Shown here in pieces: positions 1-55,999 of a stretch of 55,999 bases of DNA. This DNA is from an uncultured Sphingopyxis sp. (lineage in GTDB: Bacteria; Pseudomonadota; Alphaproteobacteria; Sphingomonadales; Sphingomonadaceae), in assembly GCA_937873425.1 (NCBI GenBank), contig CALMYE010000234.1, forward strand, positions 1 to 55,999. The letters run 5' to 3'. The position numbers and the translations under genes were made by a program. The notes under the pieces are model-generated. The model searched no databases, had not been told where the DNA came from, and saw only the letters and a program-made list of their open reading frames with translations. How positions within the stretch are numbered: the first letter of the stretch is position 1; each line of letters begins with the position of its first letter.

Positions 1-1061
1 TCCGCCGCGATCCCCGCCTTCGCGAACATGTCCTCGCCGTCGGTTTCGGGGGCTTCGGCCGCGGCGGTGTCGTCGTTCGCCTTGGCCTTCTTGCGGTTGT
101 CGAAGCTCGACCAGACGGTGTTCCAGTCGCCGCGCGTCGCGCCCTTCGAATATTCGGTCGCGCGGGTTTCGAAGAAATTGGCGTGCTCGACGCCGTTCAA
201 GAGCGGGGCGAGCCAGGGGAGGGGGTGCTCGTCGATCATGTAGATCGGCTGGAAGCCGAGCTGCCCCAGCCGCCAGTCGGCGATGTAGCGGATGTAGCGC
301 TTGATCTCCTTGGGCGTCATGCCGGGGACGGGGCCCTGTTCGAACGCCAGGTCGATGAACGCATCCTCCAGCCGCACCGTCTTCTGGCAGGTGTCGATGA
401 TGTCTTCCTTCACCGCCTTGGTCAGGCAGCCGCGTTCCTTCACGAAGGTGTGGAACAGCTTGATGATGCCTTCGCAGTGCAGGCTTTCGTCGCGGATCGA
501 CCAGCTGACGATCTGGCCCATGCCCTTCATCTTGTTGAAGCGCGGGAAGTTCATCAGCATCGCGAAGCTGGCGAACAGCTGAAGCCCCTCGGTGAAGCCG
601 CCGAACATTGCGAGCGTGCGCGCGATATCCTCGTCGCTGTCGACGCCGAAGGTGCCCATATAGTCGTGCTTGGCGCGCATCTCGTCATATTCGAGGAACA
701 TGCCATATTCGCTCTCGGGCATGCCGATGGTGTCGAGCAGGTGGCTGTAGGCCGCGATGTGCACCGTTTCCATGTTGCTGAACGCGGTCAGCATCATCTT
801 GATCTCGGTCGGCTTGAACACGCGGCCGTATTTTTCGTGGTAGCAGTCCTGCACCTCGATGTCGGCCTGGGTGAAGAAGCGGAAGATCTGGGTGAGCAGA
901 TTGCGTTCATGGTCGCTGATCTTCTGCGCCCAGTCGCGGCAATCCTCGCCCAGCGGCACTTCCTCGGGCACCCAGTGGATCTGCTGCTGGCGCTTCCAGA
1001 AATCGAACGCCCAGGGATATTCGAAGGGCTTGTAGGTCTTGCGGGCTTCTAGAAGGGGCAT
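1..1061 (-). CDS. nrdB: Ribonucleoside-diphosphate reductase beta subunit, class Ia (3' end outside window)
   Basis: Small subunit of aerobic ribonucleotide reductase; it houses the di-iron centre and tyrosyl radical used by NrdA to make deoxynucleotides. Translation gives 353 codons without a stop, so only the last few residues are missing. The metal ligands of the family are visible: D67 in TQADIEV, E98 and H101 in ETVHIAAY, the later Glu in GGFTEG, and Glu/His in RDESLH. Y105, four residues after H101, fits the radical tyrosine, which supports class Ia. The ATG at 1061 starts MPLLEARKTYKPFEYPWAFDF with no N-terminal ATP-cone. It lies downstream of nrdA on the same strand, separated by a DUF559 gene. 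Confidence 0.95.
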   Translation of the reverse strand, partial: MPLLEARKTYKPFEYPWAFDFWKRQQQIHWVPEEVPLGEDCRDWAQKISDHERNLLTQIFRFFTQADIEVQDCYHEKYGRVFKPTEIKMMLTAFSNMETVHIAAYSHLLDTIGMPESEYGMFLEYDEMRAKHDYMGTFGVDSDEDIARTLAMFGGFTEGLQLFASFAMLMNFPRFNKMKGMGQIVSWSIRDESLHCEGIIKLFHTFVKERGCLTKAVKEDIIDTCQKTVRLEDAFIDLAFEQGPVPGMTPKEIKRYIRYIADWRLGQLGFQPIYMIDEHPLPWLAPLLNGVEHANFFETRATEYSKGATRGDWNTVWSSFDNRKKAKANDDTAAAEAPETDGEDMFAKAGIAA

Positions 1062-1089
1062 CGTGGACTCCAGACTGGCATTTCTTACT

Positions 1090-1227
1090 CCTCTCCCACC
1101 GGGAGAGGAAGGGGCCCAAGGCGTCAGCCTTGGGAAGGTGAGGGTGTTCGGCGGCCGGGTGCAGGCGGTTCGTCGCCCTCACCCTTCCGCGACTGCGTCG
1201 CTCCTTCCCTCTCCCGGAGGGAGAGGG
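1090..1227. repeat. Two GC-rich dyads (CTCTCCC family) between nrdB and the DUF559 gene
   Basis: CCTCTCCC at 1090-1097 faces GGGAGAGG at 1101-1108, and CCCTCTCCC at 1207-1215 faces GGGAGAGGG at 1219-1227. Both are tight stem-loops with three-base loops. The second overlaps the end of the DUF559 gene. No T-tract follows, so a simple terminator is unlikely; they look like dispersed extragenic palindromes. Confidence 0.6.
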
Positions 1228-1558
1228 AGATTTGGGTCATGACGCCTTCGGTGTTGGCGAGGACGTCATTGTTCCAGAAACGCAGGACGGCATAGCCTTC
1301 GCCTTCGAGGAAGGCGGTGCGTTTGGCGTCATAGGCCTGTTGTTCGGCATGCTGGCCGCCATCGACTTCGATAACCAGCTTGGCGCCGTGGGAGGCGAAG
1401 TCGGCGATATAAGGGCCGAAGGGAACCTGTTTGCGGAAGTGATAGCCGGGAAAGTTTTCGCGGAGGACGCGCCACAGGACACGCTCGGCGTTGGTCATTT
1501 GCCGCCGCAGAGCGCGGGCTCGCGGAACAGCATGCGCGGATAAGGACAGGCGCTTCAT
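1124..1558 (-). CDS. DUF559 (very-short-patch-repair-endonuclease-like) protein
   Basis: A 144-aa protein starting MKRLSLSAHAVPRARALRRQ. It carries the DUF559 signature: a basic N-terminus, then NAERVLWRVLRE, FRKQVPFGPYIADFA and LVIEVDGGQH, a PD-(D/E)XK-like core with the acidic residues and ExDGGQH. Family members are Vsr-like nuclease folds of unknown biological role. An in-frame extension to 1759 exists, but its sequence is proline/arginine-rich and runs through the GC dyads, so the ATG at 1558 is preferred. It lies between nrdA and nrdB, co-oriented, bordered on both sides by dyads, which suggests later insertion into an nrdAB unit. Confidence 0.8.
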   Translation of the reverse strand: MKRLSLSAHAVPRARALRRQMTNAERVLWRVLRENFPGYHFRKQVPFGPYIADFASHGAKLVIEVDGGQHAEQQAYDAKRTAFLEGEGYAVLRFWNNDVLANTEGVMTQISLSLREREGATQSRKGEGDEPPAPGRRTPSPSQG

Positions 1559-1569
1559 GGCCAAGCTCC

Positions 1570-1719
1570 CCCTCCCCCTTGTGGGGAGGGCCGGGGTGGG
1601 GGCGCGGCGCGTCTGCGCCGCATGAGAATCCAGGCGAAGGCCCGCGACGGCGCGAGTCTTAATGGGTTCGCAGACGCGAACCCGCCCCCCTCCTTGATCC
1701 TCCCCCACAAGGGGGGAGG
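1570..1719. repeat. Two GC-rich dyads (CCTCCCC family) between the DUF559 gene and nrdA
   Basis: CCCTCCCC at 1570-1577 pairs with GGGGAGGG at 1583-1590; CCTCCCCC at 1699-1706 pairs with GGGGGAGG at 1712-1719. They bracket a 110-base stretch with no credible gene of its own. They resemble extragenic palindromic repeats more than intrinsic terminators because no T-run follows. Confidence 0.55.
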
Positions 1720-1740
1720 GGGTGAGGGACGCCGGATTTG

Positions 1741-3690
1741 TTACTGACAAGCCAGACATTCGTCATAATCGGTCGTTTGCAACTCATACACCGGGGCTTC
1801 CGCGGTGTTGTCGGCCTCGACCCCGCCCGCGAAGCCGGCGCGCTGCACCGATTTGGACCGCAGGTAATAGAGCGACTTGATGCCCAGTTCCCACGCGCGG
1901 TAGTGGAGCATCAGCAGGTCCCACTTCTCGACGTCGGCCGGGATGAACAGGTTCAGCGACGCCGCCTGGTCGATATAGGGTGTGCGGTCGGCGGCGAGTT
2001 CGAGGAGCCAGCGCTGGTCGATCTCGAAGCTGGTCTTGAACACGTCCTTCTCGTCCTGCGTAAGGAAGTCGAGGTGCTGGACGCTGCCGCCCTTTTCGAG
2101 GATCGAATTCCAGATCGCGTCGCTGTTCTTCGCCTTGTCGACGAGCAGCGCCTCCAGATGCGGGTTCTTGACCGCGAAGCTGCCCGACAGCGTCTTGTGC
2201 GTGTAGATGTTGGCCGGGATCGGCTCGATGCACGCGCTGGTGCCGCCGCAGATGATCGAGATCGACGCGGTCGGCGCGATCGCCATCTTGCAGCTGAAGC
2301 GCTCCATCACCCCCTGATCGGCGGCGTCGGGGCAGGGGCCGCGTTCCTTGGCGAGCAGCATCGACGCCTGGTCGACCTGCGCGCGGATATGCTTGAAGAT
2401 GCGCAGGTTCGACGATTTCGCCATCGCGCCCTCGAACGGCAGGCCGCGCGCCTGGAGGAAGCTGTGGAAGCCCATCACGCCGAGCCCGACCGAGCGTTCG
2501 CGCGACGCGCTGTATTTGGCGCGCGCCATCTCGTCGGGCGCGCGGTCGATATAGTCCTGCAGGACGTTGTCGAGCATGCGCATGACATCCTCGATGAACG
2601 CCTTGTCGCCGTTCCACTCGTCCCAGGTTTCGAGGTTGAGCGACGAGAGGCAGCAGACAGCGGTGCGGTCGTTGCCCAGATGGTCGCGGCCCGTCGGCAG
2701 GGTGATCTCGCTGCACAGGTTCGAGGTGGTGACCTTCAGCCCCAGGTCGCGGTGATGCTTGGGCATCATGCGGTTCACCTGGTCGATGAAGATGATATAG
2801 GGCTCGCCGGTCGCGAGGCGCGTCTCGACCAGCTTCTGGAACAGGGTGCGCGCATCGACCGAGCCGCGCACGCTCCGGTCCTTCGGCGAACGAAGGTTGA
2901 ATTCGGTCCCGTCGCGCACCGCTTCCATGAACTCGTCGGTGATGAGGACGCCGTGGTGCAGGTTCAATGCCTTGCGGTTGAAGTCGCCCGAGGGCTTCCT
3001 CACCTCGAGGAACTCCTCGATCTCGGGATGCGAGATGTCGAGGTAGCAGGCGGCCGAACCGCGGCGCAGCGACCCTTGCGAAATCGCGAGCGTCAGGCTG
3101 TCCATCACGCGGACGAAGGGGATGATGCCGCTGGTCTTGCCGTTGAGGCCGACCGGCTCGCCGATGCCGCGGACATTGCCCCAATAGGTGCCGATGCCGC
3201 CGCCGCGCGAGGCGAGCCAGACATTCTCGTTCCAGGTGCCGACGATGCCCTCAAGGCTGTCGTCGACCGAATTGAGGTAGCAGCTGATCGGCAGGCCGCG
3301 CCCGGTGCCGCCGTTCGACAGCACGGGGGTCGCGGGCATGAACCACAGCTTCGAGATATAGTCGTAGAGCCGCTGGGCGTGATCGGCGTCGTCGGCATAG
3401 GCCGAGGCGACGCGCGCGAAGAGATCCTGATAGGATTCGCCGGGGAGGAGATAGCGGTCCTCGAGCGTTTCCTTGCCGAAATCGGTGAGCAGCGCGTCGC
3501 GGCTCCTGTCCGTGACGACGTCGAAGCGGCGCACATGCACCTTGGGCTCGCCCGAATCGGCGAGCTTCGCGGGCGCCGATTCGCCCTTCGATTCGCGTCC
3601 CGATTCGTCCGCTCCCAAGCCTTCCGTCTTCGTCAGTTCAACCGTCGCCACGTCGCTCGTCTCCACCCGTTCCGTCTCGCGAAAATCCAT
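1741..3690 (-). CDS. nrdA: Ribonucleoside-diphosphate reductase alpha subunit, without ATP-cone
   Basis: Catalytic large subunit (649 aa). Active-site elements are clear: C137 in ISCYLNS, N324, C326 and E328 in TSNLCSEIT (thiyl radical site), the second redox Cys in AVCCLSSLNL near 346, and a C-terminal shuttle pair C645/C648 in ECLACQ. The N-terminal ~55 residues are a low-complexity acidic segment and the barrel begins directly with TDRSRDALLTDFGKETLEDRY, so the ATP-cone activity-regulation domain of E. coli NrdA (about 760 aa) is absent. The ATG at 3690 is the first start of the frame. NrdB follows on the same strand. Confidence 0.97.
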   Translation of the reverse strand: MDFRETERVETSDVATVELTKTEGLGADESGRESKGESAPAKLADSGEPKVHVRRFDVVTDRSRDALLTDFGKETLEDRYLLPGESYQDLFARVASAYADDADHAQRLYDYISKLWFMPATPVLSNGGTGRGLPISCYLNSVDDSLEGIVGTWNENVWLASRGGGIGTYWGNVRGIGEPVGLNGKTSGIIPFVRVMDSLTLAISQGSLRRGSAACYLDISHPEIEEFLEVRKPSGDFNRKALNLHHGVLITDEFMEAVRDGTEFNLRSPKDRSVRGSVDARTLFQKLVETRLATGEPYIIFIDQVNRMMPKHHRDLGLKVTTSNLCSEITLPTGRDHLGNDRTAVCCLSSLNLETWDEWNGDKAFIEDVMRMLDNVLQDYIDRAPDEMARAKYSASRERSVGLGVMGFHSFLQARGLPFEGAMAKSSNLRIFKHIRAQVDQASMLLAKERGPCPDAADQGVMERFSCKMAIAPTASISIICGGTSACIEPIPANIYTHKTLSGSFAVKNPHLEALLVDKAKNSDAIWNSILEKGGSVQHLDFLTQDEKDVFKTSFEIDQRWLLELAADRTPYIDQAASLNLFIPADVEKWDLLMLHYRAWELGIKSLYYLRSKSVQRAGFAGGVEADNTAEAPVYELQTTDYDECLACQ

Positions 3691-4237
3691 CTAGATCGCC
3701 CCCGATTCACCCGCGCCGCGGCGCGGTTTGTTCCTGTCCTGTTCGACTCGGGACGAAGCCCCGATCCTAGCATCTAAACCCGCCGCCGTGGCACTTATTT
3801 TCGGGCGCAGAGAGGCTTTTTCCGCCCCCATATGGGAAGGCGACGGAAATCCGCCACTTTCGGCCTGATACTATTTGTTGGGGTGCCCCCGGCGGTTGAC
3901 CCACCACCCATAGTGCCACGTCGGCGCGGCGATGCAAGACGGTAAATGACAGATTAGGGACTCGGTTCGTCGCTCTTCTGATTCACTTCGTCGCGCGCGG
4001 CGCACGCTTCACGGGACGGAACGGCGGCTTTCCGCGGGGTTCCGGTGAGAGGGGCGGCCGGGGCGGTCGGCGCGAAAAAATTTCGGGCGACGCAAGATGC
4101 GGTGGGTGTGGTTTTCAGGAGCGGTCGCAGAAGGCAGCTCGTGCCGGGTCAGGGGCGGTGAGAGAGATATCGGGGCTGTTGCGCTTGCTTCCGTGGATAG
4201 ATATACGTTGCAGATATTGTATATCAGGAGCAAGCCG
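3691..4237. other. Intergenic region between nrdA and vapB
   Basis: About 550 bases with no credible gene. It holds four GANTC sites (3704, 3745, 3959, 3980), the CcrM methylation motif of alphaproteobacteria, on the nrdA-proximal side. The vapB operator and promoter region are at the right end. A fitting nrdA promoter must lie here, but no box matches consensus well enough to call. Confidence 0.5.
4200..4225 (+). promoter_or_regulatory. Inverted repeat, probable VapBC autoregulatory operator
   Basis: GATATAC at 4200-4206 and its exact reverse complement GTATATC at 4219-4225 are separated by 12 bases. They end 12 bases before the antitoxin ATG, immediately 5' of the AGGAG ribosome-binding site (4226-4230). 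Antitoxins of this type bind such dyads to repress their own operon; the assignment is by position. Confidence 0.65.
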
Positions 4238-4468
4238 ATGCAGATTGCGAAATGGGGCAACAGCCTGGCTGTGCGGCTGCCCGCCGCCGTCGTCAAGGCG
4301 CTCGGGCTGCGCGAAGGCGACGATATCGAGATATATGTCGAGGGCGAACGGCATATGGCGGTGGCGCGCAAGCCCGACCGCGATGCCCTGATCGCGCGGC
4401 TTCGGGCCTTTCGCGGCCGCCTTCCCGACGACTTCAAGTTCGATCGGGACGAGGCGAATGCCCGGTAG
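4238..4468 (+). CDS. vapB: AbrB/MazE-fold antitoxin (VapB-type)
   Basis: A 76-aa protein, MQIAKWGNSLAVRLPAAVVK, with the swapped-hairpin AbrB DNA-binding signature WGNSLAVRLP...LGLREGDDIEI, followed by a charged C-terminal tail expected to wrap the toxin. The ATG at 4238 is chosen because it begins the conserved domain and has AGGAG eight bases upstream; an earlier in-frame ATG at 4097 would add unrelated residues and cross the operator. The stop overlaps the toxin start by 11 bases, giving translational coupling. Confidence 0.9.
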   Translation: MQIAKWGNSLAVRLPAAVVKALGLREGDDIEIYVEGERHMAVARKPDRDALIARLRAFRGRLPDDFKFDRDEANAR

Positions 4469-4862
4469 CTTCCTCGACACCAATATTCTTCTCTATCATC
4501 TGTCGGACAACCGGGAGAAGGCGCGCCGGGCCGAAGCGCTGGTCCGCGCGGGCGGCACGATCAGCGTTCAGGTTCTGAACGAAATCGCCAGTGTCGCGCG
4601 GCGGAAGATCGGCATGGGGTGGGGCGACGTGCGCGCTTTCACCGAAATCGTGCGGGCGCTCCTCGATGTCGTCCCGCTCGACGCTGCGAGTCACGTCCGG
4701 GGGCTGCGCCTGTGCGAGCAATATGGCTTTTCGGTGTATGACGGCATGATCGTGGCGGCGGCGCTCGAGGCGGACTGCGACATATTGTGGTCGGAGGATA
4801 TGCACAGCGGCCTTCGGGTCGAGGACCGGCTGACGATCCGCAATCCCTTTGCCGATGGATGA
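4458..4862 (+). CDS. vapC: PIN-domain ribonuclease toxin (VapC-type)
   Basis: A 134-aa PIN-domain protein. Acidic catalytic residues are visible: D7 in FLDTNILLY, the Glu of VLNEIASVARR, and the acidic pairs of VYDGMIVAAAL and WSEDMHSG. VapC toxins cleave tRNA or rRNA when freed from antitoxin. The start overlaps vapB by 11 bases. Full length for the family, with all acidic positions present, so probably active. Confidence 0.92.
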   Translation: MPGSFLDTNILLYHLSDNREKARRAEALVRAGGTISVQVLNEIASVARRKIGMGWGDVRAFTEIVRALLDVVPLDAASHVRGLRLCEQYGFSVYDGMIVAAALEADCDILWSEDMHSGLRVEDRLTIRNPFADG

Positions 4863-4912
4863 GGTGCGCCTGTAACCTGATTCACCGTATCCGAATTGCG
4901 GTGCAATTGCGG

Positions 4913-5028
4913 CGACAGTTTACTTTTCCCCTTAATTCAGCGAGGGAATTTGAAAGGGAGTTTAGAGGTTAAGTAAACTCTCACTGTAACTCTAAGTAAA
5001 CTGTCACTGTAACTCGTCACTGTAATTC
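4913..5028. repeat. 23-bp tandem repeats with an upstream inverted copy
   Basis: Two 23-base units beginning TAAGTAAACT lie head to tail at 4970-4992 and 4993-5015, differing at one base, followed by a partial third copy (GTCACTGTAATTC, 5016-5028). An inverted copy of the core (GACAGTTTACTT, about 4913-4924) lies upstream. Possible functions are a protein-binding array or the relic of a mobile-element end; no gene overlaps it. Confidence 0.6.
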
Positions 5029-5040
5029 CCGTCGAAGCGT

Positions 5041-5721
5041 TCATCTTGGGTCATCGGGCCATATCTCGTCTATCTCGCGCCTGAGAAAATGAATGTCATT
5101 GACGTATATGGGGTTTAGCCCGACATTGTGGGTTATCATAAAGTGGATTTTGCCATCCGCATATCGACCGGCGCCGATGCGCTGCTGGGCCAGAGTGAAC
5201 GGAAGTGCTTGAAGCGTTCCATTTTGCATCCGGCCCCATACCTTCAGACGGCGTAACGCCATTTGATCGCTGATCGTCTGTGCAATCTCGCGAAATGCTT
5301 CCACGGCATCAAGTGACCCATCGTCTGACACTCCGCTGGCTTTCGCAAGACGGTCAACCAATTCGAGGATTGGAAGGTCTGGCAGATCGCGGGCGCCGGA
5401 ACCTTCGACTTTTCGCCTCGCTTCCAATTTTGCGGTATCGGCCAAAGGCACGGACGGCGCTTTGCTGAACGCAAACCGACGGCCTAAGTACGTCTGCCAC
5501 GTAGCAAGCAAGAGCGCGCCTAAAGCCATTGACAAGAATATGGTGACCCAGGTGTCGATGCTCTCAGCCTGCAACCATATGGGTGCCACGCCCGCCACCT
5601 TCTCCACCCATAGGGACGCATTCGACATTGCAGTATCAGGCGGGGTTTGGAAGGCCATGATCAATAGTGCGAGCAATATTGAGCCCAACGCCATCGCGAC
5701 GATCCTGACGAATCTCCCCAT
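5041..5721 (-). CDS. Two-TM membrane protein of unknown function
   Basis: A 226-aa protein with an N-terminal TM segment (about residues 7-25, VAMALGSILLALLIMAF), a short outer loop, a second TM (about 60-78, VTIFLSMALGALLLATW), and a soluble cytoplasmic C-terminal domain of about 140 residues. No known family is recognised. It is monocistronic, with array repeats downstream and a repeat-rich gap upstream. Confidence 0.6.
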   Translation of the reverse strand: MGRFVRIVAMALGSILLALLIMAFQTPPDTAMSNASLWVEKVAGVAPIWLQAESIDTWVTIFLSMALGALLLATWQTYLGRRFAFSKAPSVPLADTAKLEARRKVEGSGARDLPDLPILELVDRLAKASGVSDDGSLDAVEAFREIAQTISDQMALRRLKVWGRMQNGTLQALPFTLAQQRIGAGRYADGKIHFMITHNVGLNPIYVNDIHFLRREIDEIWPDDPR

Positions 5722-5850
5722 AGATGCTCGATACCATCGCCAGTAGGTCGAGTCACGTTACTTGCTCGAAAGGGATAATCGCCAACCCTAATTATGGGTT
5801 GTTGCACCTGTCACCGTAATAAAGCGGATTGCAACCGGGGCGCAGCATGG

Positions 5851-6071
5851 GATTCGCGCAGAGACGCAGAGATCGCAGAGAGGGACGAATGGATTCACGC
5901 GGAGGCGCGGAGGCGCGGAGTTGCGGCGACAGTCGATGACCGGTCGTCCCGTCCGGGCAGCAACGTCGGTTGCCGGGTGATCGGCGGCTTTGCCGCCCTT
6001 CCTTCTTCTCCGCGCCTCCGCGTCTCCGCGTGAACCAAATCCTCTGCGATCTCTGCGTCTCTGCGCGAATC
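5851..6071. repeat. Long imperfect inverted repeat (~65-bp arms)
   Basis: The left arm 5851-5920 begins GATTCGCGCAGAGACGCAGA and ends GGCGCGGAG; the right arm 6008-6071 is nearly its exact reverse complement. The loop is about 87 bases. The arms consist of purine-biased 'cgcagagacgcagag' and 'gcggaggcgcggag' units. It fills most of the 460-base gap 5722-6183, which has no credible gene; in-frame readings are arginine/alanine-rich and lack ribosome sites. It could be a MITE-like or structural repeat. Confidence 0.7.
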
Positions 6072-6138
6072 TTCTTCCGACCCGGCCGTCATCATGACCG
6101 CCTTGTGTTTGCAAACGACATAACGCCCAAAAGAAAAA

Positions 6139-6159
6139 GGCCCCGGCGATGCCGGGGCC
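6139..6159 (-). terminator. Intrinsic terminator after the 20-aa gene
   Basis: GGCCCCGGC at 6139-6147, loop GAT, GCCGGGGCC at 6151-6159: a perfect nine-pair stem. On the - strand it is followed by a T-rich run (TTTTTCTTTT). It ends the transcript of the small gene at 6184-6246. Confidence 0.85.
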
Positions 6160-6183
6160 CTTTCCTTAATCTCGTTGGCGTTT

Positions 6184-6246
6184 TCAGGCGATGCCGCCGC
6201 TGCTGTCGGTGCCGCCGCCGCCGAGCCATTTCCAGATCCAAGCCAT
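6184..6246 (-). CDS. 20-residue Trp/Gly-rich small protein
   Basis: ATG at 6246 to TGA at 6184 encodes MAWIWKWLGGGGTDSSGGIA. A ribosome site (CTGGAG) lies about ten bases upstream and a strong terminator lies 25 bases downstream, so the unit has the layout of a free-standing small gene. The Trp-rich N-terminus could insert in a membrane interface. No function is known to me; it could instead be part of a small regulatory RNA. Confidence 0.5.
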   Translation of the reverse strand: MAWIWKWLGGGGTDSSGGIA

Positions 6247-6338
6247 AAAAAGCTCCAGTTAAAGCTGCCGCACACGACGGGCAGTTAACGAGCTATATAG
6301 CTTAATCGACGTGGTAAATCGAGTCTTAACTAATTTTA

Positions 6339-6353
6339 TTACCAACTTGGTAA
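6339..6353. promoter_or_regulatory. Perfect 15-bp palindrome next to the EAL gene stop
   Basis: TTACCAA-C-TTGGTAA is a perfect dyad, in an AT-rich island about 90 bases upstream of the 20-aa gene on the - strand and four bases past the EAL gene stop. It has the look of a dimeric regulator site for the small gene. Confidence 0.4.
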
Positions 6354-6356
6354 CGA

Positions 6357-8651
6357 TTATGCCTGGCGGCTGTGCGGCGGCGTGGAGAGATTGGCGACGA
6401 GTTCGGAGAAAATCTGCGGTTTTCCAAGGAAATAGCCTTGGCCGACGTCGCAACCCAGCTCGCCGAGCAGCGCCATGGTCGGGGCGTCCTCGATGCCCTC
6501 CGCCACCGCGACGGCGCCGAGGCGGTGGGCGAGGTCGATCGTCGATTTGACGACTTCGAAGTTGCGCTGCGAATCGCGCATCGTCATCACGAATCGCTTG
6601 TCGATCTTGATCTCGTCGGCCTCGATTTCGGTCAGATATTCAAGGTTCGACTGGCCGGTGCCATAGTCGTCGATCGACAGGCGGATGCCCGCGCGGCGGA
6701 GCTGCGCGAGCGTCTGGCGCGCCTGGCGGCTGTTCTCGATCTGCGCGGTTTCGGTGATCTCGATCGTCAGCGCCTCGGGCGGCAGGTGATGCGCGGTGAG
6801 CATGACGCGGATCGTGCCGACGAGGTCGGCATGGTCGAGCAGCGCCGCCGACAGGTTGACCGACATGTTGGTCCTGAGCCCGCGGTCGTGGAGCTGCGCC
6901 GCGGAGCGGATCGCCTGGTCCATCACGAACAGGGTGAGGCGATAGATGTCCTGGCTCTTTTCGGCCTGGACGATGAACTCGTCGGGCGGGATCGGCCCGC
7001 GCGTCGGGTGCGTCCAGCGCGCGAGCGCCTCGACCCCGACCAGCGCGTGCGTCCGTATGTCGTATTGCGGCTGGAAGGCGACCCAGATGTCGCCGCCGGT
7101 GAGCGCGTCCTCGAGCTGCGAGTGGAAGGAAAGCTGCCAGCCGGCGTCCTCCTTTTGCCGCGGCGCATATTTGGTCCACAGCGCGCGGGTGCGGATCGCG
7201 CGCTCGGCGGCGACGAGCGCGGCGGCGAGGCGCTGCGCGTTCGACCCTTCGAACTCGTCGTTGACGCCGAAGGCGATGGCGACATCGACGCGCAGCTCGC
7301 CGATCGTCAGCGGCGCGTTGAACAGCGCGGCGAGGCCGGCGAGATGCCCCTCGATCTGGCTGTGCTGATAATAGGGGACGAGCCAGGCGAAAGTGCCGTC
7401 GAGATCGTGGTGGAGCTGCGTCCCGTGGCAGGCGAGCGTCAGCCGGCGCGCGACCTGATCGACCAGCTGCTGGCTGCCCTCGCCGGGCAGGAAGGCCGCG
7501 AGATCCTCGAAATTGACGAGCTTGGCCGCGATGACGGTCGCGCTGCCGAAGGACGCCTGCGCGCGCAGCGCCTCGAAATTGGGGAGACCCGACACCGGAT
7601 TCTCGCGCTGCGCCGAGGCGCGGCGGTGCTTGCGCGAGACATTGGCGCTGACCGCGGCGATCAGGCACAGCCCCGCGCCGATCGAGGTGGTGACGAGGGC
7701 GCCGGCGAGCAGTATCTTGGCGACGACGAGCAGCACGGCGGCGCCGAGCGCGATCCAGACGAACCAGCGCTGGAGCGGCACGATGAGCAGCGCGCCGGCC
7801 ATGATGGCGAGCGCGAACAGCAGGCCGGGCACCCAGCCGACATTGACCGGATTGCCGCGCTTCAGCGTTTCGGCGGCGACGACATGGACATAGGCGCCCG
7901 GGACGCGATCGTGGCCGGGCAGATATTTCGTGTCGCCGAAGACGGCGGCGGTCGGCGCGAAGAGCACATCCTTGCCCGCGAGCTCCGCCGCGCCGACCCG
8001 GCCCGCGATCACGTCGTGGGTGCTGTATTGGGGGATGCTGTCGGTCCGGTAGGAGAAATCCAGACGGATCGTTTCGGGCCGGTCGCTGTATTTGCCCGAC
8101 ATGACCGACGCGAAGCTGGGCAGGAACCTGCCCTCCGCCTCGAAGGTGATCGGCACGTTCCAGACCTGCCAGAATTCGATGCCGTGCGCGATGCTCGCGC
8201 GCTTCGCGTCGGGGCCGAAGCGTTCGGTGGGGAAATAGGTGACATCGACGCCCGTGATCGGATCGGAGCGCGTCGCCACAGCCAATATGATGCGATCCTC
8301 CATCCGCTTGACCGCGTCGATCAGCTTGGGAAAATCGTCGTCGGCTTCGCGCCGGTGATAATCGAAATCGAGGAAGAGGCGTTTCGCGCCGGCCTTGTTC
8401 ACCGCATCGACGAGCTCGGCGTGCTGGGTCATCGAGAATTGCGCGTCGGCCGACATGGCGAGCGTGCGGTCGTTGAGCGCGACGACGACGATATCACCCG
8501 AAACCGGCCGGTTGGCGAGGCGGCCGATCGCCGATTCGACGAACATGTCGAGCGGTTCGCTGAGGCTGGAGAGGCCGACGACGATGCACAGCGCAACGGA
8601 CAGCGCGAAGGAGCGCCAGCTGATGATCATCCGGTTGTTCGCAAGCGGCAA
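6357..8651 (-). CDS. CHASE2-EAL cyclic-di-GMP phosphodiesterase with degenerate GGDEF
   Basis: A 764-aa membrane receptor. Order: TM at about 12-30, extracytoplasmic CHASE2 sensor (about 35-265), three TMs (about 274-337), a GGDEF-like module (about 350-490) and an EAL domain (about 510-755). The cyclase signature is replaced (DLDGTFAWLVP near 418), so cyclase activity is not expected. The EAL domain keeps its catalytic set: E541-A-L, N599 in SVNLS, EITE (631-634), DDYGTG (661-666), the KIDK Lys, AEGIE and GQGYFLGKP. It should hydrolyse c-di-GMP in response to a periplasmic cue. It is the last host gene before the prophage. Confidence 0.93.
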   Translation of the reverse strand: MPLANNRMIISWRSFALSVALCIVVGLSSLSEPLDMFVESAIGRLANRPVSGDIVVVALNDRTLAMSADAQFSMTQHAELVDAVNKAGAKRLFLDFDYHRREADDDFPKLIDAVKRMEDRIILAVATRSDPITGVDVTYFPTERFGPDAKRASIAHGIEFWQVWNVPITFEAEGRFLPSFASVMSGKYSDRPETIRLDFSYRTDSIPQYSTHDVIAGRVGAAELAGKDVLFAPTAAVFGDTKYLPGHDRVPGAYVHVVAAETLKRGNPVNVGWVPGLLFALAIMAGALLIVPLQRWFVWIALGAAVLLVVAKILLAGALVTTSIGAGLCLIAAVSANVSRKHRRASAQRENPVSGLPNFEALRAQASFGSATVIAAKLVNFEDLAAFLPGEGSQQLVDQVARRLTLACHGTQLHHDLDGTFAWLVPYYQHSQIEGHLAGLAALFNAPLTIGELRVDVAIAFGVNDEFEGSNAQRLAAALVAAERAIRTRALWTKYAPRQKEDAGWQLSFHSQLEDALTGGDIWVAFQPQYDIRTHALVGVEALARWTHPTRGPIPPDEFIVQAEKSQDIYRLTLFVMDQAIRSAAQLHDRGLRTNMSVNLSAALLDHADLVGTIRVMLTAHHLPPEALTIEITETAQIENSRQARQTLAQLRRAGIRLSIDDYGTGQSNLEYLTEIEADEIKIDKRFVMTMRDSQRNFEVVKSTIDLAHRLGAVAVAEGIEDAPTMALLGELGCDVGQGYFLGKPQIFSELVANLSTPPHSRQA

Positions 8652-8792
8652 GCGCGCGTCTCCAGCAATTGCCGGACGTGCCTAGGCCGCGATGGTTATC
8701 ATCGCGTTAAGCTAGTTTCTCGGAAATCCGCTGCCCTTGGTGTTTCGGGACGGAAAACCAGCCCCAACAAGGCCAAATAGATAGGGCTCCCT

Positions 8793-9356
8793 ATGGAAAA
8801 CAACTTTTCCATCAAAATGGACGAACAGTTCGTCTACTCACAAAGCGGCAGGGCTTATCGTCGTCTGACATGTCGCGACCGTTCCGATCTGCATCTGCCG
8901 CGGCTCCCCTTCGTGAAGCGCGTTCGGGCGCGGGGGCACAGCTATCACTATTTCGTCCACCCGACAGTCGGGCGGATTCGCCTGCCTGGTCCTGATGATG
9001 TGGGGTTCAGCCACGCCTACCTTTCGCGGTTGGCAGAACTCGAAGGCCGCGATGCTGGCCCGTACGTGGCCCCGCTCAAGATGGCGGTTTACTTCGTCCA
9101 GCCTGAAAGCGGCGGGCCGATTAAAATCGGAATCGCGCGTGACGTAGCGAGGCGGGTTGCTTCAATGCAGACTGGCAACCACGAACGCCTTCTTGTCCTC
9201 GCTACCATGTCGGGCGGCGCCGCACAGGAACGAGAGTTGCATGGAATGTTCGCGAAGGAGCGAATGCACGGCGAATGGTTCAGACCGTCTACCCGGCTCG
9301 TCGCTTACATCGCCAGCCTGAACGAAACCGCCCCCGCTATGCTCGGAGGTGCGTGA
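8793..9356 (+). CDS. T5orf172 / GIY-YIG-fold protein
   Basis: A 187-aa protein, first gene of the prophage on the left. Residues about 97-175 match the T5orf172 (Mug113) subfamily of GIY-YIG-like nucleases: MAVYFVQ, then GGPIKIGIARDVARRVASMQ, an AQERELH Glu and GEWFRPS. Such phage proteins are thought to bind or nick DNA. The N-terminal ~95 residues are not recognised. No ribosome site is evident at ATG 8793 or at the internal ATG 8817, so the start is uncertain. Confidence 0.75.
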   Translation: MENNFSIKMDEQFVYSQSGRAYRRLTCRDRSDLHLPRLPFVKRVRARGHSYHYFVHPTVGRIRLPGPDDVGFSHAYLSRLAELEGRDAGPYVAPLKMAVYFVQPESGGPIKIGIARDVARRVASMQTGNHERLLVLATMSGGAAQERELHGMFAKERMHGEWFRPSTRLVAYIASLNETAPAMLGGA

Positions 9357-9417
9357 CGAGCCGGAATGCGACGGCAATCGCACCCGGCTCTAAGCATGAA
9401 CGAAAGTGGCCTTCGCT

Positions 9418-9735
9418 ATGCCTGTTGACTCCAATACCCGCCCCGATTCTGCCCCGCAAGGATGGCGGCCGATAGAGACGGTGCCGAAGGATGGAACTGC
9501 CGTGCTGGTCTATTTCTCCCTAGCGGAGTGGACAGACATACACGGCAACCCGTCGAACATGGGGCCGCTGCGAGATCATGTCGAGCGGTTCGCAACGGGA
9601 TGGTTCGAAGATGGCCAATGGTGGGAGAGCGGGACCGGCCACGACATGTTCGAGGACTGGCGCGGCCCTGAATATCTGCCAACCCATTGGATGCCGCTTC
9701 CTCCCGCCCCCGCTATCTCGGGAGGCGCGTCATGA
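9418..9735 (+). CDS. DUF551 protein, copy 1
   Basis: 105 aa. The family hallmarks are GWRPIETVPKDGTAVLVYF near the N-terminus and PTHWMPLPPAP at the C-terminus. DUF551 proteins are small phage accessory proteins of unknown function. The ATG at 9418 is chosen; a GTG at 9406 is in frame. The stop overlaps the next gene's ATG (ATGA). Two further copies occur at 10720 and 13771. Confidence 0.8.
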   Translation: MPVDSNTRPDSAPQGWRPIETVPKDGTAVLVYFSLAEWTDIHGNPSNMGPLRDHVERFATGWFEDGQWWESGTGHDMFEDWRGPEYLPTHWMPLPPAPAISGGAS

Positions 9736-10034
9736 CCGCCCTCAACGACCTTGCCGAGCGGGTGGAGAGGGCGGGCGCTGACGATGCCAACCTGATCCGC
9801 GAGGCGGCAACCGCGCTGCTCGGGTCCGTGCCGGATCGGATGAACCGGATGCTCGCCGCAGAAGCCTACGAGAGCGCGGCGATGATGCTGGTGCCGGAAG
9901 AGGCGCGGGTGATCCTCAACATTGCCGAAGATCAAATCACCGTCGCCATCGTCGCCGGAACGCAAAGTTGCGGCGCCACCCCCGCCCTCGCTCTTGTCGC
10001 CGCCAGTCTCCGCGCAAGGAGTGCAGAGCTGTGA
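9732..10034 (+). CDS. Small phage protein of unknown function
   Basis: 100 aa starting MTALNDLAERVERAGADDAN, with GGAGG seven bases upstream of the ATG. It overlaps both neighbours by four bases. Alanine/leucine-rich helices are predicted, and the start resembles phage proteins that carry short helical motifs next to DUF551 and Lar-type genes. Function unknown. Confidence 0.65.
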   Translation: MTALNDLAERVERAGADDANLIREAATALLGSVPDRMNRMLAAEAYESAAMMLVPEEARVILNIAEDQITVAIVAGTQSCGATPALALVAASLRARSAEL

Positions 10035-10723
10035 GCGGGGATGCCCCCATGACCGGGCGCACCGTCGCGGCGCTCTATGTCGAAACTGGCGGTTGCTACT
10101 TCGGCTTGCCTGGCGTCGATCCTTGGGACGAAGCGCGCGACGCGCGAGGCTATCGCGGCCCGCATCCTGTCGTGGCGCATCCGCCCTGTGAGCGATGGGG
10201 CCGATATTGGGGCGGTGCGCCGAGGACCCGGCCGCGGCTGATAAAAGGCGATGACGACGGTTGTTTCGCCGCCGCGTTGCAGGCGGTCCGCAAATGGGGC
10301 GGTATTATCGAGCATCCAGAGGGTTCGCACGCGTGGCGCGCGTTCGGCCTCAACCTGCCACCCAGATCTGGGGGTTGGGTCAATGCTGATTTCCTCGGTG
10401 GTTGGACCTGTTGTGTCGAGCAGGGCGCTTATGGTCACAAAGCGCGAAAAGCGACGTGGCTCTATGCCTTCGGCTGCGAACTTCCTTCGCTGAAATGGGG
10501 CGCGGCAGAAGGCGAGTTCCTCCCAATGGAACATGGCTTTCATAGCTCCGAGGAACGCGCGCGCTGGAAGGCAACTGGGGAGGCTCCTGCCTACATCAAG
10601 CGCTCCACAAGAACCGGAATCGGCCAGCGACTGTCTACGAAAGAACGCGCCGCGACACCCGAACCCTTCCGCGACCTTTTGATCGCGATAGCCCGCACGG
10701 CTCAAGAAAGGCTTGCCGGATGA
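10031..10723 (+). CDS. Phage protein with a divergent C5-methyltransferase-like core
   Basis: 230 aa from the GTG at 10031, which has AAGGAG ten bases upstream and is coupled to the preceding stop; ATG 10049 is an alternative. The region PHPVVAHPPCERWGRYW holds a PPC motif like motif IV of cytosine-C5 methylases, and GGIIEHPEGSHAW sits where their ENV motif would be. No clear SAM-binding FxGxG motif is seen at the N-terminus (AALYVETGGCYFGLPG stands there). It could modify phage DNA against restriction or be an inactive derivative. Confidence 0.6.
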   Translation: MSGDAPMTGRTVAALYVETGGCYFGLPGVDPWDEARDARGYRGPHPVVAHPPCERWGRYWGGAPRTRPRLIKGDDDGCFAAALQAVRKWGGIIEHPEGSHAWRAFGLNLPPRSGGWVNADFLGGWTCCVEQGAYGHKARKATWLYAFGCELPSLKWGAAEGEFLPMEHGFHSSEERARWKATGEAPAYIKRSTRTGIGQRLSTKERAATPEPFRDLLIAIARTAQERLAG

Positions 10724-10953
10724 GCGGGGCGGAGCAAGGCGGGTGGAGGCCCATCGAGACGGCGCCGAGGGATGGAACGACGATCATAGCCTGGTGCGTC
10801 TGCCCGGTCACGGGTGACGGATGGCTCGCCGCCGATGTAGGCTATTGGGGGCCGAAATATCGCTGGATCGGCGCCGCTGACGGTATTGTTTCTCCTACCC
10901 ACTGGATGCCGCTTCCCCCTCCGCCCGACACTGACCAGGGATCATCCCAATGA
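10720..10953 (+). CDS. DUF551 protein, copy 2
   Basis: 77 aa; GGWRPIETAPRDGTTIIAW at the start and SPTHWMPLPPPPD at the end. The central segment differs from copy 1, so the copies have diverged between shared ends. ATG overlaps the preceding stop, and its own stop overlaps the next ATG. Confidence 0.8.
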   Translation: MSGAEQGGWRPIETAPRDGTTIIAWCVCPVTGDGWLAADVGYWGPKYRWIGAADGIVSPTHWMPLPPPPDTDQGSSQ

Positions 10954-11150
10954 CCGCACCTGACAGGCTGACGAACGCTGACCTTGCGTCGATTCCGCTG
11001 ACACTGGTGAACGAGTTGTCGAAGGAGGCCCGGTTGCAGGCAATCGAGTTGCTCAAAGCCGCTGGCTTGAAGCCGGTGTTCCGGGGATCGCAGGGACGCT
11101 TTCGGCTCGTTGATGCCCGCCCCACCCAAGGAGAAGATCATGCCGACTGA
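10950..11150 (+). CDS. Small phage protein of unknown function
   Basis: 66 aa, MTAPDRLTNADLASIPLTLV. It is coupled to the DUF551 gene by an ATGA overlap. A helical region (ELSKEARLQAIELLKAAGL) precedes a short basic tail. No known domain. Confidence 0.6.
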   Translation: MTAPDRLTNADLASIPLTLVNELSKEARLQAIELLKAAGLKPVFRGSQGRFRLVDARPTQGEDHAD

Positions 11151-11454
11151 CGCAACGCCGGAGCAAGTGGCGATGGCGAGGAGCGTGTTTGCCGACATGC
11201 GGGGATGGGGCAAAGGAAGTCCCTTCTGGGACGACTTGCGAGCATCGTTGGCGGATGGCGTCTTTGACCGTGAGGAAATCGTCCAGTCCGCCCTCCGCGC
11301 CATCCAAGAGACGACGCGGCTTGCCGCCGACCTCGGACACGAACGGGCTGAGGCCTATATCGGACACAACATGGTCGAGTTCGGGGAGGCGCACACAGAA
11401 TACGCCAATGCCCTGACCGAAGGCGACCACCTGAAAGGACACCCCAATGACTGA
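11140..11454 (+). CDS. Small phage protein of unknown function
   Basis: 104 aa, MPTDATPEQVAMARSVFADM. ATG 11140 has an AAGGAGAA site just upstream, so it is preferred to ATG 11110 inside the previous gene. The sequence is mostly helical and acidic, with no recognised domain. Its 3' end overlaps the next gene by eight bases. Confidence 0.6.
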   Translation: MPTDATPEQVAMARSVFADMRGWGKGSPFWDDLRASLADGVFDREEIVQSALRAIQETTRLAADLGHERAEAYIGHNMVEFGEAHTEYANALTEGDHLKGHPND

Positions 11455-12517
11455 CCCCGATAAGCCGGTAGAGGTGACGCAGGAGGACCGCGATGCGGCG
11501 GCGGAATACATGCGATTGTTCCCCGAACTGCGACTGCCGGAAGCCTTCGCCCGCCACCGCACCCGCGCCACCAACGAAGCGGGCGAGAGCCGCGGCAAGG
11601 TCACGTTCGTCCGCTGTAAATCGTGCGGCGGCGAATTCGACGAAGGCGAATGGGATGCTGATTCCCGCTGTCCGGAGTGTGAAATGCCGAAGGAAGCGGA
11701 CGGGAAGCGGGCGGCGCTCCTGTCTGTGGAGGGCCGCAGCAAGTCGGCGACGATTACGCGCCTCGCACGCGAGATGGCCGACAAGGCTTGCTCCGAAGCC
11801 CAACTGATCGGCGGTTACGACATAGGTATCTTTGAGCGGGCGTTTGCGGTCGCGCTTGCAACTCCCCCTGCCAACGAAGCGGGCGAGGGCGACGCTTGGG
11901 AGCAAGTCGGTTTCCTGCAAGAGAGCCTCCGTCAAGCGGAGGCACAGATTGCGAGTATCAACGCATATCTTCCCAAATACCTAGCTACGATTGCTGAAAA
12001 TGCAAAACTCCGCGCCGCTGTAAATGCTTCCGCCCGGCAGGATGGGGTGAGGGAGGCGGCACAGGAACTGCTCGACGGGCTGGCCAGCACCTACAAGGCC
12101 CGCAACGGGCGCGAGATCGGCATTGAGGCCGACGACGGCGAGAAATGCTGGATCGTCCACAGCGACCTTGTGACCGGCCTGCGCGCCGCCCTCTCTGACA
12201 GCAGCACCCGCGCCACCAACGAGGTCGAGCAGGCCTACCGGGACGGCTACTCACACGGCTCGAATGGACTGCCGCCGCTCACTCCTCCCCGCGCCACCAA
12301 CGAAGAGGGCGAGGCGAGGTTGAGGGATGACGTTCCCGCCGACGTGCGCCGCCTTGTGATCGCTGCGCGCGAAATCGCCTTCAACGATTGGGACGGCGAC
12401 AGCGAGGAATGGGCAGTAGCGCGCAAGGAACTTGATGACGCAAGTGAGGCTTTTGCCTCGCGCGTCCCATGGGATGATGAACCCGCCACCCCATCCACCG
12501 ACGCAGGAGGGGCGTGA
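11447..12517 (+). CDS. Large mosaic phage protein with zinc ribbon and repeated ATNE motifs
   Basis: 356 aa. An N-terminal zinc ribbon is visible at about 57-80 (CKSCGGEF...CPEC). A short motif recurs four times, as RATNEAGES, PPANEAGEG, RATNEVEQ and RATNEEGE, with different intervening sequences. That suggests growth by duplication or in-frame fusion of small phage modules. The C-terminal part, with RLVIAAREIAFNDWD, looks like another common small phage module. Enzymatic function unknown. Confidence 0.65.
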   Translation: MTDPDKPVEVTQEDRDAAAEYMRLFPELRLPEAFARHRTRATNEAGESRGKVTFVRCKSCGGEFDEGEWDADSRCPECEMPKEADGKRAALLSVEGRSKSATITRLAREMADKACSEAQLIGGYDIGIFERAFAVALATPPANEAGEGDAWEQVGFLQESLRQAEAQIASINAYLPKYLATIAENAKLRAAVNASARQDGVREAAQELLDGLASTYKARNGREIGIEADDGEKCWIVHSDLVTGLRAALSDSSTRATNEVEQAYRDGYSHGSNGLPPLTPPRATNEEGEARLRDDVPADVRRLVIAAREIAFNDWDGDSEEWAVARKELDDASEAFASRVPWDDEPATPSTDAGGA

Positions 12518-12717
12518 TGACCCATCCCAAAATCCAGCCCTGCAAATGCGGGAACGACGATCTTGCCATCTACGAATATGGCTATGGCTGGCAGCATGTC
12601 GAATGCGACGATTGCCACTACATGGGCCCTGCCCGGGGCTCGAAGCTGGGGGCCATCCGCGCCCATAACGAACGCATCCGCGCCCTCCCCGACGCATCGA
12701 AGGGAGAAGCGCTGTGA
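12517..12717 (+). CDS. Lar-like zinc-ribbon protein
   Basis: 66 aa, MTHPKIQPCKCGNDDLAIYE, with two Cys pairs (CKCG and CDDCHYMG) as in Lar/restriction-alleviation-type small phage proteins. A strong AGGAGG site precedes it. ATG 12517 is preferred to the adjacent GTG. The product may blunt host restriction, inferred only from family resemblance. Confidence 0.65.
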   Translation: MTHPKIQPCKCGNDDLAIYEYGYGWQHVECDDCHYMGPARGSKLGAIRAHNERIRALPDASKGEAL

Positions 12718-13271
12718 GCGGCGATCTGAAACCGTGTCCGTTCTGCGGGGGCGAGGCCGTTGCATGCTTCAACAAGCACTTCGGCGCGAAGCAGGAAATG
12801 CACTGGGTGCTCTGCCGAAACTGCCACGCGAGCCCCGGCGACCGCGGCTCAGAAAGTCTTGCCATCACCGCATGGAACACCCGCGCCGAACTCGCCTCGC
12901 TACGCTCCACAGAGGGGCGCAGCGGTGGGGCGGGATCGGTAATTGCCGACATGCGGGAAGTCCGCGACGGGTGCCTGTCCGAAGGAACGGGGCACGTCGA
13001 TATCGTCCGTTACATCGAAGAATGGGTTTCGCGTCTCGCCGCCCAACCCACCCCCGACGACGATGTGATCGGGAGGCTGGTCGAGGCGCTGGCGAACGCA
13101 CAATACGCGCTCGAATATTGGGACCGAGAGAGCGGCGTCTGGCTTAGGTCGCGAGTTGAAGGCGCTCGGCCCGGTTGGATGACCGGAACCCGCCGACGCG
13201 GCAAGGATGAGATCGCGCGCGCCCGCCGAGCCCTCGCCGACGCCCGAAAGGAGAATGACCGTGGTCGATGA
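12714..13271 (+). CDS. Lar family restriction-alleviation-type protein
   Basis: 185 aa from a GTG start overlapping the previous stop. The N-terminus is typical of the Lar family: LKPCPFCGGEAV, then CRNCHASPG and AITAWNTR. The extra C-terminal ~120 residues are helical and charged, with no known domain. Lar relieves type I restriction in E. coli prophage Rac; a similar role here is an inference. Confidence 0.75.
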   Translation: MSGDLKPCPFCGGEAVACFNKHFGAKQEMHWVLCRNCHASPGDRGSESLAITAWNTRAELASLRSTEGRSGGAGSVIADMREVRDGCLSEGTGHVDIVRYIEEWVSRLAAQPTPDDDVIGRLVEALANAQYALEYWDRESGVWLRSRVEGARPGWMTGTRRRGKDEIARARRALADARKENDRGR

Positions 13272-13533
13272 ACTCACGAAGGTGATTAGAGACGCGCGAT
13301 ACCCAAGCATTGCGCCGCATTTGCGTCCCGCACCAGACAAGCAGGACGTAGCCATTGCCGACGCCATCCGCGCCTATCTTGCAAGCGATGAGGTGGTGGA
13401 GCGGGCTGCCGTTGCAATGGCTGCCGAGATTAACTTCTCCTTTTCCGGTTTCGGAGATGCCGCCAAGGAGAAGTATCTTCGCAAGGTCCGCGCCGCTCTC
13501 TCCGCCGCAGGAGGCAAGACCCATGAACGCTGA
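13255..13533 (+). CDS. Small phage protein of unknown function
   Basis: 92 aa, MTVVDELTKVIRDARYPSIA, with AAAGGAG immediately upstream. It shares the 'ASDEVVERAAVAMAAEI' helix seen in many small phage proteins. It overlaps the previous gene by 17 bases and the next by 11. Confidence 0.6.
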   Translation: MTVVDELTKVIRDARYPSIAPHLRPAPDKQDVAIADAIRAYLASDEVVERAAVAMAAEINFSFSGFGDAAKEKYLRKVRAALSAAGGKTHER

Positions 13534-13759
13534 GCAGATAGCCAAGGGGCTGACCAAGGCGCAGCGCGAGGGGCTGCTGCGGCGCCCTTGCCCGTCATGG
13601 TGGAGCGGAGGCCCAGCGTGCATGCCGCCCAGAGAGCGGACAGGCTTCGCATTGAAGGCCCGCGGGCTGTGTGTCGGTAGCGGCACGACCGCATGGCCGC
13701 TCACCCCTCTCGGCCTCGCCGTTCGCGCCATCCTCCTTCGCGATCAGGGTAAAGGGTGA
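13523..13759 (+). CDS. Small phage protein of unknown function
   Basis: 78 aa, MNAEQIAKGLTKAQREGLLR. The N-terminal LTKAQREGLL and the C-terminal PLTPLGLAVRAILLR pattern are common in phage proteins of this type. It could be a small winged-helix-like adaptor, but nothing firm can be said. Confidence 0.6.
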   Translation: MNAEQIAKGLTKAQREGLLRRPCPSWWSGGPACMPPRERTGFALKARGLCVGSGTTAWPLTPLGLAVRAILLRDQGKG

Positions 13760-13770
13760 TAGGAGGGGGC

Positions 13771-14022
13771 ATGGACTGGAACCTGAATATGGACCAAGCG
13801 CCTAAGGATGGCAGTAAGGTGCTGGTATCCTACGAGGGCGAGGTTTTCATCGCTAGATTTGGCGCGCTTTGGCATCCAGACAATGTAATGTGGCTGACCG
13901 ATCAGCCCTTTAGCGATCCGCCGACTGTTTCGCCGCTAGGGCCTGAACGGGACACGGACGGGATACAGCAGCCGTGGCACCGCACCGGGCCTACCAAGTG
14001 GATGCCGCTTCCCGATGCTTGA
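13771..14022 (+). CDS. DUF551 protein, copy 3
   Basis: 83 aa, MDWNLNMDQAPKDGSKVLVS, ending TGPTKWMPLPDA. It is the most diverged of the three DUF551 copies: the Trp-Arg-Pro-Ile opening is lost, but the APKDG and WMPLP ends remain. An AGGAGG site lies just before ATG 13771. Confidence 0.75.
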   Translation: MDWNLNMDQAPKDGSKVLVSYEGEVFIARFGALWHPDNVMWLTDQPFSDPPTVSPLGPERDTDGIQQPWHRTGPTKWMPLPDA

Positions 14023-14033
14023 AGCCCCCGCCC

Positions 14034-14138
14034 ATGCGTAAACTGGAAAGAGCCGGTGAGAGGTTCGCGGTCGGGGTGGCACTCGCCCTGTTTGTCGGAA
14101 CCGTCGCCGGCCTGCTTATGCTGGTCGGGGTGATTTAA
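14034..14138 (+). CDS. Single-TM small membrane protein
   Basis: 34 aa: a basic N-terminus (MRKLERAGERF), then one hydrophobic helix (VGVALALFVGTVAGLLMLVG). It begins 11 bases after the DUF551 stop and is the last gene of the + strand accessory operon. The ribosome site is weak; function unknown. Confidence 0.5.
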   Translation: MRKLERAGERFAVGVALALFVGTVAGLLMLVGVI

Positions 14139-14644
14139 CGCTGGCTTGAATAAGGCCACCCGAGGCCCGAAGGCGTGTCCGGTGGCCGGGAAGGGTGAGG
14201 CGGGTATAACGGGGCAGTCGCAATGACGAGCAAGTCATGTCCGCCTCACGCCAAACGGTGATGGCCTCAACCATGCCTGCCGCGGTTACTCGTGCAGCCT
14301 AGGCCGCCTTTCTCCACTAACCCCGTATCTCCTATATAACACACTCGTGCAGGCCTGTCGTCAAACATATACGAATCGCCGGTTGCTAACTCAAGTATAT
14401 AATTGCCAGGGTGAGGCGGCGAGCTTACCGCCCACCTTCCGGTAAGGGCGCTTCCCTGATGTCGAGACGATCAGGGAGGTTCCCACCAAGCCCGCCGCGC
14501 CTATTCTCGGTAGCACAAGAGGCCTTGCGAACAAAGGGTGATTCTGCCATAGGGTCCGCATGGCAAGAACGACGCGCCAGATACGACCGCAACCCGTCAG
14601 GACAACCTGGCGACGGTGAAGCGTGTCCGCTCACCTAGAGCCTT
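14139..14644. other. Gap before the tRNA cluster, with dyads
   Basis: About 500 bases with no firm gene. It contains two clean inverted repeats: TTACCG/CGGTAA at 14425-14445, and TCCCTGAT/ATCAGGGA at 14453-14477 (nine-base loop). A repeated CTCGTGCAG occurs at about 14287 and 14344. A TATAAT-like hexamer lies at 14398-14403 in an AT-rich island and could help start tRNA transcription. A 75-codon reading frame at 14411-14638 lacks a ribosome site and crosses the dyads. Confidence 0.45.
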
Positions 14645-14721
14645 CTAGGTGTAGCTTAGCCCGGTAAAGCGTCCGGTTTGGGTCCGGAAGATCGGGGGTT
14701 CAAATCCCTCCACCTAGACCA
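14645..14721 (+). tRNA. tRNA-Pro (anticodon TGG), CCA encoded
   Basis: Full cloverleaf: acceptor CTAGGTG/CACCTAG, D-stem GCTT/AAGC, anticodon stem TCCGG/CCGGA with loop TTTGGGT, T-arm TTCAAAT, discriminator A, then CCA. It reads CCA codons. Confidence 0.92.
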
Positions 14722-14729
14722 CCCCATGT

Positions 14730-14805
14730 AGCAGCGTAGTGTAGAGGCCAACACGACAGGTTCATACCCTGTAGATCACCGGTTCGAGTCCGGTCGCTGC
14801 AACCA
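14730..14805 (+). tRNA. tRNA-Met or tRNA-Ile2 (anticodon CAT), CCA encoded
   Basis: Acceptor AGCAGCG/CGCTGCA with an A-A mismatch at the first pair; D-stem GTGT/ACAC; anticodon stem ACAGG/CCTGT with loop TTCATAC; T-arm ACCGG/CCGGT; CCA present. Anticodon CAT may be elongator Met or the lysidine-modified Ile2; sequence alone does not decide. The unpaired first position also occurs in initiator tRNA. Confidence 0.85.
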
Positions 14806-14808
14806 ACC

Positions 14809-14882
14809 GCCGGTTTAGTTCAATGGTAGAACGTCCCCCTTGTAAGGTGAAGACGCGGGTTCGATTCCTGCCACCGGCTCCA
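14809..14882 (+). tRNA. tRNA-Thr (anticodon TGT), CCA encoded
   Basis: Acceptor GCCGGTT/CACCGGC (mismatch at the seventh pair), D-stem GTTC/GAAC, anticodon loop CTTGTAA, T-loop TTCGATT, discriminator T, CCA. It reads ACA codons. Confidence 0.88.
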
Positions 14883-14888
14883 TTCCAT

Positions 14889-14964
14889 CTTCCCGTGGCG
14901 CAGTGGAGAGCGCGTCGGTCTCCGACACCGAAGGTCGCTGGTTCAAATCCAGCCGGGAAGGCCA
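14889..14964 (+). tRNA. tRNA-Arg (anticodon CCG), CCA encoded
   Basis: Perfect acceptor CTTCCCG/CGGGAAG, D-stem GCGC/GCGC, anticodon stem TCGGT/ACCGA with loop CTCCGAC, T-stem GCTGG/CCAGC, discriminator G, CCA. Confidence 0.92.
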
Positions 14965-14966
14965 AC

Positions 14967-15042
14967 CTCGCCGAAGCTCAACTGGACGAGCGCCGGTCTA
15001 CGGAACCGGAGGTTGCAGGTTCGAAGCCTGCCGGGGGCGCCA
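14967..15042 (+). tRNA. tRNA-Arg (anticodon ACG) with damaged acceptor strand, CCA encoded
   Basis: The body is a normal tRNA-Arg(ACG): D-stem GCTC/GAGC, anticodon stem CCGGT/ACCGG with loop CTACGGA, T-stem GCAGG/CCTGC, 3' strand CGGGGGC, G73, CCA. The 5' acceptor strand CTCGCCG mispairs at positions 1 and 4, and position 8 is A rather than the usual T. It may be a decaying gene or one needing 5' editing. Confidence 0.7.
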
Positions 15043-15043
15043 A

Positions 15044-15135
15044 CGCAGCGTAGCTCAATGGTAGAGCGGTGGGCTTATACCCCATGACGGCCAGATTAGC
15101 CGACGATCCGGGTTCGACCCCCGGCGCTGCGTCCA
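15044..15135 (+). tRNA. tRNA with anticodon TAT and a long variable arm, CCA encoded
   Basis: Perfect acceptor CGCAGCG/CGCTGCG, T8 A9, D-stem GCTC/GAGC, anticodon stem GTGGG/CCCAT with loop CTTATAC (anticodon TAT, codon AUA), T-stem CCGGG/CCCGG, CCA. The variable region is 22 bases (15086-15107) with a four-pair stem CGGC/GCCG at 15088-15091 and 15099-15102, so it is class II. The discriminator is T, whereas Ile tRNAs carry A73 and a short variable loop. Amino-acid identity is therefore uncertain. Confidence 0.8.
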
Positions 15136-15136
15136 C

Positions 15137-15210
15137 TCCCGCTTCGTCTAATGGCAGGACGCCAGACTTTGACTCTGGAAATGGACGTTCGACCCGTCCA
15201 GCGGGAACCA
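15137..15210 (+). tRNA. tRNA-Gln (anticodon TTG), CCA encoded
   Basis: Acceptor TCCCGCT/AGCGGGA, D-stem GTCT/GGAC, anticodon stem CCAGA/TCTGG with loop CTTTGAC, T-stem GGACG/CGTCC, discriminator A, CCA. Reads CAA codons. Last gene of the cluster; it abuts the convergent spanin gene within two bases. Confidence 0.9.
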
Positions 15211-15211
15211 G

Positions 15212-15490
15212 TTACGGCAGCGCCTCAGCCCACGCGCGAACGCCTGCCACCTTCGCATGACAGTCTCCCCAAGCCGCCCGCATAGCGAGCAGGTAGGCGA
15301 GGACGATCCGATCACGTTCGACCCCCGGCTCCCCGATCTCTGGCGCCACAGGCTCCCCAGCGCACGTCAGAAGCTCAGCGGGAGGCTTGGTCGCTACCGG
15401 CCTTACCTTCGGCGCGCAGGCGCTCAAGCCCAGCGCGCAAGGGATCGTCAGAGCGAGCAGCGTCATCCGCCGCGCGTTGGTTGGTCGCAT
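15212..15490 (-). CDS. Outer-membrane spanin lipoprotein (Rz1-like)
   Basis: 92 aa with a lipoprotein signal: basic MRPTNARR, hydrophobic MTLLALTIPCALG, lipobox LSAC. The mature part is proline-rich at first and short, as in o-spanins that join with Rz to fuse inner and outer membranes in lysis. Its first 116 bases lie inside the Rz-like gene in another frame, the classic Rz/Rz1 overlap. It sits at the end of the lysis cassette. Confidence 0.75.
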   Translation of the reverse strand: MRPTNARRMTLLALTIPCALGLSACAPKVRPVATKPPAELLTCAGEPVAPEIGEPGVERDRIVLAYLLAMRAAWGDCHAKVAGVRAWAEALP

Positions 15491-15734
15491 CGACTTGTCC
15501 TTTCGTCTGTGCTGCCGTGGTCAGGGCCTTCGCGTCGGCCTTTGCAGCCGCAGCCTCGATCTTCGCCACAGCCGCTTCCCAGCGGTCGCGCTCGGCGTCT
15601 CTGCCCCTGTCCCATGCCCAAGAGTAGGCGAGGTAGAGGGCGAGGGCGCACAGGGCCACGACAATGCCCCACGCCGACAGCTTCGCGAGGCGCAGGCTCA
15701 TATGCTGCGATAGCCACATGGCGAGGATGCTCAT
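15375..15734 (-). CDS. Inner-membrane spanin (Rz-like)
   Basis: 119 aa. One N-terminal TM (about 19-40, SAWGIVVALCALALYLAYSW), followed by a long charged alanine-rich coiled coil, as in i-spanins. ATG 15734 is chosen because it overlaps the holin stop (ATGA). It pairs with the overlapping lipoprotein gene to form the spanin complex. Confidence 0.75.
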   Translation of the reverse strand: MSILAMWLSQHMSLRLAKLSAWGIVVALCALALYLAYSWAWDRGRDAERDRWEAAVAKIEAAAAKADAKALTTAAQTKGQVDATNQRAADDAARSDDPLRAGLERLRAEGKAGSDQASR

Positions 15735-15985
15735 TGTCCTTCCCCGTCCTTGGTCGGCGGCGCCGCCTGAGCAAGCTGGTCGCCCATGCGGTCGATGCTG
15801 CGGCTCTGCCACCGCTCCTTGATCGCGCCGATGATGGCCATCAGGACAGCCGTCCACGCGGAAGCCTCACCCGCCTTGTCAGCGTCGATCGCCATGCCCG
15901 CGAGGATCATCACGCCGAGGGCGATGGTGCCGAGCAGGGCGATTTCGCTGCCGTGGTCGGTGAGGGGGATGCACTTGCGGGTCAT
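15731..15985 (-). CDS. Holin-like two-TM protein
   Basis: 84 aa, two hydrophobic helices (about 14-32, IALLGTIALGVMILAGMAI; about 43-54, AWTAVLMAIIGA) and a charged C-terminus. Size, topology and position between lysozyme and spanins fit a holin that opens the inner membrane. It overlaps both neighbours by four bases. Confidence 0.7.
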   Translation of the reverse strand: MTRKCIPLTDHGSEIALLGTIALGVMILAGMAIDADKAGEASAWTAVLMAIIGAIKERWQSRSIDRMGDQLAQAAPPTKDGEGQ

Positions 15986-16611
15986 CGCGCCGCCGCCAGC
16001 GCCTTGACGCGCACATCGGTAACGCGAGCAGTCCAGCCCTTGCCGAATGTCGGGAAGGTTCTAAGCCCACGCAGGAAAGACATTCGCGCGTCGCAGATAT
16101 GGTTGATGATAGCCGCGGCGCCGAGGCTTCGGGCCGCTGCCACCGTGGCGGGGCCTATCTTGCCGTCCGCCGACGCACCGACAGCGTTTTGCAGATAGCG
16201 CGCAGCACGGTCGATGCCGCTGTTCACCGCGAAATCGAACACGCAATAATCGACACCGGGAGGCAGGTCATCACCCTTGATCGCGTCCCAATAGTCCCGG
16301 CGATAGATCGCCGATACCTCTGCATCGGTGATGAGCCGCACCGACTGGCGAGGGGTTTCCTTTCGATCACGCCAACTGTCGTAGGTCTTTTGCGTGATCC
16401 CCTTGTTCGTTGCGCCGCCGGGGTCTTTCGGATGATTCACATAACCGCCCTCGTGCTTGAGGACATGGGGAAGCCATTGGGCAAAGCGGTCGGACGCAGC
16501 GGGCGCGGCGTTCATGCCCAACGCCTTCGCCACAGCCGCAGCCGTGTTCGGCCCCCACTTGCCGTCCGCCGTCACGCCGACATGGCGCTGAATGTCGGAT
16601 AGGGTCGTCAT
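15982..16611 (-). CDS. Endolysin, glycoside hydrolase family 108 with peptidoglycan-binding motifs
   Basis: 209 aa. A short N-terminal peptidoglycan-binding motif (DIQRHVGVTADGKWGPNT) precedes a GH108 lysozyme domain; the catalytic Glu is E54 in KHEGGYVNHPKDPGGATNKG, followed by GITQKTYDSW. The C-terminal half has the PG_binding_3 signature (LQNAVGASADGKIGPATV). No signal peptide, so release depends on the holin. ATG 16611 is chosen because upstream codons encode unrelated basic sequence and it overlaps the previous stop. Confidence 0.92.
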   Translation of the reverse strand: MTTLSDIQRHVGVTADGKWGPNTAAAVAKALGMNAAPAASDRFAQWLPHVLKHEGGYVNHPKDPGGATNKGITQKTYDSWRDRKETPRQSVRLITDAEVSAIYRRDYWDAIKGDDLPPGVDYCVFDFAVNSGIDRAARYLQNAVGASADGKIGPATVAAARSLGAAAIINHICDARMSFLRGLRTFPTFGKGWTARVTDVRVKALAAAR

Positions 16612-16907
16612 CGCCTTTTCTCCAATGCAAGGTCGAGCTTGGTTTCGATCCGCGCGAGCCGGTCGCTCACCTGCGTTGCCGTGCGGTCGGTGCCGTCCGC
16701 GCGGTGTTCCAGCTTTTCGAGGCGGGTATGAGCCGTCGCTACGTCGCTGCGGAGCGCACCAGCCGAAAAGACGAGGCCGAAGCCTGACAGCCCCAAGGCC
16801 AGCCACGCGGGCCATGACGCGCGCTGCCGCCCCTGTTCGCTCTTCCATGTCTCGAAAAGCTGGTGCGCGATTTTGCGGACCTGTTCGGAGTTGCCGGGGT
16901 CGGTCAT
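16608..16907 (-). CDS. Small membrane protein with coiled coil, lysis region
   Basis: 99 aa. One TM (about 32-52, WPAWLALGLSGFGLVFSAGAL), then a heptad-rich C-terminus (LEKLEHRADGT...LARIETKLDLALEK). Overlaps the endolysin gene by four bases. It could be a second holin or an antiholin; the sequence alone does not decide. Confidence 0.6.
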   Translation of the reverse strand: MTDPGNSEQVRKIAHQLFETWKSEQGRQRASWPAWLALGLSGFGLVFSAGALRSDVATAHTRLEKLEHRADGTDRTATQVSDRLARIETKLDLALEKRR

Positions 16908-16999
16908 CGCCGCGTCTCCCGCGCCCAGATTGTCAGGATGTAGATGCCCATCAGGACGATGGTTGCCTGCAAGGCGAGGACATAGGCTGCTTCCTGCAT
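16904..16999 (-). CDS. 31-aa single-TM protein
   Basis: MQEAAYVLALQATIVLMGIY is almost entirely one TM helix, ending WARETRR. It overlaps the next gene by four bases (ATGA) and touches the tail protein gene upstream, so it is translated as part of the lysis operon. Possible pinholin-like or accessory lysis peptide. Confidence 0.5.
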   Translation of the reverse strand: MQEAAYVLALQATIVLMGIYILTIWARETRR

Positions 17000-17763
17000 C
17001 ACGGCCTCGGATCGTAGAGGAAGCGCAGATACGCCCGCAGCAACGTCATCTCGTCAGCGCTCCACACGCCCTTCTTGATGATGATCTCGGCAATGGCCCC
17101 TTCCCAAAGGTTCGCCCCGGCAGTCGTCATGCCGATGCGCAGCGGGCTCGCAGTGACATTGGCACGCGCAACCGGACCGCTGCTGGAGACGCCGTTGCAA
17201 TCGAGATAATAATCGACGTTCGTCGCGCCCGGATCGTCGCGAATGCCGATCAGGCGAGAGATGACCCCCGTGTTCGTCGGAACGGTGAGTGCGAAGACCG
17301 GCGAAAAGAACCGGAACTGCGTCGTCGTCTGCTGCATCAACCGTTCGTTGCCGCCGCCCACGATGACCCGCTGCCCGGTCCTCTGCGGCACGACGAGGGC
17401 CGCATAGGACCATGTGTGCGACGATCCGTCGTAGAAATTGCCCGACGTTGCGAGGAAAAGGCTCGTCGAACCGTCGAAGACCAGCGCGTCACGCGCGACG
17501 CCGCCAATCTCGCCGAAATAGTCGGCGCTGACCGGGGGGCGGTTCGCGTCGGTCGCCTGCAACAGGTGCCGCCCGTTGCCGCTGCGGTCGGTGAGCTGCG
17601 AGCATTTGCCGCCCACGTCGGTGCGATAGTCTTCGCTCCACGCGCTATACCAGCCGTGCAGATTGGAAATGGCCGCGATGGCGTCCTCATAGGCCGCGAG
17701 CGAATGCCACTTCGGCATGGCGCTGCCATCGGCGGCGACGTTCGACGGATAGAGGCGCGTCAT
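16999..17763 (-). CDS. LamG/concanavalin-like tail protein
   Basis: 254 aa. Features of a LamG-type jelly roll: DGWYSAWSEDYRT-like opening, the aromatic-rich GNGRHLLQAT segment, ALVFDGSTSLFLAT, then LWEGAIAEIIIKKGVWSADE near the C-terminus. Such domains bind sugars and sit on phage tail fibres. It follows the tailspike gene, separated by one tiny gene. Confidence 0.65.
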   Translation of the reverse strand: MTRLYPSNVAADGSAMPKWHSLAAYEDAIAAISNLHGWYSAWSEDYRTDVGGKCSQLTDRSGNGRHLLQATDANRPPVSADYFGEIGGVARDALVFDGSTSLFLATSGNFYDGSSHTWSYAALVVPQRTGQRVIVGGGNERLMQQTTTQFRFFSPVFALTVPTNTGVISRLIGIRDDPGATNVDYYLDCNGVSSSGPVARANVTASPLRIGMTTAGANLWEGAIAEIIIKKGVWSADEMTLLRAYLRFLYDPRP

Positions 17764-17837
17764 GCGTCACCCTCTCGGGAAGCCTCAATCGCTGCCTTGA
17801 CCTCGGCAGGGGAGCCGTTTTTGTTGATCGTGAACAT
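17760..17837 (-). CDS. 25-aa peptide gene between tailspike and LamG protein
   Basis: MFTINKNGSPAEVKAAIEAS plus five residues. It has AAAGG about ten bases upstream and an ATGA overlap with the LamG gene, so coupling makes translation plausible. No function can be proposed. Confidence 0.4.
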   Translation of the reverse strand: MFTINKNGSPAEVKAAIEASREGDA

Positions 17838-17862
17838 CAAATTGGCCTTTCGCTACAGGGCG

Positions 17863-20496
17863 TCATGGGTAGAAATTCCAAGCCAGAGGATTGAGCAGGA
17901 ACTGATGGCATTCGGCCAACGTCTCGGGGACGCGGGGGAGCCGCCACGGCTGTCCGGGCATGATGCGGCGCAGGTTGTGGTCGTAATATTTGCGGATGCC
18001 CGCGCGGGCGACGATCGGCGTGTTGTCCGTAAAGCGCAGATCGCAATATGGATTGAGCCGGTAGTCGCCCGCCAGCGCGCCCGCGACGCCGGTCAGGAAC
18101 AGGTCGTTACCCTCCGCCTCGGTCAGGACCACGCTGTTGAGGTCGAAGCCCAGCGCCTTCCACGCGGCCAGGCTGGTGACGTTGCTGTTGCCGTCCGCGC
18201 GGTGCCACCACAGCGTATCGCTGCCGTTGAGCCTGATGTAGACATTATAGTCGATCTTGTCCGCATTGCCCGTGTGCGCGCTCAAGCCGCGCTGCCATGT
18301 GCTATTTTGACTGCTGCCGCAGATGACGATGTTGTCGCGATACTCGGCCCCGGCGGGAAGCACGGTGCCGAGGCTGACCGGCGCCGCGGAGTGGCGGTTG
18401 ACGATCACCTGGTTGCGCAGCTTGATCGGCAACGCCTGCTGGACGGTCAACAGGCCGCCGCTGCCCGGCTGCGCGTTGTGCTTCCAAGCATTGTTTTCGA
18501 CGATCAGCCGCTCGACATCGGCGCCGCTGTTTCTGAAGCCCGAGAAATTGAGCGCAAATGTCGAGATTGCCGAGGTGAAATTGGCAATGTTTTCGCTGAC
18601 CTGCATGTCGCGCGCCTGCGGCGAGACGAGGCCCCAGCCGGTTGCCGGAAAAAGCACATTGCCGATCTGGTGCAGCTGATAGGTCTGCATCGTCCCGCTC
18701 AAGCGGCTGTGCCCCTGCACGATGCAGCCGAGGTTGAGGATGCGGTCGTAATAGGTCGGCGTGCTGGTGTGCGCCAGAAACGGCTCGGAGAGCAACGGCC
18801 CGCCGCGATCCGGCGCCAGCGCCATGTGCCGCACCCACTCGCCAGACAGACCCTCGCCGGATTCGGTATACCAGACCCACGATGTGTGGTTGCCGCCGCC
18901 GCCGCGCGCGACCTCGCCCTGCTGGTCGCCGTCCCAACTGATGCAATCCTCGGCGCGGCCCGACTTGGGGACTGCATCGTGCGCCGTCCCCATGCCGACC
19001 ATGCAGCGCCGCATCAGCAGGTCGCGGCCCGAGTTGAAGCCGTTGTTCCCGAATGGGCGAATGATCGCGAGCCCTTCGACCGTGCAACCGTCGGTGCGCG
19101 TCAATTCCAGCGGGTTGTAGCGCTTCTGCGTTTCGAGCACCGGCCCGTCGGGGTCGGTCGGATCGGCGCTGCCCAGCGGGTGGACATAGATGGTGATCGG
19201 CGTCGCACCGTTACCGGTGATCGCCCCATCCGTGACCGGATAGTGATAGGTGCCCGGCTCGGCGGCGCAGAGCGCGACGCTGGCGACCCATTTATACCAG
19301 GTGAGGTCCATCAGCCACGGCTCGTCCGGGCTGTTGTTCTGCCAGATGGTGTAGGCCTGCCCGTTGTTGCTCGACAGCCCGCCGGTCGCGGTGTCGATGA
19401 CCCACGGAAACTCGTAGACGACGCCGCCCGCATCGACATGCGCGGAAGCCGAGATGATGTTCTTCGGGATGACGTCGGCGCCATCGAGGATCGACAGCCG
19501 CGTCGCGCCGAGCTTCGGAATGTCGATGAAGTTCAGCCCCGGCACCTTCGGGTGGAAGGTCTCGCGGAGATAGCTGTCGTGGAAGAAACCGAACGTATCG
19601 CCGGGCTGGAACGCCGGGCCGAAGTCGGAGACGGTCGCCGTCGCGGGCGTCCCGGTGCCGCTCCCTGCCATCGTCACCGTCGGCGCCGACGATCCGCGCG
19701 CATATTTGCCGGGGCTGGTGCGCTTGTTCTTGGTGCTCACCGAGCCGCTGGTGACGCCGCCCTCGACATAATAGCGATAGTTCGCGGGCTCGTAGACCGT
19801 GCCGCCCGTGATGTTCGCCCAATAGGCGTCGTCGGCCATGCCCGCACCAGCCCCCGAGATCGAAATCCCCAGCACACCCCAGAAGGGTGCCGACGCCGCC
19901 AGCGAGGCGATGCTCTTCTTGGGGCGCTGCAACGTCTCGCCGCCCCACTGGTCGGAACCGTTGACCGAATCCACGAACCAGTCGGCGCGCGGAATGCCGG
20001 TGCGCAGTTCGGTTTCGTGCGCGATCAGCGTCTTGTTTCGCTCGGCAAGATTGGTCGCATAGTCGATGTCGCCACGCACCTGCGTTTCGATCAGCGCGCG
20101 GATGTCGTCGTTGGCAGGGGCGTCGGGGTGGATCGAGAAGAAGGTCTTGCCGTCCGTTGTCAGCGCCAGAGTGACATATTGCTCCAGCCCCGCCCCGGCG
20201 ACGAACACCGTGTCGAGGTCGAGGCCGGCATGGCCTTCCATATGGTCGAAGGGATGCGCTGTTTTGACCAGCGTTGCCGCATCGCCGATATCCTCGGCGT
20301 AGGGCGCAAGCGTGGCGATGTCGGCGGTCACCGCCGCGACCGCGTTGATGTTGGGGAGGTTCTCTACGACGTCGTTGAAGCCCTCGTCCTGAAGCAACCC
20401 CTCGATAATCTGCCGCTGCCGGATCGCCTCAGCGGTGTTCTCGCCGAAGTTCACAACAACCGGTGGCCGTCCGATGACGGCAGTTCTGTCGACCAT
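17863..20496 (-). CDS. Tailspike / tail fibre with beta-helix
   Basis: 877 aa, the largest putative receptor-binding protein. Residues about 1-150 form an N-terminal attachment region (MVDRTAVIGRPPVVVNFGEN). The centre is rich in short beta repeats with Asn/Gly/Ser turns (VEGLAIIRPFGNNGFNSG, ISTFALNFSGFRNSG, ERLIVENNAW), typical of right-handed parallel beta-helix tailspikes. The C-terminus ends ECHQFLLNPLAWNFYP. It likely recognises and may cleave surface polysaccharide; no catalytic residues can be named from sequence alone. Confidence 0.75.
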   Translation of the reverse strand: MVDRTAVIGRPPVVVNFGENTAEAIRQRQIIEGLLQDEGFNDVVENLPNINAVAAVTADIATLAPYAEDIGDAATLVKTAHPFDHMEGHAGLDLDTVFVAGAGLEQYVTLALTTDGKTFFSIHPDAPANDDIRALIETQVRGDIDYATNLAERNKTLIAHETELRTGIPRADWFVDSVNGSDQWGGETLQRPKKSIASLAASAPFWGVLGISISGAGAGMADDAYWANITGGTVYEPANYRYYVEGGVTSGSVSTKNKRTSPGKYARGSSAPTVTMAGSGTGTPATATVSDFGPAFQPGDTFGFFHDSYLRETFHPKVPGLNFIDIPKLGATRLSILDGADVIPKNIISASAHVDAGGVVYEFPWVIDTATGGLSSNNGQAYTIWQNNSPDEPWLMDLTWYKWVASVALCAAEPGTYHYPVTDGAITGNGATPITIYVHPLGSADPTDPDGPVLETQKRYNPLELTRTDGCTVEGLAIIRPFGNNGFNSGRDLLMRRCMVGMGTAHDAVPKSGRAEDCISWDGDQQGEVARGGGGNHTSWVWYTESGEGLSGEWVRHMALAPDRGGPLLSEPFLAHTSTPTYYDRILNLGCIVQGHSRLSGTMQTYQLHQIGNVLFPATGWGLVSPQARDMQVSENIANFTSAISTFALNFSGFRNSGADVERLIVENNAWKHNAQPGSGGLLTVQQALPIKLRNQVIVNRHSAAPVSLGTVLPAGAEYRDNIVICGSSQNSTWQRGLSAHTGNADKIDYNVYIRLNGSDTLWWHRADGNSNVTSLAAWKALGFDLNSVVLTEAEGNDLFLTGVAGALAGDYRLNPYCDLRFTDNTPIVARAGIRKYYDHNLRRIMPGQPWRLPRVPETLAECHQFLLNPLAWNFYP

Positions 20497-20498
20497 TG

Positions 20499-20879
20499 TC
20501 AGGCTCCGTGCAGGAAGAGTTCGCCGGCGAAATGCGTGAGCTTGTCACCGCCAGGCGGGGTGCATTTGATGTTGTGGAACAGCGTCTCGATCGCGCCGAG
20601 GTCCACGCCGCCGCGAAGAGTAATGACGTCCTCCTCGGCGATGCTTACAGTCACCAGCGTGTTACCGTCCGACAGTTCGGTGGCGAAGCCGAAGGGCTGG
20701 AGCAGTTCGCTGCTGTCCTCGAATGCGGCCCGGATGCCGCCCTCGAATGTTGCGGCGGTATAGTCGACGCCGACATAGGTGATGATCCTGATGAAGGGCT
20801 CCGCATTGAAGATCGTCAGCGGCCAATAGGCGCCGCCCGCCGCCGCGATGTCTCGCAGCCACGTCGCCGGAACTGTCAT
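20499..20879 (-). CDS. Tail-associated protein of unknown function
   Basis: 126 aa, MTVPATWLRDIAAAGGAYWP. Acidic, beta-rich, no signal or TM. It lies between the tail-tip protein and the tailspike, co-directional, two bases from the tailspike start, which suggests a small tail-tip or adaptor protein. Confidence 0.6.
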   Translation of the reverse strand: MTVPATWLRDIAAAGGAYWPLTIFNAEPFIRIITYVGVDYTAATFEGGIRAAFEDSSELLQPFGFATELSDGNTLVTVSIAEEDVITLRGGVDLGAIETLFHNIKCTPPGGDKLTHFAGELFLHGA

Positions 20880-20889
20880 ACTCTTTTCC

Positions 20890-22743
20890 TTATGGGATCA
20901 TTTCGGGAAACTGCGGATATGAGCCGCCACCACCCCATCCTCCGGGCGGCGTTTCAGGTGGCGGAAATGACCCGGAGGATGAAGTCGTCACCCAACCGAG
21001 GAATACGAACGAAGCGTCTTCCATTTCATCCGCCGCGGGATATTCGGCGACCGAATATTCAGCGTCCGCAATGTGCCAGAGAAGGGCGTATTGCGTGCTA
21101 TTCGAGAGGCCGGTTATGCTGTCAGCAGGGAAGCTGATTGACCTTCCGTCGTTGATGACGCCGACAAAGGCGCTGATCGTGATCGTGTCGTCGTTGCTGG
21201 TGATCGGATAGACAACCGATTGGGTCACGAGCCTGCGCGCACCGCTGACCTCGTTGTTGATGTTCGCGGCCGCATCCCTGTCAGCCGGATCGAGTAGCGT
21301 CGGCGTAGGCGGAGCGGTTCCCGTCTTACCCAACGCGAAATCGTGCTTCCCGCTCGTTTCGCTCATCAACACCCACCGCACCGCGAGCGTCTGCGGATCG
21401 ATCGACCGGCGCACGATGACGCAATTCTGTTCGATCAGCCCGCCTTCGGGGTCGTCGATCGTCACCATGTCGCCGGGTCGATAGAAGCGAAATTCCGGCT
21501 TCAGGTTCCGCTTGATCGGGAACATCTCGCGCCCGTTGACTAACCTGTAGGCGGCGAGCTGCGTTGCCTGATCCAAATCCTGCACGAGGTCGAACTGGAT
21601 CGTATCGGCCTTTTCCTCGCCGTCTTCCGACAGATAGCCGGAATCCGACACTTCCGCGGCTTCGACAAACTCCCATTTGTGCGAGGGCGAACGATACTTC
21701 GGAACGATCGTGTTGATGCGCTCGCGCCAAGTCTGCATCCCGCGCGTGCGATAGGCGCCGTCTGCATAGTCGTCCGGCGTGATCGTCACCAATGACACGC
21801 GGGGAGCGTCATACTTCACCGACAGGACGCCGCCCGAAAAGATCGGCTCGGCCGAGCCTGCCGCCATGATGCGCTTCAGGTTCGCCCACCGGTCATCCGG
21901 CTCAAAGATGACGCCGCCGACCTTCCATCCGTTGGCTCGGCAGACATTGCCCCAAGCGACGAAGGCCTCAACGTCGATCGCGTCGATCGACAGGCCGATG
22001 CCGAACATCTTCTTGCCAGAATACCAATGACCGAGCGCGTAGGTGAGCGCATGATCGTCCGGCCATTCGCTGAAGGCCCAAGTCGTCCGGTCATTGCTTC
22101 GCTGAGCGCCCGAGCCGCCCGGATATGTGTCGTCGAGCCGGGGGTTGTAGACCTTTACGCCGTCCCACACTGCCCCGAGCTGCGGAACGCCCGATGTATA
22201 GACCTCCCCATCCTTGTTGAATTTCAGCGACCACAGGATCGCCGCCTTGCCGCTCAGCTTGTGCGACGCCCCCCATCCCGGCATCCCGCCCCATTGCGGT
22301 GACAGGGCCGACGATTCCGGCGTCGCCCCCAACTGGAAGTCGCGATACATGAAGCTGGAATAATATCCGGTCGCAGCCGCTCCGCTGAAACCGATGGTCA
22401 CGAAGTCGGCGTGCATCGAGACCAGGCCCTGCACCGGACCGCACACCGAATAGTCGATGACCATCCCGCGATAGGGATTCTGGACCTTGCCGACCTTGCC
22501 GCCGTAGCCGACGTCATGGCGAAGCACGCCGCCGTAATAGGTTCGCCCTATGATGTAGGGCGAGGGCGCATTCGGGTCGACCGTAATGTTGTTTATTCCA
22601 CCCTGTGCGGGCGGACGCTTTGCGGTAACTTGGGCGCCGACGCTCGCCGCCGCGGCGATGGCCGCCGTAAAAGGCTGATGAGGGCCGGGAATCAGCGTTG
22701 CGATGCCCGCGATCGTCGAAACGATCTTGAGAACTTTGCTCAT
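20890..22743 (-). CDS. Phage tail tip / host specificity protein (J/TipJ-like)
   Basis: 617 aa. An N-terminal glycine/alanine-rich helix (about 6-40) is followed by a beta-rich body with INNITVDPNAPSPYIIGRTYYGG, then the phage-tail-3 type domain (ILSVKYDAPRVSLVTITPDDYAD; RINTIVPKYRSPSHKWEFVEA; LEFRFYRPGDMVTIDDPEGG-like). The C-terminus is Gly/Pro-rich. Location after the NlpC-like gene fits tail-tip assembly. Confidence 0.8.
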   Translation of the reverse strand: MSKVLKIVSTIAGIATLIPGPHQPFTAAIAAAASVGAQVTAKRPPAQGGINNITVDPNAPSPYIIGRTYYGGVLRHDVGYGGKVGKVQNPYRGMVIDYSVCGPVQGLVSMHADFVTIGFSGAAATGYYSSFMYRDFQLGATPESSALSPQWGGMPGWGASHKLSGKAAILWSLKFNKDGEVYTSGVPQLGAVWDGVKVYNPRLDDTYPGGSGAQRSNDRTTWAFSEWPDDHALTYALGHWYSGKKMFGIGLSIDAIDVEAFVAWGNVCRANGWKVGGVIFEPDDRWANLKRIMAAGSAEPIFSGGVLSVKYDAPRVSLVTITPDDYADGAYRTRGMQTWRERINTIVPKYRSPSHKWEFVEAAEVSDSGYLSEDGEEKADTIQFDLVQDLDQATQLAAYRLVNGREMFPIKRNLKPEFRFYRPGDMVTIDDPEGGLIEQNCVIVRRSIDPQTLAVRWVLMSETSGKHDFALGKTGTAPPTPTLLDPADRDAAANINNEVSGARRLVTQSVVYPITSNDDTITISAFVGVINDGRSISFPADSITGLSNSTQYALLWHIADAEYSVAEYPAADEMEDASFVFLGWVTTSSSGSFPPPETPPGGWGGGGSYPQFPEMIP

Positions 22744-23150
22744 ATCCGAAATGCCGTGATGATGGCTGGACGGTCGAGTTCCATCATTTGGAAACCGGCA
22801 GCTTCTTCTTGGAACCCCATGAACTTGTTGCCCGCGCAGATCGTCAACGCGTCGAAGCCTTCATTGCCGGGTAGGATGGCCACGTCGCCGACGATCATCT
22901 CAGCCGTCCCGATCTCCATTAGCCCGATGCCTCGCGACAAATCGGAGAGACCGCCCCACCCCCTATTTGCCAGCGCCCTCCTTGCGCCGATCGGAGACTG
23001 AAACGCGGGAAGCCTTGGCGGCTTGTGACCCATGCTGCGCAGATGAAAGCGCAGGACGTGAATGCAGGTCGCACCCTTCCAATCGAAGGTGCGGCCCCGA
23101 TATTTGTCCCATGTCGCCTGCGTAGCCGCCGCGCGGTGCGCGAGGTTCAC
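22740..23150 (-). CDS. Tail-tip NlpC/P60-like (DUF6950-type) protein
   Basis: 136 aa from a GTG at 23150 that overlaps the preceding stop. KYRGRTFDWKGATCIHVLRF carries the Cys of the truncated NlpC/P60-like family found in sphingomonad and rhizobial phages, followed by GHKPPRLPAF. Proteins of this kind are tail-tip peptidases or structural relatives; the catalytic His is not certain. Confidence 0.7.
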   Translation of the reverse strand: MNLAHRAAATQATWDKYRGRTFDWKGATCIHVLRFHLRSMGHKPPRLPAFQSPIGARRALANRGWGGLSDLSRGIGLMEIGTAEMIVGDVAILPGNEGFDALTICAGNKFMGFQEEAAGFQMMELDRPAIITAFRI

Positions 23151-23752
23151 CGGAACACTTCCTGTAATTCTCGGAAGGTTCCTCCTCCTCCGCCGCCGCC
23201 GCCCATGTTGGTCTGAGCGGGCAGAGCCGTTCCCCACGCCACCCCGACGCCAACTCCCGTTGCGTTGTCCTCGCCAAGTTCGCCGGGAAACAGCGACTTG
23301 TGGAAGCGCGGACTCAGCGTGTTCGCTTCGTTGATGACGAACAGCCGCTCGGCCTTCGGAACGACTGACATTTCGAGTTCGCGCAGTCCCGTGTCGATGG
23401 CCAGATCGGTGCTATCGACCTGTCCATCGAACTCCAGCGACGGGGCGCCGAATATCTCGTTGGTGTCCAGATCGACTTCGGCGATCCACATGCGGACCCG
23501 GCAGCCTTGATATTCCGGCTGCGACAGGTCCGCTGCCGCCGCAGTGGAGCGAGGCAGGAACGTCATGCGCAGCGCCGGCAATTCGTCGCCTACGCCTTCC
23601 TCGACCGCCTCCATCGCACCTATGGTTCCGAAGTCTGCGTCACTCGCAACGAACGTCTCTTCATCCCACTTGACGAAGGCCCCGTCGCACAGGCGCAGGG
23701 TCGCTTCCGGCAACTCGATTTTTATGAGGCCGGCCAGCGTTGCGATTTGCAT
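23147..23752 (-). CDS. Tail protein of the DUF2163-like type
   Basis: 201 aa. LAGLIKIELPEATLRLCDGA and DFGTIGAMEAVEEGVGDELP are typical of distal-tail baseplate proteins; an eight-glycine run near the C-terminus (NMGGGGGGGGTF) is unusual. It is followed by the NlpC-like gene with overlap. Confidence 0.65.
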   Translation of the reverse strand: MQIATLAGLIKIELPEATLRLCDGAFVKWDEETFVASDADFGTIGAMEAVEEGVGDELPALRMTFLPRSTAAAADLSQPEYQGCRVRMWIAEVDLDTNEIFGAPSLEFDGQVDSTDLAIDTGLRELEMSVVPKAERLFVINEANTLSPRFHKSLFPGELGEDNATGVGVGVAWGTALPAQTNMGGGGGGGGTFRELQEVFR

Positions 23753-23755
23753 CGG

Positions 23756-24349
23756 TCAGCCCGCTTCCTCGATCGCGAACTGGATACCGACGTGATGTTC
23801 CAGGCTATATTCCCACGACCAACCCTCGCCGATAACTAGCCCTTCGATCATCGGCTTCTGCAAATGGACAACATCACCATCGGCGGGCGACACGCGAAGA
23901 TGCGGAACAAGGTCGAGTTCGATGCCCCCATATCCGTCCTCCCGCGCGGGCGCGGCGGTGCAGTAGAGATAGTGCTGTCCATCGGTCGCGATCGACAGCC
24001 AATACCCTTCGCCAGCGCCGTAGCCCGGTCGGATGCCCTTTAACTGGATCGTGCTTCCGGCCTGATCGTCACCGTCGACAACAGGATTTCCCGGCGACCC
24101 TTGATCGACTCCGGCGAGTTGCCATTCGATCCGCAGTCCCTCCGTTTTCGCGCGCAAGAGCCGCGAAACGACGACGCGGCCGACATCCCGGTTGACGACA
24201 GGCGGCAATCCGACTTCGACACGGTAGCGGTTGCCCAGCCGGTTTATGCGCTGGATCGGCCCGCCAAGGGGAGGGCGCAGCACGCCGCCAAAGTCGATCA
24301 GCGACGGCCTGACGTAGTTGGGCACGACGCCTTCGGGCAGTTCGATCAT
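23756..24349 (-). CDS. Distal tail protein
   Basis: 197 aa, beta-rich, MIELPEGVVPNYVRPSLIDF. Its start overlaps the tape-measure stop by four bases. Position directly after the tape measure fits a distal tail (Dit-like) or baseplate hub protein. Confidence 0.6.
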   Translation of the reverse strand: MIELPEGVVPNYVRPSLIDFGGVLRPPLGGPIQRINRLGNRYRVEVGLPPVVNRDVGRVVVSRLLRAKTEGLRIEWQLAGVDQGSPGNPVVDGDDQAGSTIQLKGIRPGYGAGEGYWLSIATDGQHYLYCTAAPAREDGYGGIELDLVPHLRVSPADGDVVHLQKPMIEGLVIGEGWSWEYSLEHHVGIQFAIEEAG

Positions 24350-27300
24350 GATGCAAGCCGCCTTGATCCAGCACGTCGCATCTGGGCAACTCCACCGGCT
24401 GCGCCGGCCGATGCGATGCCGGGGGCCGCGCTGTAGACCCTGCCGTCCACCACCACATCGAAATAGGGGGAGGGCACAATCTGCGCGATGCCACCAAACC
24501 TTCCGCCGAGCTGATTGTTCGGCGTCACCCGTGCCCCGCGCGGGAGGTCGACCAGTTCCGGCCCGCGCTCGCCGACGAGGGCAAGCCCGCCGGGGGCGAA
24601 GTTGGTTCCTAGCGCGAACTTCGGAAGATTCTTGAAAATGCTCCCGAGGCCCGCCCCTATTTTGGCTAGAGAGTCATCGCCTGCGACAATTGAGTTAGAC
24701 CCACCGCCCATATTCCCGAGGAAGTTGGCGAGCGGCGCAATAAGGTGCTTCTGAATTTGCAGGCGGAGAATGTCCGCGAGCATCTGCTTGAAGACGTTTT
24801 TCGCTACATCCCCGAGCGATTTGAAGTTGACGATGGCATCGGCCAATTGGTCGTTCAGCGATTGAAGTCCGCTGACCCGGATTTCCTCAAAGGCTTCACT
24901 CATCTGAGCCGCGGTCAGATTGATCTCCCGGCGATACCTTTCCATCGGCGATTCCGTGTCGCGCATCGCGGCTGCGCGGCGGTTGGCGAACTGAGCATCA
25001 AGCGCATCCCGGAGAAGCTTCGCCTCCTGCCAGCGCGCGCTTCCGACGGCTTCAGTCGCGAGGATGCCGTCGAGGATCGCGCGCTGATGACGATACTCCA
25101 GATCGAGCATCTGGAGAGCAAGGTCGCGGCGCTCGCCTTGCGTCAGCGCGAAGTCATAGGCGTGATCCAATGCATCGCGCTCGATTTCATATTGCGCCCT
25201 CGCAACGGTGGCTCGGTCCTGTTCGGCCTCGCGCAACTCCTCGCGAGTTTGCAATTCGCCGTAGAGCGACTTCTGCTTCTGGACGATTAGGTCGCCGGTT
25301 TCGTCCTCGGTCACCGCCTGACCATAGAGCGTATCGAAGATAGCCATTCGAGCCTTGGCTTCGTCGGCGGTCATCTCTTTCTTGCGGACGGCTTCGTTGA
25401 TCTCGGCGATGCGCCCCTCTCGCTCAAGGGCGAGTATCTGGCGCTGGAACTCGGCGCGTTCGGAGGCAGTGGCCGCCAGCTGCTCGCGGGCCTGCAATTC
25501 TTCGATCTGGAGCGAGCGTAGTTCTTGCGCTTCGCGATAGGCCCGCTCTTTCGGGTCGTCGGCTCTTGCCTGCCGTCCACCCCCCGATTCCTCGCTAACG
25601 TTGGCAACGGGAGGAGGGGCGGCATTGTCGATCAGGTCCGAGATTTCCCTGAGCCGCCGATCCCAATTCTCGGCAGTCTTTTGGGCCGCAACCATGTCGC
25701 TGACAGCGCTGTCCAGCGCGCCCTCTAGCCCAGCCTCGGGCGCCAGGCGCGAGAAGCGGGGGTCCATTGACGCGACGCTCGGCCTCCGCTTCTTTTCCGC
25801 AATGGCAACGGCCAAGCGCTGCACTTCGGCTTGCGCTAGGATCACACTGGCACGAGCACTAGCCAGTTTCGCAGCGGCGTTCTGCTGTTCGGCCTTCGCG
25901 GCGGCCAATGCCTTCTTTCGCACTTGTTCATGGGCGCTCGCCAGTTTCTGGGCCAACTCGGCGGCCTTGCTGGTCTGGGGGTTCGATTCCTTCAGCGCCT
26001 TCGCATAGGCTTCCGATGTTTGACCCGCCTCCCTCGCGCGGCGCCCGGCGATATAGATAATCCCTGCCAGTGCAGCGATTGCCGCCCCGACGCCTGTTGC
26101 GATCAACAGCCCGCGAAGCGCGAGGGCAAGAAGTCGCATCGCCACTGCCGCAGGGCCGCCAGCGACCGCCAGGGCCGCCAGTTCGAGCTTGAGCAGCGTG
26201 AGTGAGGGAAGGCCCAGCTTCAGTGCCACCCACAAAGGCGCGAGCGCGCTTTTCAAAATCCCGATGGTCAGAACGACCGGGCCAATCGCCGCTGCAATCG
26301 CCGCAACGACAGCGACGAACTTCAGCACGGCGGGACTCGTTTCCGAAAGGGTGTCCACGAAATCACCCAGCCTCGTGATAAGCGCCGTAATCGCTTCCAG
26401 AACACCGGATTGGCCGATGCGAATGGCCAGTGTCTCGATTGCCCCTTTCAGGTTTTCGAGCTGGCCGTAGAAGCCTTTGAGCCGTTCCTGCGCCTGTGCG
26501 GCCGCATCGGTTTTCCGGATTGCGTCGGCCATGCGTTCGAGACCGGCGCCGCCCTGTTGCATCAGGCCGATCGCCGTTCGCATCGCGTCAGTGCCAAAGA
26601 TTTTCTTCAGGACTTCGGTCTTGGCCTGATCGTTCAGCCCGCCCAGCTTGACGCGCAGTTCTTCGGCGATCTCCGCCATCGACCGAAGCCCGCCATTGGC
26701 GTCGTAGAACTGGAGGCCGAACGCCGCGATTGCTGCCTTCGCCTGCTTCGAGTTTCCGCTGAGCGAGGTCAGAAAGGTCTTGAACGAGGTGCCGGCGTCT
26801 GAACCACTGGCGAACAATGAGGACGTTGCCGCGAGGACTGTGTTGAAGTCGGTGAAATCGACGCCAAGGCCACCGGCAACACCGCCAGCCTGTCCAATCG
26901 CCAGCGCATAATCCTCGAAATCGAGTTTCGATTGATTGACCGCCCCGGTAATTTGGTTGACCGCATCCGGCAATTGCGATGTCGCCAGATGGAACTGCTG
27001 CATCGTATCAGTAATGGCATTCGCGGCAGGAGAAAGCTCCGAACCAGTCGCGCTTGCGAGGTGGACCGCGGCCTCGGCGGCGCCGTCGAGGATTATGCGC
27101 GCGGACAGGCCCGACTTCGCCAATTCGTCCATCGCGTTCGCCGCGTCGGATGCTCCGAAAATCGTGTCCTTGCCCAACTTCAGGGCAAGTTCGCCCATCT
27201 CCTTCAATTCGCTCGCCGACGCCTCCGACGAAATGCCGAGCTTGATCATCGACGACTCGAAGTCGCCGCTCATCTTGATAACCGCAGCACCAGCCGCAGC

Positions 27301-27486
27301 GATTGGCGCAGAGATCGCCAGCGTCAGTTTCTTGCCGAGCTTTTGAAGCTCCTTGCCCGAACGCTCGAACTCGCGCTCCATCCGCTTGAGGCGCTTTTCG
27401 GAGACGTCGGCCCCCTTCTCGAAGGCAGCCGTATCCAGACCCAGAATCACACTGAGCCTAGCGATGACGTCGGCCATGCCTGCCAT
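24346..27486 (-). CDS. Tail tape-measure protein
   Basis: 1046 aa. The N-terminus has the phage minor-tail tape-measure core (about 60-340: MSGDFESSMIKLGISSEASA, AANAMDELAKSGLSA, ISLMQ-type helices, LKKIFGTDAMRTAIGLMQQG). Two hydrophobic stretches follow at about 375-405 and 430-475 (SPAVLKFVAVVAAIAAAIGP; LLIATGVGAAIAALAGIIYI). Long coiled coils (500-850) set tail length. The C-terminus is Gly-rich. GGAG lies eight bases upstream of ATG 27486, just after a stem-loop. Confidence 0.93.
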   Translation of the reverse strand: MAGMADVIARLSVILGLDTAAFEKGADVSEKRLKRMEREFERSGKELQKLGKKLTLAISAPIAAAGAAVIKMSGDFESSMIKLGISSEASASELKEMGELALKLGKDTIFGASDAANAMDELAKSGLSARIILDGAAEAAVHLASATGSELSPAANAITDTMQQFHLATSQLPDAVNQITGAVNQSKLDFEDYALAIGQAGGVAGGLGVDFTDFNTVLAATSSLFASGSDAGTSFKTFLTSLSGNSKQAKAAIAAFGLQFYDANGGLRSMAEIAEELRVKLGGLNDQAKTEVLKKIFGTDAMRTAIGLMQQGGAGLERMADAIRKTDAAAQAQERLKGFYGQLENLKGAIETLAIRIGQSGVLEAITALITRLGDFVDTLSETSPAVLKFVAVVAAIAAAIGPVVLTIGILKSALAPLWVALKLGLPSLTLLKLELAALAVAGGPAAVAMRLLALALRGLLIATGVGAAIAALAGIIYIAGRRAREAGQTSEAYAKALKESNPQTSKAAELAQKLASAHEQVRKKALAAAKAEQQNAAAKLASARASVILAQAEVQRLAVAIAEKKRRPSVASMDPRFSRLAPEAGLEGALDSAVSDMVAAQKTAENWDRRLREISDLIDNAAPPPVANVSEESGGGRQARADDPKERAYREAQELRSLQIEELQAREQLAATASERAEFQRQILALEREGRIAEINEAVRKKEMTADEAKARMAIFDTLYGQAVTEDETGDLIVQKQKSLYGELQTREELREAEQDRATVARAQYEIERDALDHAYDFALTQGERRDLALQMLDLEYRHQRAILDGILATEAVGSARWQEAKLLRDALDAQFANRRAAAMRDTESPMERYRREINLTAAQMSEAFEEIRVSGLQSLNDQLADAIVNFKSLGDVAKNVFKQMLADILRLQIQKHLIAPLANFLGNMGGGSNSIVAGDDSLAKIGAGLGSIFKNLPKFALGTNFAPGGLALVGERGPELVDLPRGARVTPNNQLGGRFGGIAQIVPSPYFDVVVDGRVYSAAPGIASAGAAGGVAQMRRAGSRRLAS

Positions 27487-27506
27487 CCGGGATTCTCCAA
27501 TAAAAA

Positions 27507-27646
27507 GGGCGGCTCAGTGGCCGCCCGTTTGGGTTCAAAATCTATGTTTGCGCTCAGGTCAGGCGAATGATGCCTATGAAAAAGCCGCCCGGTGAGGGGC
27601 GGCGTTCATGGGAGCCGGGTTGTATCTTGGCCGCCTCAGGGGCGGC
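27507..27646. terminator. Three related GC stem-loops upstream of the tape-measure gene
   Basis: Stem 1: GGGCGGC 27507-27513 with GCCGCCC 27520-27526; on the - strand five Ts follow, then the tape-measure ribosome site. Stem 2: GCCGCCC 27584-27590 with GGGCGGC 27597-27603; on the - strand a TTTTTC tail follows. Stem 3: GCCGCC 27630-27635 with GGCGGC 27641-27646. The first two look like leftward intrinsic terminators in tandem. Confidence 0.65.
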
Positions 27647-27675
27647 TTATCGTCCCTATAGCTGGCTGCACTGAT

Positions 27676-28094
27676 CTAGCGAGCGTGATTCTGATCATTA
27701 ATATCTTGAATTTTGTTGTGTTTCTCTTGCAATTCGGCGTCGAGTGCCGCCGTGCAATCGTCGTGGAGCGACCTCCATGCAGCCTCGCCGTCGCTAACCA
27801 AAACAGCGCCTCGCCGACGCGAGTAATAATATTTCTCGAATCCTACATAGCCGCCAAAACTGTTTTTCGCATTTACCTCAGCAAGGCAAAGCAGCCCTGC
27901 ATCAGGGAAAACTGAAGATTCTATACCCTCTCTAAACTGTGCGCTCGCAGGGTCTTTCAGTTTTTGGAAACGGCAGATCTCGCTTCATCCAGTAGCGCCG
28001 AGGTAGCATCCGGCTGAGGCGTCGTTTCGCCTCCGCCACAACCCATCAAGACGAATGCTGGCAACAGGTGGCACAGCCGAAGCGACTTTCGCAT
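27676..28094 (-). pseudogene. Lipoprotein gene with a one-base frameshift
   Basis: The N-terminal part (28094-27957, 45 aa) is MRKSLRLCHLLPAFVLMGCG, a lipoprotein signal with lipobox LMGC, ending in TGA after AVSKN. In the -1 frame the protein continues without a break (LKDPASAQFR, EVNAKNSFGGYVGF) to TAG at 27676. The junction is five As (27961-27965 complemented); one more A would restore a 139-aa protein. Either a real deletion, a sequencing indel, or -1 slippage at C AAA AAC. The family (SAQF...NSFGGYVGF) is a common alphaproteobacterial lipoprotein of unknown function. Confidence 0.7.
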
Positions 28095-28131
28095 CTTTGT
28101 CCCCAACGAACAGCCGACGTGAACCAATACC

Positions 28132-28539
28132 CTAGTCCGTGATCGCTGCGAGTGCCAGAAAATCAACTTCCCCAACAATTCTTATCGACTGCCCCTTGGC
28201 AATCAAGGCTTCAGCCTTGACGTGCTTCCCGCTCTTCGCGCTCCACCCCGGAACGATGTCACGCTCCCCCACGACCAGCATGGTCGTTCGCTTTGTGACC
28301 CCACTATCCACGTTGGCGCCGGCCGCAGCCGCCATGTCAGCCGCTACGGAACGCGATATGGACAACTCACCAGTGAAGACGATCGTTTCCTCAGCCAACG
28401 CACCGTCACCATCGCCCAGGCGCCTAATCGACGCTGCATGATCGACCTCAATTCCTCTATCGAATCTCACCAATCCAATCTGGCAGATGCTGCTGAACTT
28501 CGGATTTGCCGTTTCGACATCGACCACCACGAATCCCAT
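28132..28539 (-). CDS. Internally deleted DnaQ-like exonuclease fused to BRCT domain
   Basis: 135 aa. Residues 1-35 are the first motif of a DnaQ-type 3'-5' exonuclease (GFVVVDVETANPKFSSICQI, D7 and E9 the metal ligands, then GLVRFDRG). The rest of the exonuclease domain, including motifs II and III, is missing, and a BRCT domain follows (about 52-132: IVFTGELSISRSVAADMAA, HVKAEALIAKGQSIRIV). Full-length relatives are 3'-5' exonuclease-BRCT proteins. GGAGGG lies six bases upstream of ATG 28539. Catalysis is unlikely; BRCT binding may persist. Confidence 0.75.
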   Translation of the reverse strand: MGFVVVDVETANPKFSSICQIGLVRFDRGIEVDHAASIRRLGDGDGALAEETIVFTGELSISRSVAADMAAAAGANVDSGVTKRTTMLVVGERDIVPGWSAKSGKHVKAEALIAKGQSIRIVGEVDFLALAAITD

Positions 28540-28569
28540 AGCGCCCTCCCGCATGGGATAGAGCACTTT

Positions 28570-29198
28570 TCATCCCGAAGAGTCCACGCCCTCCTTAACC
28601 TTCGCCTTCTTCATCTTGCCTTTCGCCATCGCGAGCAGCTTCTTGGCGCCGTCGTTCCGGCGCTCGGTCGGCGTTTTCAGATAATCGGAGAGCGACTTCA
28701 TGGACTTGGTTCTGGCAAACCGCTCGGCCTGCCAGCCGATCGACAGCGAGAGGTCGAATGTCGCCTTGACCCGCGCCCCGACGATCAGCGAGAACGTGCG
28801 CGGGGTTTGCTGCCAGAAGGCTTCCGGGTCGAGGCCCGCTTCACACCATTGGCGCCAGAGGTCTTCCCAACTGGGGGCGCGTTTCCCGATTTCTCGCCCT
28901 CCGACTTTGGGAAGGCGTTCTGTGTCGCTGCTTGTAGCGCCGCGCCCACCGCGGCCATGTCGGTGCGAATCATCTCTAGCACCTCGACGGCGGTGATGTC
29001 GGGATGGTGACGACGCAAGGCCCCGAACAGAAGCGCACGGATCGCGCCGACAAAGCCTGCCGCAGCATCGGCCATGATCTTCGGAAGGGGGTGGCCGTAG
29101 ATCGGTTCGGCCTCGACCAGCCCCTCCATGTCCAGCACCAGCGTGAATGATCGGCCATCGCTCAGATTGAGCGGTGCCTGCCCTTTGAACGGGTTCAT
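28570..29198 (-). CDS. Tail assembly chaperone, -1 frameshift fusion product (GT-like)
   Basis: Predicted 209-aa product made when ribosomes slip -1 at GGGAAAC (28887-28881 on the - strand). In the zero frame the codons are TCG GGA AAC; after slippage they read GGG AAA CGC and continue 103 codons as APSWEDLWRQWCEAGLDPEA to TGA at 28570. The extension is a coherent sequence (FWQQTPRTFSLIVGARVKAT, then a basic C-terminus KGKMKKAKVKEG). This is the lambda G/GT layout: chaperone, frameshifted longer form, then tape measure. Confidence 0.85.
28785..29198 (-). CDS. Tail assembly chaperone, unshifted form (GTA-gp10 / TAC_11-like)
   Basis: 137 aa. LNLSDGRSFTLVLDMEGLVE and a helical GFVGAIRALLFGALRRHHPD segment match the GTA-gp10/Phage_TAC_11 family that coats the tape measure during tail assembly. 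The last ~30 residues (after SGN) are low-complexity and basic, as expected for readthrough past the slippery site. ATG 29198 is six bases after the tail-tube stop. Confidence 0.85.
   Translation of the reverse strand: MNPFKGQAPLNLSDGRSFTLVLDMEGLVEAEPIYGHPLPKIMADAAAGFVGAIRALLFGALRRHHPDITAVEVLEMIRTDMAAVGAALQAATQNAFPKSEGEKSGNAPPVGKTSGANGVKRASTRKPSGSKPRARSR
28881..28887 (-). promoter_or_regulatory. Slippery heptamer G GGA AAC (-1 programmed frameshift site)
   Basis: The - strand heptamer GGGAAAC is phased X XXY YYZ with the zero frame of the chaperone gene. It is the same type as lambda's GGGAAAG between G and T. No obvious downstream pseudoknot was modelled by eye; a GC-rich GCGCCCCC stretch follows directly. 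Confidence 0.85.
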
Positions 29199-29203
29199 GC
29201 CGA

Positions 29204-29650
29204 TCAGCTCACATAGGCTTCGATGTCGTCGACCGAAACGATGCGGAACGTGGCCGTCGCCTCCATCACGCCATCAGGTGTGACCCGGCCGCGCGAATAG
29301 CCAGTGCAGCGGGCCGTGCCTTCGATCTGCGCGACGGGCTCGCCATTCTCGGGAAGCACCGCCTTGAACGCGCGCACGTCGGCCTCCTTGAGGGCGCTTT
29401 CGAGCAGCACGTCGGTGTCGGATAGCGGACGGAAGTTCAGCAACACCTCGAAGTCGGAATCTTCGTAGAAGCCGCTCAGGTAATCGCGCCGCCAGTCGGA
29501 CGATTTGAGGTGCGTCGCATCGACTTGCTCGCGCGAACCGCCGGTCGGAACGTCGAATTCCTTGACCTGGACAAGCTCGTAAAGCGCGTCGCCGTCGTGG
29601 AGCCAGAACTCGCCCATATAGCCGAGCGAAGCGTCGCCAGTTTCTGCCAT
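29204..29650 (-). CDS. Major tail tube protein
   Basis: 148 aa from ATG 29650, MAETGDASLGYMGEFWLHDG. VKEFDVPTGGSREQVDATHL and the SDFEVLLNFRPLSDTDVLLE segment fit tail-tube (TTP) proteins of siphophages. Translation is preceded by a leader almost identical to that of the major capsid gene rather than a typical ribosome site. The next gene, the tail chaperone, follows after five bases. Confidence 0.85.
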   Translation of the reverse strand: MAETGDASLGYMGEFWLHDGDALYELVQVKEFDVPTGGSREQVDATHLKSSDWRRDYLSGFYEDSDFEVLLNFRPLSDTDVLLESALKEADVRAFKAVLPENGEPVAQIEGTARCTGYSRGRVTPDGVMEATATFRIVSVDDIEAYVS

Positions 29651-29710
29651 GATAAATAATCCATCTTGCCGCACGAAGCGGACTGGGACTCGGCGTCATC
29701 ACGACGCGGA
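29651..29710 (-). promoter_or_regulatory. Conserved 5' leader of the tail-tube gene
   Basis: The 60 bases before ATG 29650 (- strand) hold a dyad GCGTCGTGATGACGC, a TCCCAGTCC stretch, a small hairpin CCGC-TTCGT-GCGG and GGCAAGATGGAT about nine bases before ATG. A near-identical segment precedes the capsid gene at 38834-38896. Confidence 0.8.
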
Positions 29711-29772
29711 AACCCGGTTGAACAATCGGACCTGAATGCTGCACGGCCAGCCGGTCCAAGCTGGCGCGAATC

Positions 29773-30177
29773 TCAATCTGCGAATGTGTGTTCCATCATC
29801 AGGTCCACGATCTGGTGATGTGTGAACCCTTTGGGCGTATCGGTGCCTTGGCCTTCTCGGGGGCCTTCCGCCTTTACGCGCCCGACCCGGCCACCGGTCA
29901 CTGACCAAGGCGCATCGACCGCCTGCACGATTTTGGTCCCAAGTTGCTTTGCGGCACCGAAACTAGGCGCGAAGCAACTGGCCTGCACCCGCGTCCGTCT
30001 CGCGCTCTGATAGCCTTTCAGATGCTCCGGTCGCGGGTCGCTGATGATGTGCAACCGGACGTAGGGCAGGGCAGCGCCTTGCGGGACGACTGCCCAATAG
30101 ATGCGGGTCGCGACGACGGCGGCGACCGCCGTGTCCGCAAGCAGTCGGGCGCGGAGGGCGGTTGCAAGGTCAGCCAC
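29773..30177 (-). CDS. Tail completion protein, DUF3168
   Basis: 134 aa from a GTG at 30177, preceded by AAGGGG. DLATALRARLLADTAVAAVV and the PYVRLHIISDPRPEHLKGYQ segment are typical of DUF3168 tail terminators, and the C-terminus ends VDLMMEHTFAD. It lies between the HK97-gp10-like and tail-tube genes. Confidence 0.82.
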   Translation of the reverse strand: MADLATALRARLLADTAVAAVVATRIYWAVVPQGAALPYVRLHIISDPRPEHLKGYQSARRTRVQASCFAPSFGAAKQLGTKIVQAVDAPWSVTGGRVGRVKAEGPREGQGTDTPKGFTHHQIVDLMMEHTFAD

Positions 30178-30178
30178 G

Positions 30179-30646
30179 CTAGCGCCCCTTCGCAGCCTTC
30201 CGCGCAATTCGCGCCTTCGCCTTGTTCACTTCATCGGCCAGCGTGTCGCGAACTTCGCGCACAACGGCTTGACCTTCGCTATCCGCCGCCGGGCGGGCGT
30301 AGGGATTAGGCGACATTTCGACCGTGCCCTCTTCCTGCCAACCTGCATTCGAGCGGTTCAGTTTTCCTTCCGGCGCAGGGCCGGTCATTACCTGGACGCC
30401 GGTCGATCGTTCGAACCGCACCGATCCCCGAGCGCGTTTGGCGGTTACAACCTGCGTCTTCATGCTGCCCGCGAGATCGCCTTCGTCCTTTGGCGCCAGT
30501 TGCTCCATCTTGACCCGGATGCGCTCCATCGACTTCGTGGCGGTGCGGCGAAGGACGTTGCGGGCGGTCGCGCGCGGCAGTTCCTCCGCCAAGGCCCGTT
30601 CCAATTCCTTGAAGCCCTCCGTGCGGAACGTCTCGCGGGCCATCAT
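30179..30646 (-). CDS. HK97-gp10-like head-tail joining protein
   Basis: 155 aa starting MMARETFRTEGFKELERALA. The conserved RATARNVLRRTATKSMERIR and NPYARPAADSEGQAVVREVR segments match the HK97 gp10 family, which caps the tail side of the connector. The start overlaps the upstream stop. Confidence 0.85.
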   Translation of the reverse strand: MMARETFRTEGFKELERALAEELPRATARNVLRRTATKSMERIRVKMEQLAPKDEGDLAGSMKTQVVTAKRARGSVRFERSTGVQVMTGPAPEGKLNRSNAGWQEEGTVEMSPNPYARPAADSEGQAVVREVRDTLADEVNKAKARIARKAAKGR

Positions 30647-30972
30647 TGCACCCGTTTTGCCGTCATCTCGATCTCGCCGCGCTTCGGCGCGTCGGGCGCG
30701 ATCGAAACCACATCCCAATTCGACCCATCCCAGACGATACGATCCTCGACCTTTGCCCCGCGCGTCAGGCCGTTTGACAGCATGTTGAACGTCGCCGCCT
30801 GCACTGCCTGTTCTTGCGCCGCCTGCCTGCGCTCATCGCCGCGCCCGAGGTAGACCGCCGCCCATTCCTTGCCGCGATCAGCCCATGTCTGGATTTCCTC
30901 GCCATATTCGTCCTGCGTCGCTGTGAAGCGCTGCAAAGTTATCAGCGAATCTCGTCGGCCAGCGCTGGTCAT
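30643..30972 (-). CDS. Phage head-tail adaptor (head closure) protein
   Basis: 109 aa. MTSAGRRDSLITLQRFTATQ and RIVWDGSNWDVVSIAPD match the SPP1 gp16-like/HK97 head-tail adaptor family. It overlaps neighbours at both ends by four bases. Confidence 0.85.
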   Translation of the reverse strand: MTSAGRRDSLITLQRFTATQDEYGEEIQTWADRGKEWAAVYLGRGDERRQAAQEQAVQAATFNMLSNGLTRGAKVEDRIVWDGSNWDVVSIAPDAPKRGEIEMTAKRVQ

Positions 30973-31256
30973 GCGATCGTCGGAAGCCTGAAGGGCCCCG
31001 CCAGCGCCTCTACTGCTAGCGGGACTTCGTGCGGGATTGTCGCATTGCCGACCGCAACGGCCTCCCGGTTGATATACCAGTGCGCAATAAGGAGGAGTTG
31101 AGCCTGCTCCAATTCTGGCGCGTATGCGTCATAGTTTTCACCGCAATATCGCTCCAGCCAAGCGAGCGAGGCAACGACATAGCCCATGATGAGCGCGTCC
31201 TCATCGTTGTGACGGACCCTGATCTGGTCTTTCGCCATTTGGAGAGAGACACTCAT
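30969..31256 (-). CDS. Phage gp6-like head-tail connector
   Basis: 95 aa. ALIMGYVVASLAWLERYCGE and LEQAQLLLIAHWYINREAVA match the gp6/gp15 connector family (DUF1788-like helices). It is positioned between the fibre and adaptor genes in standard head-tail-joining order. Confidence 0.82.
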   Translation of the reverse strand: MSVSLQMAKDQIRVRHNDEDALIMGYVVASLAWLERYCGENYDAYAPELEQAQLLLIAHWYINREAVAVGNATIPHEVPLAVEALAGPFRLPTIA

Positions 31257-32398
31257 TTCGCGGGCTTTGCGTCTCGGCCCCTGCGCGCGGCGATCATCCA
31301 GCCGCTGTCGGGGGTGTCGGGCTTAGCGTTGGTGTCCTTCGTGGTCACCCACAAACTGCCACCCCAAACTACCATGTCGCCCTTTCGGTAGGCGCGGCCT
31401 TCCTTGTAGGCTTCGCGGAAGATCGGGATGGGGAACTCCAGCTCGAAGCTGTGCATCGTGTCGCCGCGCAGAAACTTGAACTCAAGCGTCCGCTCATCGG
31501 TCTGCTCGATGTCGAAGTCGTCGAGAGTGAAGGTTGCGCCGGCGTCGCCGTCCTTACCGACGACAAGGCCAAGGTCATGCGTCCGACCGTCGCTGGTCGT
31601 CAGGACGAGATGCCCTTCCTTGTCGATCAGGGCGCCGGCAACGCCAACGCCATCGTCGCCTTTCTTCGGCTCCGGCAAGTCGCTGACCGCCTTCGCGATG
31701 CCGTCCGCGATCATCTTGCCGATCGCGTCCATGTCCGGCCCGATCGGGGCAGGGGCTTCGGGGACGGGAATTGCCTTGACCGCCTCGGGAAGTTGCTCGC
31801 TCACCGCTTGCTGTGTCAGTTCGTCGATCATCTCGCGAACAGCGTCCATGTCGACTTCGCGCGGCTCGACCATGACAGGCTCGGGGTCGGGCAGGGCGGC
31901 GACGGCCTTTTCGACTTCGGCACGAACCACGCCGGCCAGCCGCTCGGGATCAACGGGCAGGGGTTCCGCATCCTTGCCGACGACGCGGCCCAGCGCCTTC
32001 GCGATGCCGTCCTCGAAGGTTGCGACCAGATTTCCTTCGCGGTCGATCAGAAGGTCTTTGATGCCAAGCCCCTTTTCGCCTCGCTTGGGCTCGGGGAGCG
32101 CCGCTACGGCCTTATCGACCATCGCCTGCACTTCGGCATGGTCGAGGCTCTTTTCGTTCTGAGGGGTTGGGATTTCGGCAACTGCGGCGGCAACAGCCTC
32201 CGACACGATGGTCTTCATGCTGTCGGGGTCGAAGGGAGCCGGGATTTCGCGCTTCTCGACCGCGGCAAGGCGCTCGGTCAGATCACCGTTCGCATCCCGC
32301 AGCGCCTTGTTCTCGGCGATCAGCGGGGCGGTGGCTCGATCGACATAGGACCGCACCGATTCCAGCATGGCTTCGCCGAAGGCTTTACCGTCGAACAT
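31253..32398 (-). CDS. Putative head fibre with collagen-like GEKG repeats and a sugar-binding-type module
   Basis: 381 aa. An N-terminal coiled coil (about 30-50) is followed by two repeats of one unit, GEKGLGIKDLLIDREGNLV (about 108-126) and GDDGVGVAGALIDKEGHLV (248-266), each next to an ...AAVDKAVAALPEPK-type spacer. The C-terminus (about 328-370: FREAYKEGRAYRKGDMVVWG, GSLWVTTKDTNAKPDTPDSG) resembles a carbohydrate-binding module of the chitin-binding (CBM5/12) type. Position between portal and connector suggests a head-decoration fibre that binds host glycans; function inferred from domains. Confidence 0.6.
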   Translation of the reverse strand: MFDGKAFGEAMLESVRSYVDRATAPLIAENKALRDANGDLTERLAAVEKREIPAPFDPDSMKTIVSEAVAAAVAEIPTPQNEKSLDHAEVQAMVDKAVAALPEPKRGEKGLGIKDLLIDREGNLVATFEDGIAKALGRVVGKDAEPLPVDPERLAGVVRAEVEKAVAALPDPEPVMVEPREVDMDAVREMIDELTQQAVSEQLPEAVKAIPVPEAPAPIGPDMDAIGKMIADGIAKAVSDLPEPKKGDDGVGVAGALIDKEGHLVLTTSDGRTHDLGLVVGKDGDAGATFTLDDFDIEQTDERTLEFKFLRGDTMHSFELEFPIPIFREAYKEGRAYRKGDMVVWGGSLWVTTKDTNAKPDTPDSGWMIAARRGRDAKPAK

Positions 32399-33756
32399 CA
32401 GGAAAGCCCCTTCGTGAATACGAGAAGCGCCTTGGCGGCTTCCAGTTCCATCGCGTTGTCGTTCGCTGGCTCGGTGGGCGGCGCGGTGGCAGTGTCCTCC
32501 GCGAACGGGTCATCTTTCGCGTCGCGCTTGGCCAGTGCTTGAAGGCTGAAATCTTGCTGCTGGCGATAGACGCTATCGCCGCCTTCGACCGGCTTCAGGT
32601 CGATTCTCCGACGCGCCTCGTTCGGCGTCATCGTGTTGCGGCCCTTGTCGAGCATTTCCATCTGCGTCACGCCGTCCATGCGGAGCAGATTATCCAAGTC
32701 GAACTCGGTGCCCAGCTTTTCGCCGGTTCCTAGGCCCTCGTCGAGCAGCAGTTCGGCCGCCTCGATAAGCACCTGCAAACATTGGCTATAATATTCGACG
32801 TTTAGCGCCTGCACGTTGTTGTAGCTCGGCATGTCGCCGACGCCGATCTTGTAGGGCGGGACATGGAAAGTCGAGCAGACGACCTCCGCCGTCCACTTCA
32901 TCTGTTCGACCATCTGGGCATCGACGGGGTTGATCGTCAGCGCCTCGAATTTCATCCCGTCGCCGAGCACTGCGATCTTACCCGCGTTCTCGCCGGTATA
33001 TTTGGATTCCCACGTCTCTTTGAGGCGGGTCGCATTGTCGGGGTCGATGCGCCCCGGAGCGATTAGCAAGCCGCCCGGTTTCGACGCATTGGCAAAGAAG
33101 TTGGCGCTGTTTTCCTGAAGTTTCAGGCCCTGTGTCGCCGCGAGCCCGCAGGCGAAGATGGGCGAGAGACCAACCAGTGGATGGAAAAGGCAGTTGAAGC
33201 GATCATGAATGATCTCGCTGGCAGGGACCAGCACCTGATCTTCCTCGATGCCAGCAATGTTGTCGGTCGACAGTTGGTAATAGGCCGTCCCGTCAGGCGT
33301 CAGCATCGGCTTTGTGCGGCAAGGGTCGAGCACATAGAGACCGGCGACGACGTTGCGATTGTCGCGGCGTTTCAGGACGTAGGTGTTGCCACGCGCCAGC
33401 TTCGACAGCACCCACGATTCCCAGAACTGGATGCGCGTCTGGAATCCGTTCGGCTTGCGCATGACGCGCGAGTGCGTCGTGGAGCGCTCGACCTCGCTCC
33501 AGATGCCGTCCTTGTCCTGCTCGACCAGCTTCACGCGTAGCTTGGAAATGTCGCTGGCGATCAGCGTCATGCACGAAAAGACGGCATGGAATGCGAGGAC
33601 CGAATTCTGGTCGATAGTCACATTTTTTTGCCACGCACCAGCAAACGATTCCTTGATGATCGAATACCAGCCACCGCGCTGATCTAGCGGTGACAGGTTT
33701 GCTTTCTGGCGTGGCGCCAGACCAGCAGACAGGACGGTCAGCGCGCGCTCAAGCAC
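32398..33756 (-). CDS. Portal protein (HK97 family)
   Basis: 452 aa. Family features: TLIASDISKLRVKLVEQDKD, RIQFWESWVLSKLARGNTYV, VPASEIIHDRFNCLFHPLVG, ANASKPGGLLIAPGRIDPD and FHVPPYKIGVGDMPSYNNVQ. It forms the dodecamer through which DNA enters the head. It is unusually far from terminase: seven kb and the capsid and glycosyltransferase genes intervene. Confidence 0.93.
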   Translation of the reverse strand: MLERALTVLSAGLAPRQKANLSPLDQRGGWYSIIKESFAGAWQKNVTIDQNSVLAFHAVFSCMTLIASDISKLRVKLVEQDKDGIWSEVERSTTHSRVMRKPNGFQTRIQFWESWVLSKLARGNTYVLKRRDNRNVVAGLYVLDPCRTKPMLTPDGTAYYQLSTDNIAGIEEDQVLVPASEIIHDRFNCLFHPLVGLSPIFACGLAATQGLKLQENSANFFANASKPGGLLIAPGRIDPDNATRLKETWESKYTGENAGKIAVLGDGMKFEALTINPVDAQMVEQMKWTAEVVCSTFHVPPYKIGVGDMPSYNNVQALNVEYYSQCLQVLIEAAELLLDEGLGTGEKLGTEFDLDNLLRMDGVTQMEMLDKGRNTMTPNEARRRIDLKPVEGGDSVYRQQQDFSLQALAKRDAKDDPFAEDTATAPPTEPANDNAMELEAAKALLVFTKGLS

Positions 33757-33910
33757 GATAGACCCCTCGGCGGATCACCGCGGCGAAGGCGATGAAAGCG
33801 AGGCCGGCGGCGATTAGCGTCCACGCCGTGCCAACGAGCATGAAAATGCCGCCCAAGATCAGGCCCGCGCCGACTACGGCGATCAGCAGCATGGCGATGA
33901 CTTCGTTCAT
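33749..33910 (-). CDS. 53-aa two-TM membrane protein
   Basis: MNEVIAMLLIAVVGAGLILGGI-type sequence: two hydrophobic helices (about 5-24 and 27-44) and a short basic tail. ATG 33910 overlaps the glycosyltransferase stop, and it overlaps the portal start by eight bases. Membrane protein beside glycosyltransferases may anchor or export, but this is guesswork. Confidence 0.55.
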   Translation of the reverse strand: MNEVIAMLLIAVVGAGLILGGIFMLVGTAWTLIAAGLAFIAFAAVIRRGVYRA

Positions 33911-34623
33911 GCGGCCTCCATCATATCCATGCGGTAATGTTCGCGCGTGAAGGGATCGACCTTCGCGGCGTCCCAAGGTTTCAGCGAGCCCGGGAAGAAC
34001 AGGATGCGGGGAGGTGTCGCCAGCCTTTGCCGACGATAAGCGCCGCCGAACCAGTAAACGCCGTCGTTCTCGTCCCAGACCTTTTCTTTCGGCCCCAGCT
34101 TGTGCATCAGCCAGGCTTGATCGGACCCGCAAAAGAGGCTGCCCGATTCCAGCGCGGCTTCTTGATTAAAGTCCTCATAGACCTCAGGCCGACAACCGGC
34201 CTTCATCATGATCATGCTGCCGTTGTATGGACGGGTCCGAGTGGTCCCTTTGAACAAAACAAGGTCATCGTCGCGGTCAAACAAAGGATCGAGTGGCCCA
34301 CCGATCACCGCGTCGAGATCCATCGAAACGAACCGCTCGCCGAAAATGTCGGCAGCATCCCGGCGGAACATCGACAGGCGCCGGTAGCATTGGGGCCGGC
34401 CGTTCGACCAGCGCGGGTTCTTGATGTCCAGAAAGTCACCGGGCGGCGTGATGATTTCGATGCTCGGGTCGATCCCTTCGGGCATATCAGTGACGCAGCA
34501 GATGCGGTGCGGCATCGACAGATTGCGGCGGACGCCAGCAGCGGCGATGTTCACGTGATCTGCGACGTAGCGTGTGCGGGCCTGTTCCTGCTCCCACAGC
34601 CAGAAATGGATCGAGAGCATCAA
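33907..34623 (-). CDS. Glycosyltransferase, GT-A type with DLD motif
   Basis: 238 aa. VTDMPEGIDPSIEIITPP and FVSMDLDAVIGGPLDPLFDR show the DxD-type nucleotide-sugar motif (D102-L-D104) of GT-A transferases; MIMMKAG and SDQAWLMHKL follow as in GT8-like enzymes. Overlaps neighbours by four bases. One of three consecutive glycosyltransferases inside the head operon. Confidence 0.72.
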   Translation of the reverse strand: MMLSIHFWLWEQEQARTRYVADHVNIAAAGVRRNLSMPHRICCVTDMPEGIDPSIEIITPPGDFLDIKNPRWSNGRPQCYRRLSMFRRDAADIFGERFVSMDLDAVIGGPLDPLFDRDDDLVLFKGTTRTRPYNGSMIMMKAGCRPEVYEDFNQEAALESGSLFCGSDQAWLMHKLGPKEKVWDENDGVYWFGGAYRRQRLATPPRILFFPGSLKPWDAAKVDPFTREHYRMDMMEAA

Positions 34624-35222
34624 GCCGTTCCTTCCGTGCGGCGCTCGCCAATATGCCAGCAGATGTTCTCGTTGGGCCGCAGCGTCTCGATTTCCATCCG
34701 GCGCTTCATGTCGGACAGCAGTCGAACTCCATTTGAGGCGGCAAGCAGCTTGCCAGCGTCAGTGATCGACGGTGGCCCACCCCAATGCGTCACGCCGCGC
34801 TCCCATCCTTCAACATCAGGCGTCCAGTCGACAACTTTGCCCGAGGCCAAATTGCGCGGGTCGCAATATTCCCGCGGACCAGCCCGGCTCTTTCGCAGGC
34901 CCGTCAGCCGGACGCAGGGCGCTTCGACGTCAGGGATCGGCGCGACCCACTCCCAGTCGTTCTCAAGGTGCAGGATGCGCGTTGCCCCGCGCCTGACCGC
35001 TTCCTGCCATGCCATGCGGGCCGTCGCGCATCCGCCCTGCCGATTGGCTGAACGATAGACTGTCTCGAACCCGAACCTCGCGGCGATCTGCATGTTTCTG
35101 TCGTCGCTTGAAGCATCGTCAGCGTGCAGCAACAGGTGGCCGTTGTTATGAGCCGAAAAGCTTTCCAGCGTTCGCAGCGTATAATCGGCCCGATCGGCAG
35201 TGAGCAGACAGACAGCGATCAT
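34620..35222 (-). CDS. Glycosyltransferase, GT2-like
   Basis: 200 aa. MIAVCLLTADRADYTLRTLE and the acidic pocket LHLENDWEWV (E87, D89) resemble family 2 transferases; HADDASSDDRNMQIAARFGF also fits the N-terminal donor-binding half. It is short, so probably the catalytic core alone. Overlaps both neighbours. Confidence 0.65.
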   Translation of the reverse strand: MIAVCLLTADRADYTLRTLESFSAHNNGHLLLHADDASSDDRNMQIAARFGFETVYRSANRQGGCATARMAWQEAVRRGATRILHLENDWEWVAPIPDVEAPCVRLTGLRKSRAGPREYCDPRNLASGKVVDWTPDVEGWERGVTHWGGPPSITDAGKLLAASNGVRLLSDMKRRMEIETLRPNENICWHIGERRTEGTA

Positions 35223-35920
35223 GCGACCCGCTCGAAAGGATAGCTCATCGTCAGCGGTGGCCCGCCTTCGTGCCGGATCGTTTCCTGACGCTCCGCCTTT
35301 GCAACCGAGAACTCCGATGCCTTCCGGCCGAAGTCGGTCGTCGAAGCGTCCGCCACGATCTCGCGCGGAATGCGGACGAGCGGACTCTTGAGGGTAACGA
35401 CCCTATTTGCCAGCGCGGTAAGCCGGTCCCGAACGTCATAATCTGAGCCATAACAGCCGGCCCAACGCTCATCGAAACCGACAAAGCGATCGAACAGCCG
35501 CCGCGACACGAGCCAGCTATTCGGGTGTGGCTTGTAGGGCGTCATGTCGGGCGCATCGACGCGCGAGAATCGATAGACGTCCCATTCCGAAAGTGTCGAT
35601 TTCAAGACTTGCCGCAGCGTTTCCTCGGGGACCAGATGATCCATATCAGTGAAGAGCAGCCAGTCGGTCTTGGCATGGGCCGCGCAGACGTTGCGGGCGG
35701 CCATCCAGTTCCACGGCGTTTTCCGGGTGATCCGGAACAGCTTGTAGTCGAAGCCGGGATTAGCCTCGGGCGCTTCGATCATTTCCGGGCTGCAATCGTC
35801 GCAAACCAGATACTCGACATTCCGCCTGATCTTGTCCGGCATCGTGGCCAGGTTCTCGAACTGGCGCCGCAGCATCTCGGGATTGCGATAATAGGCGTTG
35901 ATGATCGAGACAGCCCTCAC
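35219..35920 (-). CDS. Glycosyltransferase family 2
   Basis: 233 aa from a GTG at 35920 that overlaps the methyltransferase stop. VSIINAYYRNPEMLRRQFEN opens the donor domain; TDWLLFTDMDHLVPEETL carries the DxD (D92-M-D94); FDERWAGCYGSDYDVRDRL is the acceptor loop, as in phage and bacterial GT2 enzymes. Expected to add a sugar to a lipid or protein acceptor. Confidence 0.78.
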   Translation of the reverse strand: MRAVSIINAYYRNPEMLRRQFENLATMPDKIRRNVEYLVCDDCSPEMIEAPEANPGFDYKLFRITRKTPWNWMAARNVCAAHAKTDWLLFTDMDHLVPEETLRQVLKSTLSEWDVYRFSRVDAPDMTPYKPHPNSWLVSRRLFDRFVGFDERWAGCYGSDYDVRDRLTALANRVVTLKSPLVRIPREIVADASTTDFGRKASEFSVAKAERQETIRHEGGPPLTMSYPFERVA

Positions 35921-36456
35921 GCTGCCCTCCAATATCGGCCCTTGGGCGAGGGCTCGACGATGACGATCTCACCGAGGATTTCGCGAGCCGCTTCCTTCAC
36001 ACCGTCCCAATTGGCGTCGTCACCAGCGATCAGGCCACCAGCTTTGACCTTGGGCTTCCATGCGAGCAGGTCGGCTTTGACGTTCTCGTAATCATGGGTG
36101 CCGTCGATGAAGAGGAAGTCGATGCTCCCATCCTCGAACGTTGCCGCGGCTTCGACCGAGGGCAGGGCGAGGACGTCGACGACCGATGCTACCGGCTTGA
36201 GATTCGCGCGCGCCTGCTGTTCGAGCGTCTTCACGTCCTCGCAGTCGCGGTGATTGGGCGAGCCTTGAAAGTGGTCGACCGTGACGAAGCGGATCGGCTT
36301 GCCGCTGTTGATGATCTCGACCCCGGCGAAGGCGGCTGACTTGCCCTTCCACGTTCCGATCTCGACTATCAGGCCATAGGGCAGGCTGTCGATGACCTCC
36401 TTGTAAAGCCCGATGAACGAGGCCCAACCTTGGACCTTGCTGTAATAGTGCTTCAT
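35917..36456 (-). CDS. Class I SAM-dependent methyltransferase
   Basis: 179 aa. YGLIVEIGTWKGKSAAFAGV (about 27-46) is motif I of Methyltransf_24-type enzymes; FVTVDHFQGSPNHR and the DFLFIDGTHDYENVKADLLA segment follow in the right order. The same fold occurs in enzymes that methylate surface sugars. Heads the glycosyltransferase run. Confidence 0.78.
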   Translation of the reverse strand: MKHYYSKVQGWASFIGLYKEVIDSLPYGLIVEIGTWKGKSAAFAGVEIINSGKPIRFVTVDHFQGSPNHRDCEDVKTLEQQARANLKPVASVVDVLALPSVEAAATFEDGSIDFLFIDGTHDYENVKADLLAWKPKVKAGGLIAGDDANWDGVKEAAREILGEIVIVEPSPKGRYWRAA

Positions 36457-36833
36457 GCAGGCACCAGTTCGTTCGGGGCCGGCGGCTTCGGATCGTCGCC
36501 CGTCTCACGGTCATCGTTGGGCGGGACGTAGAAGGTCGGCCACCCATCCTTCCAAGTCACTGTCGCACGCGCGGGCAGGGCGTTCATGAACCACGCCGCG
36601 AACAGGATCATCGCGGCGGTGGGCTTCACCTCACCAATGACGACATTGCCCTCGATCCTCATTTCCATGCTGACCAAGGCGTTGCCCTGAAAGCGGATTG
36701 CACCGTCCGCAAAGTCCAGTTCGATCAGTTCGCAATGAGCATGCGCCGATGCCTCCGCTGCGCTCGCGAAACTGGCGAGGCATTCGTCTAGACCGCGATG
36801 CTCGTAGCGGAGGGTGGCGACGATGCGGGCCAT
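36453..36833 (-). CDS. Phage protein of unknown function
   Basis: 126 aa, MARIVATLRYEHRGLDECLA. Alternating beta and helix content with an Ala-rich central helix (TAAMILFAAWFMNALPARAT). It overlaps the methyltransferase start by four bases. No recognised domain. Confidence 0.6.
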   Translation of the reverse strand: MARIVATLRYEHRGLDECLASFASAAEASAHAHCELIELDFADGAIRFQGNALVSMEMRIEGNVVIGEVKPTAAMILFAAWFMNALPARATVTWKDGWPTFYVPPNDDRETGDDPKPPAPNELVPA

Positions 36834-37015
36834 CAGTCGGCGAACCTTACGCGCTCACCGTCGATGACAAACGTCACGGTGATTTCGCCCATTTCATCGA
36901 CGCCATTTGACAACACCACGCGCGACTGCATTGGAAGCGGCGAGCCGTTGTCGTCGCACAACACGATTGCTTTGCCGCCGGGGACCGATGAAGCGGCGTC
37001 GATCTTGATCAGCAT
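36833..37015 (-). CDS. Small phage protein of unknown function
   Basis: 60 aa, MLIKIDAASSVPGGKAIVLC, beta-rich, ending GEITVTFVIDGERVRFAD. Starts at ATG 37015, two bases before the stop of the upstream gene, and ends one base into the next start. Could be a small decoration or assembly factor. Confidence 0.6.
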   Translation of the reverse strand: MLIKIDAASSVPGGKAIVLCDDNGSPLPMQSRVVLSNGVDEMGEITVTFVIDGERVRFAD

Positions 37016-37016
37016 T

Positions 37017-37331
37017 TCAGGCAGCCGCGATCCGCTGGCGCAAGGCGTCGGCATCCCAACCATTGAAGGGGCGCTTTCCTAGCTTGGCTGTGTATTCGGC
37101 GCGCAGGGCTGCGATGTCGCCGCCGGTCTGCTTGAGCGAGCCGCCTTCGACGCCGTTGTCGTCATGGTCCAGTTGTGGACGCCCGGCGCGCCTCTTTCCG
37201 ACCTTGGCCTTGCCGAGTGCTTGCAGCAAGCGCGCGCGCGGCCCATCGACCTTGCGAATGAGGTCACCCTCGGTCAACCGGCGGGTGCCGTATCGAAAGT
37301 CACCGATGGCGACCATATCCTTGTGAGCCAT
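37017..37331 (-). CDS. Small head protein with C-terminal HeH/LEM-like helices
   Basis: 104 aa from ATG 37331 (MAHKDMVAIGDFRYGTRRLT). The last 30 residues (LRAEYTAKLGKRPFNGWDAD, ALRQRIAA) resemble the helix-extended-helix DNA-binding motif found in phage head-closure-type proteins. The longer frame upstream crosses the capsid terminator and is not used. Confidence 0.6.
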   Translation of the reverse strand: MAHKDMVAIGDFRYGTRRLTEGDLIRKVDGPRARLLQALGKAKVGKRRAGRPQLDHDDNGVEGGSLKQTGGDIAALRAEYTAKLGKRPFNGWDADALRQRIAAA

Positions 37332-37345
37332 ACTCTCGCTCCACG

Positions 37346-37378
37346 AAAAAGGGGGCGGCGAGCCGAAGCCCGCCGCCC
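37346..37378 (-). terminator. Strong terminator after the major capsid gene
   Basis: GGGCGGCG at 37353-37360 pairs with CGCCGCCC at 37371-37378; on the - strand a run of five Ts follows. It lies seven bases past the capsid stop, so capsid mRNA can be made as a single-gene unit from the leader at 38834-38896. Confidence 0.88.
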
Positions 37379-37384
37379 GCATCA

Positions 37385-38833
37385 TCAGGTGTTGGTCGGG
37401 CCGCCCCATGCGGCGCCAGTCAGATAGGTCACGCCGGTATCGCGACGACGCGCCCAGTTGACGGTGCGTTCGGCGAGGAAGCCGACGCTGTTGGTCTGCC
37501 ACAGGCTGACCAGCGACGTGGCGTTGACATCGGCCACAGAGCTGCCCTGAAGCGAGCTGTCGAGCATTTCGAGCGAGGCCTCGCGGCTCATATCGACCGA
37601 AACGCCGCCTTCATCCGCGAAGTAGATGTCGGACGCGTTGACCAGCACGACGATGCTGCCCGACAGATAATTCGCGCCCGCATATTCCGACGTGATCACC
37701 GGCAGGCCGAAGAAGGTGCCGCCGTTCGCCGTCAGGCCGGGGAATTCCGGCTGACCGAGCGGGTTGACCATCATCGACAGCGCAAGGGCCAGGCCGGCGG
37801 GCATGATCCAGACGCCCGCCGACAGCGGGTTGTTCGCATCGACGAACTTCTGCATCAGCGACCGCACGTCGACACGGATGTCGTCCGCGTCGCCGGTGCC
37901 TTCGGCTGCGATCGAATCCGCGCCGAACGTGATCGACGCCGGCGAGACTCCGGCCGCCGCATCCTTCCCGGGATTGATGAAGTCGATGTCGAGGCGCTGG
38001 GCAAGCGCTTCCGCCAGCTGGTCACGGACGATCGCTTCGGCCGACGGCGAGCTGTCGCGCACCATCTCCATCGTCAGGACCGCGATGTTCGCGACCTTCA
38101 GGGGATCGAGCGTCGTGCGGCTGAAACCGAAGCTGGTCAGCGGCTTCGGTTTGCCTTCACCGACCCAGTGACCCTGACCGGGCTGGGTCTGGGTGATCAG
38201 CGGAACACGGAACGGCACCCGACGCAGCGACGGGATGCCGTTCGAGCCGAACCGGCCGATGATCGTCATCGGGCGCAGGAACTCGACGAAATCGGCGAAC
38301 GCGGACGATTCCGTCCCGACCAACGCTTCAGCCCAGTTGCCCGAGATGTTGGCGCCGGCGGGAACTTCCGCCTTCTCGATCTTGTCGAAGCCGCGGGTTT
38401 CCATGCCCTTGAGCACGGCCACGGTTTCCGACTGATCGCCGTAGCGCGCAGCCGCGAAACTGACCGCGCCGCCGAGCGAGCCCTTGGCGATGCCGAAGCT
38501 CTTGACGAGTCGGGCGAACGCGATGCCCTTTTCGAGCTTCTGCTCGGCCTTGACCTGGATGCGCTCGCCGGCACGCGATTTGCCGGCATCTTCCGCGTTC
38601 TGGCCTTCGGCGGGGACCGCCTTTTCCTTTGCGCGGTTTTCCGCGGTGCGGAGCCGTTCAAGGTGCTTGTCGATCGAGGCGATCTCCGCCTCGTTGTTGT
38701 CGAAGTCCTCCGACTGCTGATCGTCGAGGGTGGAGCCATCCTCCGCCGACTTCTGCATAATCGCGTCATTGGCAGCTACGAGCGACGCTCGCTTTGCCTC
38801 ATACGCGGTGATCTGTTCCGCAATGGTAGCCAT
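37385..38833 (-). CDS. Major capsid protein (HK97 fold) with delta domain
   Basis: 482 aa. An N-terminal coiled-coil delta (scaffold-like) domain (about 1-110, AEQITAYEAKRASLVAANDA) is followed by the HK97 shell domain: SFAAARYGDQSETVAVLKGM, RRVPFRVPLITQTQPGQGHW, LDIDFINPGK, GVWIMPAGLALALSMMVNPL and FFGLPVITSEYAGA. The delta domain is removed by the protease encoded just upstream. It has its own conserved leader and downstream terminator. Confidence 0.95.
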   Translation of the reverse strand: MATIAEQITAYEAKRASLVAANDAIMQKSAEDGSTLDDQQSEDFDNNEAEIASIDKHLERLRTAENRAKEKAVPAEGQNAEDAGKSRAGERIQVKAEQKLEKGIAFARLVKSFGIAKGSLGGAVSFAAARYGDQSETVAVLKGMETRGFDKIEKAEVPAGANISGNWAEALVGTESSAFADFVEFLRPMTIIGRFGSNGIPSLRRVPFRVPLITQTQPGQGHWVGEGKPKPLTSFGFSRTTLDPLKVANIAVLTMEMVRDSSPSAEAIVRDQLAEALAQRLDIDFINPGKDAAAGVSPASITFGADSIAAEGTGDADDIRVDVRSLMQKFVDANNPLSAGVWIMPAGLALALSMMVNPLGQPEFPGLTANGGTFFGLPVITSEYAGANYLSGSIVVLVNASDIYFADEGGVSVDMSREASLEMLDSSLQGSSVADVNATSLVSLWQTNSVGFLAERTVNWARRRDTGVTYLTGAAWGGPTNT

Positions 38834-38896
38834 GAAAAAAGTCCATCTTGCCCCGCCGAAACGAGGTCTGGGAAACCGGCGTCATCATGACGCGGG
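38834..38896 (-). promoter_or_regulatory. Conserved 5' leader of the major capsid gene
   Basis: The 63 bases before ATG 38833 (- strand) carry GCGTCATGATGACGC (a six-pair dyad), TTTCCCAGACC and GGGGCAAGATGGACT before ATGGC. It matches the tail-tube leader at 29651-29710 over almost its full length, with no typical AGGAGG in either. Confidence 0.8.
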
Positions 38897-38909
38897 ACCG
38901 TGGGTTTGG

Positions 38910-39524
38910 TTATGTCTTCAGCGGAATAATCCGCTTGATGACGAAGGGCGCCGTCGATGCTTTGACTGGCTCATCCAGCCGCACGACACGTCCCATTTTG
39001 CTCTGGTGAGCGGGAGTGTCGCGCTGCGGAATTTCGGGGTCTTCGGCGACGAAACCGTCGCCGAGAGAATAGCTTTTCGTGCCGGTAATTTTGGCATTCG
39101 CCTGCGCCGGGATTCCAACCGCGCTCAGCTCATACCACTCCCACGAGGTGAACTTCAGGCCTCCGGTGGGCAGAACATCGAAGTCAAGCGGGCGGAAGCC
39201 GATAGATACCGCCTTGCGAAGGCCGTGCTTGATGTAGCTCCACGCCTTGTCGCAAAGCGCCTTGGCCTCGCCTTCCTCGGCGATTTTCTTGATCTGCGCC
39301 CAGAACTTGATGCCCTTGTCGGTGACTTCGACGCGATTGACCTCGCCGACGACCTGCGAATGGTCGTGATCGAGCAGGAACGGAATGGGCAGCTCATATT
39401 CTGCGCCCTTGGGAAGAACGATGTCCCCCATGCGATCGACATCAGGCGTGGTCGCCCATCCCTCGATCGTGCGCGCATCATCGTCGAGCGCCTTGATCTC
39501 AAAGCGCACCAGTGCCTTATTCAT
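38910..39524 (-). CDS. Prohead protease (HK97 family, U35)
   Basis: 204 aa. The catalytic His is in PFLLDHDHSQVVG (H53 or H55) and the nucleophile is S107 in RKAVSIGFRP; WEWYELSAVGIPAQANAK also fits the family. It matures the capsid by cutting the delta domain. AGGAG lies just upstream of ATG 39524. Confidence 0.93.
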   Translation of the reverse strand: MNKALVRFEIKALDDDARTIEGWATTPDVDRMGDIVLPKGAEYELPIPFLLDHDHSQVVGEVNRVEVTDKGIKFWAQIKKIAEEGEAKALCDKAWSYIKHGLRKAVSIGFRPLDFDVLPTGGLKFTSWEWYELSAVGIPAQANAKITGTKSYSLGDGFVAEDPEIPQRDTPAHQSKMGRVVRLDEPVKASTAPFVIKRIIPLKT

Positions 39525-39535
39525 GGCGTTCTCCT

Positions 39536-40144
39536 TTAGGAGTTTTCAGCCCTCACCTTCGCCCAACGGGCGAGGTTGTCTTTGGACCGCCTTTCTCGCA
39601 GCTCCGGCGTGTAGGACGCCTTCACCGATTGGCTCAATTTTCGCCTTTGGTTCTCATTGAGCGGCGGATGTTGGTAGCCTTCAGCTTTCCGCTTCACCCA
39701 ATTCGCCTTGATCGCAGCGGACATTTTCGCCCTGATTTCTGGGTCGGCCCATTGCGTTTTCGCGCCGACTGCCATTTTTGCCAAATGGCTGTCAGCCTTC
39801 GGCTTCCCTCGCCGCGATTCCGACATGCGGCGCCGAGAAGCTTCGCTGTGCTTCACCCCCAACGGCGATCCGGCAACCTTAGCGACGTTAAACTCGCACC
39901 CTTGGTCGATATAGAATTGCTCTCTCGCCAAGAGCGTATCTCGTCCGCACCGCTCCAAAACGCGGAAGCAGAATGCCTCCTCACCGTGCTTGTTCCACGA
40001 ATGCTGAAGATGGGTGCTGTGATGCTTGCCGTGGCGCAGTTTATGGCGATGAGAATGCCAACGCTGCGTAAAGTTTAGCGCGCTTCCAACGTAACGCTTG
40101 CCGTTGACGAGGTTCACGATTTCATAGATGCCGGAATCAGCCAT
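39536..40144 (-). CDS. GIY-YIG homing endonuclease with NUMOD-type repeats
   Basis: 202 aa from ATG 40144. The GIY-YIG core is IYEIVNLVNGKRYVGSA followed by FTQRWHSHRHKL and a catalytic EQFYIDQG; several basic repeats follow (HSEASRRRMSESRRGKPK, SAAIKANWVKRKAEGYQH), as in SegF-like/group I intron-type nucleases. A free-standing mobile gene inserted between terL and the protease gene; it is 130 bases from terL. Confidence 0.9.
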   Translation of the reverse strand: MADSGIYEIVNLVNGKRYVGSALNFTQRWHSHRHKLRHGKHHSTHLQHSWNKHGEEAFCFRVLERCGRDTLLAREQFYIDQGCEFNVAKVAGSPLGVKHSEASRRRMSESRRGKPKADSHLAKMAVGAKTQWADPEIRAKMSAAIKANWVKRKAEGYQHPPLNENQRRKLSQSVKASYTPELRERRSKDNLARWAKVRAENS

Positions 40145-40273
40145 AACGCCTCCAACTAGGTGCTTGTGGTCAGGGCCGGGTTGAGGGTGCAACCTCTTCT
40201 CGGCCCGCTTTCAATCTACACATTTCTGTCAGAATACCAAGCCATCAGGCCCGATTTTGCATCAGGGTTTCTC

Positions 40274-42139
40274 CTAAACAATCAGGATTTCGTAGGTTGG
40301 CGCTGCCAGACTGTTGCAGGCCATTGCCGCGCCTATCGCCATGCAAATAGCGACAGCAGCGTCGATCTTGTTCGCGGCCCGCTCCTTCGCGAGCCAGTGA
40401 TTGCCCCAGCGGTCTTCATCAGTGACCGCGCTCATCATCGCCGAAATCAGGACCGGGTTGGTCTTGAACCGTATGCGCCGTTCAAGGATTGCGTCCTCCA
40501 GTTCGCGCAGCGACCCCGGCATCCACATGCCTTCGGGCTCTTTCCCCTCGGCCTGTGCCGCCCGTTTCATCGCCTCGGTTGGCTTGCCCTTTTTCGTGCC
40601 GCCCTGCGGATGCTCTGCGAATTCGATCGACAGCCCTAGCTTCGCGCACTCTTCCTCGAACCGCTTGAAGGCAAAGCGGTCATAGGCGACCAGTGCGACA
40701 TCAAAGTCGCGGTCATCGTCTGCCAGCGCCTGAGCGACGTGATCGAAACGGATGCTTTGGCCCGGTGGCGCACTCAGATGCTGGTCGCGCACCCACAGCT
40801 CATACGGCGCCTTGTCTCGAAGCGCGCGGGCCGGAACCGTGTCTCCCGGCGTCCATGCCTCGATCCAGCAATCATAGGTTGGCTTCGATACGATCTCAGG
40901 CTTGCCCTCGACGATGACTTCGACGTCCATGCTGCCGGTTTCAACGATGCTCGCTTTCACCGTAAGGTCTCGGTTCTGCGACAGGTCGATGCCTTCGACG
41001 ATCTTCTTGCCGTGATGGATTGCTGGGTCGAAGTCGGCCAGGCAAGGCTCCAACGCCTCGCGCGTCATCCATGCCGTGTCAGCATCGGTCCACTTGCAGA
41101 AGTGAAGGCGGAGGATGCTGTTTAGTTTCCCCGGCATCGCTTTGGCCTGTGCCACCACATCGCGGAGGTATTCTTCTGTGATCGTCACCCCGAGTAGAGG
41201 GTTTGCCTTGATCCAACACGAAGGGTCCGTCAGCGGATCATCCTTTGGATCGAGACCGCAAACGAAAGAGAACATCGTATCCGCGTTCTCGTCGATGACT
41301 TCGCCAAGATAGACTGGATCATCGTCTTTTGCGTGCGGGTTTCCGGCTGCAACCTTGACCGCTCGTTCATGCTCCTCCCAGCAGATGGATTTGCGGTCAG
41401 TCCCGCTGTTGGTCGTCATCAGCAAGAGTGGCTGGCGACGGAATTTAAAGCCGCGCTCCAGCATTTCCATGACGCCGCGGTCAGGATGCTCATGCACCTC
41501 GTCGCACAGGGCCATGTGCGGGCGCGGGCCGGAACCCGTCCGCTTCGCCTCGCGGCTGATCGGACGGAAGAATGAGCCCTTGGCAAGATAGGCAAGGTTA
41601 TATTCCCTGCCTTCGCCGCCGCTTGTCTTGGTCCGGTCGCGGATAAACGGCGACTGACTCCGCATCTTTATCGCATCACGGAACAATATCCCGGCTTGGT
41701 CTTTCGTCGCGCCGGCCGCGTAAATCTCGGCGCCCGCCTCTCGATCGGCAATCAATCCATAAAGACCTATGCCGCCAGCCAGTGGAGATTTGCCGTTGCC
41801 TTTGCCCTGCTCGATGTAGGCTCGGCGAAAGCGGCGGACCCACCCATGATCTTCGCTCAGCCGTTGCCAGCCGAACAAGGAACCGATTATGAAGGACTGC
41901 GACGGATGCGCCTCGAAGGCTTTGCCCTCGAATTGACCTTCCGATAGCTTCAGCTTCTGCTCGAAGAACCGCAGCGCGCGCGCTGCCAGTTCTTGATCAT
42001 ATCGAAGACCCCTATCACTCCCCTTTGACAGGTCGTCGATATGACGTTGGCATGCATTGCGGACGTGCGGCCCAGCTATGATCTCTCCGGCGGTGACCTG
42101 GTGCGCGTAATCCGTCGCGCGGTCAGTCGTCGAACTCAT
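40274..42139 (-). CDS. terL: Terminase large subunit
   Basis: 621 aa from ATG 42139. Walker A variant IEQGKGNGKSPLAGG (GKGNGKS 112-118), Walker B MALCDEVHEH (DE 213-214), and the C-terminal nuclease acids in VEGIDLSQNRDLTV and LVAYDRFAFKRFEEEC. It packages DNA and cuts concatemers. The start overlaps terS by 17 bases; an AAGGTCAAGG site precedes it. Full length for the Terminase_1 type. Confidence 0.95.
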   Translation of the reverse strand: MSSTTDRATDYAHQVTAGEIIAGPHVRNACQRHIDDLSKGSDRGLRYDQELAARALRFFEQKLKLSEGQFEGKAFEAHPSQSFIIGSLFGWQRLSEDHGWVRRFRRAYIEQGKGNGKSPLAGGIGLYGLIADREAGAEIYAAGATKDQAGILFRDAIKMRSQSPFIRDRTKTSGGEGREYNLAYLAKGSFFRPISREAKRTGSGPRPHMALCDEVHEHPDRGVMEMLERGFKFRRQPLLLMTTNSGTDRKSICWEEHERAVKVAAGNPHAKDDDPVYLGEVIDENADTMFSFVCGLDPKDDPLTDPSCWIKANPLLGVTITEEYLRDVVAQAKAMPGKLNSILRLHFCKWTDADTAWMTREALEPCLADFDPAIHHGKKIVEGIDLSQNRDLTVKASIVETGSMDVEVIVEGKPEIVSKPTYDCWIEAWTPGDTVPARALRDKAPYELWVRDQHLSAPPGQSIRFDHVAQALADDDRDFDVALVAYDRFAFKRFEEECAKLGLSIEFAEHPQGGTKKGKPTEAMKRAAQAEGKEPEGMWMPGSLRELEDAILERRIRFKTNPVLISAMMSAVTDEDRWGNHWLAKERAANKIDAAVAICMAIGAAMACNSLAAPTYEILIV

Positions 42140-42518
42140 CCTTGACCTTGCTGTTGTCGCCACCAATGCGGTTACGCTCGTCGGTCAGCCCCAGTTCGCT
42201 CATGTAGGCCCGAAGCTGGCCGTGTTTGGCCGCAACAAAATGCGCGGGGGATTCCATGAACTGATCCCACAACTCGCAGAACGCGATTGCAGCGGGTTCC
42301 TTCGATCCATCCAACCAGCCAGCCGGCGCGATGTAGCGCTTCCAAGCCTTCGCCGCGTTACCCTTCAGGTGACCCGGCATTGCCAGTTTGCCGAATGCGG
42401 TAACGGCCTCTTCGGCCTGTTTTCGCGCCTTCGCTTCCGGGCCATGCCGGGTAACGTTGTTGGTGCCGTCCACGACCCGAAGATGCGCGGGCTTCGGCTT
42501 CGCTCCACGCGTCGCCAT
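42123..42518 (-). CDS. terS: Terminase small subunit (P27-like)
   Basis: 131 aa from ATG 42518. ATRGAKPKPAHLRVVDGTNN and LKGNAAKAWKRYIAPAGWL match the P27 family that recognises the packaging site. It lies directly before terL and is transcribed with it. Confidence 0.88.
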   Translation of the reverse strand: MATRGAKPKPAHLRVVDGTNNVTRHGPEAKARKQAEEAVTAFGKLAMPGHLKGNAAKAWKRYIAPAGWLDGSKEPAAIAFCELWDQFMESPAHFVAAKHGQLRAYMSELGLTDERNRIGGDNSKVKDEFDD

Positions 42519-42612
42519 ATTGTGTTCTCCGGAAATCAATCTGCAAATGCGAAAATTTCAGGTCGGCAGCGGTGTCCGGAATTTTTGCCGTGAAACTTTT
42601 GACCCCGCCCCC

Positions 42613-42625
42613 GTAACTTTGTTAC
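42613..42625. promoter_or_regulatory. GTAAC-TTT-GTTAC dyad upstream of terS
   Basis: A perfect 13-base dyad in the 140-base AT-richer space between HNH and terS. It may be a cos/pac or regulator site; only its symmetry is seen. Confidence 0.35.
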
Positions 42626-42660
42626 AAGATGTTTCAAAAATCGCGGAAAACCGTGCATTT

Positions 42661-42945
42661 TCAGCGGCTTCTCGCGCTGTTTCCGACTGGCCATCCGTCC
42701 GCTCCCACCTCGATGCGCCGTCGATGACCGAACTCCTCTCTCGTGACCTGATCGTGATGCGCCGCGCACAGGCATCGGATGTTGTCGCCCACGTCCTCAC
42801 CGCCCTTGGCGAGCGGGACGATGTGGTCGGGCACCGTGGCAGCGGTTACGCGCCCTTCGGCCTTGCACATGCGGCACAGCGGCTCGGCAGCGAGGCGACG
42901 CTTACGGAGCGCTACGCCCTTCCGTCCCCGGATGCGGTCGCCCAT
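42661..42945 (-). CDS. HNH endonuclease, packaging-associated
   Basis: 94 aa. LCRMCKAEGRVTAATVPDHI and CLCAAHHDQVTREE give the Cys-pair HNH fold with the His-Asn-His metal site (VPDHI, NIRCLC, HHD). HNH genes next to terS assist terminase in many cohesive-end phages. A separate 30-base gap precedes it. Confidence 0.9.
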   Translation of the reverse strand: MGDRIRGRKGVALRKRRLAAEPLCRMCKAEGRVTAATVPDHIVPLAKGGEDVGDNIRCLCAAHHDQVTREEFGHRRRIEVGADGWPVGNSARSR

Positions 42946-42975
42946 TGCCCTTGCGCCTCCGTCGATGCCCTCAGT

Positions 42976-43200
42976 TTAGCCGCACGCGATAATGATGCAG
43001 GCCGCCAGCACAGCGAGGACCATGCCCCATCGCGCCATGATGGTCAGGCGCGGGTCTTGCTTGTCCATGCGGTTCAATTCTTCCTCTTCAGCCATGATCG
43101 ACCGCAGACCACCGGGCGACCAGTCACGTCCTTCGATCCATGCGCGGCGCTGGGCTGGCGTCTTGTCGTGCCAGTTGCCGGGGGTAGGCCACCTCGCCAT
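42976..43200 (-). CDS. Small membrane-anchored phage protein
   Basis: 74 aa from ATG 43200, which has GGAGG four bases upstream; ATG 43254 gives 18 more residues without a ribosome site. WHDKTPAQRRAWIEGRDW in the soluble part and a C-terminal TM (WGMVLAVLAACIIIACG). Unknown function; first gene downstream of the probable late promoter. Confidence 0.55.
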   Translation of the reverse strand: MARWPTPGNWHDKTPAQRRAWIEGRDWSPGGLRSIMAEEEELNRMDKQDPRLTIMARWGMVLAVLAACIIIACG

Positions 43201-43295
43201 ACCACCTCCGTGTCGCGCGGGCGGATAGAAGACCGGCTCATTGTGCTTGCCCATGAGAGCAGAGGCCGGGCCGGTGCGATTGTCGTATGCGAACA

Positions 43296-43375
43296 GGGCG
43301 GTAGGGATTCGAACCCACGGCCGCCGGGGTTTCGGCTATCGTGCGCCACCCAAGCGAACTAGCACGTCACGGCCC
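43296..43375 (-). ncRNA. Possible degenerate tRNA
   Basis: On the - strand, GGGCCGT and ACCGCCC could form an acceptor with one mismatch, and GTGGG-TTCGAAT-CCC is a T-arm with a standard loop. The middle part has GTGC...GCAC (over-long D-loop) and no seven-base anticodon loop with T33. A relic or an unrelated structured RNA in the leader of the late transcript. Confidence 0.3.
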
Positions 43376-43442
43376 TTACTCTTTCGGGCTTCAGCCTTAG
43401 ACCAGGCTCAGCAACGCCGCTGCTCGACCACATCGCGCCCAC

Positions 43443-43463
43443 AAAAAAGGCCGACCCTTGGCC
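43443..43463 (-). terminator. Possible early terminator in the late leader
   Basis: On the - strand GGCC-AAGGGTC-GGCC is followed directly by six Ts, about 50 bases past the expected start of the 43500 promoter. The four-pair stem is short, so termination would be partial or need a factor. Confidence 0.4.
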
Positions 43464-43501
43464 GACCCGTTTCGCTTGGCGCAATTTCACCAATAGCACA
43501 T

Positions 43502-43549
43502 CTGATACTCTTTGCTCGCGAGCAATGTCAATGGTAGGTAGTGTATCAG
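43502..43549 (-). promoter_or_regulatory. Probable late promoter with operator in the spacer
   Basis: On the - strand: perfect -35 TTGACA (43531-43526), 18-base spacer, -10 TATCAG (43507-43502). The spacer holds a perfect 14-base palindrome TTGCTCG-CGAGCAA (43512-43525), and arms CTGATAC/GTATCAG (43502-43508, 43543-43549) frame the site. It points into HNH, terminase and structural genes. Confidence 0.65.
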
Positions 43550-43573
43550 TTTGAATTTGAAACCGCGCGTTTC

Positions 43574-43708
43574 TTATAGGGGCCGCGGTGTTTCGGCGCC
43601 GGGGCTCTGCGGGTGCGGGCAGCGCCCAAGCTTTTCCGGCTGCTCTTGCTCTCGGAAATAGCGTTCATAGGATTCGCGATGTCCCACCGTGAAGAGCATG
43701 GCCGTCAC
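43574..43708 (-). CDS. 44-aa basic phage protein
   Basis: GTG start overlapping the upstream stop (GTGA), AAGGAGGG just before it. Sequence VTAMLFTVGHRESYERYFRE, then a proline-rich tail. Unknown function; last gene before the late promoter. Confidence 0.5.
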   Translation of the reverse strand: MTAMLFTVGHRESYERYFREQEQPEKLGRCPHPQSPGAETPRPL

Positions 43709-43974
43709 CCCTCCTTAAGTGCGGCGTCGATCATGGCAATCCAGATGTCCTCGCATGCCGTCTTCTTGTTGCTGACCTCCTCGCCGCCGATGATCATTCC
43801 ATGGGTCGGCTCGCGAACGGCTTCGAGGACGGCCCGGGCGATGTCACGAAAGTGCTCTTCGCTTCTGACGCCACCCTCCGCCATCCATGCGGCAGGCTCA
43901 CCCTCGACCGTAGCAATGGCGTAGGCTCCTGTTTCTTCGATCGCGGCACGCGCGGCGCGTTCGAGCGGGGTCAT
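43705..43974 (-). CDS. Small phage protein of unknown function
   Basis: 89 aa from ATG 43974, MTPLERAARAAIEETGAYAI. Helical; ends AMIDAALKEG. Similar N-termini (MTxxERxARA) occur in many small phage proteins. Overlaps both neighbours. Confidence 0.6.
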   Translation of the reverse strand: MTPLERAARAAIEETGAYAIATVEGEPAAWMAEGGVRSEEHFRDIARAVLEAVREPTHGMIIGGEEVSNKKTACEDIWIAMIDAALKEG

Positions 43975-44198
43975 TGTCCGTATCCAATCAGGTAGGCGTA
44001 AAGGATCGCCAGCACGTGCGCACCGATGCAGGCGTATATCCAGAACATCAGCCCCATCCACCGGGGCGGGGATGGGATGCGCTCTATCCACGGATGGCGG
44101 TCGATGAAGGCAGCGCTCCAATCCAGCATTGCCGGAATCCACATTGTCTCCGCCAATGCGGAGGTAAAATCGCGCCATGCTTTCTGAAGGCCGGTCAT
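43971..44198 (-). CDS. Small membrane protein
   Basis: 75 aa, MTGLQKAWRDFTSALAETMW, with one or two TMs in WMGLMFWIYACIGAHVLAIL. Overlaps both neighbours by four bases. Unknown function. Confidence 0.55.
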   Translation of the reverse strand: MTGLQKAWRDFTSALAETMWIPAMLDWSAAFIDRHPWIERIPSPPRWMGLMFWIYACIGAHVLAILYAYLIGYGQ

Positions 44199-44326
44199 TT
44201 CGCGCGTTTAGGCAAGCTGACGTTTGCGAAGCCGAGCTTCGAGTTAGTCCTGTTTAGCGCCTGAACAAGGATTTTCACCTGTGCCTCCAAGACTCCGATA
44301 CGGTATCGCATTTGGTCTTCGGTCAT
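44195..44326 (-). CDS. 43-aa coiled-coil phage protein
   Basis: MTEDQMRYRIGVLEAQVKIL, a short leucine-rich helix, then a basic tail. GGAGTGAAGG directly upstream of ATG 44326. No database family is recognised. Confidence 0.5.
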   Translation of the reverse strand: MTEDQMRYRIGVLEAQVKILVQALNRTNSKLGFANVSLPKRAK

Positions 44327-44401
44327 CCTTCACTCCTTCCGCAACCGAGTCACAATGTCTTCGAGATCACATATCACAGCTTCAACCAAGCTGCGACCGG
44401 A

Positions 44402-44923
44402 TCAGTAAGTAAGCCCTTCCTTCATCACAATGATGTCAGCCACGAACTGCACTACGGTCAGAGCGCGAGCAGATGGCGCCGACCGCCCAAGGTTTGACCC
44501 GATCACCCCGGCAGGCTCATCGAACCGGATGCAGTTCTCGAACATCGCCCAATAGGAGCGCGGGATATAGCCCGGCTCATATTCACCCGAGACGCCAATG
44601 CCTCCGCACACTCGACGAAGATCATCCCGTGCTTCCATTCGCGCCAGGATCATGCCGCCGCTTTCGCCGTCGCCCGTCCCTTTGCTCGTTCGCTCATCAT
44701 AGCTGGCCGTCAGGCTCACCTCCTGACCGAGCAAGGCCCATCGCTTCATGCACCATGCGATGGCACAGAGATGGCCTTCGGTGAGGTCGCCAGACAGTTT
44801 CCAGCGGGTGAGAGGACTGGCCCGATGGTTCTGCCGGATGCCGTCGTAGAGCCGTTCAACACCGTCGTCCGATTCCTCGATCGCCTTTCGCCGCGCCTTG
44901 GCTGGGTTCGTAGCCTTACCCAC
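44402..44923 (-). CDS. Putative late-gene regulator-like protein (DUF6456-like end)
   Basis: 173 aa from GTG 44923 (VGKATNPAKARRKAIEESDD); ATG 44947 is an alternative. The C-terminal half (DDLRRVCGGIGVSGEYEPGY, SYWAMFENCIRFDEPAGVIG, ALTVVQFVADIIV) resembles the DUF6456 domain found in phage and GTA-associated regulators. It lies close to the late promoter, the place of an antiterminator such as Q. The match is from memory of the pattern, so function is tentative. Confidence 0.5.
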   Translation of the reverse strand: MGKATNPAKARRKAIEESDDGVERLYDGIRQNHRASPLTRWKLSGDLTEGHLCAIAWCMKRWALLGQEVSLTASYDERTSKGTGDGESGGMILARMEARDDLRRVCGGIGVSGEYEPGYIPRSYWAMFENCIRFDEPAGVIGSNLGRSAPSARALTVVQFVADIIVMKEGLTY

Positions 44924-45125
44924 GATTGTCGTCCTTCCTCTCCCCATAGAGTTCTTCTGCAAGTTGCTTGATGCGGGCCTCGTTTGCCCATCCGAAGTGC
45001 GCAGGGTTAGCGACGAGCAGCCCCATTTCACGCCAGAGCCGTTTGCCAGCCTCCCTGCCGTTGTTCGGATCGGGCTCGCGAAGCATTGGGGCGAGCGAAC
45101 CAAGACTGGATCGGAAGACACTCAC
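44916..45125 (-). CDS. Small phage protein of unknown function
   Basis: 69 aa from GTG 45125 (VSVFRSSLGSLAPMLREPDP), coupled to the preceding stop. GREAGKRLWREMGLLVANPA and KQLAEELYGERKDDN suggest a helical protein. It overlaps the next gene. Confidence 0.55.
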   Translation of the reverse strand: MSVFRSSLGSLAPMLREPDPNNGREAGKRLWREMGLLVANPAHFGWANEARIKQLAEELYGERKDDNRG

Positions 45126-45346
45126 CGCTTCACCTCCCCCACGACCGGCACCGTCTCCATCCCATGGATAGCGAGCATGATGTTCGCATCGTCGAGCCTG
45201 TCTTTTGGGACGATGGCGTAACCGGCTTCGGTGAGGGCGGAGACGGCAACGCGGGACAACACATCGGCAGTCCCGGCTCCATGGACCGCAGGCCATGCAC
45301 GGCTCTCCTGCATCGCCAGCGCCATGATTTCTATCGGGTCGGTCAT
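45122..45346 (-). CDS. Small phage protein (MTDPIE... type)
   Basis: 74 aa, MTDPIEIMALAMQESRAWPA, followed by AVSALTEAGYAIVPKDRLDD, a common pattern in small phage proteins of unknown role. Its first ~30 bases recur at 46246-46277 on the other side of the + strand cassette. Confidence 0.6.
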   Translation of the reverse strand: MTDPIEIMALAMQESRAWPAVHGAGTADVLSRVAVSALTEAGYAIVPKDRLDDANIMLAIHGMETVPVVGEVKR

Positions 45347-45388
45347 GCTGCCTCCGCGAATTTATTTTCAGTGCACACAAAAAACCTC

Positions 45389-45417
45389 TTGCGCTGCTCA
45401 TTTTCTGTGTGTATAGA
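45389..45417 (+). promoter_or_regulatory. Promoter of the + strand cassette
   Basis: -35 TTGCGC (45389-45394), a 17-base spacer, -10 TATAGA (45412-45417), in an AT-rich block that contrasts with the GC-rich surroundings. It precedes the gene at 45463 by 45 bases. Confidence 0.7.
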
Positions 45418-45462
45418 AAGTGCATCGGGAGGCGGAGAGCCTCGCAAGCAAGGAGACAACAA

Positions 45463-45804
45463 ATGGCCGAGATCACCGTCAACGACCAGATCGTCAGCTA
45501 CACCCGCAACGGGTTTGTGATTTTCCCTGCCGATCGCAAAACTTCCAAGGTCGCATATCTCGGTCGCAATGGCACGGACCTGACCAACGCAATGGGCGTG
45601 GTCCTTTTGTCGCTCACGACTGAGCAGGTTGCCGCCCTCCGCGGCGAGGAGAGCGCTGATCGCGAGCATGCCCGGAAGGCCGAGACCACTAGCGCCTACG
45701 CAACGCGTGGCCATGGCAGCGTGAGCAGCACCGAATACGATAATCTGCGTGGCACACTGGGCGACGATCTGGCCGCGCAGATGGCCCGCCAGATGCAGGG
45801 CTGA
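45463..45804 (+). CDS. Moron gene 1, unknown function
   Basis: 113 aa, MAEITVNDQIVSYTRNGFVI, with AAGGAG upstream. KTSKVAYLGRNGTDLTNAMG is beta-rich; the C-terminus is helical and ends QMARQMQG. Its orientation opposes the surrounding early genes, and it has its own promoter, so it can be expressed in the lysogen. Confidence 0.65.
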   Translation: MAEITVNDQIVSYTRNGFVIFPADRKTSKVAYLGRNGTDLTNAMGVVLLSLTTEQVAALRGEESADREHARKAETTSAYATRGHGSVSSTEYDNLRGTLGDDLAAQMARQMQG

Positions 45805-45837
45805 TCGAAAGCCGAAATTCTCAAAGGGAGACGCAAC

Positions 45838-46062
45838 ATGACGACCGAAACAATCCGCATTCTTACCGGCAATTGGTACGACGAGGATGGCTATCTGACC
45901 GAGCAGGGCGCCAAGTTTCCGCTTTTCGTGGAGGGTGACCGGATCAAAGACGATCTCCATCTGGTCTGGACCGTCGATAGCGAGGGCAACCTTGTGTCCG
46001 AGCAGTCGTGTGCCTATTTCTCGCCGAACAGCGGTGAGTTGGCTCGGGTGGGTTTGGTCTGA
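45838..46062 (+). CDS. Moron gene 2, unknown function
   Basis: 74 aa, MTTETIRILTGNWYDEDGYL, with GGGAGA upstream. Acidic, aromatic-rich; no TM or signal. Follows gene 1 in the cassette by 33 bases. Confidence 0.6.
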   Translation: MTTETIRILTGNWYDEDGYLTEQGAKFPLFVEGDRIKDDLHLVWTVDSEGNLVSEQSCAYFSPNSGELARVGLV

Positions 46063-46065
46063 TCG

Positions 46066-46233
46066 ATGAGCAAGTCCACCGCTCCCCGCCCGCGCGGGCG
46101 CCCGCCGGCGACGGACGCGACCCGACACCAGCGGCTTACTATCACCCTGCCGCCCGACGTGGCGGACAAACTGCGCGCCCAACCGGACGGCGCCTCCGCG
46201 ACCATCGCCCGCCTCGTCAGGGACGCACTGTAG
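46066..46233 (+). CDS. Ribbon-helix-helix protein with AT-hook-like N-terminus
   Basis: 55 aa: an AT-hook-like PRPRGRPP at the start, then RHQRLTITLPPDVADKLRAQ and ATIARLVRDAL, the strand-helix-helix pattern of MetJ/Arc-type DNA-binding proteins. It starts four bases after the previous stop and is likely the cassette's own regulator. Confidence 0.65.
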   Translation: MSKSTAPRPRGRPPATDATRHQRLTITLPPDVADKLRAQPDGASATIARLVRDAL

Positions 46234-46275
46234 CGGTTCCAGCGCCCGCGCCATGACTTCGATAGGATCAGTCAT
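46234..46275 (-). pseudogene. N-terminal fragment of a MTDPIE-type gene
   Basis: ATG 46275 opens MTDPIEVMARALEP, closely similar to the start of the 74-aa gene at 45346; the reading then runs into the antisense of the + cassette, so only the N-terminus is original. It marks the cassette border. Confidence 0.55.
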
Positions 46276-46537
46276 GCGACCGCTCCCGCTCTACCTTGAC
46301 CATGAACGATTTTGAGCCGTCAGAATAGAATTTCCGGCTTATTACAGACATCTCGGAACCCGCGAATTTGTGTCCATCATCGACGGACTTGAACTGTTCA
46401 ACGAGCGAATAGCCCAAGCGCGCGATCCACGCAGGATCATCATAGCGGGCTACAAGCCGTTCACCGCAAACGCGATACGCAAACCCGGCGACGAAGCCGA
46501 ACGACCACACCAGACAGGCGGCGCTCATATCGCTCAT
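46268..46537 (-). CDS. Small membrane protein of unknown function
   Basis: 89 aa, MSDMSAACLVWSFGFVAGFA: an N-terminal TM, then soluble IARLGYSLVEQFKSVDDGHK. GGAGGAG precedes ATG 46537. Unknown role. Confidence 0.55.
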   Translation of the reverse strand: MSDMSAACLVWSFGFVAGFAYRVCGERLVARYDDPAWIARLGYSLVEQFKSVDDGHKFAGSEMSVISRKFYSDGSKSFMVKVERERSHD

Positions 46538-46538
46538 C

Positions 46539-46706
46539 TCACTCCTCCTCGATCCTCGCTTCGATCACGTCGAAATCGCTGCCCGTGTCCGACCAACGGA
46601 GATGGTCCGGGGCGTAGCTGTGCTTGCTCTCGTCGCCGTTGCGGAAGCGGACGCGCAGCTTGCGGGACGTCCGGGGCTTGCGGTAGTTGGTGGGGTGCCA
46701 AGTCAT
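46539..46706 (-). CDS. 55-aa phage protein of unknown function
   Basis: MTWHPTNYRKPRTSRKLRVR, then an acidic C-terminus (DFDVIEARIEEE). Its start overlaps the helicase stop by four bases, so it is translationally coupled. Unknown function. Confidence 0.5.
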   Translation of the reverse strand: MTWHPTNYRKPRTSRKLRVRFRNGDESKHSYAPDHLRWSDTGSDFDVIEARIEEE

Positions 46707-48112
46707 GCATTTTCGAGCGCCCGAAACCGGCTGTTGCGAAAGTCGAAGGTCACGGGAATCTCGCCCCGCTTACCGGGGAGGCCCATGCGAACCTTGTTGA
46801 TGATGATCTTGGCCTCGTTTACGTCGAACCTGGGGCGGTGATAGGTGAGGCCGTAGTCCGCCTTGTTTGCCCAGTTCGCGCTGCCGCTGATTTCATAGAG
46901 GCCGGGAGGCCCCTTCGATCCGCCTTGCGGCTTCGACGGATGCGCGACCAGCCAGAAGGCCACGTCATACTGTTTGGCGAAGCGCTTGATCGCCCGTAGC
47001 GCGCGCGAGATGTAGTCCGTCTCGCTCTCGTCGCGTCGGCGCTTGTGCTCGATCTCGTTCCAAGGATCGAGGACCACCATCTTGCAGCCGTCCCGCACCA
47101 CCGCGATTCGCGCATAGTCGAGGATATCCTCCAGCGCCATTTCAGCGTCCTCATCCACCGACTGGGTGATGATCCTCACCCGGCCTTCGAGCATCTCATC
47201 GACGTCGGTCGTGTCCCATTTCGCCAGCTCGTGCTTTCCGCAGCCGATGATCGCCATCCGCAGGCCATCCCGCAGGATCGGCTTCACGTCCGTCTCGAAA
47301 CTGCCGACGCAGACCGGGAAATAGTTGGCGACCGCATGGCCGATGACGGCGTTCATGAAGGTGGATTTCCCCATGTTGGCATAGCCGGTGACAACCGTGA
47401 GCGTGCCGGGGACGATGCGGATATGGTCGTCGATGGGTTCGATCCCGATTGAGTAGGATCGGACTTCGCCGCGCTCGGGAAAATCTGACAGGCTGTAGAG
47501 GCCTCGGATTGGGTAGGGCTTTGCCTCGTTGAGCACCTGACAAACCCGCTCCTGCCCGTACTCGAGCAGGACTTCGTTGAGGTCTTTGGTCGGGAAGGGG
47601 TAGTCGATGAACCGACACCGATCGGCGCCGACGAGGCAGGCGATGTCGGCGGCAAGGTTCGCCCCCGGCTGATCCCCGTCCGTCGCAAGGATGAAGGTCG
47701 CAACCTCGTCCAGTTCGCGGAGGTGACGCCAGACCCATTCATAGCGCTTCGCCGTTTCCGGTTCCGCCGTCTGCGAGGCGGGCGCGCCGTTGGGGACCGA
47801 CACGACGAACCGGAAGCCACATTGCATCGCCACCAGGCCGTCCCATTCCCCCTCCACGATGATCACCGTCCCGCCCTTCGCTTCCGGGAGGCAGTCGGCG
47901 TTCCACAGCGACAGCGGGGCGTCGGGGTCCATGCGGTGCCGCTTCTCGCCCGTCTGGCGATACTTGTGGTTCACCGTCTCGCCCCTGTGGACGTAGGGCA
48001 CGGTAAGCCAGAAGCCGCTTCCGTCGCGCGTCGTCGCGATGCCCAGCTTCTCTGCCAACACCGGATCGAGGCCGCGAGCGGTCAGCCATTCCTGATGTTT
48101 CTCGTGAATCAT
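46703..48112 (-). CDS. Replicative primase-helicase, Toprim and DnaB-type domains
   Basis: 469 aa. Toprim domain with E87 in VIIVEGEWDGLV and the D145-G-D147 pair in ATDGDQPG; RecA-type helicase with Walker A GYANMGKST (243-251) and Walker B MVVLDPWNEIE. Layout as in T7 gp4/Twinkle. CAGGAG lies six bases upstream of ATG 48112. The zinc domain that such proteins carry at the N-terminus is encoded just upstream in another frame. Confidence 0.92.
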   Translation of the reverse strand: MIHEKHQEWLTARGLDPVLAEKLGIATTRDGSGFWLTVPYVHRGETVNHKYRQTGEKRHRMDPDAPLSLWNADCLPEAKGGTVIIVEGEWDGLVAMQCGFRFVVSVPNGAPASQTAEPETAKRYEWVWRHLRELDEVATFILATDGDQPGANLAADIACLVGADRCRFIDYPFPTKDLNEVLLEYGQERVCQVLNEAKPYPIRGLYSLSDFPERGEVRSYSIGIEPIDDHIRIVPGTLTVVTGYANMGKSTFMNAVIGHAVANYFPVCVGSFETDVKPILRDGLRMAIIGCGKHELAKWDTTDVDEMLEGRVRIITQSVDEDAEMALEDILDYARIAVVRDGCKMVVLDPWNEIEHKRRRDESETDYISRALRAIKRFAKQYDVAFWLVAHPSKPQGGSKGPPGLYEISGSANWANKADYGLTYHRPRFDVNEAKIIINKVRMGLPGKRGEIPVTFDFRNSRFRALENA

Positions 48113-48260
48113 TCTTCGCTCCTGAAAATCCGCAGTTGTGGCAAAACCAGACGAGGCCTTGGTGATCCCGGCTCACCGACAGGCACGGGTCGCGCTTGTT
48201 CTTTCGCCCGTCGCTGCACTCGGGGCAGCGCTGCTTGCCGGGGCGGGTCGGCTCCCACAT
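47739..48260 (-). CDS. Zinc-binding primase domain, separated from the helicase by frame
   Basis: Starts MWEPTRPGKQRCPECSDGRK at ATG 48260, then WFCHNCGFSG: a four-Cys ribbon like the zinc domain of T7 gp4. Only the first ~50 residues are credible; the frame then runs on through the helicase gene as arginine-rich shadow to 47739. Deleting one T in the TTTT near 48133 would fuse it to the helicase as CHNCGFQERRMIHEKH. A natural split or an indel are both possible. Confidence 0.6.
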   Translation of the reverse strand: MWEPTRPGKQRCPECSDGRKNKRDPCLSVSRDHQGLVWFCHNCGFSGAKNDSRETSGMADRSRPRSGVGREAGHRDDARRKRLLAYRALRPQGRDGEPQVSPDGREAAPHGPRRPAVAVERRLPPGSEGRDGDHRGGGMGRPGGDAMWLPVRRVGPQRRARLADGGTGNGEAL

Positions 48261-48880
48261 CAGCAAAACCCGGTGAACGAGTCTTCCGACCGCGCCCCTC
48301 CCCGCAATGTCGCTTCGATGTATGTTGGTGGATCGACCGCCCGAGCGACCTGCGACGACGTGATCGCCGCAGCCACCTCTCCTTGTGTCCGCCCCTTGCA
48401 CCACTTGCCTATGCGGGCGCCCGGATCGCCTTTGACGAAGGGCGCGAGATAGGCTTTGGCATTGGCCCAGAACTGAGCATCTGCATCGGGCGCAGCCCCT
48501 ATTCCGTTAGGAATAGGAACTTCTGTATCTGCTTCTGTATCTGGGGGCGTTTCTGAAACGTTCCGTTTTGTGCGATGTTTGCGAACGCGATCTGTGGAAG
48601 TACCAGATTTATATTGCCTTTTCTTCCAGCCATGCGGTTCGTAACCATGCTCTAAAGGGTCTATCAACGACGCCCTTATAAGGTCATCAAGCCCCCTTAA
48701 GAGATGGTCTAAGCGCCTCTTAAGCATGTGTTTGAGGTCGTCCGCCGGGGGAATATGCCCTCCATTTTCGGCGGCGACGGACAGCATCTCGACCCACAGG
48801 CGGAACTGCGCGTCGGTCAGTCTGGCGACCTTTGGATGCCGCATCGCATCGGCGTAGAAGCGGAACCAGCGCGCACTCAT
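48260..48880 (-). CDS. Replication initiator-type (O-like) protein
   Basis: 206 aa from ATG 48880. ARWFRFYADAMRHPKVARLT and LTDAQFRLWVEMLSVAAENG form a winged-helix-like N-terminal region as in phage replication proteins; a variable Pro/Thr-rich linker and a C-terminal WCKGRTQGEVAAAI region follow. Position before the primase-helicase fits a DNA-binding initiator or loader. Stop overlaps the zinc gene start (TGATG). Confidence 0.72.
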   Translation of the reverse strand: MSARWFRFYADAMRHPKVARLTDAQFRLWVEMLSVAAENGGHIPPADDLKHMLKRRLDHLLRGLDDLIRASLIDPLEHGYEPHGWKKRQYKSGTSTDRVRKHRTKRNVSETPPDTEADTEVPIPNGIGAAPDADAQFWANAKAYLAPFVKGDPGARIGKWCKGRTQGEVAAAITSSQVARAVDPPTYIEATLRGGARSEDSFTGFC

Positions 48881-49053
48881 GGCAGCCTCGCGAAGGTGAT
48901 TTGCATGTCCGCCCATGCCTCAGCGCGAGCCGCCATGAACAACGTGTTCTGCTTGAGCGCGGGCTTCTCGATCCCGGCTTTGACGAAGACGGTCCAAAGC
49001 TCGAACGCCTCTTCTGCGGCCCGCTTCACAGCGCGTTGCTCTTTGACTGTCAT
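48877..49053 (-). CDS. Small helical phage protein
   Basis: 58 aa from ATG 49053, MTVKEQRAVKRAAEEAFELW. Basic helices; no domain. Overlaps both neighbours by four bases. Confidence 0.55.
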   Translation of the reverse strand: MTVKEQRAVKRAAEEAFELWTVFVKAGIEKPALKQNTLFMAARAEAWADMQITFARLP

Positions 49054-49184
49054 GGCAGCAACTCGCCATAGAGCGTTCTGGCGATCAACTTTCGAGCCTG
49101 CGTAGCGATGCTGTCGCAGTTGAAAGTGCTGGAAATCAGGGTGTTTCCATTGTCGAAAATCTGCATATCGAGGTCGGTCGGCAT
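49050..49184 (-). CDS. 44-aa phage protein of unknown function
   Basis: MPTDLDMQIFDNGNTLISST from ATG 49184, ending ARTLYGELLP. It begins at the stop of the nuclease gene and overlaps the next start. Unknown. Confidence 0.5.
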   Translation of the reverse strand: MPTDLDMQIFDNGNTLISSTFNCDSIATQARKLIARTLYGELLP

Positions 49185-49642
49185 CAGAACCGCTCCTCTG
49201 CCCAACCGCTGGCCCGGCTCTGCCAGCCATTGGCGACGAGGAACGCCACAAGCGTAAGCAGGCTGCGGAACACGCCGCATAGGTGCCCATTGGCAGTCAG
49301 GTCATTGAGCTTGGCGAACTGGTCCGGGGAGACGTCGGATAGCGCCTTGATCTCCGCACGGCATACCCTGCCAGCGTTCGGGCCGATGCCGTCGATGATG
49401 AGGTCAGGATAGCCCGCCGCGGTTCCCTCCTGCACGGCCCGGCCCCGCGCCGCCTTGCTCGGCGTCCAAGTCCCATTCGGCACCGCCGCGACCATGCACG
49501 GCACTATCAGCGGCAGGCTTGTGACGATGCCCGCCTGTATGGATATTTCGGAGACGCGGCGACCATAGGCATCGCGAGCGATATGCGGCTCGTCGAAGTG
49601 CCAGGGCGCGGCGCGGCAGGAGGCTATCGGGACATAGGTCAC
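49184..49642 (-). CDS. VRR-NUC/PD-(D/E)XK nuclease
   Basis: 152 aa. PDLIIDGIG...CRAEIKALSDVSPDQ gives the PD...ExK core of VRR-NUC-type nucleases, with the QFAKLNDLTANGHLCGVFRS tail. Such phage enzymes resolve or nick recombination intermediates. The N-terminal ~60 residues may be a separate domain. Confidence 0.7.
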   Translation of the reverse strand: MTYVPIASCRAAPWHFDEPHIARDAYGRRVSEISIQAGIVTSLPLIVPCMVAAVPNGTWTPSKAARGRAVQEGTAAGYPDLIIDGIGPNAGRVCRAEIKALSDVSPDQFAKLNDLTANGHLCGVFRSLLTLVAFLVANGWQSRASGWAEERF

Positions 49643-49797
49643 CCCATCGCCTCCAGCCTCTCGGCGAGGTCGGGCCGTCCAGCGTCCAGCGCCATGCTGA
49701 TAGCCTTAGACCGCACCGCACGACGGTGAGAGGAGACATAGCGTCCGGACTCGTCGCGCAGGGGCTTGGGCTTGCGGGAGAAGGGCCAGCGGATCAT
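49639..49797 (-). CDS. 52-aa basic phage protein
   Basis: MIRWPFSRKPKPLRDESGRY, then an amphipathic helix. Overlaps the CII-like gene by four bases. Unknown function. Confidence 0.5.
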   Translation of the reverse strand: MIRWPFSRKPKPLRDESGRYVSSHRRAVRSKAISMALDAGRPDLAERLEAMG

Positions 49798-50270
49798 GCG
49801 GCTAGCCTTTCGATCTCGGCAATAACCTCCGCGAGCCGACGCTTGAGCGCCCGCAGGTCGGGAAGCATGTCCAGTTGTTCGGTGTGGATTTCCTTCGCGC
49901 CGCCCGGCCCGGCAGGGTCGCGGGCTTCGGCAATCTTGAGGTTCACTCGCCCGACGAGCGGCAGCAAATCCGTGACATTTCCGCCGCCGAGTGGTAAAAG
50001 GGCGGCGCCGACGAGATGCGCGAACGGGTCCAGAGTGCAGGGGCCGTAGGCGTTGCCGAGCCGCTTCAAGAAGGTCGGCGACAGGTCCGCTTTCTTGTTC
50101 GCCGCGTTGCTGATCGTGCCGAGCGAAACACCGATCGTTTCGGCAATATCGACAAGCGTCTGGTCGTGGTCCCGCTGAATGTTAAGCAGGATTTTCGCCA
50201 CCGCCTTGCGGTAGTCCTCTGTTTCCTCGACAGCGTTGACGCGCAAGACGTTACGCGGGCTGGTCGCCAT
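49794..50270 (-). CDS. Helix-turn-helix regulator (CII-like position)
   Basis: 158 aa from ATG 50270 with GGAGG seven bases upstream. The DNA-binding region is QTLVDIAETIGVSLGTISNA, an XRE/CII-type helix-turn-helix; the C-terminal LRALKRRLAEVIAEIERLAA helix may drive oligomerisation. Location downstream of the Cro-like gene suggests an early regulator, comparable to CII. Confidence 0.68.
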   Translation of the reverse strand: MATSPRNVLRVNAVEETEDYRKAVAKILLNIQRDHDQTLVDIAETIGVSLGTISNAANKKADLSPTFLKRLGNAYGPCTLDPFAHLVGAALLPLGGGNVTDLLPLVGRVNLKIAEARDPAGPGGAKEIHTEQLDMLPDLRALKRRLAEVIAEIERLAA

Positions 50271-50280
50271 AGTGGCCTCC

Positions 50281-50583
50281 ATGGACAGGGATGAAAGTGA
50301 AGGGCGGGGCAACCCCGCCTCGCCCGAAACCGACAAGGACAACGCGAGGGCGCGCCTCATCGGGGAACTGGTGCAGGAGATCGTCTCCGGGCTGGGGCCG
50401 GATAAGGCGATCATGCCCGATGGGTTTGTCACGTTGCCCCTGCCCGCTGGGGATGCGAGCAGGGGCGTCCGTGGTGGACCTCGGGGAGATCATGCGGCGA
50501 CTTCGGCCGAAGGGCCGACCATGTATTTGGGCGGCAGCGGGATCGTCTGCCCGTCATTCGGTCTCCAAATGTGGAGACAATAG
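50281..50583 (+). CDS. Possible antisense-strand small protein
   Basis: 100 aa, MDRDESEGRGNPASPETDKD. Codon use is consistent with coding, and it fills 50281-50489 where the - strand shows no gene, but it ends inside the convergent gene at 50490. No clear ribosome site. Kept at low confidence. Confidence 0.3.
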   Translation: MDRDESEGRGNPASPETDKDNARARLIGELVQEIVSGLGPDKAIMPDGFVTLPLPAGDASRGVRGGPRGDHAATSAEGPTMYLGGSGIVCPSFGLQMWRQ

Positions 50584-50876
50584 GGGTGGATGCTGATATG
50601 GTCGGAGACGGCGACGTGAAGCTGGAAGCAGACCTCATCGTCGCGGAAGAACAGCCGCTTGACATGCTCCATCTCGGGCCAGTTGGGGCAGCGGCTCTTG
50701 CGGCTGACCGAAACATGGTCCCATCCATCGCCGCTGCTGGCGATGACGCGCATGTCCTGCCGGTCGGTCGGCGATGGGATCGTGAAAACCCCGCAAGTGC
50801 CATCGCCCGCCCAGCCATAGGCTGCCAGCCCGTTCGCGACATCGCGGAACCTGTCGAGTTCGCGCAAGTCCCTCAT
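50490..50876 (-). CDS. Phage protein of the DUF7694-like type
   Basis: 128 aa. LDRFRDVANGLAAYGWAGDG and CGVFTIPSPTDRQDMRVIAS, then HVSVSRKSRCPNWPEMEHVK, resemble a family of small phage proteins of unknown function found next to early regulators. Full-length and soluble. Confidence 0.62.
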   Translation of the reverse strand: MRDLRELDRFRDVANGLAAYGWAGDGTCGVFTIPSPTDRQDMRVIASSGDGWDHVSVSRKSRCPNWPEMEHVKRLFFRDDEVCFQLHVAVSDHISIHPYCLHIWRPNDGQTIPLPPKYMVGPSAEVAA

Positions 50877-51109
50877 GCTGCTTCACCTTGTTGGGTGGGG
50901 GTGGGGGCAACCCAAGGCTCGACAGCTTCGAGCGTGTCGATTTGCTCGTCCGTCAGCCCAGCGATCAGCGAATGTCGCCAGCCAGTCTTGCGAAAAATGT
51001 GGATGGCGAGCGGGCGCGAAGGCTTGCGCGCCCCACTGAGAACCTCGCTGGCGTAGGACGGACTGATGCCCGCCTCACGCGCCAGTTCCGATGTCTTGGG
51101 CTTTTCCAT
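50873..51109 (-). CDS. Cro-like helix-turn-helix regulator
   Basis: 78 aa from ATG 51109, MEKPKTSELAREAGISPSYA; the helix-turn-helix is TSELAREAGISPSYASEVLS. First gene of the leftward early operon. Its promoter, with -35 TTGACG (51144-51139 on the - strand), has operator O1 between the promoter hexamers. It probably opposes the repressor at 51204. Confidence 0.78.
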   Translation of the reverse strand: MEKPKTSELAREAGISPSYASEVLSGARKPSRPLAIHIFRKTGWRHSLIAGLTDEQIDTLEAVEPWVAPTPTQQGEAA

Positions 51110-51117
51110 GCCCAATA

Positions 51118-51203
51118 ATTCGCATCACGCGAATTTTTCGTCAAGGCATTTTATTCGCATGGCGCGTAATGACGCTTTGGACAGCGATTTGTATCATGCG
51201 AAT
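51118..51203. promoter_or_regulatory. Lysogeny switch: three 17-bp operators
   Basis: O1 51118-51134 ATTCGC-ATCAC-GCGAAT (perfect arms), O2 51153-51169 ATTCGC-ATGGC-GCGTAA (imperfect), O3 51187-51203 ATTTGT-ATCAT-GCGAAT. Starts are 35 and 34 bases apart. O1 sits in the spacer of the leftward promoter; O3 ends one base before the repressor ATG. Confidence 0.82.
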
Positions 51204-51545
51204 ATGGCTAGGAAGTCGGCAAAATCCAAGGGCATCGGGCCAGAGCAACCAAACTGGTTTTTGCCCGAGTGGATGAAGGTCAAACGCGTCACGCAAGCCA
51301 AGCTCGCAAGGGCTTGCGATTGGACAAACAGCACGATGCACGGCATTTATCATGGGCGCACTGAATATTACCGAGAGATCGTCAATCTGCTCGCTTCGAA
51401 GTTGAATATCGAGCCGCATGAACTGCTGATGCACCCTGATAGGGCCATGGCCATCAGGCGGTTCGAGCAGAGCGTAAAAGCCGAGGCGATTAAACTGGTC
51501 CACAACGCGGATGAAACTGTCGAGAGAACGGGCACCGATAATTAA
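51204..51545 (+). CDS. Phage repressor, helix-turn-helix, without peptidase domain
   Basis: 113 aa from ATG 51204, MARKSAKSKGIGPEQPNWFL. The helix-turn-helix is AKLARACDWTNSTMHGIYHG, an XRE-like domain; the C-terminal ~40 residues are helical. There is no S24/LexA-like domain, so RecA-driven self-cleavage is not expected. ATG lies at the O3 edge, with -10-like TATCAT at 51192, so the mRNA may be leaderless. An earlier ATG (51159) is inside O2. Confidence 0.7.
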   Translation: MARKSAKSKGIGPEQPNWFLPEWMKVKRVTQAKLARACDWTNSTMHGIYHGRTEYYREIVNLLASKLNIEPHELLMHPDRAMAIRRFEQSVKAEAIKLVHNADETVERTGTDN

Positions 51546-51563
51546 CCTTGGGGGAGGGAATGG

Positions 51564-52211
51564 ATGTCGAGCGGTTCGGTTCGGAAGGCGGCTTTGGTAG
51601 CCATGTTAATGGCAGGCGCAGGGCAGGCGCAGGCTTTCCAGAAACCTGAGAAGCTCTCGAAAGCCGAACGGGCCGCCGCGCTTCTAACTAGCCAGCAGGT
51701 CGCCGCGCGGGTCAAGATCACCGGCACGAGTGAACTTGACCCTGTTATGTGGATATCGACAGAGCCTTTCCTCGAACATCGATACGCTACCGATAAATTC
51801 TGGCGCGCCATGATCAATAAAGAAACCGGGGCCGTCACCTATCAGGTCTATTTCAAGCTGCAAACTCCCCGCTCTCAGCGGCTCTCGAAGCTCACCTACG
51901 CAATCGGAGGCAGGCTGCAATCAATCCCTCTCACCCGTATCCATTTCGATGTCAGTTGCCACCGCTACGGTTGCACTCATTATGAGGATTTCATTGGCGA
52001 GTTCCCCAAAGAGCACGTGGAAGAAATGGCCAATGCGGCAAATTCGACGGACACGTCTGTGACGGTAAAGGTTTTTGGAGACTTGGTCACGGGAGAGGAG
52101 ACGGCTTTCTTTCGGACTGAGCTTGCTGGCCTCTTGATAGCCACTGAGGCGCGAGCTGCGGAGTATGTGCAGCCGGCGCATTCCGGCGATGCTGCCCCTG
52201 CACCTGAATAG
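51564..52211 (+). CDS. Secreted (periplasmic) protein, probable lysogenic conversion gene
   Basis: 215 aa with a Sec signal peptide (MSSGSVRKAALVAMLMAGAG, then AQAF). The mature part is mixed alpha/beta with a Cys pair (VSCHRYGCTHY) that may be disulphide-bonded. No known domain. It follows the repressor by 18 bases on the same strand, so it is likely expressed in the lysogen. Confidence 0.65.
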   Translation: MSSGSVRKAALVAMLMAGAGQAQAFQKPEKLSKAERAAALLTSQQVAARVKITGTSELDPVMWISTEPFLEHRYATDKFWRAMINKETGAVTYQVYFKLQTPRSQRLSKLTYAIGGRLQSIPLTRIHFDVSCHRYGCTHYEDFIGEFPKEHVEEMANAANSTDTSVTVKVFGDLVTGEETAFFRTELAGLLIATEARAAEYVQPAHSGDAAPAPE

Positions 52212-52222
52212 CGAGCCACCCC

Positions 52223-52423
52223 ATGCCCCTACGCGCCGATCTTGAGCTAGCAGCGATAACCCTGCCTCTGGACGTGGTCCTAGAGGTGATAACCGCGGCA
52301 AAGGGCAAGCTGTCGGAAGAGACCGAGGCCCTGCTCAAGATCGAGGTCGCACACATCCTCTATTCCGTGCCTCGGATTGAGAAAGAGGTGATGGACGCGA
52401 TCTTCAAAGAGACGTTCGGCTGA
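52223..52423 (+). CDS. Small acidic phage protein
   Basis: 66 aa, MPLRADLELAAITLPLDVVL, mostly helical. It follows the secreted protein by 11 bases and probably shares its transcript. Unknown function. Confidence 0.5.
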   Translation: MPLRADLELAAITLPLDVVLEVITAAKGKLSEETEALLKIEVAHILYSVPRIEKEVMDAIFKETFG

Positions 52424-52678
52424 GCGGTATTGGAAGGGGCATAGGTGTTGACGCCCGCGGCATGGCGTCGGCGCGACCGCGGCGCGGGAACATTCCACCG
52501 CGGCGAACGTTGGCTCAGTAAGGAATATCCGGATTTGGGTGCGGGTCTGATCAATTCCGCACCGACACGGGAGATGCGTAACTGATTTGTGCGCTGCGGT
52601 CAATTCATTGTATGTCAACCGCGACGCGTCACAATGCGTCAACACAGGCACACCACTGGAATAGAAAGGAGGAACATA
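52424..52678. other. Gap with possible promoter upstream of membrane protein genes
   Basis: 255 bases with no credible gene. A TTGTGC - 18 bases - TATGTC pair ends about 70 bases before the gene at 52679 and could be its promoter. A GCGTCA-CAAT-GCGTCA direct repeat lies between them. Confidence 0.35.
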
Positions 52679-52873
52679 ATGTCAAAAGCTCAGGCAAAGG
52701 GAGTGTTTCGTCCTCAGGGGCTTGCTGTCGTGCTGGGGATGGGGGCCCTTTCTGTAGCAATCGTTGGCCTGCTCGCCGCCTTCGCTGGGTTTAGTCTAAA
52801 CTCACTCAGCGAACTGGCGATAGCAGGTGTCGGGATGCTTGGAGGAGCCAAGGCCGTTCTAGCAGCCGCTTGA
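52679..52873 (+). CDS. Small two-TM protein
   Basis: 64 aa, MSKAQAKGVFRPQGLAVVLG, with AAAGGAGG just upstream. Two hydrophobic helices (GLAVVLGMGALSVAIVGLLA; ELAIAGVGMLGGAKAVLAAA). Similar to holin-like or superinfection-exclusion peptides, but no family match. Confidence 0.6.
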   Translation: MSKAQAKGVFRPQGLAVVLGMGALSVAIVGLLAAFAGFSLNSLSELAIAGVGMLGGAKAVLAAA

Positions 52874-53226
52874 ACGCCTTCACCCATCATTATGCTCCGC
52901 ATACGGCGGAAGCGATCTACGGTGTAACAATCGTCAGCGCCGTTATTTTTGCCTCGGTCGGGGCTATTGTCTCGTGGTGGAAGGGCTGCGGCTTCCAGCC
53001 CGTCCACGTCATCATGCAGTGCGGTAGCGGCGCCACTTTCCCGGTGTTTGTATTGATGCCGTTCGTCCCCTTTGACGGGCATCTAATCGAAACGATGGCC
53101 CAATCCTGGGTAACTGTGGGCATCGCTGGCTTGCTCGGGGCCGGGGTTGCCATTTATGCCCTCTTTCAGCCCCCCAACGGCAATGGACCGTTAGGAAACC
53201 CACCAAAGCCCAACGGCACTGGGTAG
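52870..53226 (+). CDS. Three-TM membrane protein
   Basis: 118 aa from a TTG at 52870 that overlaps the preceding stop. Three hydrophobic segments (IYGVTIVSAVIFASVGAIVS; GATFPVFVLMPFVPF; VTVGIAGLLGAGVAIYALF) and a Pro/Asn/Gly-rich tail. Coupled to the two-TM gene, so the pair may form one membrane complex, perhaps against superinfection. Confidence 0.55.
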   Translation: MNAFTHHYAPHTAEAIYGVTIVSAVIFASVGAIVSWWKGCGFQPVHVIMQCGSGATFPVFVLMPFVPFDGHLIETMAQSWVTVGIAGLLGAGVAIYALFQPPNGNGPLGNPPKPNGTG

Positions 53227-53254
53227 GCCCCAACACCGCTGAAAACGTTTTCAC

Positions 53255-53283
53255 CCCGCCCGAGCAATCCGGCGGGGGTTTTT
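53255..53283 (+). terminator. Intrinsic terminator of the lysogeny operon
   Basis: CCCGCC (53255-53260), ten-base loop, GGCGGG (53271-53276), then a T-run. It ends the repressor-side + transcript and stands 20 bases before the convergent gene at 53303. Confidence 0.85.
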
Positions 53284-53302
53284 GTGTGGGGTGGGGAGGG
53301 GG

Positions 53303-53767
53303 CTACTCCGCGTTCATCCGGTCGCGGCTCGAAGTGATCGTCGCCTTCAAGCTTTGCAAGGCCGCTATATCCTCGGCGGTCGGCGGCACCCCCTCTTGCG
53401 CGGCTTCGAGAAACTCATCCACCATCACGTCGAGAAGTTCCAATTGTTGGCCGACGCGCTCGCTCAACGCCTCCGACCGGGCAGTCAATTTCGCGATTCT
53501 CGCGGCGGCTCGACGTTCAAACATCGTTTGGATGACCGCTGCTGTCGCCATCGCAGCACCAATCGCCACGATCCATTGAACGATGCCTGACACCGACCAG
53601 CCCATCCCTTGGATTGCCGAGTGAATTGGTTGAGCAATGTAGGTCAACGCCAAATTTGCTGCAACACCGATAGCCGCGAGGCCGACCGTGGCGGTCAAAA
53701 CCCTTGTCGGCCACTTTCCCCAATGCTCCTCGAACTTGTCGAGGAAACCGCCAAGCCCAAAATCCAT
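53303..53767 (-). CDS. Membrane protein with C-terminal coiled coil
   Basis: 154 aa from ATG 53767 (GGAGG nine bases upstream), MDFGLGGFLDKFEEHWGKWP. Two TMs (VLTATVGLAAIGVAANLALT; VQWIVAIGAAMATAAVIQTM) and a heptad-rich C-terminus. Transcribed leftward from the second operator site, so it is probably under repressor control. Earlier ATGs at 53851 and 53881 would start near or in the operators. Confidence 0.6.
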   Translation of the reverse strand: MDFGLGGFLDKFEEHWGKWPTRVLTATVGLAAIGVAANLALTYIAQPIHSAIQGMGWSVSGIVQWIVAIGAAMATAAVIQTMFERRAAARIAKLTARSEALSERVGQQLELLDVMVDEFLEAAQEGVPPTAEDIAALQSLKATITSSRDRMNAE

Positions 53768-53870
53768 GATCAACCGCCTCCCCAATGCAGCACATAGCGC
53801 GAGGGGCAGGGCGAGCGGAGTCATTTTCTCCGGCTGAGCTGTCGGCGTCATGCGAGGGGTGTAGCATGAT

Positions 53871-53921
53871 ATTCGCGTCATGCGAACTTTTTTGTTGACT
53901 GATAATTCGCGTTATGCGAAC
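53871..53921. promoter_or_regulatory. Second operator site: two 17-bp operators
   Basis: O4 53871-53887 ATTCGC-GTCAT-GCGAAC and O5 53905-53921 ATTCGC-GTTAT-GCGAAC, 34 bases apart. A rightward -35 TTGACT (53895-53900) lies just before O5, the same arrangement as TTGACG and O1 at the lysogeny switch. A weaker half-site (GGCGTCATGCGA) is at about 53844. Confidence 0.82.
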
Positions 53922-54016
53922 ACACTCCCATCACCCGCCGATCTCTCCGGACGAAGAAGCGGGTGACGGGGAGCCTTTCGGGTTCCTCTTTCGGAAACGG
54001 ATTGAAGGAAAGCCCG

Positions 54017-54721
54017 ATGAACGCACCATCCAAGATCAAGGCCCAAGAGCAGCGCTTCAAATTGCGGTCCACGCTTGCGCGGCCCGTCCACTGCTTCGCT
54101 GTGCGTCTTGAAGCGCTGCTGCGCGTGCGTCCCTTCATTTCGACCGAACCGATGCGATACTATCTCAACGGAGTGTTCGTGCATTCCCACGCCGATGGCG
54201 GCGCGGTCTGCGCGGCGACTGACGGCTGTCGCCTCGGCGTCCGGCGCGATAAGGACGCGCTGGTCAACGAACCGCAGATCGTCCGCCTCCCGAAGGAATT
54301 GAAGACCCCGACTGCCAAGAGTTGGGGTGGGGCGTGGGCCGTCGCGACGCGCACCGGAGATGCATACGGCCACCTCTCGCTTATCGAGCGTATCCATGAT
54401 CCCGAGCACGACACGGCGGAGAATGCCATCGCGCGTGTCGAAGATTGCTATCAGCGGTTCGGCGACGTGCTGATCGACGGCACCTTCCCCGACTACACGC
54501 GCGTTCTGCCGCCCGAGCAAAAGGGCGACATCATCCGCTCGTTCAACGGCTCTCTCCTCGGCAGCTTCGGGTCGCTGACGATCCGGGGCGGCGACGCGAA
54601 GGCTCCGCATGTCGTTCTCGACAGCGACGATAGCGATTTTGTCGGCGTCCTGATGCCGAGGATGTCCAGCGTCGAAAAGCGTCAGGATTGGGCGCGCAGC
54701 CTTTCCTATCCGGGGGCCTGA
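54017..54721 (+). CDS. Short DnaN-like sliding clamp
   Basis: 234 aa from ATG 54017 (AAGGAAAG upstream). MRYYLNGVFVHSHADGGAVC and AATDGCRLGVRRD match the clamp signature (RYYLNGV...ATDGHRLA), and LIDGTFPDYTRVLP matches its second conserved patch. DnaN is about 366 aa, so this has about two of three domains. A phage processivity factor or a modulator of the host clamp are both possible. First clear gene of the rightward operon. Confidence 0.78.
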   Translation: MNAPSKIKAQEQRFKLRSTLARPVHCFAVRLEALLRVRPFISTEPMRYYLNGVFVHSHADGGAVCAATDGCRLGVRRDKDALVNEPQIVRLPKELKTPTAKSWGGAWAVATRTGDAYGHLSLIERIHDPEHDTAENAIARVEDCYQRFGDVLIDGTFPDYTRVLPPEQKGDIIRSFNGSLLGSFGSLTIRGGDAKAPHVVLDSDDSDFVGVLMPRMSSVEKRQDWARSLSYPGA

Positions 54722-54723
54722 CG

Positions 54724-55071
54724 ATGGCCCGCCACGACCCGATCACCGCCGACGTGCGACAGGCTCACGCGGCCAACCGCCTCGCCATCGCTCGCGCTCG
54801 TCAGGAAGCGGTCCTGAAACTGCGCGCGGAGGGCGCGGAGAAGCGTCAGGCCCTCGCCAAGAGCATGGCCGATGACGCTGCCCGCGAGGGGCGCCGCTTC
54901 GACTTCGACGCCTACTGTCGCGCCGCCCGTGAGATCGACGCCGAATACACCCGGCGCGAGATCAGGGAGTTCGGGCTTCCTGTCGGGGCGATCCGCGAGG
55001 GGTGCCGTGAAAGCCGCGATCCGGTGTTTCAACCGGGCAACGCGAGCCTTCGCTATTGGGGGCGCGTCTGA
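54724..55071 (+). CDS. Helical phage protein of unknown function
   Basis: 115 aa from ATG 54724 (MARHDPITADVRQAHAANRL). Long charged helix (QEAVLKLRAEGAEKRQALAK), then FDFDAYCRAAREIDAEYTRR. Two bases after the clamp stop; overlaps the next ATG. Confidence 0.6.
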   Translation: MARHDPITADVRQAHAANRLAIARARQEAVLKLRAEGAEKRQALAKSMADDAAREGRRFDFDAYCRAAREIDAEYTRREIREFGLPVGAIREGCRESRDPVFQPGNASLRYWGRV

Positions 55072-55325
55072 TGACCGGCGGGCTGGCACAATTCACCCGC
55101 GTCATGGCTGGCATCGACGACGACACGCCGCTGGCTGATCGCATCCACCTTCTTGGCGAGGCCGACGAGGCGCTTTCCGCTGCCATCGACGACTACGCTG
55201 CCCGCCACCGCGCCGACATGATCGCCCGCGAGCAGGAGCGCGCCCGCATCATGGATCGGCTTGGACTGTCCACTTTCAACCACGCCGCTGCGACCGTGCA
55301 GGCGGCTTGCCGGGAGACGAAATGA
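55071..55325 (+). CDS. Small phage protein of unknown function
   Basis: 84 aa from ATG 55071 (MTGGLAQFTRVMAGIDDDTP). Helical; ends AAATVQAACRETK. Overlaps neighbours by one to four bases. Confidence 0.58.
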   Translation: MTGGLAQFTRVMAGIDDDTPLADRIHLLGEADEALSAAIDDYAARHRADMIAREQERARIMDRLGLSTFNHAAATVQAACRETK

Positions 55326-55732
55326 TGCCGGGGCAGGTCAAGTATCTCGACTGGATCACGCGCGACATGCTCCGCGCCGATCCCGATGCCATTTTCGTGT
55401 TCGGCGACAACGCCCAGCGCGTCGGCATGGGCGGTCAGGCCAAGGAGATGCGCGGCGAGCCGAACGCCCTCGGCGTTGCGACCAAGTTCGCACCCGGCGG
55501 TTTCGACAGCGACTTTTACAGCGAGGGCAATCTTCGCGCGATTGCGACCGTGCTGGACGACCTTTCCCTTGTCGGGCGCCAGATCGCAGATGGACGCACC
55601 GTTTACGTCCCACGCGACGGTCTTGGCACCGGCCTGTCCGAGTTGCCGTTCCGCGCGCCATCGATCGCCAATCTCATCACCGCCTTTTTCCGCGCCCTTC
55701 CGGGCGAACCTTGCGCTTGGGAGTTCATCTGA
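55322..55732 (+). CDS. Phage protein of the VFVFGDN/DUF7831-like family
   Basis: 136 aa from ATG 55322. AIFVFGDNAQRVGMGGQAKE and EPNALGVATKFAPGG carry the FGDN...GxGGxA pattern of a small phage family reminiscent of macro-like folds. Function unknown; found in many large phage early regions. Confidence 0.62.
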   Translation: MMPGQVKYLDWITRDMLRADPDAIFVFGDNAQRVGMGGQAKEMRGEPNALGVATKFAPGGFDSDFYSEGNLRAIATVLDDLSLVGRQIADGRTVYVPRDGLGTGLSELPFRAPSIANLITAFFRALPGEPCAWEFI

Positions 55733-55999
55733 TGGAACGTGTCGAAGTCAAAACGAAGGCTGCAGCCGAAAAGGCCATCAAGGCCGGCAAGCCGGTGAAG
55801 ATCGTCGGCGGAAACTTCGCCCTCGCGCTCGTCAGCCTTACCGGCGTTGACATTCATATCGGTCCGAAGGCCGAAATCGAACTCACCCTTACCGACGTGA
55901 CCGGTATCGTCGCGCAGGACGATTACTGGTCGAGCAGCGTCGTGGCGCGGGAATCGAGCCGCGTCGAGGCGTGGGGATCGAGCCGCGTCGAGGCGTGGG
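55732..55999 (+). CDS. Repeat-containing phage protein (3' end outside window)
   Basis: 89 codons visible. An N-terminal domain (MERVEVKTKAAAEKAIKAGK) leads into tandem SSRVEAWG-type octapeptide units at the edge (ESSRVEAWGSSRVEAWG), encoded by a 24-base DNA repeat. Such units form beta-solenoids in phage proteins of unknown role. Overlaps the previous stop. Confidence 0.65.
   Translation, partial: MERVEVKTKAAAEKAIKAGKPVKIVGGNFALALVSLTGVDIHIGPKAEIELTLTDVTGIVAQDDYWSSSVVARESSRVEAWGSSRVEAW
55951..55999 (+). repeat. 24-bp tandem repeat at the right edge
   Basis: At least two copies of TCGAGCCGCGTCGAGGCGTG(GGGA) lie head to tail and run off the window. They encode the SSRVEAWG units of the gene above. 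Confidence 0.75.

Follow-up and report, generated by a model that had tools for sequence, protein, structure and literature searches.

The glycosyltransferase and methyltransferase genes that lie between the major capsid gene and the portal gene of a tailed-phage prophage in the window (the whole stretch of Sphingopyxis DNA analysed, 55,999 nucleotides) probably form a late-expressed, exchangeable virion-glycosylation set with a putative glycan. The genes of this region and its flanks run from capsid to portal as follows:

37385..38833, (−) strand: major capsid protein (Phage_capsid 1.3e-18; phrog_617 2.4e-99), left neighbour and candidate acceptor
37017..37331, (−) strand: g104, a small protein of phrog_29995 (a family with no assigned function), useful in relatives as a marker of the junction's capsid side
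36833..37015, (−) strand: g60, a small protein with few relatives (phrog_1046, matched by a longer frame)
36453..36833, (−) strand: g126, without a Pfam or PHROG match, 75% identical in the related locus L019
35917..36456, (−) strand: MT, a SAM methyltransferase of the sugar O-methyltransferase type (Methyltransf_24, RMNT_CmcI)
35219..35932, (−) strand: GTa, a family-2 glycosyltransferase (Glycos_transf_2 1.4e-11), starting at TTG 35932 or, more likely, GTG 35920
34620..35222, (−) strand: GTb, a GT-A fold glycosyltransferase by AF2 model and Foldseek, without a family match
33907..34623, (−) strand: GTc, a GT8-like glycosyltransferase by AF2 and Foldseek, starting at TTG 34623 or, more likely, ATG 34620
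33749..33910, (−) strand: TM2, a 53-residue two-TM protein starting at ATG 33910 (phrog_4810 2.9e-8; hydropathy peak 2.73)
32398..33756, (−) strand: portal protein (Phage_portal 2e-81), right neighbour
31253..32398, (−) strand: ser381, a head protein adjoining the portal (phrog_1289 3.1e-37; C-terminal part of phrog_2271), candidate acceptor

Overlaps of 1–8 bases are present at the junctions from g60 through to the portal gene, and the sugar genes are translationally chained to the portal, which would give co-expression with the head. The sequence-only reading had described three glycosyltransferases, a SAM methyltransferase and a two-TM protein, overlapping and placed between capsid and portal. 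All of these parts were confirmed, and three small genes (g104, g60 and g126) lie in addition between capsid and MT, but the two-TM gene had been over-called as a 127-residue frame (34132–33749), the real gene being the 53-residue one beside the portal. TM2 adjoins the portal in the GTc-less loci L138 and L154, and also in L020 and L036, whose GTc sits elsewhere; because it is present beside the portal in relatives without GTc, it is portal-linked and probably stands outside the sugar cassette. Given its portal linkage in other loci, the idea that TM2 serves the sugar cassette as a flippase or as an anchor was rejected. The capsid-side marker g104 is found in both GTc-bearing and GTc-less loci. 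Displacement of the portal by about seven kb from the terminase had also been offered as an argument; the end of terL and the start of the portal gene are 6.5 kb apart, but members of this phage family normally have the order terL-protease-capsid-portal, even where glycosyltransferases are lacking, so the argument fails and the displacement was rejected as a sign of insertion.

The enzyme identities rest on sequence models for MT and GTa and on predicted structures for GTb and GTc. MT matches Methyltransf_24 (E 1.5e-22) and exceeds the Pfam cut-off for RMNT_CmcI (E 1.2e-6; 28.9 versus 23.2 bits), which places it in the RMNT_CmcI/TylF type of sugar O-methyltransferase, although its match to TylF itself (E 1.5e-4, 21.6 bits) falls under the cut-off of 23. 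GTa belongs to GT2, with 45 bits against a Glycos_transf_2 cut-off of 23.3. GTb has no match in Pfam, PHROGs or NCBIfam; its confident AF2 model (pLDDT 90.8) resembles GT-A glycosyltransferases in Foldseek, among them POMGnT1 (1.4e-7), SpsA (3.5e-6) and TarS (1.4e-5). GTc matches phrog_1962, ‘glycosyltransferase’, at E 3.2e-4, and its AF2 model (pLDDT 89.6) resembles glycogenin-1 (7.1e-8), LgtC (1.2e-7) and GlyE, with TM-scores to the query of 0.55–0.64. No Pfam or NCBIfam model of curated GT8 sequences matches GTc at E 0.1, and we therefore term it GT8-like rather than file it as GT8. The D-x-D motif of GTc is invariant at D102 and D104 in 25 of 25 sequences, and dN/dS of 0.10–0.15 in six pairs demonstrates that purifying selection acts on the gene. 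By hydropathy analysis, MT, GTa, GTb and GTc all lack strongly hydrophobic segments.

These identities bear on the proposal that phage DNA is the substrate, to be glycosylated or hypermodified by the enzymes, which we regard as highly unlikely. Phage glycosyltransferases that act on DNA do exist, to judge from the title of a work cited in PMC12619734, and the family to which MT belongs is annotated ‘DNA methyltransferase’ in PHROG. Against this, Pfam assigns MT to the sugar O-methyltransferase type, and the sugar genes are chained to the portal rather than to replication genes. Base-hypermodification families, including thymidylate-synthase-like/hydroxymethylase, were absent from those frames of the window that were compared with Pfam (10 + 10 + 46, partly overlapping and covering the window in part); the role was set aside for want of a supporting gene among them, in agreement with the earlier argument against early DNA modification.

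GTc recurs at head-gene junctions in other phages, where the sequence-only reading had proposed looking for the cluster. Loci were drawn from a genome scan (17 loci) and a viral scan (80 kept of 272 confirmed); one tally over them left out 13 that repeated an already fetched place or were the window (L001, L003–L006, L008, L010–L013, L016, L018 and L114). In 55 of 102 GTc loci the start of a portal gene follows GTc by no more than 800 bases; the set is not dereplicated (L020/L039, L021/L093, L023/L097 and L085/L086 look identical or nearly so). GTc lies between portal and adaptor in 6 of the 102 and otherwise after the portal in 7; 25 could not be placed and 9 were placed on one side only. A renewed search in 36 records of unplaced loci recovered a portal in 11. 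Approached from the portal, the best 80 contigs of a portal search (L020 and L036 are outside these counts) contain GTc in 24 cases, 19 before the portal and 5 after it, and lack it in 56. The capsid side is visible in 52 of the 56, and in 39 of these 52 no more than 25 bases separate the flanking genes; because the longest frames were used for these distances, start positions and slightly negative gaps are approximate. The placement of GTc at head junctions exceeds chance.

This placement is relevant to a second alternative, in which the enzymes act on sugars of the host surface (LPS core or exopolysaccharide), either in the lysogen or at a late stage of infection, and so block superinfection or the rebinding of progeny. 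Serotype-conversion genes of temperate phages, which the cluster resembles insofar as both are phage-encoded enzymes acting on sugars, act on O-antigen, usually with membrane proteins. The cluster has no flippase, polymerase or membrane glycosyltransferase by Pfam and hydropathy, and its sole TM gene is portal-linked. Phage glycosyltransferases that change the host serotype are known (excerpted text of PMC12619734), and the modelled resemblance of GTc to LgtC, an LPS galactosyltransferase, besides glycogenin would suit such a role. GTc is nevertheless near head genes in 55 + 6 + 7 of the 102 loci, and in phage D3 the wzy gene of serotype type is close to the genes for lysis and integrase, apart from the head-operon sugar genes. 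We thus consider a host-surface role unlikely, although it is the strongest of the alternatives. The earlier reading had left virion decoration and host-surface change at release side by side; portal chaining, recurring head-operon placement, the solubility of the enzymes and the likeness of the gene set to that of phage Che8 favour decoration.

Judged by sequence comparison, GTc is the conserved anchor of a cassette whose interior genes differ between phages. One phage whose capsid is 90% identical retains GTc (86%) and has different inner genes, and two phages with capsids 59% identical have inner proteins that are 94–95% alike at different junctions. GTa is present in 29 GTc loci, and 8 of 20 inner frames scanned with Pfam are methyltransferase-like. 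Among 20 scanned frames of the cassettes, seven lack a Pfam match, and some do not encode sugar enzymes. The gene of about 92 residues in minimal cassettes proved unrelated, by hhalign, to the 160-, 190- and 300-residue cassette proteins and to the GTc tail. Such variety could also arise if head-gene junctions were tolerant sites for cargo moved by homing endonucleases, with sugar genes of varied or no common virion role. HNH-type frames immediately precede GTc in seven loci (Pfam check on 3 of the 7), the inner frames include phosphoribosyltransferase-like and collagen-like genes, Rhizobium phage RHph_X2_26 has an SGNH hydrolase at the same junction, and general mosaicism is evident between the window and L019 (capsid 90%, protease 51% and terL 23% identical). 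We nonetheless find this explanation improbable: many contigs have the same glycosyltransferase family, under purifying selection, at their head junctions, and methyltransferase-like frames and GTa recur beside it.

If the cassette glycosylates the virion, the soluble GT-A enzymes GTa, GTb and GTc would use the host's activated sugars to assemble a short glycan in the cytoplasm, attached to one of the phage's structural proteins before the particle is put together or while this happens, and MT would O-methylate one of the glycan's sugars. GTc, as the conserved member, would probably perform the acceptor-recognising step and act first; exchange of the inner genes would alter the glycan displayed on the particle, with shielding or altered surface contact as a possible benefit. 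The candidate acceptors carry no distinguishing signal in the comparisons made: capsid and ser381 have similar proportions of Ser/Thr with and without GTc, and in capsid column enrichment (66 with GTc versus 51 without, kinship ignored) the best columns point both ways. Collagen-like repeats occur in ser381 relatives with GTc (47 of 79) and without it (37 of 50). More tentatively, as a serious possibility that falls somewhat short of being probable, we propose that a group of phages of alphaproteobacteria and other hosts has a serotype-like head-glycan locus, in which glycan synthesis on a head protein is initiated by a conserved GT8-like enzyme, the glycan's structure is determined by an exchangeable glycosyltransferase/methyltransferase interior, and the cassette travels among several head-operon junctions, perhaps via HNH homing endonucleases adjacent to GTc. 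The glycans on virion surfaces would then diversify in the manner of bacterial O-antigens. Phage virion glycosylation is, in the excerpted literature cited here, tied to a few mycobacteriophages; a recurring, exchangeable head-operon glycan cassette in Gram-negative phages would suggest that sugar-coated heads are common, and selection for different head glycans would become testable where antibodies are absent.

Several known systems invite comparison. A cystovirus parallel was set aside, as the excerpted text of PMC8402811 concerns host-derived lipid-linked glycans. The Pseudomonas phages PAJU2 and D3 have sialyltransferase-like and methyltransferase genes within the head-to-tail operon, and PAJU2 shares the capsid-portal order and TM2 with the window; its ORF010 is labelled ‘structural protein’ by the depositors. 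Their sugar genes occupy other junctions than those of the window, and GTa, GTb and GTc profiles found no match in the PAJU2 region or in the four D3 sugar-region proteins tested. Tetraselmis viridis virus S20 has GTa, GTb and GTc homologues (45, 42 and 38% identity) arranged as in the window, together with methyltransferases, just before its head-closure gene. The S20 set is larger, however, and differs in head-gene order and junction.

Mycobacteriophage Che8 is reported, at second hand, to have a glycosylated capsid, and glycosylation of a Che8 virion protein reportedly depends on gp110 as an essential enzyme (excerpted text of PMC12363180); virion glycosylation by gp108–gp110 is credited to Freeman et al. 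2023, as cited in the excerpted texts of PMC12363180, PMC12619734, PMC11256854 and PMC13313380. Like the window's prophage, Che8 is a temperate tailed phage with an overlapping set that combines GT2 and Methyltransf_24/TylF with further glycosyltransferases, the Pfam domains of gp108–gp110 being GT2 + Methyltransf_24/TylF, GT2 and GT25. In contrast to the cassette described here, the Che8 set is near the genome end, outside the head genes, and its third enzyme is GT25 instead of GT8-like. Similarity between Che8 proteins and the cassette members is weak or absent; in BLASTP against the essential gp110, GTc shows none and GTb reaches E 0.11. By analogy, the cassette would work like the Che8 system while not being a member of it.

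The late operon lies on the minus strand and runs, in order, terS, terL, a GIY-YIG gene, protease, capsid, the small genes g104, g60 and g126, a SAM methyltransferase (MT) and three glycosyltransferases, GTa, GTb and the GT8-like GTc, followed by TM2 (a 53-residue two-TM protein), portal, the head protein ser381, head-tail adaptor (g95), head closure, tail completion, tail terminator and major tail protein. From g60 up to the portal, successive genes overlap by 1-8 bases. Other features of the window are as follows.

12714-13271, plus strand: Lar-like restriction alleviation protein (phrog_599)
14645-15210, plus strand (the late operon is on the minus strand): seven closely packed tRNA genes (Pro, Met, Thr, Arg, Arg, Ile, Gln)
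31253-32398, minus strand: ser381, directly after the portal, matching the C-terminal part of a portal PHROG
39536-40192, minus strand: gene of a GIY-YIG/NUMOD3 homing-type endonuclease, flanked by terL and the prohead protease

PF14354 matches two window frames in the Pfam scan. Frames at the left end (3-3690) are taken by us to be host nrdB and nrdA, so the phage genes are probably those of a prophage; no terminal repeat was found in the 55,999-base window, which is a complete contig.

A GTc alignment search found 17 genome loci, where Sphingopyxis supplies the closest named matches, and the best 80 of 272 confirmed viral contigs, giving 102 loci with a GTc frame (window and earlier loci included, 13 repeats left out). 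The portal starts ≤800 bases after GTc in 55/102. The cluster recognized in the sequence-only reading is real and not random. GTc follows the portal shortly before g95 in six loci and otherwise in seven; nine were placed on the g104 or capsid side alone, and 25 were unplaced. Where the capsid side is visible (45 of the 55), GTc lies between about zero and 4.7 kb away from g104 or capsid, and no more than 300 bases away in 13. Recurrence at the same site in other phages, a check proposed with that reading, holds for GTc; relatives of GTa occur in 29 of the 102 loci, of MT in six and of GTb in three, making the window's exact gene set rare.

The 80 best contigs fetched by portal, a sample independent of GTc, carry GTc before the portal in 19 cases, after it in five and nowhere in the available stretch in 56. 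The capsid side is visible in 52 of these 56, with a gap to the portal of ≤25 bases in 39 and of 61 to 1284 bases in 13; the cassette is therefore accessory in an otherwise stable operon. The cultured phages JLK-2012 and SP-016 have the same operon order and no cassette. Among 80 genomes of the genus, three have a closely matching portal (E below 1e-200): that of the window, G035, where GTc is present as well, and G094, which from its position looks like the genome of L019, the Sphingopyxis sp. PET50 prophage. An SGNH hydrolase gene (5618-6832 of L237) occupies the same capsid-portal junction in Rhizobium phage RHph_X2_26.

The cassette interior appears exchangeable between phages. Between the window phage and L019, identity reaches 90% for the capsid and 86% for both g95 and GTc, yet falls to 35% for GTa; nothing in L019 matches the window MT or GTb, and other genes occupy those positions. 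Their proteases (51% identical) and terL (23%) indicate that the phages are not near-identical and that mosaicism in general contributes to these differences. L019 and the S. flava prophage L020 share 59% identity in capsid and 40% in g104, yet two inner proteins, at different junctions in each, are 94-95% identical; one is cl7, whose L036 copy is phosphoribosyltransferase-like, and the other cl12, which in L019 is weakly methyltransferase-like. GTa, GTc and g95 are identical between S. flava and another genome of the same genus, which together with the closest named GTc matches makes Sphingopyxis the probable genus of the window.

MT matches Methyltransf_24 and RMNT_CmcI in Pfam, with TylF just under the cut-off, and GTa is a GT2 enzyme by Pfam match. 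GTb has no family match in Pfam, PHROGs or NCBIfam; its AF2 model (pLDDT 90.8, 11-row alignment) matches POMGnT1, SpsA, TarS and other GT-A enzymes in Foldseek. The GTc model (pLDDT 89.6, 25-row alignment) matches glycogenin, LgtC and GlyE, and Asp102 and Asp104 are invariant in 25/25 aligned sequences. dN/dS is 0.10-0.15 across six GTc pairs, versus 0.16 for the one capsid pair tested.

Pfam scanning of 20 inner cassette frames from relatives identified eight as methyltransferase-like (one fused to GT-D; two weak or below cut-off), one further GT-D, and one each MptE-like (weak), HNH, phosphoribosyltransferase-like and collagen-like; seven had no match. HNH-type frames directly precede GTc in seven loci (a cluster of eight frames; Pfam checked on three of the seven). 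In many minimal cassettes a single ~92-residue gene ('ITNLGPVP.GMTF') precedes GTc; the family was found in 0/56 GTc-less portal contigs, and its product is a possible partner or acceptor. A 160-residue family without a Pfam match (L042 2220-2702 and homologues; 23 short frames in its cluster) is common in longer cassettes and ends in a 'DGEVFIGNQGNHRLAMAQVLGL'-like stretch that looks ParB/Srx-like. Many GTc copies, the window's excluded, bear an extra C-terminal piece of ~65-75 residues, 'CLVLGYAPSVW...VIASPEAAEHWP'.

L022 9726-10004; L094 9723-10013; L102 9709-9999; others: ~92-residue protein directly before GTc
L066 10001-10921; L015 596-1534; others: GTc with the extra C-terminal piece

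Glycosylated virion proteins occur in Che8, Corndog and Myrna, and capsid glycosylation requires gp110 in Che8 and gp38 in Corndog, according to PMC12363180; PMC12619734 describes the capsid and tail tube subunits as bearing glycans at their C-termini. The domains of Che8 gp108-110 (GT2 plus Methyltransf_24/TylF, GT2, GT25) resemble the window's toolkit, although these genes lie near the genome end, outside the Che8 head genes, whereas the cassette lies inside the head operon. By analogy, this toolkit together with placement and chaining makes virion glycosylation the most likely role of the cassette, a reading we hold with reasonable though not strong confidence. Since GTc has no sequence resemblance to gp110, the cluster would 'work like' the Che8 system rather than be a member of it. 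An acceptor search in capsid and ser381 of relatives with and without GTc gave no nameable candidate; ser381 relatives carry collagen-like repeats in 47/79 cases with GTc and 37/50 without.

Among the top-ranked open-licence literature (phage GT virion glycosylation, Sphingomonas phages, prophage structural-module sugar genes, nearest phages, PAJU2, D3), no report was recognized as describing such a cassette in related phages. Phage D3 has sugar-type genes in its head-to-tail operon and a separate wzy gene near its lysis and integrase genes. PAJU2, whose ORF010 is labeled 'structural protein' by its depositors, shares the capsid-portal order and TM2 with the window; its sugar-type genes follow head closure. 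What sets the cassette apart from the reported virion-glycosylation case is its position in the head operon, the GT8-like anchor, the exchangeable interior and the host group.
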